Source: Dehalococcoidia bacterium (GTDB lineage Bacteria > Chloroflexota > Dehalococcoidia > Lucifugimonadales > UBA3495). From it: a DNA stretch of 37,257 nt. The stretch spans positions 1 to 37,257 of the forward strand of contig JAGWBI010000014.1 of the NCBI GenBank assembly GCA_021295965.1, given 5' to 3'. The position numbers and the translations under genes were made by a program. This document shows positions 1 to 37,257 of this stretch, one piece after another. Numbering within the stretch: position 1 is the stretch's first letter; each line of letters starts with the position of its first letter. Below the pieces are notes generated by a model. That model did no database searches, was not told where the DNA came from, and saw only the letters and a program-made list of their open reading frames with translations.

Positions 1-751
1 CCTGGGGGTCTATCACCCAAATCCCTCCGGAGCCGGTGCAAAACACTCTGCCTTCGGTATCCACTTTCATGCCGTCCGGCACCCCGGGCTCGGCCGATGA
101 CATATCGCAGAAAATACGGTTGTTGCTCAGCGTACCGTCGGCGGCGACATCGAAGGCCCTGATGAAACGATGGGTACACACGTCACCGCGCTCCGCCTCC
201 TCGACACAGCGTTCGTCGAGGCGGCTGATGGCGACATAGAGCACCGATTCGTCCGGGGATAGCGCCAGGCCGTTGGGATATTCGCACTGATCGGTAGCCA
301 CGTGCAACGAGTCGTCCGGAGCAATCCGAAAAACGCCGGCGAAACCGAGTTCCCGCTGTTCTACAGGGATGCCGCGTTCCGGGTCGGTGAAATAGACGCT
401 CCCATCGGACCGGCAGATTATGTCGTTGGGACGGTTGAGTCGCCTCCCTTCCCACCGGTCCGCCACCGTCGTTACCGCTCCATCCGCATCCATCCGCGTG
501 ACCTGCCGGTTCGCGCCTTCGCACATCAGCAGCCGGCCCTGGCGATCGAGGGTGCAGCCGTTGCCTTCCCCGGTATTGGTGCGAATCGCGACGGGATCGC
601 CGCTGCCGTCCCAACGCATCAACATGCTTTCCCGGTGGCGGACGTAGGTCAGATAGTTGCCGGGATGCCACAGCGGCCCCTCGGTGGGCCCGCCAGCGGC
701 GATCAGGACGGGATCGCCCGGCTCAACGATTGCAGAAAGGTCTTCAGGCAT
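1..751 (-). CDS. SMP-30/gluconolactonase family protein, 3' end outside window
   Basis: Reading the minus strand from an ATG at 751 gives 250 codons without a stop up to the window edge, so the C-terminus is missing. The frame is a six-bladed beta-propeller of the SMP-30/gluconolactonase/LRE family: TEGPLWHP near residue 23, then RPNDIICRSDG, YPNGLALSPDE and GVPDGMKVDTEG. In this family the early Glu, the Asn of PNG and the Asp of DGMK-type motifs bind one divalent metal that opens lactone or ester rings. The protein at 24494-25399 is a clear paralogue with nearly the same motifs in the same order. The start overlaps the stop of the upstream deiodinase-like gene by 8 bp (744-751), so the two are probably translationally coupled. 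The substrate is unknown; sugar lactonase activity is only a family guess. Confidence 0.88.
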   Translation of the reverse strand, partial: MPEDLSAIVEPGDPVLIAAGGPTEGPLWHPGNYLTYVRHRESMLMRWDGSGDPVAIRTNTGEGNGCTLDRQGRLLMCEGANRQVTRMDADGAVTTVADRWEGRRLNRPNDIICRSDGSVYFTDPERGIPVEQRELGFAGVFRIAPDDSLHVATDQCEYPNGLALSPDESVLYVAISRLDERCVEEAERGDVCTHRFIRAFDVAADGTLSNNRIFCDMSSAEPGVPDGMKVDTEGRVFCTGSGGIWVIDPQ

Positions 752-1526
752 GGTTACTCACTCCGGGGGTTGTCGCCGAAAACGTGGCCAGGATGCAGGT
801 TTCGATGGCCTGCTCCCATTCATCCAGGTCGAAGAAGTGGGGCCCGGCGCCGCCGTGGTAGGCTACGCGGCCGTCAACATCCACCAGGTACAGGCGTTCC
901 GGCGCAGCGCCGTAAGCCTCGTCCACTGCATTGTCCATATCCTCGATAATCACGGGCAGGCCAATTTGAAGGTCTATGCTGCACGATTGCGCCACCGCCT
1001 CGCGCTCCGCGGAGCTCCGATGTTGACGGAACAGAACGCCTTCCTGGACGTTGCTTTCCACCTGCCATCCGTCGGTGGGGTGGGCTTCCTGGACATACAC
1101 CACGAAGAATTCCACATCGTCCCTGAAACGGCGGTAAATCCGGGTCATGCGCTCAGTCTGAGCGCGGAACGGAGGTCAAGTGTAGCTGCCGAAAGCCAAC
1201 GCCACCGGCCGCCGGCCGCGATAATCGGACAGCCGCACTCGGTCCTCCGAACCCAAACGCTTGAGGCAGAAGTCGGGGGCTCCGGCGCCAACTTGAGGGC
1301 CGGTTTCATCTCGCAAAAGGATGGCGTCGAGGGCGGCGCGAACTTCCGCGGGCAACTCGCCCTGCCAATCATCAACCAACTCGCGCGCCGTGATCCTTCC
1401 GCCGTTGGTAGCTACATCCGGACTTCCGCCCCTGGCCTCCTTGATCGCAGCGACGACTCTCCGGAGATCCTGCCGGTCGGCATCGCTCAATCCGCTGATA
1501 ATGCTGTCGCGCTGCGCCTTCAACAT
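744..1526 (-). CDS. Iodothyronine-deiodinase-like selenoprotein (in-frame TGA = Sec)
   Basis: A conventional gene caller would split this into two ORFs (1176-1526 and 744-1148), but both lie in one frame separated only by a TGA at 1176-1178. Read through, the protein is 260 residues. Around the TGA it reads AFGSYT-U-PPFRAQTER, matching the deiodinase active site GSCTUPxF, with U at residue 117. Further family motifs follow in order: YVQEAHPTDGW, QHRSSAER, AYGAAPERLYLVD and YHGGAGP. The fold is thioredoxin-like (T4_deiodinase). In animals the Sec removes iodine from thyroid hormone; bacterial homologues have no settled substrate, but a selenol redox or dehalogenation role is plausible. About 75 N-terminal residues precede the domain, with no membrane anchor, unlike vertebrate enzymes. 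A GGAGGG lies 4 nt before the ATG. A hairpin suited to Sec insertion follows the TGA. Sec-decoding genes are not in this window. Confidence 0.85.
1149..1165 (-). promoter_or_regulatory. Putative bacterial SECIS hairpin after the UGA
   Basis: On the minus strand the sequence from 1165 down to 1149 is GCGCTC-AGACT-GAGCGC, a perfect 6-bp stem with a 5-nt loop (or 7 bp with a 3-nt loop). The stem starts 10 nt and the 5-nt loop 16 nt after the TGA at 1176-1178, and the second loop base is G. This agrees with the known layout of bacterial SECIS elements, which sit in the coding region just downstream of the UGA and bind SelB through a small G-containing loop. The hairpin encodes residues that are not strongly conserved in the family, which leaves room for an RNA constraint. 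Folding and function are inferred. Confidence 0.6.
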
Positions 1527-1691
1527 GGTTCCCTCCGCTGTCTCAAACGCTATGTGGCTTGATTTCCACTGTTGGCGTCAAGATAACATTTGGTCATAGC
1601 GCAGTCCATCGGTCGCCCCGCTTTCCCAGTACGGATCCGAGTAAACGCATTTCACATCTTGCCAAAAACTGGTCGCGCCATTAGCCTCTAT

Positions 1692-1713
1692 AAGGTTGTT
1701 TCCTCTCAACCTT
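1692..1713 (+). promoter_or_regulatory. Inverted repeat just upstream of the ABC-F gene
   Basis: AAGGTTG (1692-1698) and CAACCTT (1707-1713) form a perfect 7-bp stem with an 8-nt pyrimidine loop, ending 23 nt before the ATG at 1737. An AT-rich stretch containing TATAAA follows at about 1718. It could be an operator or a leader hairpin; some ABC-F genes are controlled by 5' leader attenuation. I see no leader peptide. No strong ribosome binding site precedes the ATG, so a nearly leaderless transcript is possible. Confidence 0.3.
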
Positions 1714-1736
1714 GATTATAAAAACCGCCGCAAATT

Positions 1737-3719
1737 ATGCTGTTCGCATCCAACATCAGCAAAGCCTATTCCGAGCGGACCCTGTTCAGCGGGCTGAACG
1801 TGTCGATGGCCGCCGGCGACCGCATTGCGCTCATCGGAGCCAACGGTTCGGGTAAGACGACGCTTCTGGACATCCTCGCCGGCGAGACCCTGCCGGACGA
1901 CGGTTCAATATCCGGGCGGCGCAACACCACGGTGGGATACCTCAGGCAGGAACCGGCGCCGTTCGCCGGCCGGTCGTTGCTCCAGGAGGTATTGAGCGCT
2001 CACCACGAAGCGATTGCGGTCGCCGACCGGATTGCCGCAGCCAGGGACGATCTGTCGTCCGCTACCGATCCGGCCAAACAGAGCGACTTGATCGATCTGC
2101 TGGCCCGACTCGACGCGGAATTGGAAGCCGTGGGCGGGGCTGACCGCGACCACGAAGCAAAGGCAATCCTGTCGGGCCTGGGCTTCAGGGAAAGCGACTT
2201 CTCCCGCAATATGCGGGAGTTCAGCGGCGGTTGGATCATGCGGGCCGAGCTGGCCCGGTTGCTGTTTCGGAACCCCGACCTGCTCCTGCTGGATGAGCCG
2301 ACCAACCACCTCGACCTTGAGGCAAACCTGTGGTTCGAGAAGTACCTTTCCTCCTTTGCCGGCGGAGTGGTGATCACATCCCACGACCGCGCCTTTTTGA
2401 ACCAGGTCGCCAACCGCATACTCGCCATTGAACCGGGAGAAGTGGTCCATCATCGGGGAAACTACGATGATTACCTGGTCGCCCGCGAGCGCGCCCTGGA
2501 GGTCAAGCAGGCCGCCGCCGCCCGCCAGGAGCGCGAGATACAGCGGCAGATGCGTTTCGTCGAGCGGTTCCGCTACAAGGCGACCAAGGCCCGGCAGGTG
2601 CAGAGCCGACTGAAACAGCTGGAAAAAATCGAAGTCATCGAACTGCCCCGAGCGACCAGGAAGGTCAGCTATTCGTTCCCGGAACCTCCCCGCAGCGGTT
2701 CCGAAATTATCAGACTCGACAACGTGGGAAAGTCCTACGGTGACAACGTGGTGTACCAGGGCCTGAACCTGACCCTGGAACGGGGCGACCGCGTCGCGCT
2801 GGTCGGTCCCAATGGCGCCGGCAAAACGACGCTGCTGAAGATCCTCGCCGGAGCGCTGTCCATCGACCAGGGGGAGCGCAGGCTCGGCCACAATGTGATC
2901 GCCGCCTACTACGCCCAGCACGTGCTGGATCTGCTCAACACGAACAATACCGCTTTCGAGGAATTGCAGGAGGCGGCGCCGGCCGAATCGGAGCAGAACT
3001 TGCGCACTACGCTGGGCGGCTTTCTGTTCAGCGGCGAGGACGTCCTCAAGCCGATATCCGTGCTGTCCGGCGGCGAAAAGGCGAGGGTGGCTCTGGCCAA
3101 ACTGCTCCTCCAGCCCAGCAACTTCCTGCTGATGGACGAACCGACCAACCATCTGGACATCACGTCCCGGGAGATCCTGGCCGATGCCCTGGGCGACTAC
3201 CGCGGCGCCATCTGCCTGGTGACCCACGACCGCACCCTGATCCGGCAGGTCGCCAACAAGATAATTGAAATTGAGGGCGGCATCCCCAGGGTCTTCCCCG
3301 GCGACTATGACGCCTATCTTTACCGGAAACAGCAGGAGACGGAGGAGAAGCCCACCGTCAGCGCCCCCGCGGACGAAACGGCCACCGCCTCGGGCAATAC
3401 CAACGGCAGGCGACGGCACCGGCGCCCCCTGACTCCCGAAGAGGAGCAGGAGCGCGCGTTGAACCGGCAGGCGCGTCAACTGGCGGCCCGCATCGAGGAG
3501 ATCGGAGTCGCCATCACCGAACGCGAGGCCGTTTCCTCAGAGTTGGAAACCATGTTCGCCAACCCCGATCAATTTGAAGATCGGGCCCAATTGGAGGCCA
3601 CGGGCGAGCGCTACCGGATGCTCAAGGAAGAAGAACAATCCCTGTGGGATGAGTGGGAACGGCTGTCGCTGGAAGCGGAGGACGTGGACCGAACCCTGGT
3701 TGCGCTCAAAGCGGACTGA
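1737..3719 (+). CDS. ABC-F family ATP-binding protein (Uup/EttA-like)
   Basis: This 660-residue protein has two fused ABC nucleotide-binding domains and no membrane segment, the hallmark of ABC-F translation factors that bind the ribosomal E site. Domain 1 has Walker [10 protein letters not shown] (residues 34-42), signature FSGGW (about 162) and Walker [13 protein letters not shown] (about 182). The basic, helical inter-domain linker (about 247-305) corresponds to the P-site tRNA interaction motif region. Domain 2 has GPNGAGKTT (about 356), [16 protein letters not shown] (about 442) and [11 protein letters not shown] (about 465). A charged C-terminal extension (about 560-655) looks like the coiled-coil domain of Uup-type members. 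It is transcribed alone, divergent from the deiodinase gene, and ends near a repeat that could terminate transcription. Antibiotic resistance is possible but nothing here favours it over a housekeeping translation role. Confidence 0.93.
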
Positions 3720-3733
3720 CCAAAATAACCCAA

Positions 3734-3834
3734 CCGTCATTCCCGCTTTCGCGGGAATCCAGAGAGGGTACAAACAAGCCGATTTTCTTAAGGCAACGAT
3801 TTTCTGGGTTCCTGCATTCGCAGGGACGACGGTG
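3734..3834. repeat. Composite inverted-repeat element (CGTCATTCCCGC family)
   Basis: The left end (3734-3763) is itself a hairpin, CCGTCATTCCCGC facing GCGGGAATCCAGA. The right end (3801-3834) is a degenerate inverted copy ending GGGACGACGGTG. A related element lies at 27664-27762 and a decayed copy at 16807-16900. It fills the gap between the convergent stops at 3719 and 3859, where its hairpins could act as a bidirectional terminator. Similar ATTCCCGC/GCGGGAAT repeats are widespread in bacterial intergenic DNA. Confidence 0.75.
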
Positions 3835-3858
3835 TGATTTTGTAAACGTCAACATAGC

Positions 3859-5016
3859 CTAGACAGTTTGGCGCACGTAGTCCCTGCCGTTGCCCTCAAA
3901 ACCGTTCGCCGTCAGGCTAACCTCATGGTCTCCGGTTACCGCTAAACCGCAGTCTCGGGAATCCCGGATCCGGTTCCCGGTAATGACGTAGTTGCGTGTC
4001 TGCTTGTCCCGGGGTGCATGACCTTGCGCCGGAAGGTAACTCCAAAGGCGGATGCCGTTGCGGTTGCCCTCGATACGATTGTCTTCGATGCGGTTGTCTC
4101 GCCCGTGCTCGATGGCGATACCATCGAATCGGTTGGCCCTGATCTCGTTATTCCTGACCTCAGTGTCAGTTGAATAGCCCAGCCAGAAACCGTAGTTAGA
4201 ACAATTGGCGACATTGTCCTCAAAGACGTTGCCCGAAGAGAAAACCGCCTCGAAGGCATTGTTGGGCGAATAGCTGGCGTCGTTGCCGGTTATGACGTTG
4301 TGGTTGGAGGGTTCTCGATTGTGGGCCCGGATGAAGAACCCGTCGCCGCTGTAGAGCAGGTTGTTGCCGGCGATCCGGTTGTGGTTGGAGCCATCCTCCA
4401 GGAGTATCCCGGCCGAGTCAGCCGTGTCGCACCAGAAACGGTCAGTGTAGCGGATACAGTGCTCCGCCCGGTTGTCCAGAATCTCGTTGTGGCTGGACCG
4501 CAGCAGGTAGATCCCGACGTTGCCAGAGTAAGAGGCGTTGTTGGCTCGGATGGCGTTGTATTCAGACCTGACGAGGCTGATACCGTTGAAATTGTTGTTG
4601 ACTTGATTGCCCGTTATCGTGCCGTGCCGAACCTCACGCAGATAAATACCACCGCCGAATCCTTCTTCTACCGGCGCATCCGTATCGGGGAGCCAACCCG
4701 CGTCCCGGGGGTTCGTGTTGTCGGACACCACGCAGCCCCGAATGGTCAGGTTGCTGACATTCTCGGCGCGGATGCCGTAGTGAAAACCAAAAACAATTCC
4801 GTTGAGGATCGTCACACTGCTGCAGTCATGGACCCAGATGCCGGCGCTCCCCTTTCCTTCACCGTCCAGCACCGAGCCGGCGAGGTCCAACACGATACCG
4901 TCCGTGCATACCTCGATGACGGTACCCGGAGTGGATGGCGCCCTTAGCCCCGCGTACTGCGACGGTTTGAACGTATTTCCAGTGTACCGGTCGGGGATTA
5001 CGTTGATTTGGGTCAT
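3859..5016 (-). CDS. Right-handed parallel beta-helix repeat protein (NosD/PbH1-like)
   Basis: The 385-residue protein is built almost wholly of 22-24-residue beta-helix coils: short hydrophobic strands separated by N-rich turns such as ITGNQVNNN, IRANNAS, ILDNRAEH, ITGNDAS and IRANRFDG. This PbH1/NosD-like pattern starts at about residue 40 with VLDLAGSVLDGEGKG and continues to the end. The family includes carbohydrate-active enzymes such as C5-epimerases and lyases, and structural proteins. No catalytic set can be identified with certainty. No signal peptide is visible at the ATG used (MTQINVIPDRYTG), so secretion is not supported. It is the most downstream of three co-directional genes of unknown role (5060-7230), 43 nt after the previous stop. 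Function unknown beyond the fold. Confidence 0.8.
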   Translation of the reverse strand: MTQINVIPDRYTGNTFKPSQYAGLRAPSTPGTVIEVCTDGIVLDLAGSVLDGEGKGSAGIWVHDCSSVTILNGIVFGFHYGIRAENVSNLTIRGCVVSDNTNPRDAGWLPDTDAPVEEGFGGGIYLREVRHGTITGNQVNNNFNGISLVRSEYNAIRANNASYSGNVGIYLLRSSHNEILDNRAEHCIRYTDRFWCDTADSAGILLEDGSNHNRIAGNNLLYSGDGFFIRAHNREPSNHNVITGNDASYSPNNAFEAVFSSGNVFEDNVANCSNYGFWLGYSTDTEVRNNEIRANRFDGIAIEHGRDNRIEDNRIEGNRNGIRLWSYLPAQGHAPRDKQTRNYVITGNRIRDSRDCGLAVTGDHEVSLTANGFEGNGRDYVRQTV

Positions 5017-5059
5017 ACCGATACGGCTGGGGCGGGAGCGCGAATGTTAGACGCCCGGG

Positions 5060-6145
5060 TCAGGCACAAGCAAAATCTACCCACAGCTTGCGGTCCACCA
5101 ACGGATCATCCTCCGGCCTGGAAATATCCCGATCAAAGACCCGAACCGGCGAATTCCCGGCCACGTCCTCCAGCCTGGGTTCGACCACCAGCCGGTAACC
5201 GCCCTCTCGCCAGGGCAGGGCCGGCGTAAACCGCCAACTCCCCTCCTCATCGCCCAACTCTGCCTGACCGGATACCATTGCGCCGGCGGCATCGCAGACG
5301 CGCAGGCAGTGTTGCAGCAGCCCGTGATCCAGGGGCTTCCCGAACTCGACGACCAGCGCCGTTCGCGTTCTGGCATGTGGAGCAATCAGCCGCCAATCCT
5401 GAACGTTGATATGAGACCGCTGAGCCGGCCCGATGCCATAGCGTCGTTCCGCGCCGTGTTTCAGCGGCCGGCCCCCGGCGTCCCGAAAATCTGCATCGAC
5501 CGACACCTTGATCGGAACGCCCTCCACCAGCGGATAGCCCATCTCCAGGTTGGGAACTAGGCCGCGCTTGATTCGTCCCGGATCCAGCAGCATGGTCACC
5601 CGCCGCCGCTCCGGGTCCCATAGCTCCGGCTCCGGCGGGAGAAAAACATCCTCCAACGGTTCGCCGGTGTCATCCCGACAGACCCGTATCGCCCTAGCAG
5701 CCCAGCCCTCGCTCATCGGCTCGGAGAAAAGAACGTAGATCCGCAGCAGGTTGACCGGCAATTCGGCGACGGTGGGATATATCTCCAGCACTTCCGCCGT
5801 GGATGCAGTGCGGGTGGAATCCCGCTCGATTTCCCAGACCTCCGTGTCGCCGCCCTCGCTTCCAACCAGCAGCGAATAGCCAATACCGTCCGCGAACGGA
5901 AAACGGGGCACGAAGCAAACCAACTCATCCCCCAACTCGAACCGGCCGGCTACGCCTGGAACGGCGCGAGCGTCAACGTTCTCCGCCAGGGCTTCTCTCG
6001 TATAGACGGCCAGACGCCGACCCAATTCGCCGGCGTCCAGCCCATCCAGTTCCCGCAGCTCAGTGTCAGTCCACCCCTGGATTTCCAGGCAGTCGCGCCC
6101 CTCGCGCTCTGCCCATCCCAGTTGCAGACGACGGGAACGGGTCAC
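5060..6145 (-). CDS. Unknown protein with Ig-like (Big_5/SbsA-type) segments
   Basis: The 361-residue protein starts with GTG at 6145, which overlaps the TGA of the upstream propeller gene as GTGA, so the pair is translationally coupled. The middle (about residues 118-240) has RIYVLFSEPMSEG followed by a long beta-rich stretch with VTMLLDPGRIKRGLVPN. The next segment (about 250-350) repeats the theme with LVVEFGKPLDHGLL and YRLVVEPRLEDVAGN. Such FSEPM...VAGN patterns are typical of Big_5 (SbsA Ig-like) domains, often found in surface proteins, yet there is no signal peptide or membrane segment here. The N-terminal third is unrecognised. Its job may be tied to the overlapping beta-propeller gene. 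I do not assign a function. Confidence 0.72.
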   Translation of the reverse strand: MTRSRRLQLGWAEREGRDCLEIQGWTDTELRELDGLDAGELGRRLAVYTREALAENVDARAVPGVAGRFELGDELVCFVPRFPFADGIGYSLLVGSEGGDTEVWEIERDSTRTASTAEVLEIYPTVAELPVNLLRIYVLFSEPMSEGWAARAIRVCRDDTGEPLEDVFLPPEPELWDPERRRVTMLLDPGRIKRGLVPNLEMGYPLVEGVPIKVSVDADFRDAGGRPLKHGAERRYGIGPAQRSHINVQDWRLIAPHARTRTALVVEFGKPLDHGLLQHCLRVCDAAGAMVSGQAELGDEEGSWRFTPALPWREGGYRLVVEPRLEDVAGNSPVRVFDRDISRPEDDPLVDRKLWVDFACA

Positions 6146-7230
6146 AGTGTATCGGTGGCGTAGGTGCGCAGGTGGGTGCTGCCGTCCTCATCCTGCTGCA
6201 GCATCAGCACGCCGTTGCCGTTGAGATTAGCCATCCGCTTTACGCCCGGATGGGGCAGCAGCTCGCGGGGTATGCCCACGCCCGGCGTAACCGGGTCGGC
6301 TGGCGATGCGTCCAGCGAATCGTCCGGCTCCGTCAGCGGCCCCTGGCCGTCGATGTCCTTGCACGCGACCTTGAACAGCGGGTGACGGTCGTTGCACACC
6401 AGCAGGTATTCCCCGCCGTCACGCTCGTAAGAAATCAGGTCCAGCGGGTGGTTGTGCGAGCCCAGTTCGGCCACAGTTTTGCCCATCACATGCTTGCCGG
6501 CATCCAATTCGGAAAGGGTGAACTGCACCACCGGGGTGCAGGTGTAGCTGGCGAGAATGCTCGTGTTGCCCTGGTACGGCACGAAGGCTCGGATCGGCGC
6601 CGCTGTCTCGTACTGCCCGTGGGACACGTGGAATATCTCCAGCGAGTTGGATTGGGCCTCGCCGGTGAAGGGGAAAGGAATGCGCCGCAGGGTTGACGTG
6701 AACTCCTCATTGGACGTTCCCGCCACTATGAGCAGCCCGTCCACGTAGGACATATCGGTTACGGTCACCGTCCGCAACTTCATGCGGGTCACCAACCTCG
6801 GGTCGTCCTCGTCGGCTGCATCCGTGATGTCATACTGGGAAAACGCTACGTTTTCCAGCGACACGTCGCTGATGCTTCCGTCGCCGGACACCCTGACAAT
6901 CACCGGAACCGCGGCGTCGCCGCTTCCCCGCATGACCGACAGGTAGGTGTTTCCAGAGGCGGGATGCACCGCCATATCCCGTATCGCTACGTCCTCCCGC
7001 GCGCAGCCTAAATATCCTGCCAGAGACGCATCGAAGTTCTCCAGGTTCACGGCTTCCGTCTGGCCGCCGTCTTCGCCGGCATCCACGGCGAAGATCGACG
7101 CCCCAACATTGTCTGCGATGAACAACACACCGCCAGGGCCGAACGCCAACGGCCCCACCGACTTGATCGCCGGCGTGCCCACCGTCAGTCCCAGGCTCTC
7201 CAGATTCGTCGCGGTTCCAAGCTCAACCAT
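6142..7230 (-). CDS. Beta-propeller-like protein of unknown function
   Basis: The start chosen is the ATG at 7230, preceded by GGAGG at 7236-7240; the frame stays open to 7845 but that extension lies opposite the Rieske gene and reads as low-complexity shadow sequence. The 362-residue product repeats four-stranded blade motifs, for example VGPLAFGPGGVLFIADN (about residue 25), IRDMAVHPASGNTYLSV (about 82), VTDMSYVDGLLIVAG and LDLISYERDGGEYLLVCN, which suggests a beta-propeller of the SMP-30/quinoprotein/WD class. No signal peptide is seen and no PQQ or metal site can be claimed. The gene is followed at once by the overlapping Ig-like gene, making an operon of unknown purpose that is divergent from the Rieske gene. 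Confidence 0.78.
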   Translation of the reverse strand: MVELGTATNLESLGLTVGTPAIKSVGPLAFGPGGVLFIADNVGASIFAVDAGEDGGQTEAVNLENFDASLAGYLGCAREDVAIRDMAVHPASGNTYLSVMRGSGDAAVPVIVRVSGDGSISDVSLENVAFSQYDITDAADEDDPRLVTRMKLRTVTVTDMSYVDGLLIVAGTSNEEFTSTLRRIPFPFTGEAQSNSLEIFHVSHGQYETAAPIRAFVPYQGNTSILASYTCTPVVQFTLSELDAGKHVMGKTVAELGSHNHPLDLISYERDGGEYLLVCNDRHPLFKVACKDIDGQGPLTEPDDSLDASPADPVTPGVGIPRELLPHPGVKRMANLNGNGVLMLQQDEDGSTHLRTYATDTL

Positions 7231-7305
7231 AACGACCTCCCTACGCTTTACGTTACCTGATGTCCGTGAGTGTAGCATTAGCCGCATCGCTGCGCCACCG
7301 ACGGT

Positions 7306-7332
7306 TTGAAATCGGTGGGTTTTTGCTATACT
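7306..7332 (+). promoter_or_regulatory. Extended -10 promoter for the Rieske gene
   Basis: TTGAAA (7306-7311) and TATACT (7327-7332) are separated by 15 nt, and the -10 is preceded by TGC, giving the extended -10 form TGnTATACT that tolerates a weak or short-spaced -35. Transcription would start near 7339 and give a leader of about 50 nt before the ATG at 7388. Prediction by eye only. Confidence 0.45.
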
Positions 7333-7387
7333 TGGCGCGCTTGTTGCCGATACAGCAGGCGGATCCGACAGCAGAGAGGAAAACGCA

Positions 7388-7756
7388 ATGACTACCGAAC
7401 GCAGAAGAGGCACCGTGACGCTGCGCCAGGTCAGCGGTTCGGCCCGTTCAAAAAAAGTACGGGTTGAGTTGGGGCCGGAATCCGCTTTCGCCGAACTGCC
7501 GGCTCCCGTGAAGGTGGGCGACGCTGCGTATTTTCTGGTGAAGGGTCGGGACGGGTACAAGCTTTTGTCCACCATCTGCCCCCACCAGGGCGGCGAGATT
7601 GAGGACGAAGGTGACGAGGTTTTCGTCTGCGACGGCCACGGCTGGCAGTACGAAAAGGGCGAGGGCACTTGTGTCAACCAGCCCAATTTTCGCATGAAGG
7701 CGTTTTTGGTCACCCTGCAAAACGACCAGCTTGTGGCCTTGGTGCCCGACGAGTAG
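7388..7756 (+). CDS. Soluble Rieske [2Fe-2S] protein
   Basis: The 122-residue protein carries a complete Rieske cluster motif: C64-P-H66 and C81-D-G-H84, giving two Cys and two His ligands for a [2Fe-2S] cluster. It has no membrane anchor and no catalytic oxygenase domain, so it resembles the small ferredoxin-type Rieske proteins that feed electrons to oxygenases, or a detached Rieske domain. An extra Cys at 95 lies outside the motif and is not the disulfide pair of bc1-type Rieske proteins. AGAGGAAAA precedes the ATG. The gene stands alone, with an extended -10 promoter upstream and two palindromic repeats after its stop. Its partner oxygenase is not in the immediate neighbourhood, although flavin monooxygenases occur elsewhere in the window. 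Confidence 0.9.
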   Translation: MTTERRRGTVTLRQVSGSARSKKVRVELGPESAFAELPAPVKVGDAAYFLVKGRDGYKLLSTICPHQGGEIEDEGDEVFVCDGHGWQYEKGEGTCVNQPNFRMKAFLVTLQNDQLVALVPDE

Positions 7757-7783
7757 CTGGGCCAGGTTCCAAACCGATGCGTA

Positions 7784-7806
7784 GGGGCGGGTTTGAAACC
7801 CGCCCC
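7784..7806. repeat. Palindromic repeat GGGGCGGGTTT/AAACCCGCCCC
   Basis: The two 11-nt arms are perfect complements around a single G. It lies between the convergent stops at 7756 and 7869, beside a second palindrome (7828-7855) that shares the outer GTAGGGGCG sequence. It can fold into a strong hairpin on either strand and may serve as a terminator. Only one copy of this variant was found. Confidence 0.7.
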
Positions 7807-7827
7807 CGCCACGGTGGTGATCCCCGC

Positions 7828-7855
7828 GTAGGGGCGAATAATCATTCGCCCCTAC
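7828..7855. repeat. 28-bp palindromic repeat (GTAGGGGCGAAT arms), copy 1
   Basis: GTAGGGGCGAAT and ATTCGCCCCTAC form a perfect 12-bp stem with a 4-nt AATC loop. Other copies are at 28687-28714 (complete) and 34586-34607 (partial). The copies occur only in or at the edge of intergenic gaps, as REP-like or short non-autonomous elements do. This copy lies between convergent genes and could terminate both transcripts. Confidence 0.85.
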
Positions 7856-7868
7856 TTTCCCGGCACGA

Positions 7869-9545
7869 CTAACCAACCATGTCATAGCTCCGCAGCAACT
7901 TGCCGGGCAGGGCTCCGGTGCATTCGTTTTCCACGAAGGTAACGGTGCCGTTGACCAGGATGTAGCGTATGCCGGTGGGCTTTTGCACCAGCCGCTTCTC
8001 GCCGCCCGGGAAATCGGTCTCGAACTGCGGCTTGTCGTACAGCAACCCCAACTCGTCCATGTTGTAGATCATGATGTCGGCATAGTCGCCGACGCGCAGG
8101 GTCCCGCGACCCTTCATGTCGGAGAACGCTGCCGGCAAGGCGCTCATCTTCTGGTGGGCTTGCTCCAGCGTCATCAGCTCGTTGTCCCGGATCCAATGGC
8201 CCAGGAAGTACACGGGCCACACGCTGTTGACCAGGAACCTGGTGTGCGCGCCGCCGTCGGATACCGAGATATGGACGTAGGGATTGACCAACCGCTCGGC
8301 GCGGGCGTCATCACCCTGTCCGCCGGCCGGGTGGGCGAACTCGGTTTCCAGGTCCTCGTCCAGCGCGATGTCCAAGAACACGTCCAGCGGGTGCTTGCCC
8401 TCGGCCTGCGCGATATCGGCGATGGACAGTCCCTCGTACTTGAGGTTGCGCTCCAGGGCTACTTCTACCACCTGCACCTGCGTCCAGTCGGTCCGGGCGT
8501 GGGGACGGTCAATCACATCGCGCTTCATGCCGTCACGGATGCCGTCCTCGGACAGTTTGGCGATCCGCTCCTCCTTCGAGCCCACCAGCGGCTGAACCCA
8601 GTTGGGCATATAGTCGAACAGGTTGTACTCAGACAGCTTGAACTCGGCTATGGTCGGCACCGAACCCTGCTGCGCCAGAACGGGGAGGCCTTCTCTCCTG
8701 ACTTCTTCAAGCCAGTCGTAACCTTCTTCGTCGCCCAGAGCCACGTGCAGCGGTCGCCCGCTCATGCGGACCATCCTCTCCAGCATCTCGCGCTGCCCCG
8801 GCCGGTCGTCGGAGATGCCAATGGTCCAGCCCAGGTGGCCCACGCCGAACTCGCTGAGGACTTCCGATAGAGCATAGAACTCCTCCGGCGACGCCACGTG
8901 GCTGGGCAGCCAACTGCCGTCTTCGGGGCGGTCCTCCAGGTTCTTGTCGGCCGACAGTCCGAACGCCCCCGCTTTCATGGAGTCGTGCAGGATTTGCCGC
9001 ATCTGGTTCAGCTCGGCCTCGGTCACCGACGTGCGCTCGCGGGCTGGTATCATGCCGAGGACGTAGCCGCGCAGCGGCGAGAAAGGCACCAGCGCACCGA
9101 CGTTGACGCCGAGGCCCTGGCGGTCCAGGCTGTCCATGTATTCGGGGAAGGTCTCCCAGTCCCAGCGCATCCCCAAGCGCATCGATTCCAGCGGGATCGC
9201 CTCGATACGGTTCATCATCCGCATGTTGAGGTCCCGGTCTTCGGGGCGAGTCGGGGCAAATCCGAAACCGCATTGCCCGACGGTCAGGGACGTTACGCCG
9301 AACCATCCCGACAGGGATGCGTAGGGGTCCCAATTCAACTGCGCATCATAGTGGGTGTGCAGATCAACTGCCCCGGGAGCGACGATGCAGTCGCTGGCGT
9401 CCAGCACCTTGGCGCCGGCGGGGTTGATGCGCCCGCTGACCATGGCCACCCGCCCGTCCTTGATGCCAATGTCGGCGCGGACGCGGGGCAGCCCGGTGCC
9501 GTCGATTACGGTTCCACCGCGAATTACCAAATCAAATTCCGGCAT
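7869..9545 (-). CDS. D-aminoacylase-like amidohydrolase (N-acyl-D-amino acid deacylase family)
   Basis: The 558-residue protein has the amidohydrolase superfamily layout: an N-terminal beta-sandwich half (IRGGTVIDGTG, residues 8-18), the metal-binding DLHTH (H63, H65), and C92 in GQCGFG, the position of the bridging Cys ligand in D-aminoacylase. SDGGAH at about 429-434 holds the catalytic Asp. The composite sandwich closes with VGDYADIMIY near 490. Members cleave N-acyl-D-amino acids or related cyclic and linear amides with zinc. The ATG at 9545 follows GGAGGTGATTTT, a strong ribosome binding site, and a good -35/-10 pair lies at 9621-9649. It is the last of three minus-strand genes but has its own promoter. 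Exact substrate unknown; at 558 residues it is longer than the classic D-aminoacylase of about 480. Confidence 0.9.
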   Translation of the reverse strand: MPEFDLVIRGGTVIDGTGLPRVRADIGIKDGRVAMVSGRINPAGAKVLDASDCIVAPGAVDLHTHYDAQLNWDPYASLSGWFGVTSLTVGQCGFGFAPTRPEDRDLNMRMMNRIEAIPLESMRLGMRWDWETFPEYMDSLDRQGLGVNVGALVPFSPLRGYVLGMIPARERTSVTEAELNQMRQILHDSMKAGAFGLSADKNLEDRPEDGSWLPSHVASPEEFYALSEVLSEFGVGHLGWTIGISDDRPGQREMLERMVRMSGRPLHVALGDEEGYDWLEEVRREGLPVLAQQGSVPTIAEFKLSEYNLFDYMPNWVQPLVGSKEERIAKLSEDGIRDGMKRDVIDRPHARTDWTQVQVVEVALERNLKYEGLSIADIAQAEGKHPLDVFLDIALDEDLETEFAHPAGGQGDDARAERLVNPYVHISVSDGGAHTRFLVNSVWPVYFLGHWIRDNELMTLEQAHQKMSALPAAFSDMKGRGTLRVGDYADIMIYNMDELGLLYDKPQFETDFPGGEKRLVQKPTGIRYILVNGTVTFVENECTGALPGKLLRSYDMVG

Positions 9546-9620
9546 AAAATCACCTCCTGCGGCGGTTTTGTTGCGTGCGATGATGCTCTCGGCAGCGACA
9601 AGAGCATTCTGGTGCCGCAG

Positions 9621-9649
9621 AGTTTAGGTGTACCGGACTACCATGTCAA
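9621..9649 (-). promoter_or_regulatory. Sigma-70-type promoter for the D-aminoacylase-like gene
   Basis: On the minus strand a perfect TTGACA (9649-9644) is followed after exactly 17 nt by TAAACT (9626-9621). Transcription would start near 9614, leaving a leader of about 70 nt before the ATG at 9545. This is the best-matching promoter in the window. Confidence 0.6.
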
Positions 9650-9663
9650 TTTCGCAACGAAAT
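9649..9663. promoter_or_regulatory. Operator-like palindrome abutting the -35
   Basis: ATTTCG-CAA-CGAAAT is a perfect palindrome with 6-nt arms whose last base overlaps the first base of the -35 box at 9644-9649. Its position suits binding of a dimeric regulator that activates or represses the promoter. No regulator gene is adjacent. Confidence 0.4.
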
Positions 9664-9758
9664 CCGTAGTTTTTTTCGCGTTTCACCGACCCTTTGCGCA
9701 TGATTACGTCCGAGTTCTCCACACGCGACGAGTAATGCCGGCTGCCGGTATTTCCAAA

Positions 9759-10595
9759 TCACCGCACCCGCGCAAGTTTCTGCACCCGTTGGTTCGACGT
9801 ATCCGCGCCGTAGATGTTGCCTTGGGAATCGGTGTAGACCTGATGCGCGTACTCGAAAGTACGGCCTCGCGCCAACAATTCGCCATCCAGGGTGAGTATG
9901 CTTAGCCGTGGCACCTGGTCAGTCACATAAACCGTCTGATCAGCGTCTATGTGTATCCCCATCGGGCACTTGAAATCCGTCCACTGTTCCACGAACTCGC
10001 CGTCGCCGGTGAACACCTGCACCCGATTGTTTTCCCGGTCGGCCACATAGACCCGGCCGTCGGCTGACACCCGAATGCTGTGCGGTACGATGAACTCGCC
10101 CGGCCCTCGCCCCGGTCTGCCGAACGACGCGATATGCGTACCGTCAGCAGCGAACCGGTGGACGCTGGAGTTGCCGTAACCGTCGGCAACGAACAGCTCG
10201 CCCGATGGCGCGACGCACACGTCCGCCGGGTGGTTGAACGGAGCCTGCAGCGCTGCCCGGTCCCGTGTCCCTATCGTCCCCAGCAACGCGCCGGTGGACG
10301 AGTATTTCAGGATCTGGTGCGCGTCCCGGTCAACGAGATACACCGAATCGTCTGGCCCGATGTGAATGTGGTGGGCATCCGCCGGCACCCCATCCCGTCG
10401 CTCCCATGCCGCCAACAGGTTGCCGTCCCGGTCGAATACCAGCACCGGCGGCCCCTGCCTCTGGAACACGTACACCCGGTCCTGCCCATCCACGGCAACG
10501 CCACTGATGCCGCGGAAAACCTGTCCAACCGGCAGGCTTGGCCACTCCGGTTGATACTCGTACACATAGTCGCCCATACCGACGGTTATCGCCAT
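9759..10595 (-). CDS. NHL-repeat beta-propeller protein (PAL/6-bladed type)
   Basis: The 278-residue protein contains repeated NHL blades: FRGISGVAVDGQDRVYVFQ, AHHIHIGPDDSVYLVDRD, FNHPADVCVAPSGELFVADGYGNSSVHRF, FIVPHSIRVSADGRVYVADRENNRVQVF and a final QGNIYGADTSNQRVQKL. The pattern is close to the six-bladed propellers related to peptidyl-alpha-hydroxyglycine alpha-amidating lyase, but no catalytic set can be assigned, and many bacterial members have no known reaction. No signal peptide is present. The ATG at 10595 has a GGG-rich stretch upstream that lies inside a simple-sequence repeat (10597-10639). It sits between two amidohydrolases and may belong to the same transcript as the COG3618-type gene 75 nt upstream. 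Confidence 0.85.
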   Translation of the reverse strand: MAITVGMGDYVYEYQPEWPSLPVGQVFRGISGVAVDGQDRVYVFQRQGPPVLVFDRDGNLLAAWERRDGVPADAHHIHIGPDDSVYLVDRDAHQILKYSSTGALLGTIGTRDRAALQAPFNHPADVCVAPSGELFVADGYGNSSVHRFAADGTHIASFGRPGRGPGEFIVPHSIRVSADGRVYVADRENNRVQVFTGDGEFVEQWTDFKCPMGIHIDADQTVYVTDQVPRLSILTLDGELLARGRTFEYAHQVYTDSQGNIYGADTSNQRVQKLARVR

Positions 10596-10596
10596 A

Positions 10597-10639
10597 TCTT
10601 CGTGCCCTTTGCGCCTCTGCGTCTTCGCGCCTTTGCGTT
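10597..10639. repeat. Degenerate CTTTGCGCCT-type simple repeat
   Basis: The stretch consists of near-repeats of the unit CTTTGCG/CTCTGCG/CTTCGCG (about 8-9 nt period). Read on the minus strand it is the familiar GCGAAGACGCAGAGGCG pattern found in intergenic DNA of many bacteria. It directly precedes the NHL gene and contains the only purine-rich sequence that could act as its ribosome binding site. Confidence 0.6.
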
Positions 10640-10670
10640 AATAATCCGTTACCGGCATACCGGCGCTGAC

Positions 10671-11504
10671 CTACCCCTGTGACGGCGCCTGCAACATCGG
10701 CCAAAGGGTGGCGGCGCTTCCGCCCATGATCCAGTCAACGTCCTCGCCGGACAGCCATGGCAACGCCGTCTTCCCCAGTGTGACCTGCCCGATGTAGCCG
10801 CCCTCGCGGGATGACGGGAAGTTGGAACCCCACATCACGCGGCGCGGCGTGAACGCCTCGATAACCCTCCGGAACATGTCCTTCTCGGCGTCGTTCAAAC
10901 CGGCGTAGGGGCCGAGGCTGGTGCTGGATATGCGAAGGTAGGCGTTGGGCAAAGCAGCCAGTTCTTCCAACGCGACGGTCATCGCCGCCTTGTCATCGGC
11001 GCCGCTCCAGCCGGCGAAATGGTCGGGAGCGAATAGCACGTTGGGATGACGACCGCCAATGGCGCGCATCCGGTTGACCTTGTCCGGCTGGCCGCCGCCG
11101 CCGATGGAGATGGGAATGCCCAACGCTTCGGCCCGCTGCCACAGGGCGTCGCAGCGCGGGTCGTCGGGTTCGGCCTGGCTCTGCAGCCGCACGCCCTTCA
11201 TCGCGCGCTCGTTCACCCAGTACGATAGCTTGTCCGCAGCGTCGGAGGCGGCCGGATCCAGGATGCCGACCGACACGGTGCGAGGGGCATACCGCAACGC
11301 GCTGTCGCATTGGTAGGAGTTGTCGAGGCCGTAGGTCCCGTTGGGCTGCACGAGGGTGGCGCACTCCACGCCGGCTTGATCCATCTCCCGGATCAAGTCT
11401 TCAACATCGTTGCTGACCTGCGTGGACCATCCCGTGGCGTCGGGATGGAGCGGATGCTGATTCTTGTCGCTGCTGACCACGTGGGTGTGGGTGTCGATGA
11501 TCAT
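10671..11504 (-). CDS. Amidohydrolase family 2 protein (COG3618-like lactonase/hydrolase)
   Basis: From the ATG at 11504 the product is 277 residues and begins MIIDTHTHV, the HxH metal motif of TIM-barrel amidohydrolases at the very N-terminus, as in the COG3618 group that includes 2-pyrone-4,6-dicarboxylate lactonase and sugar lactonases. Other expected motifs are present: GVRLQ (about 115), a PDHFAG motif (about 160) and VMWGSNFP near residue 230. The last has Asn where many members have Asp (GSDFP), a variant also seen within the group. An upstream GTG at 11555 would add 17 residues, but AGGAG lies about 9 nt before the chosen ATG. It probably hydrolyses a lactone or aromatic-derived acid; the substrate is unknown. 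Confidence 0.88.
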   Translation of the reverse strand: MIIDTHTHVVSSDKNQHPLHPDATGWSTQVSNDVEDLIREMDQAGVECATLVQPNGTYGLDNSYQCDSALRYAPRTVSVGILDPAASDAADKLSYWVNERAMKGVRLQSQAEPDDPRCDALWQRAEALGIPISIGGGGQPDKVNRMRAIGGRHPNVLFAPDHFAGWSGADDKAAMTVALEELAALPNAYLRISSTSLGPYAGLNDAEKDMFRRVIEAFTPRRVMWGSNFPSSREGGYIGQVTLGKTALPWLSGEDVDWIMGGSAATLWPMLQAPSQG

Positions 11505-11651
11505 GAGCGCAACTCCTGCTTCGTTTATCTGATACATACAGCGGCAGTCTAGCACACCCGGTTAGCCGGACATCCTTTACAATCGCGGCGCCGGAAATAC
11601 GGGCAAAATTCCGCGGCCAAGCACACCGACCCGGCAAAAACGAGGAGAATA

Positions 11652-12512
11652 ATGGCTGAAATTTACACCCTGGGAGCCGGAACCCCCACTCCCACGCCAA
11701 CTCGCTTCGGAAGTTCCCACGTTCTCAAACTCGGCGACCAACTTGTGATGTTTGACTGCGGGCCGGCCGCTACGCACAAGCTGGTAAAGGCGGGGTTGTT
11801 CCCCACCCAGGTCGATTACCTGTTTTTCACCCACCACCATTTCGACCATGACATCGATTACCCCTGCTTCCTCCTCTGCCGCTGGGACCAGAGCATCGGC
11901 AAGGAGAACCAACTCCAGGTTTTCGGCCCCGACCTGACGGAGAAGATAACCGAGGGCATCCTGGGTGAAAACGGGCTGTTTGCGCACGATTGGAAGGCGC
12001 GGGTGAATCACCCCCTCAGCCAGCAGGTTTTCGTCAATCGCGGCGGCACGCTGCCCCGGCCGGCTCCGTCGGTATCGGCGCAGGACGTTGGGCCAGGCAA
12101 AGTGTTCAGCGGCCCGGATTGGGCGGTCACCGCCGCCCCCGCCGAACACGTGCAGCCTTATCTTGACTCCCTGGCTTACCGGGTGGATTCCGCCGATGGC
12201 AGCGTCGTATTCACCGGCGACACGCAACCCTGCGACTCGGTGATCGAGCTGTCTCGCGGCGCCGACATGATGCTCTGCATGTGCTGGGATGACCAGGCGG
12301 TGATGGACGCCAACGGCGAGTACACCGGCCAGTGCGGCACTACCGGAGCCGCGCGCATGGCCCAGGCCGCCGGAGTGAAGAAACTGGTGCTGGTCCACAT
12401 CGGCCCGCACCTCTCCGCCCACGGTCCCATGGAGCAGGGTATCGGCGACATCAGCCGGATCTATGATGGTGAGATAGTATTTTCGGAAGAGCTGATGCGG
12501 ATTGCCTTGTGA
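11652..12512 (+). CDS. MBL-fold (RNase Z-like) metallo-hydrolase
   Basis: The 286-residue protein starts with MAEIYTLGAGTPTPTPTRFGSS, typical of the RNase Z/arylsulfatase-like branch of the metallo-beta-lactamase fold. The metal motif is THHHFDHD (H59, H61, D63, H64 in HxHxDH), followed by EH near residue 160, FTGDTQPCD near 204 and VHIGPH near 259, completing a two-metal site. CGAGGAGAATA precedes the ATG. The family hydrolyses phosphodiesters, esters or sulfates; 286 residues and the lack of an exosite arm argue against a true tRNA 3' endonuclease. It is divergent from the COG3618 gene and followed by a luciferase-like monooxygenase gene 127 nt downstream that may have its own -10 (TATACT at 12556). 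Confidence 0.9.
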   Translation: MAEIYTLGAGTPTPTPTRFGSSHVLKLGDQLVMFDCGPAATHKLVKAGLFPTQVDYLFFTHHHFDHDIDYPCFLLCRWDQSIGKENQLQVFGPDLTEKITEGILGENGLFAHDWKARVNHPLSQQVFVNRGGTLPRPAPSVSAQDVGPGKVFSGPDWAVTAAPAEHVQPYLDSLAYRVDSADGSVVFTGDTQPCDSVIELSRGADMMLCMCWDDQAVMDANGEYTGQCGTTGAARMAQAAGVKKLVLVHIGPHLSAHGPMEQGIGDISRIYDGEIVFSEELMRIAL

Positions 12513-12639
12513 GAGAACCCGGGGCGCGCGCCGATGCCGGGTCCGGCCAAAGGGTTATACTAATGCCGCGCATGGTCTATCCTTGGGGAGGGCGAAAATC
12601 GCCTGTGCCCTTCAGCGCGACCGCAGGAGGAATACACGT

Positions 12640-13773
12640 ATGCACTGTGGAGTGATGGTCACCGGCTACAATCAGGGCGACTGGGAACGCCTGTTGAAGG
12701 AAGAATATGACCGCCCGCCGGCCATGACCGACGCCGAAAACATGGATAACACCCTGTATATGGGTGAACTGGTTGAGCCACTGGGGTTTGACTCGATCTG
12801 GGCGACCGAGCACTACGGCTCCGCCTACTCCATGCAGCCCAACCCGCTGCAATACCTGGCGTACTGGGCGGGCCGCACCCGCCGGGTTGACGTGGGTACG
12901 GCGGTGGTTGTCGCCCCCTGGTGGAATCCGGTCCGGCTGGCTTCCGAACTCTCCATGCTCGACATCCTCCTGCGAGGCCGTCGCCTCCACCTTGGCATCG
13001 GGAGGGGCATTGCGCCCCACGAGTATGCTTCGCTGGGCTACCCGATAGGCGAATCGCACAAGTATTTCTACGACGTGATCAACGCCATCAGGGCCGCCGA
13101 CGGCGCGGAACGCTTCGAGTTCCGAGGCGACGTGTACGACATCCCTCCGACCACCATCCGGCCCCAGGCCCGCCACAAGGGCGAGTTGACTCGCGACATC
13201 AAGGTGGCATTCACCACCGAGGCATCGGCGAGAATGGCCGCCGAAAACGGCCTCGGCCAGATGTTCGTCGCCGGCGACGACGTGGACGAGATGACCGACA
13301 AGGTGCGGCGGTTCAACCGGATCCGCAAAGAACTGGGCCTCCCGCCGGACCAGCCCACCACACTATTGTGGATGTACTGCGCCGAGACCGAAGACGAAGC
13401 CGAAGAGGGGTGGACCTACTTCCACAACCAGCTCATGGCGGCCCAGCATCACTACTTCGAGTGGAACAATCCGGGGTACGAGGGGATCAGCGGCTACGAG
13501 GAATACCTGATCCGCCAGCAGGCCGACGTCGGCACCGCGGACGCCGGTTTCGCCGCCCGGCGCGCTACCCAACCTATCGGCACGCCCGACGAGATCATAG
13601 AGAAAATCCGGTCGTTGCAATGGACCATCAGCCTGGAAAAGGTGGTGATCCACATGTTCTACGGCGGGATGCCCCGGGACAAGGCCGAGAAAAGCCTGAA
13701 ACTCTTCGCCGAAAAGGTACTGCCGGCGGTGCAGGAAATGCCCACGCCAATCAATCCCGCGTCCCTGGAATAG
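12640..13773 (+). CDS. LLM-class flavin-dependent oxidoreductase (luciferase-like), copy 1
   Basis: The ATG at 12640 follows AGGAGGAATACACGT, so the upstream open frame from 12502 is rejected. The 377-residue protein is a single-domain TIM barrel of the bacterial luciferase-like family: LGFDSIWATEHY near residue 50, VGTAVVVAPWWNPVRLASELSMLD near 88-111, GRRLHLGIGRG near 117, then the flavin-site segment and a C-terminal GTPDEIIEKI near 310. Such enzymes use FMNH2 (or F420) to oxidise or cleave small organic molecules and usually need a separate reductase. It is 11 nt upstream of a Gfo/Idh/MocA dehydrogenase, so the two form an operon. Two further members lie at 21717 and 32074 but differ considerably in sequence, which suggests different substrates. 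Confidence 0.92.
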   Translation: MHCGVMVTGYNQGDWERLLKEEYDRPPAMTDAENMDNTLYMGELVEPLGFDSIWATEHYGSAYSMQPNPLQYLAYWAGRTRRVDVGTAVVVAPWWNPVRLASELSMLDILLRGRRLHLGIGRGIAPHEYASLGYPIGESHKYFYDVINAIRAADGAERFEFRGDVYDIPPTTIRPQARHKGELTRDIKVAFTTEASARMAAENGLGQMFVAGDDVDEMTDKVRRFNRIRKELGLPPDQPTTLLWMYCAETEDEAEEGWTYFHNQLMAAQHHYFEWNNPGYEGISGYEEYLIRQQADVGTADAGFAARRATQPIGTPDEIIEKIRSLQWTISLEKVVIHMFYGGMPRDKAEKSLKLFAEKVLPAVQEMPTPINPASLE

Positions 13774-13784
13774 GAGTCCTCATC

Positions 13785-14882
13785 ATGGCAGACAAAATTC
13801 GCTTGGGATTCGTCGGAGCCAACGTAAACTCGACCTGGTCAGGCCAGTCGCATTTCCCGGCGCTGCTGGCCAGCCCGGACGTCGAGATGACCGCCGTTTG
13901 CACCACCCGGCCCGAGAGCGCAGAAGAGGCGAGGCAGGCTTTCGGCGCGAAGCTCGCCTTCCACGATTTCAACGACATGGCGTCGTCGCCCGAGATTGAC
14001 GCCGTAGCCGTGGTGGTGCGGGTGCCGTCCCACTATGAGCCGACTAAGGCCGCCATCGAAGCCGGCAAACACGTCCTCACGGAGTGGCCGTTGGGCCGCA
14101 ACACCGCCGAAGCGGAGGAACTAACGGCCCTGGAGCGCGCCAAGGGCGTGCAGACCGCGGTCGGTCTGCAATCCCGTGTCAGTCCCGCGCTGCTGTACGT
14201 CAAGGATCTGATCGACACCGGCTACGTGGGCGAGATGCTGTCCTGTACCGTCAATACCTTCCGCGACGGGCCTCTGAACCGCACTTCCGGCGGCACCTGG
14301 CAGCGCGACCCGGGCATGGGCGCTAACACTCTCACCATCGCCACCGGCCACGTCATCGACGCCCTGCGCTTCGTGGCCGGCGACTTCAAACGGGTGGCGT
14401 GCATGGCATCGACCCAGGTGCCGCAATGGTACGAGACCGATACCCAGCGTTACGTGGAAACCACCTCGCCGGACAACGTGCGGGTATCCGGACAGCTGCA
14501 ACGCGGCGCGGCGGCTTCGGTCCACGTCGGAGCCGTACCCTGGGCCGGCACCGGTTATCGCATGGAGATTTTCGGGCGGGAAGGCACCCTGGTGGTCACC
14601 GGAAACGTCTCATCCCAGCGGGGCGAGATGCTGCGGGTGCAGGGCGCACAGGGCAACCACCAGCTGGAGGACCTAGCAATCCCCGACCGTTTCGTTTACG
14701 TCCCAGACGACTTCCCCAAGGGCGACCCGTTCAACGTGGGGCAGTTGTACGCCCTGTTCGCTGAGGCGATCAGGACCGGGCAGAACCGTGCCCCGACCTT
14801 CGATACGGCCGTTGGCCTTCATCGTTTCCTGGACATTGTCAAACAGGCGTCCGATGGAGGCCGCGAGCTCACGGTGGGCTGA
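13785..14882 (+). CDS. Gfo/Idh/MocA-family NAD(P)-dependent oxidoreductase with EWP motif
   Basis: The ATG at 13785 comes 11 nt after the monooxygenase stop and just behind TAGGAGT. The 365-residue protein begins IRLGFVGANVNSTWSG, the Rossmann dinucleotide site, and has the C-terminal alpha/beta domain of the family (GGTWQRDPGMGANTLTIATGH near 170-190). Most relatives have EKP with a catalytic Lys; here it reads LTEWPLG near residue 99-105, as in Gal80-like and some galactose-dehydrogenase-like members. Loss of that Lys suggests altered chemistry or a non-catalytic ligand-binding role, although TGH still supplies the usual His. It is the last gene of the plus-strand run, ending 10 nt from the convergent gamma-glutamyltransferase stop. 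Confidence 0.9.
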   Translation: MADKIRLGFVGANVNSTWSGQSHFPALLASPDVEMTAVCTTRPESAEEARQAFGAKLAFHDFNDMASSPEIDAVAVVVRVPSHYEPTKAAIEAGKHVLTEWPLGRNTAEAEELTALERAKGVQTAVGLQSRVSPALLYVKDLIDTGYVGEMLSCTVNTFRDGPLNRTSGGTWQRDPGMGANTLTIATGHVIDALRFVAGDFKRVACMASTQVPQWYETDTQRYVETTSPDNVRVSGQLQRGAAASVHVGAVPWAGTGYRMEIFGREGTLVVTGNVSSQRGEMLRVQGAQGNHQLEDLAIPDRFVYVPDDFPKGDPFNVGQLYALFAEAIRTGQNRAPTFDTAVGLHRFLDIVKQASDGGRELTVG

Positions 14883-14892
14883 CGCGCCGGGA

Positions 14893-16653
14893 TTAGTAAC
14901 CGATGGCGTAGGCCTCGCAACGCGGGTCTGCGCCGCCCTGTAACACTCCGGTCTGCGGGTTGCGTGTGATGACGCAGTAGAGGGCCGAACCCTCCCACCA
15001 CGCCGGATACTGCTCGATGGTATGGCCCTTGCTCCGCAGCGCCTCGGCCACCTCGTCCGAAATACGGCCCTCCATCCGCAACATTCCCGGATCATACCTG
15101 GACGCCCAATTGGAGCTGGGGAAGTTGTAGCTGTAGAAGCGAGGTTCCTCCACCGCTTCCTGCGGGTCGCGGCCAAATTCCAGGACGTTCAGCAGCAGTT
15201 GCAACGTGCCTTGCGGGATATGGTCGCCGCCGTGCGCGCCCAGGGCCATCACCGACTCGCCGTCACGCAGCACCAGGGCGGGGGCGGGGGTGAGCCGGGG
15301 CCGCTTGCCGCCGGCCACTGCCGCCGGATGACCTTCGACCAGCTTCGACTGGGTTCCGCGCAGGGAGAACGCCAGCCCGGTGCCCGGAATTATCGGCCCT
15401 CCGTTCTTGGTGCCCTCGCTGGGGGTACACGAGAAGATGTTGCCGTCCCGGTCGATCACGGCGAAGTACGAAGTCCCGCCGCCGCTGACTCCGGCTGTTG
15501 CTACCGGAGTTGCCGCCTCCCGGGGAGACTGGGGCGCGCCGTCAATTGTCGCCTTCCCGTTCCGCGGGTCTCCCGCCGGCGGGGTGCCCGGCCAGGCCAG
15601 GTCGGGGTCGATCAGGGAGCGGCGCTTGGCCACATATTCCTCTGCCATCATCTCGTCTATCGGCACATCCACGAAATCCGGGTCGCCCACGTACTGCTCC
15701 CGGTCAGCGAAGGCCAGGTTCAGCGCCTGACTCACCGTATGGATGTACTCGGGTGAATTGTGGCCCATGGACGCCAGATCGAAACCCTCCAGGATCTTGA
15801 GGGCCTGTGGGAAAGTCGGCCCCTGGCCCCACGGCCCGGTGCTGTACACGTCGTAGCCCTTGTAGTTCACCGTCACGGGCGGAGTCACCTGGACGCGATA
15901 ACGGGCGAGGTCATCTTCGGTGAGCAGACCGCCCATTTCCTGGTTGAATGCAACGATCTTCTGCGCAAGTTCGCCGGTGTAGATGTAGTCCCTGGCCGCC
16001 TTGAGAGCCGATTCCCGGCCTTTGGCGACGTTGGACGCCTCCACGTCAGCGATTTTGGACAACGTCGCGGCCAGGTCCTTCTGGTAGAACATCTCCCCTT
16101 GTTCGGGGGCGCGGCCTCCGGGCAAGTAGATCTCCGCGGTTGACGGGTAGGCGTTGTACTGGTCGAAGGCGGTTATGAACCGGCCGGCCAGATAGCGGTA
16201 CATGGGGAAACCGTTGCCGGCCAGGTCGATGGCCGCAGACGCCACCTGTCCAAATGTCATCGTTCCAAACTTGGAAAGCGACGTGATCCATGAATCGGCA
16301 GCGGCCGGCGTCAGCGACGACATCACACCGCCCGGCATCTTGCCGCCGTGGTGTTTGTGGAAATAATCCACTGACGCGGCTTCTGGCCAGACCCCGAGGC
16401 CATCAATGGTGAGGACTTCATCGCGGTCGGCCAGGTATATCACCGTCGGCGCCACGCCCAGGAAGCTGCAATCATCGACGTGAACGACGTTCAACGCCAA
16501 GCCAACCGCCACTCCGGCGTCGATAGCGTTGCCGCCCTTTTTCAGGACTTCCAGGCCGGCCATGGCCGCGCTGGGGTGGCTGGCGACAACCATCCCATTG
16601 ACGCCCTGCATCAACGGGCGATAACTGGTTAGCGTAGTCCCTTTGACTGGCAT
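14893..16653 (-). CDS. Gamma-glutamyltransferase family protein (Ntn hydrolase)
   Basis: Starting at the ATG at 16653 (GGGAGG about 8 nt upstream) the protein has 586 residues, the usual length for the family. MVVASHPSAAMAGLEVLKKGGNAIDAG near residues 18-45 is the conserved N-terminal block. The autocleavage site is GGGTSYFAVID, with the nucleophile Thr at about residue 394, where most enzymes read TTH. TPSEGTKNGGPIIPGTGLAF and ALGAHGGDHIPQGTLQ near 420-490 are family signatures. The enzyme matures by self-cleavage into large and small subunits and transfers or hydrolyses gamma-glutamyl groups; relatives act on glutathione, acylated cephalosporins or polyglutamate. No signal peptide is visible, so the usual periplasmic location is not supported. 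The T-S-Y variation at the nucleophile may mean a non-glutathione substrate. Confidence 0.92.
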   Translation of the reverse strand: MPVKGTTLTSYRPLMQGVNGMVVASHPSAAMAGLEVLKKGGNAIDAGVAVGLALNVVHVDDCSFLGVAPTVIYLADRDEVLTIDGLGVWPEAASVDYFHKHHGGKMPGGVMSSLTPAAADSWITSLSKFGTMTFGQVASAAIDLAGNGFPMYRYLAGRFITAFDQYNAYPSTAEIYLPGGRAPEQGEMFYQKDLAATLSKIADVEASNVAKGRESALKAARDYIYTGELAQKIVAFNQEMGGLLTEDDLARYRVQVTPPVTVNYKGYDVYSTGPWGQGPTFPQALKILEGFDLASMGHNSPEYIHTVSQALNLAFADREQYVGDPDFVDVPIDEMMAEEYVAKRRSLIDPDLAWPGTPPAGDPRNGKATIDGAPQSPREAATPVATAGVSGGGTSYFAVIDRDGNIFSCTPSEGTKNGGPIIPGTGLAFSLRGTQSKLVEGHPAAVAGGKRPRLTPAPALVLRDGESVMALGAHGGDHIPQGTLQLLLNVLEFGRDPQEAVEEPRFYSYNFPSSNWASRYDPGMLRMEGRISDEVAEALRSKGHTIEQYPAWWEGSALYCVITRNPQTGVLQGGADPRCEAYAIGY

Positions 16654-16806
16654 TTTGCGGCCTCCCGGATAAGGTCTTGGGTTCTGCGGACTGGCGTGTG
16701 ATAGGGTCAGGCTCCATTGGTCGCTGCCCATTGTAACGTTTTCGCCGCGATTCCACTTCCCCGGCGCGCTATCCGGCAAGGCAATCGCATTGCCAGTTGC
16801 GCGTAC

Positions 16807-16900
16807 GCTGCACTTCCGCCTTCGCGGGATCCAGTGGCCGCAATTGGTGGATCAGTTAACGCATGGATCGCTCGACCCCGGCTTTCGCCGGAGAAATGGG
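16807..16900. repeat. Decayed copy of the CGTCATTCCCGC inverted-repeat element
   Basis: CTTCCGCCTTCGCGGGATCCAG (about 16812-16833) and CCCCGGCTTTCGCCGGAGAAATGG (about 16876-16899) align with the two arms of the elements at 3734-3834 and 27664-27762 with several mismatches. Apart from it, the gap 16654-16990 between the gamma-glutamyltransferase start and the next stop shows no gene that I can support. Confidence 0.5.
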
Positions 16901-16990
16901 CTTGTGGACTTGGAACCCGATTACCCTTCGCAATCCAGAGACTGGCACCTGGTTACGTTCAAGTTCGAAACCACAGTATTCGTGACGCCC

Positions 16991-17311
16991 TTACACCGCA
17001 CGCTTGTCGTAGAGAACGACCATGTTCGATTTCGACGTCTCGGGGCCCTTCATGATGTGCCCCGTAAAGAGCAAACCTTTATTCAGGGCTGTCAGGTTTT
17101 GGTAGTTGGCTGACGCCAACTCCTGATCGGAAAGCGCGGTCGGATTGAAAATGTACACCCGGTTGACGTTACCGGTTCCAAGCCGGCCTCGCTTGGATAC
17201 GTATCGCATTGCAGCGGAATCCTCCGCGGCGACGCCAAAGGTGTTGAGCAACTCCCGGCGCAACTCTTGCGAAAGCTGTTGAACTGGTTTTGTGAATGGC
17301 CACAGTTTCAT
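16991..17311 (-). CDS. Small hypothetical protein (106 aa)
   Basis: The ATG at 17311 is preceded by GGAGAAAAGCA, a good ribosome binding site. The product is soluble and basic-to-neutral, with no signal peptide, Cys cluster or membrane segment. It opens with an amphipathic helix (VQQLSQELRRELLNTF) and continues with mixed alpha/beta sequence including GNVNRVYIFNP and a helical ALNKGLLFTGH. I recognise no family. It lies 79 nt downstream of the zinc-ribbon gene on the same strand, but a good terminator (17343-17370) stands between them, so it may have its own start. Confidence 0.65.
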   Translation of the reverse strand: MKLWPFTKPVQQLSQELRRELLNTFGVAAEDSAAMRYVSKRGRLGTGNVNRVYIFNPTALSDQELASANYQNLTALNKGLLFTGHIMKGPETSKSNMVVLYDKRAV

Positions 17312-17342
17312 TGCTTTTCTCCTGTCTTCGCGTGCTGATACG

Positions 17343-17370
17343 AAAAAGGGAGGCGCATTCCGCGTCTCCC
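17343..17370 (-). terminator. Intrinsic terminator after the zinc-ribbon gene
   Basis: On the minus strand GGGAGACGC (17370-17362) pairs with GCGCCTCCC (17356-17348), one mismatch in nine, with a GGAAT loop, and is followed at once by TTTTT (17347-17343). It lies 21 nt past the zinc-ribbon stop. Confidence 0.75.
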
Positions 17371-17390
17371 CTGTTTCTTCCCACGGGATC

Positions 17391-17705
17391 CTAATATCGG
17401 CCCGTGTTAGCCGGCGTGCCTTGTCTTCTGAAGCAATCGCTACAGTAAACCGGGCGGTCGCCTCTGGGCCGGAAAGGTACCGTGGTGTCCTTGCCGCATT
17501 CGGCGCAAACTACCGGGTACATCTCCCGGCCACCCCGGTCGAACCCGCTGTCGTTGCGCTGGCTTCGCCTGGCCTCGCGGCAGGACGGACAGCGTTTGGG
17601 TTCGTTGGTGTAGCCCCGTTCGGAGTGGTACGCCTGATCATCCGCGCTGAACGTGAAGGATTGGCCACACTCGGTACAGGAGAGGATTCGGTCCTCGTAA
17701 GGCAT
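17391..17705 (-). CDS. Zinc-ribbon protein (CxxC-CxxC, zf-trcl-like)
   Basis: From the ATG at 17705, behind AGGGGGCACGA, the protein has 104 residues. It carries two treble-clef/zinc-ribbon units: CTECGQSFTFSADDQAYH...CPSC (about 10-45) and CAECGKDTTVPFRP...YCSDCF (about 67-93). This pair of modules, with the phrase VPFRP near RPVYC, is common in short proteins of Chloroflexota and related phyla. The function is unknown; nucleic-acid binding or a redox/zinc role are possible. The frame is open upstream to 17753 but the ribosome binding site supports 17705. A clear terminator follows. The 5' region (17754 onward) contains repeated ACCGAAGGG motifs that could be part of a structured leader. Confidence 0.85.
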   Translation of the reverse strand: MPYEDRILSCTECGQSFTFSADDQAYHSERGYTNEPKRCPSCREARRSQRNDSGFDRGGREMYPVVCAECGKDTTVPFRPRGDRPVYCSDCFRRQGTPANTGRY

Positions 17706-17753
17706 TCGTGCCCCCTTGATATCGGATAGTTGACAAGTAGACTGGGCCACCAT

Positions 17754-18347
17754 GGTACAAGCCGCAATGAGCCTGGGAGGTCCAGAGGGGAGCTGACGAG
17801 GAACCGAAGGGTGAGCTAGGGCGCCAAGGAGCGACCGAAGGGAACTCAGAGTACCGTCACCACATAAAGAGTATCACACCACTCAAACTAAAGCGAATGC
17901 GGGATGCACATGCACATCTGTGGGCGGATGAGAACCGGCCGAGGCGCTCTCGATCAATTCTGCCCGCCGCACCCGACATTACGGCGCAGGTTTGCGTGGT
18001 AGGATAGCGTGCGATAACGCGGAGGTTTTGAAGGCGGTGTGGGATGGAAGCGGCAGAACTTGGGCGGTTTTACGGTGCTTTCCAGAATTTCCACACCCAC
18101 TTTACGCTGACCGTTGCCCGCAATCAGGTTCGGGATTTGAACCGCAATCTTTCGCTCTAGCCACCGGTGAAATCCCGAAAGTCGAGCGCAGACAAAGTGA
18201 CGGAGTGCTCTCCGATGCAAGCTTTGGGCATGGAGCCGTCTCCGACTGATGAACAGCGCGAATTGCGATTATGCAGTTGGCGTACGATTGAGGCTCCGGC
18301 AACTGTTTTCAGTGAATTCCAGCGGACCTATTCCGGAGGTTATGATC
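17754..18347. other. Gene-poor stretch with direct repeats
   Basis: About 590 nt without a gene I can defend. ACCGAAGGG occurs twice (17803-17811 and 17834-17842) in a purine-rich patch that, on the minus strand, would lie in the 5' leader of the zinc-ribbon gene. TTGACA at about 17730 on the plus strand has no convincing -10. An 88-codon minus-strand frame (17954-18220) is open but has no clear ribosome binding site or recognisable domain. A T-arm-like GGTTC-AAATCCC-GAACC hairpin near 18114-18130 (minus strand) is not part of a full tRNA. Confidence 0.4.
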
Positions 18348-19853
18348 ATGGTGGTTAAACGCCCCACTGTCGAGGAGTTTTTCCGAATCGCCGAGTCTTA
18401 CAACCTGAACCCCTCGTCGGCCGACGTGGAGTCATTCGTCGATCTGAGCCAGCCCATCCTGGACTCCTACGCCCGGCTCGACCAGCTTACCGCGCCCAGC
18501 CTGCCGGTCAAACACCCCCGATCGCCGGGAGCGCGACCCCAACCGGAGGACAATCCGTTAGGCGCCTGGTACTGGCGCACCGACATTACCGGCCCCTCGG
18601 GCGGCATTCTCTCCGGCAAGACCGTTGCCATCAAGGACAACGTCTGCGTGGCCGGCGTCCCCATGATGAACGGCACCAGCGTGCTGGAGGGGTACGTCCC
18701 CGACGTGGACGCCACCATTGTCACCCGGATACTGGACGCTGGCGGCTCCATCCGGGGCAAGGCGGTTTGCGAAAGCCTGTGCTTCTCCGGTGGCAGCCAT
18801 ACGTCGGATACCGGGCCGGTGCGCAACCCTCACGACCATGCCCGCACCGCCGGCGGCTCCTCCAGCGGCAGCGCGGCGCTGGTTGCGGCCGGCGAGGTTG
18901 ATCTGGCCATCGGTGGCGACCAGGGCGGATCCATCCGAATACCGGCCAGTTGGTGCGGCATCTACGGACTCAAGCCGACCTACGGGCTGGTCCCCTACAC
19001 CGGAGTCTTCCCCATCGAGTTGACCCTGGATCACACCGGGCCGATGGCGCGGACTGCCGCCGAGGTGGCGCAACTGCTGGAAGCAATCGCCGGCCCTGAC
19101 GGTTTGGATCCGCGCCAAGGCGCCGGCCTCGCCGGGCAAGCCTACAGCCAGGCGTTGACCGGCGACGTGTCGGGTCTTCGCCTGGGCATCGTTCGGGAGG
19201 GATTTGGCCTGCCCGAGTCTGAAGCGGACGTTGATGCGGCAGTGGAGAACGCAGCCCGCTCCTTCGAGAGCATGGGCGCGCAGGTGGGAACGGTCTCCAT
19301 TCCTTGGCACCTGGACGGCAACCACGTATGGCGGGCCATCGCGGTGGAGGGAGCCACCATGCTGATGGTGGCCGGCAACAGCATGGGCACCAACTGGAAG
19401 GGCCACTACACCACCGGATTGCAGAACGTCTATGCCCACGGCTGGCAGACCAGGGCCGACGACCTGTCGGAAACCACCAAGTTGGTCGTCCTGATGGGAC
19501 AGTACATGCAGGACCGTTATCACGGCTATTACTACGCCAAGGCGCAGAACCTGGCCCGGACGCTGACCGCCGCCTACGACCAGGCGCTCAGCGAGTACGA
19601 CCTGCTGGTGATGCCCACCCTGCCCATGAAGGCGACGGTGATCCCGCCCGCCGATTGCAGCCGCCAGGAGTACACCGACCGGGCGCTGGAAATGATCCAC
19701 AATACCTGCCCCTTCGACGTGACCGGCCACCCGGCCATCTCGGTGCCCTGCGGAACATCCGACGGCCTGCCCATCGGCATGATGCTGGTGGGACGCACGG
19801 GCGATGATGCAACCGTCCTCCGCGCCGCGGACGCCTACGGACGCCACAATTAA
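18348..19853 (+). CDS. Amidase signature family hydrolase
   Basis: The ATG at 18348 is 8 nt after GGAGG; ATG at 18342 would be too close and the upstream frame from 18249 is unsupported. The 501-residue protein has the Ser-cisSer-Lys triad: K96 in TVAIKDN, the Ser of GGSSSGSA (about 170-175) and nucleophile S195 in GGDQGGSIRIPA. GDQGGSIR places it near bacterial aliphatic/enantioselective amidases rather than GatA. Such enzymes cleave carboxamides to acids and ammonia in the cytoplasm. The N-terminal 60 residues are helical, as in those amidases. Thirteen nt downstream begins a DUF1989 protein, a family often linked to urea or ureide nitrogen use, so a nitrogen-scavenging role is likely. Confidence 0.93.
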   Translation: MVVKRPTVEEFFRIAESYNLNPSSADVESFVDLSQPILDSYARLDQLTAPSLPVKHPRSPGARPQPEDNPLGAWYWRTDITGPSGGILSGKTVAIKDNVCVAGVPMMNGTSVLEGYVPDVDATIVTRILDAGGSIRGKAVCESLCFSGGSHTSDTGPVRNPHDHARTAGGSSSGSAALVAAGEVDLAIGGDQGGSIRIPASWCGIYGLKPTYGLVPYTGVFPIELTLDHTGPMARTAAEVAQLLEAIAGPDGLDPRQGAGLAGQAYSQALTGDVSGLRLGIVREGFGLPESEADVDAAVENAARSFESMGAQVGTVSIPWHLDGNHVWRAIAVEGATMLMVAGNSMGTNWKGHYTTGLQNVYAHGWQTRADDLSETTKLVVLMGQYMQDRYHGYYYAKAQNLARTLTAAYDQALSEYDLLVMPTLPMKATVIPPADCSRQEYTDRALEMIHNTCPFDVTGHPAISVPCGTSDGLPIGMMLVGRTGDDATVLRAADAYGRHN

Positions 19854-19866
19854 TACGGGAGGTCCC

Positions 19867-20694
19867 ATGCCAGCGCCCAGAGTGATTTATCAACCCAAAC
19901 CCGGCAGCCCCATCGACGTGGACCGCGAATTTTACGGGCGCCTCGGCCGGGAGACGGAAAGCCGGAGCCTGGTTGAACGGTACGTGGTGCCGATGCGTTC
20001 CGGCAAAGCCTGGCCGGTGCTGGCCGGCCAGATTTGTCGCATCGTCGTGGTGGAAGGGGCGCAGGTTGCCGACTTCAACGCGTGGAACCTGAACAATCCC
20101 CGGGAACGGTTCTGGGCCGCCCGCACCAAGCAGTTGCACCGGGCCCACGTCAGCACGTACGACCGGCTGTGGTCCTGTCTCCCTTACCTCCGGCCCATGC
20201 TCACCATCACCGGCGACACGGTGAACTATCCGCTGGACGAAGACGGCGCCGGATGCCATGACCTCCTTGGCACCCGCTGCGATCCCTACGTTCACAAGAT
20301 GCTGAACGGTGAGGATTTCGACTACTGCTGCCACTCAAACCTGGTTCGAGCGATCACACCGTACCATCTCAACGAAAGCGACGTTCACGACGTGCTTAAC
20401 ATCTTCCAAGTGACCGGACTGACGCAGGACGACCGCTATTTCGTGAAACCGTCCCCGGCCAAGCAGGGTGACTATTTCGAATTCTTTGCGGAGATCGACC
20501 TGCTTTGTGCCATTTCCACCTGCCCCCACGGTGACCTGTCCGTCCAGGTGTGGGGAGAAGACGCCGGCGACCCCATCGACACCTGCCACCCCCTGGGCGT
20601 GGAGATCTATCAACCTGAACCGGGCCTCCTGGAGGGGTGGCAATCGCCCCCGACGGTCGATTACCGCGGCATCCACGGGCTTGACCGGCCATGA
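19867..20694 (+). CDS. DUF1989 / urea carboxylase-associated family protein
   Basis: The ATG at 19867 follows GGGAGGTCCC, 13 nt after the amidase stop. The 275-residue product matches the urea carboxylase-associated (DUF1989) family by its order of motifs: a VPMRSGKAWPVLAGQ start near residue 40, VADFNAWN near 70, FWAARTKQLH, GCHDLLGTRCD near 135, and GDYFEFFAEIDLLCAISTCPHGDLS near 200-225. The conserved Cys and His residues suggest a metal site. Family members usually sit beside urea carboxylase, guanidine carboxylase or allophanate hydrolase genes and some are linked to carboxyguanidine deimination; the activity of this one is unknown. Here the partner is an amidase. Members in canonical systems often occur as pairs; only one is present. 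Confidence 0.88.
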   Translation: MPAPRVIYQPKPGSPIDVDREFYGRLGRETESRSLVERYVVPMRSGKAWPVLAGQICRIVVVEGAQVADFNAWNLNNPRERFWAARTKQLHRAHVSTYDRLWSCLPYLRPMLTITGDTVNYPLDEDGAGCHDLLGTRCDPYVHKMLNGEDFDYCCHSNLVRAITPYHLNESDVHDVLNIFQVTGLTQDDRYFVKPSPAKQGDYFEFFAEIDLLCAISTCPHGDLSVQVWGEDAGDPIDTCHPLGVEIYQPEPGLLEGWQSPPTVDYRGIHGLDRP

Positions 20695-20718
20695 GATTCC
20701 AGTTTCATTGGCGCCCAC

Positions 20719-20830
20719 TTTTGTCATTGCGAGCGCAACGTGGCAATCTGGTTGCTGGAGGCGTCGTCGCTCGGGAAGCGAGATTGCCAGATTTGTCAAA
20801 GATCGGGCTTCGCTCCTCGCAATGACAAAA
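20719..20830. repeat. 112-bp inverted-repeat element (TTGTCATTGCGAG ends)
   Basis: TTTTGTCATTGCGAG (20719-20733) and CTCGCAATGACAAAA (20816-20830) are perfect 15-bp terminal inverted repeats. Inside, GTGGCAATCTGG and AGATTGCCAGAT form a second imperfect pair. It resembles the TCATTGCGAG/GGCAATCT elements seen in many bacterial genomes and has no coding capacity. It separates the DUF1989 gene from the epimerase gene and so may end the amidase operon. Confidence 0.8.
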
Positions 20831-20864
20831 CCGGAAGACGTTTGAGAAGTAGCCGGAGGAAATC

Positions 20865-21695
20865 ATGATAGTAGTAACCGGAGCGGCGGGCAGGCTGGGC
20901 CGCCGGGTGGTGCAGTTGCTCGTGGACCGCGATCGGGAAGTCCTGGCAACGGACCAACTGGATGCCGATGATCTGCCGGCGAAGTTCGTGCGCTGCGACC
21001 TCAAAGACGCCCAGGCGGTGGGGGACATCCTCAAAGGCGCAGAAGCGGTGATTCATATGGGGGCTATCCCCGGACCGTTGCGGGAAGACCCCAGGGTGAT
21101 TTTCGACAACAACGTGTCCTGCGACTTCAACGTCATGATGTCGGCGGCGGAGTTGGGGCTGCGGCGGGTGGTTTTTTCGTCCAGCGCCTTCGGCATGGGT
21201 TGGGCCCACGACGGCAACGCCTTCGTGCCGCGGTATCTGCCGTTGGACGAGGAACATCCCATGATGCCCTTCGAACCCTACGGTCTGTCCAAGCAGGTCG
21301 GAGAGGACATCGGCCGGATGATCGCCCGCAATTCGCCCACCACAGTGGTCAGCCTGCGGTTCACCAACGTCGCCCTCCCCGAAGTCCAGGCGGAGTTTCC
21401 CTGGCCGGCTCCCACGCCGGAGAACCCCCTGACGCTGGTGATGTGGGCCTACGCCGACGCCCGGGACGTGGCCGAGGCCCAGGTTCTGGCCGTGGACGCC
21501 GAGATTGAGGAGTATGAGGCATTCATGCTCGCCCAGCCATCCAGCCGCTTCAACGAACCCACTATCGACATAGTAAAAAACAACTTCGGCGACCGAGTGG
21601 AGATACGAGACGGACTGAGCGGCGCCGCCAGCGTCATCAGCACGGAAAAGGCGCAGCGGATGCTGGGCTGGAGACCCCGCCACGATTGGCGATAG
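20865..21695 (+). CDS. NAD-dependent epimerase/dehydratase (extended SDR)
   Basis: The 276-residue protein starts MIVVTGAAGRLGRRVVQLLV, the TGxxGxxG dinucleotide site, behind CGGAGGAAATC. The SDR active-site residues appear as FSSSAFGMGW (Ser near 105) and EPYGLSKQVGE (Tyr and Lys near 142-146). It is short compared with sugar-nucleotide epimerases (about 310-340) and lacks their long C-terminal substrate domain, which resembles uronate dehydrogenase-like or other small SDRs. Substrate cannot be named. It is 21 nt upstream of a luciferase-like monooxygenase and likely cotranscribed; the pairing of SDR and flavin enzyme suits stepwise oxidation of one substrate. Confidence 0.9.
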   Translation: MIVVTGAAGRLGRRVVQLLVDRDREVLATDQLDADDLPAKFVRCDLKDAQAVGDILKGAEAVIHMGAIPGPLREDPRVIFDNNVSCDFNVMMSAAELGLRRVVFSSSAFGMGWAHDGNAFVPRYLPLDEEHPMMPFEPYGLSKQVGEDIGRMIARNSPTTVVSLRFTNVALPEVQAEFPWPAPTPENPLTLVMWAYADARDVAEAQVLAVDAEIEEYEAFMLAQPSSRFNEPTIDIVKNNFGDRVEIRDGLSGAASVISTEKAQRMLGWRPRHDWR

Positions 21696-21716
21696 GAAAG
21701 GAGGACCGCATCCATC

Positions 21717-22769
21717 ATGAAGTTTGCCCTGTTTTTGTTGGGCTCCTGGACGGAGCCGGAAACCAGCGCCCAAAGCCGGATCTTTGGCGAGATGCTGGAA
21801 CAGATCGAATACGCGGAAGAGTTGGGGTTCGATTCAATCTGGATTGCGGAGCACCACTCCAGCCGCTACGGGATATGTCCCTCGCTGATGCCGCTACTGA
21901 CCCACATCGCCGCCCGCACCAAAAAGATTCGCATCGGGGCCGGCGTCAGCGTCCTGCCCTTCTACAACCCCATTTTCCTGGCTGAAGAAAGCGCCATGCT
22001 GGACGTGCTCAGCAACGGCCGGCTGGATTTCGGGGTTGGCCGTGGCTCGGCTGATTACGAGTATGGCAACTTCAACATCGATATGGACACGCGCGACGTT
22101 CGCACCCAGGAGGTGTTGGACATCATTCTGGGGCTGTGGACGCAGTCGGATTTCTCCTATCAGGGCGAGTTCTACCAGGTGAAAGACCTGACCATTGCTC
22201 CCTCGCCCGTGCAAAAGCCCCATCCGCCGGTGTACATGGCGGTGTCGCGCACGCCGGCCAGCGTGGACGTCGCAGTGTCGCGAGACCTGCCCATCCTGAC
22301 CAGCTTTTCGACGCCGGAGGCGGACAACCTGGGACTGTTTTCGCTATACGCGGAACGCTGCGCCGCGGCCGGAAAGGATCTGCCCGTGGGCGAGATGCCC
22401 TACTTCCGATACGTGCATCTGGATGAGGACGAGCACACGGCTCAGGAATACCCCCGTGAGTCCATCAGGTGGGTGCGCGACCTGGCCACCTACCGGCGCA
22501 CGCTGACCCGCGGCGACGAGATCAACGTGGACCTGGACCACTGGCGGACGATTCGCACCACCGAGCCGCCCAGCTACGAGTCGGAACTGGAGGGCACCGT
22601 GTACTTCGGCACACCGGACGATTGCGTGCGGAGAATAGAGAAATTGCGGGACGGACACGGCATCGAGTACTTTGGCGCGTGCATGTCCTTCGGCAGCATG
22701 GAACACGCCAGGGTAATGCGCTCCATGGAGCTTTTCGCCAGGGAAGTGATGCCCAAGTTCCGGGAGTAA
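21717..22769 (+). CDS. LLM-class flavin-dependent oxidoreductase (luciferase-like), copy 2
   Basis: The 350-residue TIM-barrel protein begins MKFALFLLGSW and shows LGFDSIWIAEHHSSRYG near residue 38-54, IRIGAGVSVLPFYNPIFLAEESAMLDVLSNGR near 72-103 and DFGVGRGS near 105. QKPHPPVYMAVSRTPAS near 163 and FGTPDDCVRRIEKL near 300 are typical for the luciferase-like family. The EHHSSRYG form is closer to bacterial-luciferase alpha-type members than the copy at 12640. It should bind reduced FMN and oxygenate a small molecule. AAAGGAGG lies upstream of the ATG. It is the second gene of a two-gene unit with the SDR; a gap of about 300 nt follows. Confidence 0.92.
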   Translation: MKFALFLLGSWTEPETSAQSRIFGEMLEQIEYAEELGFDSIWIAEHHSSRYGICPSLMPLLTHIAARTKKIRIGAGVSVLPFYNPIFLAEESAMLDVLSNGRLDFGVGRGSADYEYGNFNIDMDTRDVRTQEVLDIILGLWTQSDFSYQGEFYQVKDLTIAPSPVQKPHPPVYMAVSRTPASVDVAVSRDLPILTSFSTPEADNLGLFSLYAERCAAAGKDLPVGEMPYFRYVHLDEDEHTAQEYPRESIRWVRDLATYRRTLTRGDEINVDLDHWRTIRTTEPPSYESELEGTVYFGTPDDCVRRIEKLRDGHGIEYFGACMSFGSMEHARVMRSMELFAREVMPKFRE

Positions 22770-23075
22770 ACCGGCCCCGCTCGACCGCCACGGGACGAAT
22801 CCGCCGCTCTCTCCGGGCAACGCGGCCGGAACGCATCGTCGCGCAAACGCAGCCGACACCGCCGCGTTAATCGAAACCCTGTCGGGCGTCTCGTGGCGTC
22901 TCCGACGCAAATCCCCGCAATCTGACGAGGCTGGCTCCGCACGTCGCGCAGCCGGCGATGGTTAGTGAACCGTCGGGTTGCTCGGTGCGTATTAATCTAT
23001 GCATGGGAACTCATAACCATATTCAGACCCCCATAAGTTTGGATAGGAGCGGAATCAGAAAACAGGAGGTTTCCA
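22770..23075. other. Intergenic stretch without a supported gene
   Basis: About 300 nt between a luciferase-like gene and the secreted repeat protein. The only readable signal is AGGAGG about 9 nt before the ATG at 23076. The region just upstream (about 22985-23040) turns AT-richer and probably holds the promoter, but I cannot pick a convincing -35/-10 pair. Confidence 0.4.
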
Positions 23076-24239
23076 ATGAGGAACTGCCAAACTATACGGA
23101 AACAACGCGCCTCTATTGCCATGATGTGGCTCGGCATCGCGGCCGCGATTCTGATCGTTCTGCTCGGAGCGGCGGCAACATCGCGGACGGCCTCGGCAAA
23201 CACTCTTGACCGAACTGACCTGGAAATCGTGTATTGCAACGGCGATGGGGTCGCCATGTCCTGGCGCACCGAGAACGATGGGCGGGCCGCAGCGCCCGAC
23301 GGCTGGAAGGTGGAGCGAAGCCATCAGGATTCAGAAGGAAACCCGGTGGTACAGACCTTCACGTTCATCGGCGATGAAGCCGACGCCTTGCATACGTCCA
23401 ACCAGGAATACTGGGACTGGGTGGACAAGAGCGTTGATCGGAACGTTCCATACATCTACCGCATCAGGGCCATCAACGCGGACGGATCCGACATGGACGG
23501 GAGAGCCTGGTCGCGGAATGCTCCCGCTGAATGTACTGCGGACCCCATCGATGAACCCGGCATATCCGTGCCCGCGTGCCAGGACATCGGGGTATCGATG
23601 TTTTGGCATACCAAGAACACCGGTCAGGCCGCAGCGCCCGACGGCTGGAAGGTGGAGCGAAGCCACCAGGATTCAGAAGGAACCTGGGTGGTCCAGATCT
23701 TCACCTTCATCGGCGCGGACTCCGACGCTCTCCACACCATCGATAATGAACACTGGGACTGGGTGGACACCAGCGCTTACCGGTACGTGGACTACAACTA
23801 CCGCGTCAGGGCCATCAACGCCGACGGATCAGACCTGGTCGGCAGAACCTGGTCAAGGTATGCCGCAGCCATCTGCAGGGGAGGGAGCCTCCATCAGCCT
23901 GGCATATCGGTGCCGCGGTTGACGGAAAAGGGCGTCTCGATGTTCTGGCATACCAGGAACCGGGGCCAGGCCGAACCTCCGGACGGATGGAAGGTCGAGC
24001 GCAGGCACTGGGATTCCGGAGGCTGGGTAGTTCGGACCTTCACGTTCATAGGCGCCGATGCCGACGCTCTCCAAACCCACAGCGAACTGTACTGGGACTG
24101 GGTGGACGAAGAGGCCGGTTTCGACGAGGACTACACCTACCGCGTCAGGGCCATCAACGCCGACGGGACGGACATGGACGGCAGAACCTGGTCGCGGCGC
24201 GCTCCCGTGGAGGGTTGCCCGTGTGACGATAAGCGGTGA
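23076..24239 (+). CDS. Secreted protein with three fibronectin-III-like repeats
   Basis: The 387-residue product has a basic start, a hydrophobic helix (MMWLGIAAAILIVLLGAAA, residues 16-34) and an ASA-N signal peptidase site near residue 41, so export is likely. The rest is three repeats of about 105-114 residues. Each has a first Cys or hydrophobic strand, a variable MSWRT or MFWHT, DGWKVER, a strand with TFTFIG, YWDWVD or HWDWVD, then YRVRAINADG and a final GRxWSR. The pattern of W, Y and RVRAINADG is that of fibronectin type III domains. Cys pairs at the repeat starts and ends suggest disulfides. There is no sortase, S-layer or membrane anchor, and no enzyme domain. Repeats 1 and 2 are nearly identical in DNA over 55 bp, so they duplicated recently. 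Probably a binding or adhesion protein. Confidence 0.85.
   Translation: MRNCQTIRKQRASIAMMWLGIAAAILIVLLGAAATSRTASANTLDRTDLEIVYCNGDGVAMSWRTENDGRAAAPDGWKVERSHQDSEGNPVVQTFTFIGDEADALHTSNQEYWDWVDKSVDRNVPYIYRIRAINADGSDMDGRAWSRNAPAECTADPIDEPGISVPACQDIGVSMFWHTKNTGQAAAPDGWKVERSHQDSEGTWVVQIFTFIGADSDALHTIDNEHWDWVDTSAYRYVDYNYRVRAINADGSDLVGRTWSRYAAAICRGGSLHQPGISVPRLTEKGVSMFWHTRNRGQAEPPDGWKVERRHWDSGGWVVRTFTFIGADADALQTHSELYWDWVDEEAGFDEDYTYRVRAINADGTDMDGRTWSRRAPVEGCPCDDKR
23286..23682 (+). repeat. Tandem coding repeat, two near-identical 55-bp segments
   Basis: Positions 23286-23340 and 23628-23682 differ at one base (T versus C) and are 342 nt (114 codons) apart. They encode the same part of repeats 1 and 2 of the secreted protein. 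The corresponding segment of repeat 3 is more diverged. This suggests recent duplication or gene conversion. Confidence 0.8.
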
Positions 24240-24271
24240 GGAGCGTTACGAAAAACTCGAGGCGATTGCCA

Positions 24272-24302
24272 GCCACCCGGAGGATATGTCCAACCGGGTG
24301 GC
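24272..24302 (+). terminator. GC-rich hairpin after the secreted repeat protein
   Basis: GCCACCCGG (24272-24280) pairs perfectly with CCGGGTGGC (24294-24302) around a 13-nt loop, followed by CGTACATTTTA. The weak T-tract makes it a moderate terminator candidate; it lies 33 nt after the stop at 24239 and before the next promoter. Confidence 0.45.
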
Positions 24303-24333
24303 CGTACATTTTACGGGCCATGGCCGGTTGGCG

Positions 24334-24342
24334 TGATATAGT
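24334..24342 (+). promoter_or_regulatory. Extended -10 promoter candidate for the SMP-30/PuuE unit
   Basis: TGATATAGT is the extended -10 form TG-n-TATAGT. No strong -35 is present, as is usual for this class. It would give a leader of about 145 nt before the ATG at 24494. Confidence 0.35.
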
Positions 24343-24493
24343 CAGCAACAAACCGGCGCCGGAGAATTGCCAATATCACAATCGCGCTGGCCGCAGCGAG
24401 ACGCATCAGTCAAACCGCGCGCAACCACGCGAGGGCCCGCCGGTAAATCAGAGAAGCGACACCGTTCAGACCAACCCACGGCAGGAGGGAGCC

Positions 24494-25399
24494 ATGGCAG
24501 ACAATCTGGATCACATCGTAGAATCCCATGAGGCGGAACGCCTCGCCACCGGTTTCTCGTTCACCGAAGGACCCCTGTGGCACCCGGACGGCTACCTGCT
24601 GTTCGTGAACAACCGCATCCACGTCATCTACAAGCTCGTGCCCGGCGGCGAGCCCGAGGTGGTGCGGGAAAACAGCGGGGGCGCCAACGGCCTGACCTTC
24701 GATCTCCAGGGCCGGATCATCATGTGCGACGGTGACGACCGACAGATGACCCGTTGGGAACATGACGGCTCCATCACCGTCATCGCCGACCGCTGGGATG
24801 GCAAGCGTCTGCACCGGCCCAACGACGTGGTCTGCCGCTCCGACGGCAGCATTTATTTTACCAACCCCGGCCTGCGCCTGCCGCCGGAGGAGCGTGAGAT
24901 CGACTTCCACGGTATTCACCGCATCGCTCCGGACGGGACGGTGTCTGCCGTGATCACCGACCTGGAGTCCCCCAACGGCCTGGCCTTCTCCCCCGACGAG
25001 ACGATTCTGTACGCCGACAACACCCGCCGCGGCGACGAATGCGCCGCCGAGAAGGAACGGGGTGAGGTCTGCACCCACCAGTACATCAGGGCCTATGACG
25101 TGGCTCCCGACGGCTCGGTGAGCAACAGTCGCCTGTTCGCCGAAATGCACTCGGCGGAGGACGGCGTTCCCGATGGCATGAAGGTGGACACCGACGGCCG
25201 GATTTATTGCACCGGCGCGGAGGGGGTCTGGGTCTTCGAGCCGGACGGCGCCCTGCTGGGAATAATCCGGCTGCCCGAGATCCCGGCCAACTGCGCCTGG
25301 GGCGACGACGATTACCGCACCATGTATTTCACTGCCCGCAGCTCGGTGTACCGCATGAGGATGAAGACCACCGGCATCAATCCGTGGCGCGGCGGCTGA
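24494..25399 (+). CDS. SMP-30/gluconolactonase family protein (complete)
   Basis: The ATG at 24494 follows CAGGAGGGAGCC; the frame extends upstream but without a site. The 301-residue six-bladed propeller has the expected metal-binding positions: E25 in FTEGPLWHP, N in SPNGLAFSPDE (about 164) and D in PDGMKVDTDG (about 215), besides RPNDVVCRSDG (about 110). The reaction for well-studied members is hydrolysis of sugar lactones or organophosphate-type esters. It shares nearly all these blocks with the truncated protein at 1-751, including ERGxVCTH and SAExGVPDGMKVDT, so the two are close paralogues. PuuE-like deacetylase follows after 22 nt in the same unit, suggesting a role in one ureide- or lactone-degrading route, which is inference. 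Confidence 0.92.
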   Translation: MADNLDHIVESHEAERLATGFSFTEGPLWHPDGYLLFVNNRIHVIYKLVPGGEPEVVRENSGGANGLTFDLQGRIIMCDGDDRQMTRWEHDGSITVIADRWDGKRLHRPNDVVCRSDGSIYFTNPGLRLPPEEREIDFHGIHRIAPDGTVSAVITDLESPNGLAFSPDETILYADNTRRGDECAAEKERGEVCTHQYIRAYDVAPDGSVSNSRLFAEMHSAEDGVPDGMKVDTDGRIYCTGAEGVWVFEPDGALLGIIRLPEIPANCAWGDDDYRTMYFTARSSVYRMRMKTTGINPWRGG

Positions 25400-25421
25400 C
25401 CCGCGGCGGAGGAGATAACCC

Positions 25422-26315
25422 ATGCAAGCACGCGAATTGATCGGCTACGGCCCCAACCCGCCGGCGGTGGAATGGCCCAACGGCGCCCGCATTGCCGTAT
25501 CCTTCGTCGTCAACTACGAGGAAGGGTCGGAAAACTCCATACTGGACGGAGATCCCCACGGTGAGACGGCCGGCGAGTCGCCTTCTCCTGTAGCCAGGGG
25601 AGAGAGGGACCTGGCCAACGAGTCTTTCTTCGAGTACGGAAGCAGAGTGGGCGTCTGGCGCATCCTGGATTTGCTGGACGAGTACGGGGTTGACGCCACG
25701 ATATTCGCCTGCGCCCTGGCCCTGGAACGCAACCCGGAGGTGGGGCCGGAGATCGTCCGCCGCGGGCATGAGGTTATGGGCCACGGCAACCGTTGGGAAG
25801 AATATTACAAGATGGAACGCGAAGAGGAACGGCGGGCCATCAGCGAGGCCGTCGCGACCATCACGCGCGCTTGCGGGGAGCGTCCTCTGGGTTGGTACAC
25901 CCGCTACGGGCCCAGCGTCAACACCCGCGAGCTGGTGGTGGAAGAAGGCGGGTTCGTCTATGACTGCAACGCTTACAACGACGATCTGCCCTACTACACC
26001 CAGGTCCACGGCAACCCGTGGCTGGTGGTCCCCTACTCGCTGGAGGTCAACGATTACGGTTTCTGGCGGGGGCAACTGTCAACGCCAATGGACTTCTTCG
26101 AGTCAGCCCGCCACTGTTTCGACACCCTGTACCGGGAGGGAGCAACGCACCCCAAGATGATGTCCGTTGGCCTCCATTGCCGCATCATCGGCAAGCCGGC
26201 CCGGGCGGCGGCGCTGCGTCGTTTCCTGGAGTACGTGAAGAGCAAGCCCGGCGTATGGATGCCCCGCCGCATCGACATCGCCCGTTGGTGGCTGGAGAAT
26301 TATCCAGCGCAGTAG
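25422..26315 (+). CDS. Polysaccharide-deacetylase-fold protein, PuuE allantoinase-like
   Basis: The 297-residue protein has the NodB/carbohydrate esterase 4 fold in the arrangement of PuuE-type cofactor-independent allantoinases: IAVSFVVNYEEGSE near residues 25-38, EYGSRVGVWRILDLLDEYGVDATIFACALA near 67-98, GHEVMGHGNRW near 113-123, and WYTRYGPSVNT near 153. The NYEEGSE stretch and an adjacent acid-rich loop are characteristic of that subgroup and differ from chitin deacetylases. No signal peptide, consistent with a cytoplasmic enzyme that opens the allantoin ring. GGAGGAGATAACCC precedes the ATG at 25422. Allantoin use would match the nearby DUF1989 and amidase genes, but related proteins act on other amides, so the substrate is unproved. 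Confidence 0.85.
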   Translation: MQARELIGYGPNPPAVEWPNGARIAVSFVVNYEEGSENSILDGDPHGETAGESPSPVARGERDLANESFFEYGSRVGVWRILDLLDEYGVDATIFACALALERNPEVGPEIVRRGHEVMGHGNRWEEYYKMEREEERRAISEAVATITRACGERPLGWYTRYGPSVNTRELVVEEGGFVYDCNAYNDDLPYYTQVHGNPWLVVPYSLEVNDYGFWRGQLSTPMDFFESARHCFDTLYREGATHPKMMSVGLHCRIIGKPARAAALRRFLEYVKSKPGVWMPRRIDIARWWLENYPAQ

Positions 26316-26347
26316 CAGGGCATTTTCCAAGTTGCAGCATTTGGACT

Positions 26348-26410
26348 GTCCCGCTCGTCCTGAGCCTGTCGAAGGACGGTTCCGTGGTTCGACAGGCTCA
26401 CCATGAGCGG
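26348..26410. repeat. Inverted repeat TGAGCCTGTCGAA/TTCGACAGGCTCA
   Basis: The 13-bp arms at 26361-26373 and 26388-26400 are perfect, and flanking CCGCTCGTCC/CCATGAGCGG extends the pairing imperfectly. It sits between the convergent stops at 26315 and 26447. The GTTCGACAGGCTCACC sequence is a widespread bacterial intergenic repeat. It may terminate transcription from both sides. Confidence 0.8.
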
Positions 26411-26446
26411 CCAAATGACTTGGCAAAAGCCCCGGACCAGTAGGGA

Positions 26447-27640
26447 TCATTCGTCCACGGAACGGGCAGCGGTGAGGTAGTCGCCGTCGGCAAAATCCGC
26501 GAAACGGTCGGGCAGGAATTCGCTCATGTCGGCGACCACGTCCGTCGAACCCCGGCGGATGTAGTCGGCGATTATCCGCCCGGTGACTGGTCCCAGATGG
26601 ATCCCCTTGGTGGTGTGGCCGGTTGCCAGGTGGACACCTTTCCAACCGGGCGCCGGGCCGATGATGGGTTTGCTGTCGGGACTGAGCGGCCGGGAACCGG
26701 CGAGTTGCTGGACCAACTCAGCACGCTCCAGGTCGGGTAGGACGTCTATGGCCCGCTGCAGCAGTTCCAACCGGGCAGTTTCGGTGGGCTGTCGGTCAAA
26801 TTCCTCGCCCAGGAATAGCTCCTTCTCGTCATAGTCCCGTCCGCCGGTGCTGCCGACGCTGGTGAGGCCGTCCTTTCGGCTGATCATATGACCCCGCTTG
26901 GGTGAACTGATCAGCACCGGGAGGGGTTCTCCGGGATAGTTGAGCAAAAGGCGCTCTCCCTTCATGGGCCGCACCGGTACGGGGAAGTCCAGCCACGACG
27001 AGAAGGCGCGGCTCCAGGTACCGGCGGCCACCACCACCGCGTCACAATGGATGTCTTCCCCGGCAGTCTTGACGCCGCGCACCGTGGGGCCGTCGGTGAC
27101 CAGGCCGGTTACTTCCCGGTAAAGGACGCTGGCGCCCTTCAGCTCTGCACCCCTGGCCAGCGCCAGGTTGAAGCGGTAGCTATCCAATTGGGCGGACTCG
27201 TCCTCGTACATTGCGCCAATGATGTTCAGCGAGAGCCTGGGTTCGATGGAGCGTACCTCCTGCGCGTCAATCCAGTGCATCTCGACGTGAGGTTCCTGCC
27301 AAACCATCAGGCTCTTGATCAGATCGGCCTCTTCGTCATCCAGCGCCAACCGGAGCGAAGGCCGCCGCTGGTAGAGCAGATCCATGCCGGTGGCGGTTTC
27401 CAATTCGGGTACAAGTTGCACAAACTCGGCGTATGACGCCCGGGCCATGTGGAATGACGCGCCGGCGGTGAACTCAGCTCCCAGCAGGCTCAGGGAGCCG
27501 GTGGCGTGTGCCGACGCACCGCTGCCAATGGCCTCCCGCTCCAGGAGGATCACGTTGACATCTTCCCGGGCTAGGTAATAAGCGACCGAGCAGCCGACCA
27601 CGCCGGCGCCGATGACCACTACGTCCGCAGTTTCAGCCAA
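26447..27640 (-). CDS. FAD-dependent oxidoreductase, DAO family (amine/amino acid oxidase-like)
   Basis: The 397-residue protein opens with the dinucleotide fold VVVIGAGVVGCSVAYYLAR (residues 7-25) and E35 for the ribose, then GSGASAHATGSLSL near 40-54. CDAVVVAAGTWSR near 198 and RPLSPDSKPIIGPAPGWKGVHLATGHTTKGIHLGP near 318-352 are the C-terminal FAD blocks of glycine/sarcosine/D-amino acid oxidase-type enzymes. It should oxidise a secondary or primary amine, passing electrons to oxygen or to a carrier. No signal peptide. It ends beside a repeat and is 141 nt downstream of a minus-strand alpha/beta hydrolase gene, with another repeat between, so cotranscription is uncertain. Confidence 0.92.
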   Translation of the reverse strand: MAETADVVVIGAGVVGCSVAYYLAREDVNVILLEREAIGSGASAHATGSLSLLGAEFTAGASFHMARASYAEFVQLVPELETATGMDLLYQRRPSLRLALDDEEADLIKSLMVWQEPHVEMHWIDAQEVRSIEPRLSLNIIGAMYEDESAQLDSYRFNLALARGAELKGASVLYREVTGLVTDGPTVRGVKTAGEDIHCDAVVVAAGTWSRAFSSWLDFPVPVRPMKGERLLLNYPGEPLPVLISSPKRGHMISRKDGLTSVGSTGGRDYDEKELFLGEEFDRQPTETARLELLQRAIDVLPDLERAELVQQLAGSRPLSPDSKPIIGPAPGWKGVHLATGHTTKGIHLGPVTGRIIADYIRRGSTDVVADMSEFLPDRFADFADGDYLTAARSVDE

Positions 27641-27663
27641 ACGTTTGCCCTCCTATTCAAGCA

Positions 27664-27762
27664 CCGTCATTCCCGCGAAAGCGGGAATCCAGAATGGCCT
27701 GCTGTCGCAGAACGATATGGTTATTGAAACGCCTGGATTCCGGCTTTCACCGGAATGACGGG
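27664..27762. repeat. Composite inverted-repeat element (CGTCATTCC family), complete copy
   Basis: The left arm CCGTCATTCCCGCGAAAG (from 27664) and the right arm ending CACCGGAATGACGG (to 27762) share perfect CGTCATTCC/GGAATGACG ends; inner GGAATCCAG and CTGGATTCC also pair. It matches the element at 3734-3834. It lies between two minus-strand genes. Confidence 0.8.
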
Positions 27763-27781
27763 ACCCTTTTGACGACACGCC

Positions 27782-28546
27782 CTAGACTGGCGCGACCGCC
27801 GGTACATGGCTCTTCAGGAAGCGCCGGGCGTGCGCAACCGCTTCGTCGATATGCTCCGGCGTGTCCTTCCAGGGATAGATGGTCACCTCGGAGTTCGGGG
27901 CAAGGTTCGCAACCTCCATCGCCCGTTCGTACGGGTGCGCCGGCACGTCGTCGGGCGCGATCAGCAGCGGCACCTCCAGGCTACTGACGAACTCCCGGGA
28001 AACGGTGAACACGAAATCCGCCCGATTGGTGTACATGTTCGTCAAGAAGTCATGGACCAGATCCATGGTGAATTCGGGACGTTTCTCGCACAGGGGCGGC
28101 CCCCATCCGGCGATGTTGTTCTGGTAGAAAATGTCCGGCAATTCCGGCCTGAACCCGCTGGGTTGCATCAACGCAGCCGCCACAACACGGCCCGGGGCGG
28201 CACGGCTGAGCAGATTCAGGATCATCGGCCCGGCGATGCAGAAACCGATCACCCCGAACCTCTCGATGCCGAGATGATCCATCAGACCCAGGTGGTCATC
28301 GGTGTAGGCGTCCCAGGGCCGGTCAATCTCCAGCGGGCCGGTGGATTGGCCCGGCGGGGCATTGCGCAGGTCGGCGGCGATGCAGCGAAAGTCGCCACTG
28401 AAGGTCTCCAGGGGATTGAAAGGATGTGACGTTCTCAGGCCTTCGATAGTGGAATTGAGTCCGCCGCCCGGGATGATCAGCAGGGGAAATCCTGAGCCGA
28501 CCTCTTCGTAGTAAATGCGGGTGGAGCCTCTTTCGTAGAACGGCAT
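27782..28546 (-). CDS. Alpha/beta hydrolase with a Cys nucleophile position
   Basis: The ATG at 28546 follows AAGGAGGAAAACTGCC, giving 254 residues; the open frame upstream to 28588 is not supported. The sequence has the alpha/beta hydrolase oxyanion region IIPGGG (residues 24-29), then the nucleophile elbow VIGFCIAG with C103 where most enzymes have Ser. Cys in this place is the rule in dienelactone hydrolases (GxCxG), but the rest of this protein looks like the HsaD/epoxide-hydrolase-like branch with a lid near 120-170. An acid (IAPDDVPAH, near 215) and a His (PEHIDEAV, near 237) complete a possible triad. It could hydrolyse a ring-cleavage product or an activated ester. The two codons for Gly after the nucleophile are replaced by Ala-Gly, a minor variation. 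Confidence 0.85.
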   Translation of the reverse strand: MPFYERGSTRIYYEEVGSGFPLLIIPGGGLNSTIEGLRTSHPFNPLETFSGDFRCIAADLRNAPPGQSTGPLEIDRPWDAYTDDHLGLMDHLGIERFGVIGFCIAGPMILNLLSRAAPGRVVAAALMQPSGFRPELPDIFYQNNIAGWGPPLCEKRPEFTMDLVHDFLTNMYTNRADFVFTVSREFVSSLEVPLLIAPDDVPAHPYERAMEVANLAPNSEVTIYPWKDTPEHIDEAVAHARRFLKSHVPAVAPV

Positions 28547-28686
28547 GGCAGTTTTCCTCCTTGCTTCCGAAGCATGTGCTGGAGCCAAAGTACCCGATGA
28601 CGTGATGGTTCTGCAACCCGATTATTCGTTGCCACAGCGTTCCAAGTTAGGCGGGTTAACTCGCACTGACGATGATGCCAGCGGAA

Positions 28687-28714
28687 GTAGGGGCGAATAA
28701 TTATTCGCCCCTAC
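28687..28714. repeat. 28-bp palindromic repeat (GTAGGGGCGAAT arms), copy 2
   Basis: GTAGGGGCGAAT and ATTCGCCCCTAC form the same perfect 12-bp stem as at 7828-7855, with loop AATT. It lies between divergent genes (28546 and 28845), where it cannot be a shared terminator. Confidence 0.85.
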
Positions 28715-28778
28715 AAAGGGAAACCGCCTGAAACGGAACGCTACCGAACGAATGCCGGCGCCGTGGCCCGTCCACAGG

Positions 28779-28787
28779 TGCTAAAAT
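28779..28787 (+). promoter_or_regulatory. Extended -10 promoter for the large hydrolase gene
   Basis: TGCTAAAAT is a TG-n-TAAAAT extended -10, 57 nt before the TTG start at 28845. A matching -35 is not clear. Confidence 0.4.
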
Positions 28788-28844
28788 CCCCTCAAATATT
28801 GGCAACCAGGAACTGGCAATCGGCCGACTGCAACCGGAGGCATC

Positions 28845-30845
28845 TTGGCAATCACAGAACTGGAAATCACCAAACGCACCAGGTTCGCGTCGGGCGAGAG
28901 CTTCGGCGACGTCGGCCCCTACGAACTCCTGGAGGGCACGGCCCACTACGCCGTGGACCCGCTGCACGCACGCAACCAGGGGATCACTGACCTGGACCTG
29001 GCGCCCCGTAATTCCGTCGGAATGGTCGAGTTCTCAGCGGACTTCGCCATGCTCCAGCCGGTCAATATCGACCGGGGCAACCGCCGCATTCTGTTCGACG
29101 TGGTTAACCGCGGCCGCAAGACTGCCCTGAGCCTGAACAGCGTCCCCACGCCCAATGACCCCACCGCTCCCCTGGAGGCCGGCAACGGCTACCTGATGCG
29201 CCGGGGTTACACGGTGGTCTGGGGCGGTTGGCAGGCCGACGTGCCGCCCACTCCCGGCCTCATCGGGCTTCACGGGCCGGAAGCCATCGGCCCTCAGGGT
29301 CAGTTGACTGGAAAGATCATGTGCCAGTTCCAGTGCAACGAACCCACCCAGGTATTCCTGCTGGCGGACCGGCAGCATCTGCCCAATCCCGCCGCTGACC
29401 CGGAAGAGGCAGAGGCCATCCTGACGGTGCGAGACCTGCCCAACAGTCCCGCCACCTCCGTTGACCGCAGTCAGTGGTCCTTCGTTCGGGTGGAGGACGA
29501 GGACCTGGAACCTCAGCACAGCCACATCTACATGCCTTCCGGTTTCGAGCCGGGCAAGATTTACCAGTTGGTGTACACCACCACCGGCAGCCGCATCGTG
29601 GGCCTTGGGTTCGCCGCCATGCGGGACGCAGTTTCCTTCCTAAAACACGCGCCGGCCCCATTTGACGGGAGACGGGGCAATCCCTGCGCCGGCGCCATCG
29701 ACAATGCCTACGCCATGGGCCGTTCCCAAAGCGGCCGCTTCCTGCGCCAGTACATCCACGTCGGCATCAACGAGGATGAAGAGGACCGGCCGGCCCTCGA
29801 CGGCATCATCCCTCACGTCGCTGGCGGGATGCGCGGCGAGTTCAACCTGCGCTTCGGGCAGCCCTCCAAGGACGTCTGCTACATCATTCCGGAGATGTTC
29901 CCCTTCACCGATACTCCCCAGACGGACCCGGTGACCGGCGCCCAGGGTGGGCTGCTGGATACGCTGGAACGCCGCAGCAGGGTTCCCAAGATTATGTTCA
30001 CCAACACCTCCGCCGAGTACTGGCGCGGGGACGCCGCCCTGATCCACACCGATTTGGAATACCTCACCGATGCTCCGGAATCGCCGTCGGTGCGCCGCTA
30101 CCACTTCGCCGGCTGCCAGCACGGTTCAGGCGAGTTCCCTCCATTGGAAATCCGCACCAATGACGGGATAAAAGGGCAGCTCCCATTCAACAGCGTGGAC
30201 TACGCTCCCCTGTTGCGGGCCGCGCTGGACAACCTGGACCTTTGGGTCACCACGGGCGAGGAGCCGCCGGCCAGTCGCCATCCCAGCCTGAACGACGGCA
30301 CGGCGGTGGAATCCCATACGCTGCTGGAACGGTTTGCCCAACTCCCAAACGTTCGGATCCCGACCCACACCACCAGGGCGATAAGGCTGGACTATGGCCC
30401 GGAGTCGCACCTGGGCCGCACCGCCAAGCTGCCCGCCGACGAAGGCGAGGAGTTCCCGGCGTTGGTAGCCGACCTGGACGAGTCATTCAACGAACGCGGC
30501 GGCATCCGTCTGCCGGATTTGACCGTTCCGGTGGCAACCTACACCGGCTGGAACCTGCGTGACGAAAGCATCGGCAATCCCAATCTATTCATAGGCATCA
30601 CCGGTGGCCTGGCCGGCTGGACGCTGCCACTACCCGCCACGCGGGACGAACGTGAGGCAGCCGCCGATCCGCGGTCGTCCATCGAGGAACGCTACGCCAA
30701 CCGTGAAGACTACCTGGAGCAGGTGAACCGCGCCGCGATGGACCTGGTGGCGGAGAGGTATCTTCTGGAGGAGGACGTGGCTGAGGTGGTGGACCTGGCC
30801 GGAAAGAAGTACGACTACTGGGCCGGAAACGATGGAGAGTGCTGA
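28845..30845 (+). CDS. Alpha/beta hydrolase domain protein (Abhydrolase_10 family)
   Basis: The gene starts with TTG at 28845, 5 nt after GGAGG, and no in-frame ATG lies nearby with a site. The 666-residue protein belongs to the large alpha/beta hydrolase group annotated as Abhydrolase_10: an N-terminal beta-rich half (IDRGNRRILFDVVNRGRK near 65-82, RGYTVVWGGWQADVPP near 118-133), the nucleophile elbow YAMGRSQSGRFLRQYIH near 288-304 with Ser in GRSQSG, and a C-terminal half with a conserved YHFAGCQHGSGEFPP near 410 that should carry the His. Substrates are unknown; many members occur in steroid- or aromatic-degrading gene sets. No signal peptide. It is followed by a gene of different base composition (HNH). 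Confidence 0.88.
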   Translation: MAITELEITKRTRFASGESFGDVGPYELLEGTAHYAVDPLHARNQGITDLDLAPRNSVGMVEFSADFAMLQPVNIDRGNRRILFDVVNRGRKTALSLNSVPTPNDPTAPLEAGNGYLMRRGYTVVWGGWQADVPPTPGLIGLHGPEAIGPQGQLTGKIMCQFQCNEPTQVFLLADRQHLPNPAADPEEAEAILTVRDLPNSPATSVDRSQWSFVRVEDEDLEPQHSHIYMPSGFEPGKIYQLVYTTTGSRIVGLGFAAMRDAVSFLKHAPAPFDGRRGNPCAGAIDNAYAMGRSQSGRFLRQYIHVGINEDEEDRPALDGIIPHVAGGMRGEFNLRFGQPSKDVCYIIPEMFPFTDTPQTDPVTGAQGGLLDTLERRSRVPKIMFTNTSAEYWRGDAALIHTDLEYLTDAPESPSVRRYHFAGCQHGSGEFPPLEIRTNDGIKGQLPFNSVDYAPLLRAALDNLDLWVTTGEEPPASRHPSLNDGTAVESHTLLERFAQLPNVRIPTHTTRAIRLDYGPESHLGRTAKLPADEGEEFPALVADLDESFNERGGIRLPDLTVPVATYTGWNLRDESIGNPNLFIGITGGLAGWTLPLPATRDEREAAADPRSSIEERYANREDYLEQVNRAAMDLVAERYLLEEDVAEVVDLAGKKYDYWAGNDGEC

Positions 30846-30878
30846 ATTTGACTAGGAAGTCGATATGAAGGTTGCGCA

Positions 30879-31604
30879 ATGCGGGGCGTCAAAACGCAGA
30901 ATCGGGTGAGTAAGGCCGTTGAAGTCTCCATGACTGCTTGGCGTTTCCTTAAGACCGGGTCGCTGGCTGCAGCGGACGGGATTGTTGCTCTTTCCTTGAT
31001 GAGAAATGGATCAAGACCCAAGCCAGGGACAAGGACTCAGTGGCCAAAGGGACTGCGAGAAAGGCTCTATCGGGAGCAGCAGGGACTCTGTATGTACTGT
31101 CGAGCGAAATTGTCACATACATCTCATGTAGATGTCATTCGGCCACTATCTCACATTGACCACAAAATCCCTGTGAATCAAGGCGGGACCAACGATCGGG
31201 GAAACCTGCAACTGCTCTGTGCACCGTGCAATCTCAGAAAGTCCGACCGGAACGACGTCGAGTTTCGGCACCGCTACCGCAGCCTATTGCCCCAGCAACA
31301 AGGCAGGATGCCAACCCGTCGCATAACGCAGTCACAATTCCGCCGTGCCACCAGAGACACGGCGGACGCAGCGAGCTACAGAAATTTTAAGGCAGGTAAG
31401 TACCTGACATCGGCCCAAAAAGTTAACAGTGGTGCCCTGGCAACGGCCGTAGTAATTGCTCTTGCCATATTCGTACCCATCTACCAGGCTGCTACACCCG
31501 ACGACGCAAGCGCTTTGCTTGTAGCGAGCGTGGCAACAGGAGCGGTAGCCGGTTTCGGAGTAAGACTCCGGGCAAGATATACAGGTAAAGACCACGAGGA
31601 TTAG
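30879..31604 (+). CDS. HNH endonuclease with two C-terminal membrane helices
   Basis: The 241-residue protein has an HNH nuclease at about residues 55-125: CMYC (C71, C74), SHIDHKIP (H92, D94, H95), the N of RGNLQ (N109) and CAPC (C114, C117), i.e. a zinc-stabilised beta-beta-alpha-metal motif. Two hydrophobic segments follow, GALATAVVIALAIFVPIYQ (about 185-203) and SALLVASVATGAVAGFGV (about 211-228), joined by a short acidic turn. The chain ends in RARYTGKDHED. This puts the nuclease domain on the side of the membrane facing the N-terminus, presumably the cytoplasm. The ATG at 30879 has GAAGG about 8 nt upstream. By hand count one line within it (31081-31140) is 42% GC, against 75% for 30601-30660 in the preceding gene, so it may have been acquired recently. 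No partner gene of a known defence system is adjacent. Confidence 0.8.
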   Translation: MRGVKTQNRVSKAVEVSMTAWRFLKTGSLAAADGIVALSLMRNGSRPKPGTRTQWPKGLRERLYREQQGLCMYCRAKLSHTSHVDVIRPLSHIDHKIPVNQGGTNDRGNLQLLCAPCNLRKSDRNDVEFRHRYRSLLPQQQGRMPTRRITQSQFRRATRDTADAASYRNFKAGKYLTSAQKVNSGALATAVVIALAIFVPIYQAATPDDASALLVASVATGAVAGFGVRLRARYTGKDHED

Positions 31605-31664
31605 ACAACCTCCCATCTCCATTGCCGTAAGGAGAGAATTTATAGACCCTCGAGGAGGATCATC

Positions 31665-32042
31665 ATGCCTTTGCAGTTGGACCACACAATCGTACCCGCC
31701 TACGACAAGGTGAAGTCTGCGGAATTCATCGCCCGCCTCTTTGGACTGAAGTACGAAGGGCCGTGGGGCCACTTCGCTCCCGTCAAGGTCAACGACATTC
31801 TGACGCTGGACTTCGACGACTCGGACAATCCGCGATCCAATCACTACGCCTTCCTGGCTTCGGACGAAGAGTTCGACGCGATCCTGCAACGCATCAAGGA
31901 TGAGGGTGTCATATTCGGCAGCGGACCGCGCTCCCGGACGGATGGGCAGATCAACCACCTTCACCAGGGTCGCGGGTTCTATTTCGAGTGTGAAAACGGA
32001 CACGTCTGGGAGGTCATCACCCACACCTACATCACCGATTAG
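31665..32042 (+). CDS. VOC-family (glyoxalase/dioxygenase-like) protein
   Basis: The 125-residue single-module protein begins MPLQLDHTIVPAYD, with H7 at the usual first metal position, and ends GRGFYFECENGHVWEVITHTY, where a Glu (in FECENGH or WEV) takes the second ligand position. One module of beta-alpha-beta-beta-beta pairs is present in each half, typical of vicinal-oxygen-chelate proteins such as glyoxalase, fosfomycin-resistance or extradiol-dioxygenase-like enzymes; the function cannot be told apart. CGAGGAGGATCATC precedes the ATG. The luciferase-like gene begins 31 nt after its stop, so the two are likely cotranscribed; a metal isomerase or dioxygenase next to a flavin monooxygenase would suit degradation of a small aromatic or carbonyl compound. 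Confidence 0.88.
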   Translation: MPLQLDHTIVPAYDKVKSAEFIARLFGLKYEGPWGHFAPVKVNDILTLDFDDSDNPRSNHYAFLASDEEFDAILQRIKDEGVIFGSGPRSRTDGQINHLHQGRGFYFECENGHVWEVITHTYITD

Positions 32043-32073
32043 GGCGCGTCGCCGTAAATCGAGTTGGAGAGCC

Positions 32074-33075
32074 ATGGAAGTAGGACTTTACATACGGGAC
32101 TACATGGACGACCCGGACCGACCCATGTACCAGCAGGTGGAAGAAGCCGCCGAGGTATGCCGGCGCGCCGAATCGCTGGGGTTTTCGGTCATCTACATGC
32201 CCCAACATTACATAGCCCATCCCACGGTCTGGATGCAGCCCATGCAGACTCTGGCCCGGCTGGCGCCCGATGCCGAGGGCTTGCAGCTTCTGACGGGCAT
32301 CCTGTTGCTCCCGTACCACAACCCGGTGGACATGGCTGAGCAAGCGGTCACGCTGGACCACATCAGCAACGGGCGGTTCGTTCTCGGGGTGGGATTGGGC
32401 TACCGGGTGGCGGAGCTTGCGGCGTTCGGAACCAATCGGAGAGACCGGGTGAGCCGGTTCGAAGAGTCGATTGAGCTGATGAAGCTGCTGTGGAGTGGAG
32501 AGGAGGTGAATTTCGATGGACAGCACTGGCAGGTGCATGACGCCCGGTTGGCCCTGACACCCGCGCAGAAGCCGCATCCCCCGATCTGGATTGCGGCCCA
32601 GAGTCGGGGCGCGGTCCGCCGGGCTACAGCGTTGGGCGACCGGGTGATCCTCGGCCCGCAACCGGGATGGAAGGACATCGCCGTCCTGACCCGGCAGTAC
32701 AAGGAAGCCCTCGACGAACTGGGTAAGGACCCTGCCGGTCGCATCGGCGCCCACCGCTCCATCGCCATAGCCCAAGACCGTGAAACGGCATTTTCCGAGG
32801 CGCGCGAAATGGCCGCCAAAAAAGCCGGAATGTACGGCGCTTTCAACATGCAGGAACGCACCACCGTTGATTTCGGACTGGGAGGGCAGCGTGAATTGCA
32901 AGACTGGGCAGTGGCCGGCAGCCCCCAGGACTGCGCTGAAATCATCAACCGCTGCCAAGAAGAGGACGGCCTGGACTATGTTGGGCTGGCCAGCCTGAAT
33001 TTGCCCAGCGAGTTTTCCGCCAGGCTGGACTACCTACAGCTCATTTCCGAAGAACTGCTCCCGCATTTGCAATGA
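32074..33075 (+). CDS. LLM-class flavin-dependent oxidoreductase (luciferase-like), copy 3
   Basis: The ATG at 32074 follows GGAGAGCC; the frame is open upstream to 31900 within the VOC gene, which I reject. The 333-residue TIM-barrel protein shows LGFSVIYMPQHY near 35-46, LLTGILLLPYHNPVDMAEQAVTLDHISNGR near 72-101, FVLGVGLGYR near 102-111 and QKPHPPIWIAAQSRGAVRRA near 162-181. The layout matches luciferase-like/F420- or FMN-dependent oxidoreductases, and differs from the other two in the window. It is probably in one operon with the VOC gene. Function beyond flavin-dependent oxidation is not readable. Confidence 0.9.
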   Translation: MEVGLYIRDYMDDPDRPMYQQVEEAAEVCRRAESLGFSVIYMPQHYIAHPTVWMQPMQTLARLAPDAEGLQLLTGILLLPYHNPVDMAEQAVTLDHISNGRFVLGVGLGYRVAELAAFGTNRRDRVSRFEESIELMKLLWSGEEVNFDGQHWQVHDARLALTPAQKPHPPIWIAAQSRGAVRRATALGDRVILGPQPGWKDIAVLTRQYKEALDELGKDPAGRIGAHRSIAIAQDRETAFSEAREMAAKKAGMYGAFNMQERTTVDFGLGGQRELQDWAVAGSPQDCAEIINRCQEEDGLDYVGLASLNLPSEFSARLDYLQLISEELLPHLQ

Positions 33076-33242
33076 TGGCCAGCGGAGGCTCTTTTTGGTG
33101 GTTCCGTCAGCACCCGCCGGCAACGGGTCGTCCGGGACCCGCAAACCGTGTGTGCCGCGCAACCTGAATTACGCTGATGCGGACGAAGTTTCGTGGCGAC
33201 AACGTATCGCCGGCGGCGATAGCAGAATGGCGTCGGTATCCC

Positions 33243-33272
33243 TTGACAAAATATCGGCACAAACCGCAGAAT
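33243..33272 (+). promoter_or_regulatory. Sigma-70-like promoter for the ferredoxin gene
   Basis: A perfect TTGACA (33243-33248) lies 18 nt before CAGAAT (33267-33272, four of six matches). Transcription would begin near 33279 and give a leader of about 85 nt. The rest of the 33076-33362 gap shows no supported gene. Confidence 0.4.
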
Positions 33273-33362
33273 ACGCGCTATTAACGGGCACTTTCCGGGC
33301 CATGCTGGTCTCTGCGCCGACGTACTAATGACCGCGATTTCGCCCGTGGCCGAGGTAATCTG

Positions 33363-33608
33363 ATGGCATTCGTGATTACACAACCCTGTGAGGGAGTGAA
33401 GGACGCCTCGTGCGTTGAAGTTTGCCCCGTGGATTGCATCCATTCCGACGACGACGCGCCGATGTACTACATCAATCCCGACGATTGCATTGACTGCGCC
33501 TATTGCGTCGCCGTCTGCCCTGTTTCGGCGATATTTGACGAGTTCACCGTGCCGGCCAACCAGCGCGAATACGTCCGCATCAATCGGCTCTACTTCTCGT
33601 CCCGTTAG
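33363..33608 (+). CDS. Seven-iron ferredoxin ([3Fe-4S][4Fe-4S])
   Basis: The 81-residue protein resembles the N-terminal part of Azotobacter-type ferredoxin I. C9-x7-C17-x3-C21-P and C42-x2-C45-x2-C48-x3-C52-P are present, with an additional C25. The residue equivalent to the fourth Cys of the first cluster (residue 12 here) is Val, so the first cluster should be [3Fe-4S] and the second [4Fe-4S]. It lacks the roughly 25-residue C-terminal extension of FdI. It carries one electron at low potential; a nearby flavin monooxygenase or the broken electron chain of the Rieske protein could use it. A TTGACA promoter is upstream, and an ornithine-cyclodeaminase-family gene follows after 26 nt. Confidence 0.92.
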   Translation: MAFVITQPCEGVKDASCVEVCPVDCIHSDDDAPMYYINPDDCIDCAYCVAVCPVSAIFDEFTVPANQREYVRINRLYFSSR

Positions 33609-33634
33609 ATTCCGCACTCGCGTCCTCTGCCAAG

Positions 33635-34588
33635 ATGGCCCGTTTCCTCACCGACGCCGATGTTAACCGATGCGTCGGTTTGCCGGATATGGCGCCGGCC
33701 ATCGAAGAGATGCTGACCAACTATGGTCGCGGCAATGCGATTAACCTGACCCGACGTAAAGTTGCCACGCCCGGCGGATACCTGGCCGTGATGGGCGGCG
33801 CCTTGCTCTACGGCGACGTCCTTGGGGTAAAGACCTTCACCCATACCGAGAACGGCTATTCCTTCCAGGTTAGCCTGTACGACGCCGCATCGGGACGCCT
33901 CCTGCTCTACACCCAGGCCAATCGATTGGGTCAACTCCGGACCGGCGCCACCACCGCCGTCGCCATCAAGCACCTGTCCAATCCCGACGTTCCTCGTTTG
34001 GGCGTAATTGGCACGGGTAATCAGGCCGGCGACCAATTGCGAGCCGCCTGCGCCGTGCGCGAGGTTGGTGAGATATGCGCGTACAGCAGGAACGCCGACA
34101 ACCGACGCGCCTTCGCCGACCGTATGGCCGCCGAGCTGGGGCGTCCGGTCATCGCGGCGGCCAGCAATCGAGACGCCGTAGCCGGCTGCTCCATTGTCAT
34201 CGGTATCGCGTCCGCCCAGACGCCCGTCGTCATGGGCGAATGGCTGGACAGCGGAGCGACGGTTATCGGAGCCGGGCCGACCAGCCCACGCCACCAGGAG
34301 GTGGACGCCGGCGTCCTGACCCGGGCCGACCGGAAGTTCGTCGATTCGCTGGATCAGGCTCCCCTGGAATGTGGCGACATCGCCGCCGCCGTGGATCAAG
34401 GTCTGGTTCAGTGGAGCCAGTTCCTGGAACTGCGTCACGTGGTGGCCGGAGCCGTGCCAGGTCGAACCGACCCTGATGAAGTAGTCTATTGCAAGCTGAT
34501 GGGAACCGGCGTTGCCGACGTGGCGGCGGCGAGGCTGGTGTGGGAGCGAGCCGAGGAATTGGGCATCGGCGTAGAAATGGATTTTTAG
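33635..34588 (+). CDS. Ornithine cyclodeaminase / mu-crystallin family protein
   Basis: The 317-residue protein has the family's order of motifs: LGVKTF near residues 63-68 (Lys of the active site), RTGATTAVAIKHL near 107-119, a dinucleotide loop GVIGTGNQAGDQLRA near 128-142 and GAGPTSPRHQEVDAGVL near 211-227 (GxxxPxxxEvd, with the conserved Asp). Members deaminate ornithine, reduce ketimines or bind thyroid hormone (mu-crystallin); closely related reductases act on imines of alanine, lysine or pyrroline rings. The Asp in REVDAGVL and the Lys support a catalytic member. No membrane or signal segment. Its stop codon TAG lies in a palindromic repeat shared with the convergent carB gene. Confidence 0.9.
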   Translation: MARFLTDADVNRCVGLPDMAPAIEEMLTNYGRGNAINLTRRKVATPGGYLAVMGGALLYGDVLGVKTFTHTENGYSFQVSLYDAASGRLLLYTQANRLGQLRTGATTAVAIKHLSNPDVPRLGVIGTGNQAGDQLRAACAVREVGEICAYSRNADNRRAFADRMAAELGRPVIAAASNRDAVAGCSIVIGIASAQTPVVMGEWLDSGATVIGAGPTSPRHQEVDAGVLTRADRKFVDSLDQAPLECGDIAAAVDQGLVQWSQFLELRHVVAGAVPGRTDPDEVVYCKLMGTGVADVAAARLVWERAEELGIGVEMDF

Positions 34589-34607
34589 GGGCGAATGATT
34601 ATTCGCC
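34586..34607. repeat. Partial GTAGGGGCGAAT palindrome spanning both stop codons
   Basis: TAGGGGCGAATGATTATTCGCC keeps most of one arm and part of the other of the 28-bp repeat at 7828 and 28687. The TAG of the ornithine-cyclodeaminase gene is 34586-34588 and the TAA of carB is at 34599-34601, read on the minus strand inside the GGCGAATAATC part. The element thus ends two convergent reading frames 10 nt apart and encodes the last two residues of carB. Confidence 0.75.
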
Positions 34608-37257
34608 GCTGCTGGTCATCGCAAGATACTCGTCCGTGGTCAGCACGCTGAAATTGTCCAGGCCGGTGAGCATGCTCTCCATGGCGGCGCGGGCCGTGTC
34701 CAGCGACGTGAAGCACGGTATCCGGCGTTCCACCGCAGCCCGGCGGATGTAGAAGCCGTCCCGCATCACCGACGAATCGCCGGACAGGGTGTTGACCACG
34801 GCGCCCACCGTGCCGTCGTTGATGACGTCCAAAACGTCCGGAGATCCCTCGCCGATGCGTTTGGTGATGGTGGTGACGGGCAGGTCCATGGCCGTGATCA
34901 TCGCCGCCGTGCCCTCGGTGGCGTAGAGCCGACAGCCGGCGGCGGCCAACCCTCGGACCAGCGGGAGCGAGTCGGCCTTGTTCTGGTCCGAGATGCTCAA
35001 CAGCACGCCCATCCCGGGGGACAGGTTGATGCTGGCCGCCTGCAGCGCCTTGGTCAACGCCCCGGTGAAGTCCCGGTCAATGCCCATAACCTCGCCGGTG
35101 GATTTCATCTCCGGCCCCATGTACCAGTCCACTCCAACCAGTTTGGACATGGAGAACACCGGCGCTTTGATGCCGACCAGCTTCTGACGAGGCCACAGAC
35201 CGCCCTCGTAACCCATATCCTTCAACTTGGTCTCCAGCATCACCCGGGTGGCCAAGTTGGCTACCGGGACTCCGGTTACCTTGGAGATGAAGGGTATGGT
35301 GCGGCTGCCCCGTGGGTTCACCTCCAGCACGTACACGGTGGTCTCTTCATCCCCATCGATAGGGCGTACGCTTGGGCTTCGATACGCGCTGCCCCCCTGC
35401 AGCACGAACTGAATGTTCATTAACCCACGCACTCCCAGGGCCAGACCGATGCGGGTGGTGTAATCCACCAGCGTATCGACCTCGGCTTCGGTCAGGTTCA
35501 AGCCCGGATAGATGGCCATGGAGTCGCCGCTGTGCACGCCGGCGCGCTCCACGTGCTCCATGATGCCGGGGATCAGCACCCGTTCGCCGTCGCAGATGGC
35601 GTCCACCTCGCACTCGCGCCCCTCCATGTAGTGGTCCACCAGCACCTCGCGCTCCGGCGTGACCTCGGTGGCGATGGTCAGATAGCGGATCAGTTCCGTG
35701 GCATTGCGCACGATTTCCATGGCCCGCCCGCCCAGCACGTAGCTGGGACGAACGACCACCGGGTAGCCGATGCGCTGGGCCACGGTCAGGGCCTGGTCCA
35801 CCGACTGCACCGTACCCCCGGGCGGCTGCGGGATGCCCAAATCCACCAGGAACCGCTCGAACTTCTGCCGGTCGCTGGCGATGTCGATGGCCTCGGCGCT
35901 GGAACCCAGGATGGGCAGCCCGACAGCGGCCAGGGACTGGGACAGGTTGATCGCAGTCTGGCCGCCGAACTGCACCAGGCTGGGCGGCGGGTTGTCGTCC
36001 ACCGTCTCGTTGTCGATGATGTCGCGGACGGCCTCCTCGTCCAACGCCTCGAAATACAGGCGGTCGCTGGTGTCAAAGTCGGTGGATACGGTTTCGGGAT
36101 TGGAGTTGATCATGATGCTGGCCACGCCGGCCTGGGAGAGCGCCCAGGCGGCGTGTACGCTGCAATAATCGAACTCGATGCCCTGCCCAATGCGAATGGG
36201 ACCGCTGCCGATGACGATGGCCTTGGGGCCGGGCAACGGCGGCGCTTCGTTCTCCGTGTCGTAGGCACTGTAGTAGTAGGGTGTCGCGGCCTCAAACTCG
36301 GCGGCGCAGGTGTCCACCATCTTGAACACGGGCTTGATGTCGTGGCGCAACCGCAACTGGCGCACCTGCTCGGGCAAAAGGCCGGACAGGGTGGCGATTT
36401 CCACATCGGAAAATCCCAGCCGCTTGGATGCCAGCAGCACCGCCGGCGTCAGCGGATTGCCCAGCAAGCGGCGTTCCTGGTCAACGATGCGCTCTAGCGC
36501 GGCGATGAACCAGGGATCGATGCTGGTGCGCGCCACCAGTTGGTCGCGGGTTACTCCTCGGCGCAGGGCGGCCGACAGCGCCCAGAGCCGAAGGTCGTTG
36601 GGATGAAGGGGCAGCGCGTCCAGCAGAGCCTGATGATCTCTCCCGAAGTTGAACCCGCGCCATTCCTGGCCTTCCCAAAGCAGCGAGGAGTTGGGCTGCT
36701 CCAGCGCGCGGATGGCTTTTTGCAGGGCAGCCTCGAAGCTGCGGTCAATGGCCATGACCTCGCCGGTGGCCTTCATCTGCGTCGTAACTTGCCGGTCGCC
36801 GTCGGGGAACTTGTCGAAGGGCCACCGAGGGATTTTCACCACGCAATAGTCCAGGGCCGGCTCGAAGGCGGCGCCGGTCGTGCCGGTGACCGCGTTGGGG
36901 ATTTCGTCGAGGCATCTTGGCGGAGACGCGGGCGATGGGATAGCCGGTGGCCTTGCTGGCCAGAGCGGACGACCGGCTGACCCTGGGGTTCACCTCGATC
37001 ACGTAGTATTCCGACTCGGCCTGCTCCGCCCAAGACGGACTGGGTCGGTTCCTCATGGCGTCGGGATGGGGCCGCAGCGCGAGCTGGATATTGCAGCCCC
37101 CCTCGATGCCCAGACCGCGAATGATGTTCAGGCTCGCGGTGCGGAGCAACTGGTACTCTTTGTCCGTCAGCGTCTGGCTGGGCGCAACCACGATGCTGTC
37201 CCCGGTGTGCGCTCCCATGGGATCCAGGTTCTCCATGTTGCACACGGTGATGCAGTT
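34599..37257 (-). pseudogene. carB: Carbamoyl-phosphate synthase large chain, frameshifted and 5'-truncated
   Basis: The minus strand shows CarB from ATP-grasp domain 1 to the C-terminus; the N-terminal quarter or so is outside the window. From the right edge the frame reads [20 protein letters not shown] and [20 protein letters not shown] to SAKM at 36913, then shifts. The sequence resumes in another frame as [13 protein letters not shown]...[15 protein letters not shown] and continues to the end, with PGPKAIVIGSGPIRIGQGIEFDYC, the second ATP-grasp domain (EVNPRGSRTIPF) and the MGS-like allosteric domain. Other CarB proteins have about six residues (LAVGYT-like) between SAK and LDE; here only 4 nt remain, a net loss of 14 nt, near 36912-36915. 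Synthesises carbamoyl phosphate for arginine and pyrimidines and is normally essential, so the shift may be an assembly error rather than decay. No other stop is seen. Confidence 0.85.

Follow-up and report, generated by a model that had tools for sequence, protein, structure and literature searches.

A predicted selenoprotein of the deiodinase family in SAR202-type Chloroflexota

Two short reading frames form one selenoprotein gene

The window analysed here is a stretch of 37,257 nucleotides, contig 72 of a 3.23-Mb assembly in 86 contigs (86.6% complete, 5.9% contaminated). Near its start, two open reading frames of the minus strand lie in the same frame (1176-1526, 116 amino acids, and 744-1148, 134 amino acids), separated by a single TGA and nine codons. 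An initial annotation, made from the letters alone, had proposed that these are the halves of one selenoprotein gene, and the arrangement it described is indeed present. With the TGA read as selenocysteine (Sec, U), the joined product is 260 amino acids long and runs from MLKAQ through GSYT-U-PPF to NHA and a stop codon (Table 1). On the sequence evidence set out below, the two ORFs are one real, intact selenoprotein gene of the deiodinase family.

Table 1. Features of the selenoprotein locus (positions in the window)
Feature	Positions	Strand	Remarks
Deiodinase-like selenoprotein gene	744..1526	-	260 aa with UGA as Sec117; stop TGA 746-744
In-frame UGA (Sec117)	1176..1178	-	
Shine-Dalgarno-like GGAGGG	1531..1536	-	5′ of the ATG at 1526; read by eye
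Putative bacterial SECIS, 7-bp stem and 3-nt loop	1149..1165	-	begins 10 nt after the UGA
Dio-type omega-loop EAHPTDGW...QHRS	1014..1088	-	codons 147-171; from alignment to Dio3
Cys182 codon, helix alpha-D	981..983	-	proposed resolving thiol
SMP-30/gluconolactonase-type gene	2..751	-	8-bp overlap with the selenoprotein gene; runs off the window

An antisense frame of 301 amino acids (657-1562, plus strand) spans the whole selenoprotein gene and is probably spurious; since it is longer than either half of the selenoprotein, a gene caller could choose it instead. Antisense frames of the same group lie over the selenoprotein gene at 12 of 17 loci, the window included.

The joined protein scored 121.4 bits against the Pfam family T4_deiodinase (PF00837; cut-off 27), confirming the family assignment made at the outset. 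The second half alone reached 80.2 bits against this profile, the first half alone gave a weak AhpC-TSA match under cut-off (16.4 bits), and a six-frame search of the host's own genome with T4_deiodinase gave 115 bits. The joined protein was also over cut-off for AhpC-TSA (39.4 bits; cut-off 26) and Redoxin (27.1 bits; cut-off 26.6). Its best NCBIfam match was NF038285 (deiodinase family protein), over residues 74-242, with a score of 202.2 bits that is under the cut-off of 250 and leaves the first 172 profile positions unmatched. The best solved relatives by sequence were mouse Dio3 (E 3e-27) and Dio2 (E 7e-22). The same two enzymes were the nearest solved folds to the AlphaFold model (pLDDT 90.4, pTM 0.87): Dio3 (4tr3, E 7e-13) and Dio2 (9h48, E 2e-12) were followed by ResA (E 1e-9) and, lower, AhpE. 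Deiodinases proper have a transmembrane region (PMC11592359); a hydrophobic N-terminal anchor was not seen in residues 1-80 of the protein studied here, where the highest 19-residue Kyte-Doolittle mean is 0.33.

All 17 loci from the genome_contigs scan, which reaches close relatives only, are titled Chloroflexi, Chloroflexota, Dehalococcoidia or SAR202 cluster, and the relatives bin87 and bin22 are listed as SAR202 bins in work on the sponge Aplysina aerophoba (PMC5649159). Its relatives thus point to a SAR202-type member of the Chloroflexota as the host. Beyond the host's own family, the long form of the protein, bearing the omega-loop, occurs in 17 of the 294 genomes sampled from the class, the host's own included. 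In a sample of the phylum, 13 of 400 genomes were over the PF00837 cut-off; the own genome and those of L118, L119, L120 and L122 encode a loop-bearing form with DGW, and that of L121 one with DAW. A plasmid search returned one weak match, from Mycolicibacterium, annotated as deiodinase-like.

The UGA codon is conserved and followed by sequence under selection

As had been proposed, the TGA falls at the catalytic Sec position: U117 aligns to the Sec of mouse Dio3 (4tr3). When the search pattern allowed any residue at this site, TGA was found in 16/16 genome_contigs loci spanning it; the seventeenth, L031, is partial and stands outside this count. In the host's own GTDB family, 39 of 50 genomes have a match of any length and 30 a long one, and all 30 long matches carry TGA at the site (among them, G298 has an extra TAG and G297 is cut off). 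The two sets overlap and amount to 31 distinct sequences, 31 of 31 with TGA; no other stop or frameshift was seen at the site in these family sequences. The residue is likewise U in 20/20 further loop-bearing rows of the alignment and in L121, while the 18 loopless rows have U in 13 cases, C in three, and S and T in one each. The initial expectation that homologues would have U or C, and nothing else, at this position is borne out by all loop-bearing relatives examined, every one of which has U, and fails for three distant loopless ones, which have S (L125), T (L066) and G (L127). One relative, L050 (G143), contains two in-frame TGAs, the second directly after DGW, and may encode two Sec residues or be a damaged copy.

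In comparisons with nine relatives, dN/dS was 0.06-0.15 over the 124 codons after the TGA; over 47 codons before it, the ratio was 0.05-0.26. The part downstream of the TGA is under purifying selection. We also considered UGA as a reassigned sense codon and rejected this, as both the selenoprotein gene and the adjoining ABC gene terminate in TGA.

A SECIS-like stem and the Sec-decoding genes

Published descriptions of bacterial SECIS elements give a stem-loop 3′ of the UGA whose small apical loop contains a G (PMC1088965), and a structure with these properties begins shortly downstream of the UGA here. Its apical loop reads GGU in 16 of the 31 sequences, GUC in seven, GGC in six, AGU in one and GAC in one, the window. 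Across the stem, 89.4% of 217 cells are paired, versus 17-55% when the pairing is slid by 1 to 3 columns. Two-sided changes were found in 9 cells, against a shuffled mean of 2.7 (0/500 shuffles as high), and affect 3 stem pairs, against a shuffled mean of 1.7 (32/500 as high). Compensation is clear for CGU...CAC (L089 and L091-L093) and for UCU...AGC (L086): in each, a substitution in one codon has its counterpart in another. None of 400 synonymous recodings of the window reached the 7 pairs of its stem or its energy; over the 31 sequences, the energy relative to such recodings had a mean z of -1.5 (28/31 below 0, 20/31 below -1), and a 48-nt segment of the window had a z of -2.79 relative to dinucleotide shuffles. 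RNAalifold, run on 17 sequences, returned only 5 pairs, one with a two-sided change, and a covariation term of +0.12, hence no net bonus from covariation. The minimum-energy fold differs in some relatives (e.g. L015, L016, L096), and Rfam gave no match. The sequences of the SECIS alignment (A3) were picked by a pattern demanding TGA, so it gives no evidence for the TGA itself. Taken as sequence, a SECIS-like stem with compensating changes clearly follows the UGA, and we refer to it as a putative SECIS.

The initial annotation had made its reading depend on Sec-decoding genes, and all four are present in the own genome, each over cut-off: selA (546.5 bits), selB (356.3 bits), selC, the tRNA-Sec (69 bits), and selD (378.8 bits). 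The selD gene (C8:23659-24582, L032) has an in-frame TGA and probably encodes a selenoprotein itself. Within the family, selB was over cut-off in 44 of 50 genomes, comprising 24 of the 30 that have a long match to the selenoprotein and all 20 that lack one, and is therefore uninformative on the presence of the deiodinase-like gene; the six genomes in which it was not over cut-off (G316, G317, G320, G330, G333, G334) are 56-85% complete. The best thioredoxin reductase candidate scored 322 bits, below the cut-off of 343.

Ordinary gene finding splits the gene, as would be expected of a pseudogene, of a sequencing error, or of two proteins separated by a normal stop. Against such an origin stand the presence of this TGA in all 31 distinct sequences of the family, the low dN/dS after it, and the company of a SECIS-like stem and sel genes, and we find it scarcely credible.

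The active site resembles that of animal deiodinases

The deiodinase motifs pointed out initially downstream of the TGA are conserved. The omega-loop motif AHxxDGW is common to the Dios (PMC7506546); it reads AHPTDGW in the window, and its Trp is found in 25 of 30 complete family sequences, the other five having Arg. For a residue-by-residue comparison, positions of Dio3 and Dio2 named in two publications (PMC7506546, PMC11592359) were placed by sequence alignment. The window keeps Dio3 S167, T169, Sec170, Y197, E200, H202, W207, Q218, H219 and R225, and the pocket residues E259, R260, G276 and P277. Seven of these (S167, T169, Y197, E200, H202, H219, R225) are kept in 30/30 complete family sequences, W207 in 25/30 and E259 in 28/30. 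The protein thus shares with the mouse Dio3 and Dio2 cores (4tr3, 9h48) the thioredoxin fold, the G-S-x-T-U-PPF motif, the AHxxDGW loop and the relay of Ser, Thr, Tyr, Glu, His and His.

Other positions differ. Relative to Dio3, the window has C168 replaced by Tyr, R176 by Gln, C239 by Leu, Y257 by Ala, F258 by Pro, R275 by Ala and D278 by His. Four of these positions also vary among true deiodinases, however: at C168, R176, Y257 and D278, the residues of Dio2 are Ala, Gln, Ala and Phe, respectively. The proposition that the thyronine pocket has been lost had to be narrowed accordingly: because R176, Y257 and D278 differ in Dio2 too, the only pocket positions that separate the family from both Dios are the Arg/Lys275 clamp, which is Ala in 30/30 sequences, and Phe258, which is Pro in 30/30. 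The column of Cys239, a Cys in both Dio3 and Dio2, holds Leu, Ile or Val in 30/30. The residue at U-2 is Tyr in the window versus Cys in Dio3 and Ala in Dio2, and where the window has Cys182, in helix alpha-D, both Dios have Leu. The kept relay and loop residues imply a reactive centre and a loop anchor as in deiodinases, with a substrate end of the pocket that is partly different. With an animal-type active site mostly kept and some hormone-binding residues changed, the enzyme may perform a related chemistry on another molecule.

Fold, Sec motif, loop and part of the Dio2 pocket residues would also fit a true thyroid-hormone deiodinase. We consider this very improbable: in all 30 sequences the clamp position is Ala and the residue before it is Gly (Gly226) rather than Arg, Dio3 with an Arg275Ala mutation is reported to have low activity (PMC7506546), and thyroid hormone is unexpected in bacteria (PMC1088965).

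In a first tree, the loop-bearing (49) and loopless (18) bacterial rows were split with support of 100/100, Dio2 and Dio3 falling on the loop side. When the loop columns and Dio2 were left out, the bacterial split remained (100/99), and neither the placement of Dio3 with the loopless rows (AU p 0.376) nor its placement with the family studied here (AU p 0.358) was rejected.

Cys182 is a candidate resolving thiol

In the AlphaFold model, Cys182 lies within the helix formed by residues 172-185. We related its occurrence to the residue at U+3 in an alignment whose 91 rows reduce to 75 distinct sequences. We kept 69 of these and dropped six: a partial one (L031), one with Gly at the Sec site (L127), one with U-TVF (L121), and three of low score (L068, L137 and L140). 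U is combined with F or Y at U+3 in 55 of the 69 kept rows, and 53 of these have Cys182, the other two being L097, which ends before the site, and L067 (UPTY), which has no Cys there. Thus, Cys182 is present in 53/53 UPPF/Y rows that reach the site versus 0/6 UPPC rows, and it is absent from the three other U rows and the five non-U rows. L121, outside this count, has an alpha-D Cys with its U-TVF. The UPPC proteins (L058-L061, L063, L064) are deiodinase-like selenoproteins of the same wider family with Sec in the same place, but they have no omega-loop, a Cys at U+3 and no alpha-D Cys. These loopless forms belong to further families within the order and class. G276 contains three such places, and of these the L060 one alone was read.

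The peroxidase PtGPX5 has its resolving Cys92 in the equivalent of helix alpha-D, and Cys239 of Dio3 lies beyond that helix (PMC7506546). The pattern suggests that the two bacterial forms could use alternative resolving thiols, the UPPC proteins the Cys at U+3 and the UPPF proteins the Cys in alpha-D. As most rows belong to one clade, it represents few independent lineages.

A proposed mechanism and its competitors

We think it probable that the gene encodes a selenoenzyme of the PF00837 family, without a transmembrane anchor, that works in three steps; we name no substrate for it. Firstly, SelB and tRNA-Sec would decode the UGA at 1178-1176 as Sec, guided by the stem-loop just downstream, a step strongly supported by the sequence. 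Secondly, to go by residue conservation and the published biochemistry of the Dios, the selenolate of Sec117 would attack an electrophilic atom of a small substrate, while Ser114, Thr116, Tyr144, Glu147, His149 and His169 would move protons and anchor the omega-loop. Lastly, Cys182 would attack the oxidised selenium to form a Sec117-Cys182 bond, to be reduced by thioredoxin or a similar thiol. For the reaction carried out, dehalogenation is plausible and a peroxidase-like role about as likely.

A peroxidase of the peroxiredoxin or GPx type would have its Sec117 oxidised by a hydroperoxide; Cys182 would then act as the resolving thiol and thioredoxin as the reductant, and the enzyme would not dehalogenate. 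This possibility, which we place somewhat below an even chance, draws on the AhpC-TSA and Redoxin profiles that the protein passes, on ResA and, lower, AhpE as the structures that come after the Dios, on the matching helix of PtGPX5, which contains that enzyme's resolving Cys92 (PMC7506546), and on the redox function that has been suggested for bacterial deiodinase-like proteins (PMC1088965). The score for the deiodinase profile is, however, three times higher, and the Dio relay residues and omega-loop are kept. Moreover, the peroxiredoxin signature is P-x3-T/S-x2-C, and the position of its proline is occupied by Leu110.

In a reductive dehalogenase of natural halogenated aromatics, a type of reaction that the initial annotation had suggested, the selenolate would take the halogen as X+ and a proton would replace it, as for Dio. 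We regard this, too, as a real possibility that falls short of even. The active site and loop are Dio-like, and the departures from Dio3 at R176, Y257 and D278 are shared by Dio2, a true deiodinase, which at the first two of these positions even has the same Gln and Ala. An acidic residue is found at position 157 in 30/30 sequences, near but outside the aligned column of Dio3 Asp211. Two of the relatives are the bins from Aplysina aerophoba, a sponge with brominated compounds; for other relatives, on the other hand, titles or contig names such as DeepMed-Io17 and Casp suggest sources other than sponges. Two further points speak against a dehalogenase: the Arg275 clamp (Lys in Dio2) and Phe258 are Ala and Pro in 30/30, and no conserved catabolic neighbour was found over 43 loci. 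PF13486, the profile of known reductive dehalogenases, had no match in the own genome, nor in any control genome, and is therefore uninformative here.

A more far-reaching proposal would have an always-Sec, cobalamin-free reductive dehalogenase across the SAR202-type lineage, applying Dio chemistry to natural halogenated aromatics, with the alpha-D Cys in place of the animal resolving Cys, and with animal deiodinases that have their source or sister group in bacteria. We consider this combination unlikely.

Relation to known bacterial deiodinase-like selenoproteins

The initial statement that the family is known from animals, with rare bacterial members, is out of date, bacterial deiodinase-like proteins having been reported in 2005 and 2008 (PMC1088965, PMC2398784). 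The 2005 study described four bacterial deiodinase-like Sec sequences together with Cys forms and suggested a redox function (PMC1088965); a table row of 2008 has 22 Sec and 21 Cys deiodinase-like sequences (PMC2398784). The family motif is given as UxxC in reviews of 2022 and 2026 (PMC9312934, PMC13188914), and the 2008 paper gives it as none (PMC2398784). The Sargasso Sea and GOS sequences of these studies (PMC1088965, PMC2398784) are like the ones examined here in Pfam family, Sec and a bacterial SECIS; they differ in being metagenome reads and in including Cys forms, whereas the present family has UPPF and always Sec. The comparison is by their description, and UPPF forms may be among them. 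According to a 2026 review, the functions of such bacterial selenoproteins, deiodinase-like ones included, are largely uncharacterized. The gene in the window is a further member of this bacterial kind, which is known but uncharacterised. Among the papers listed in the literature searches, which covered a minority of subscription journals and preprints, none dealt with a SAR202 deiodinase.

What is gained are intact genes in genome assemblies, combining an animal-type loop and relay with a SECIS-like stem and a candidate resolving Cys that can be mutated. The gene set allows a direct test of whether bacteria carry out deiodinase chemistry, and if so on which substrate, and it offers a bacterial comparison for the origin of the animal deiodinases.

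Gene neighbourhood

The SMP-30-type hydrolase gene named initially as the partner of the selenoprotein gene does overlap it in the window; as a general partner it fails, since among 43 loci with flanking sequence (several with little or no flank on one side) it adjoins the selenoprotein gene in the window only. The idea of SMP-30 as an operon partner was rejected as a general feature, such a gene being found one gene further off, upstream, in L028 and L030 only. No recurring neighbour was seen over the 43 loci, except among close relatives with shared synteny.

The window contains a second SMP-30/gluconolactonase-type gene (24236-25399, plus strand), 52% identical to the neighbour of the selenoprotein gene. 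It also carries two genes for luciferase-like monooxygenases (21717-22769 and 31900-33075, plus strand), as well as amidohydrolase, amidase and FAD-oxidoreductase genes. The intergenic region at 3738-3835 contains, as read by eye, inverted-repeat sequence and a diverged second copy.
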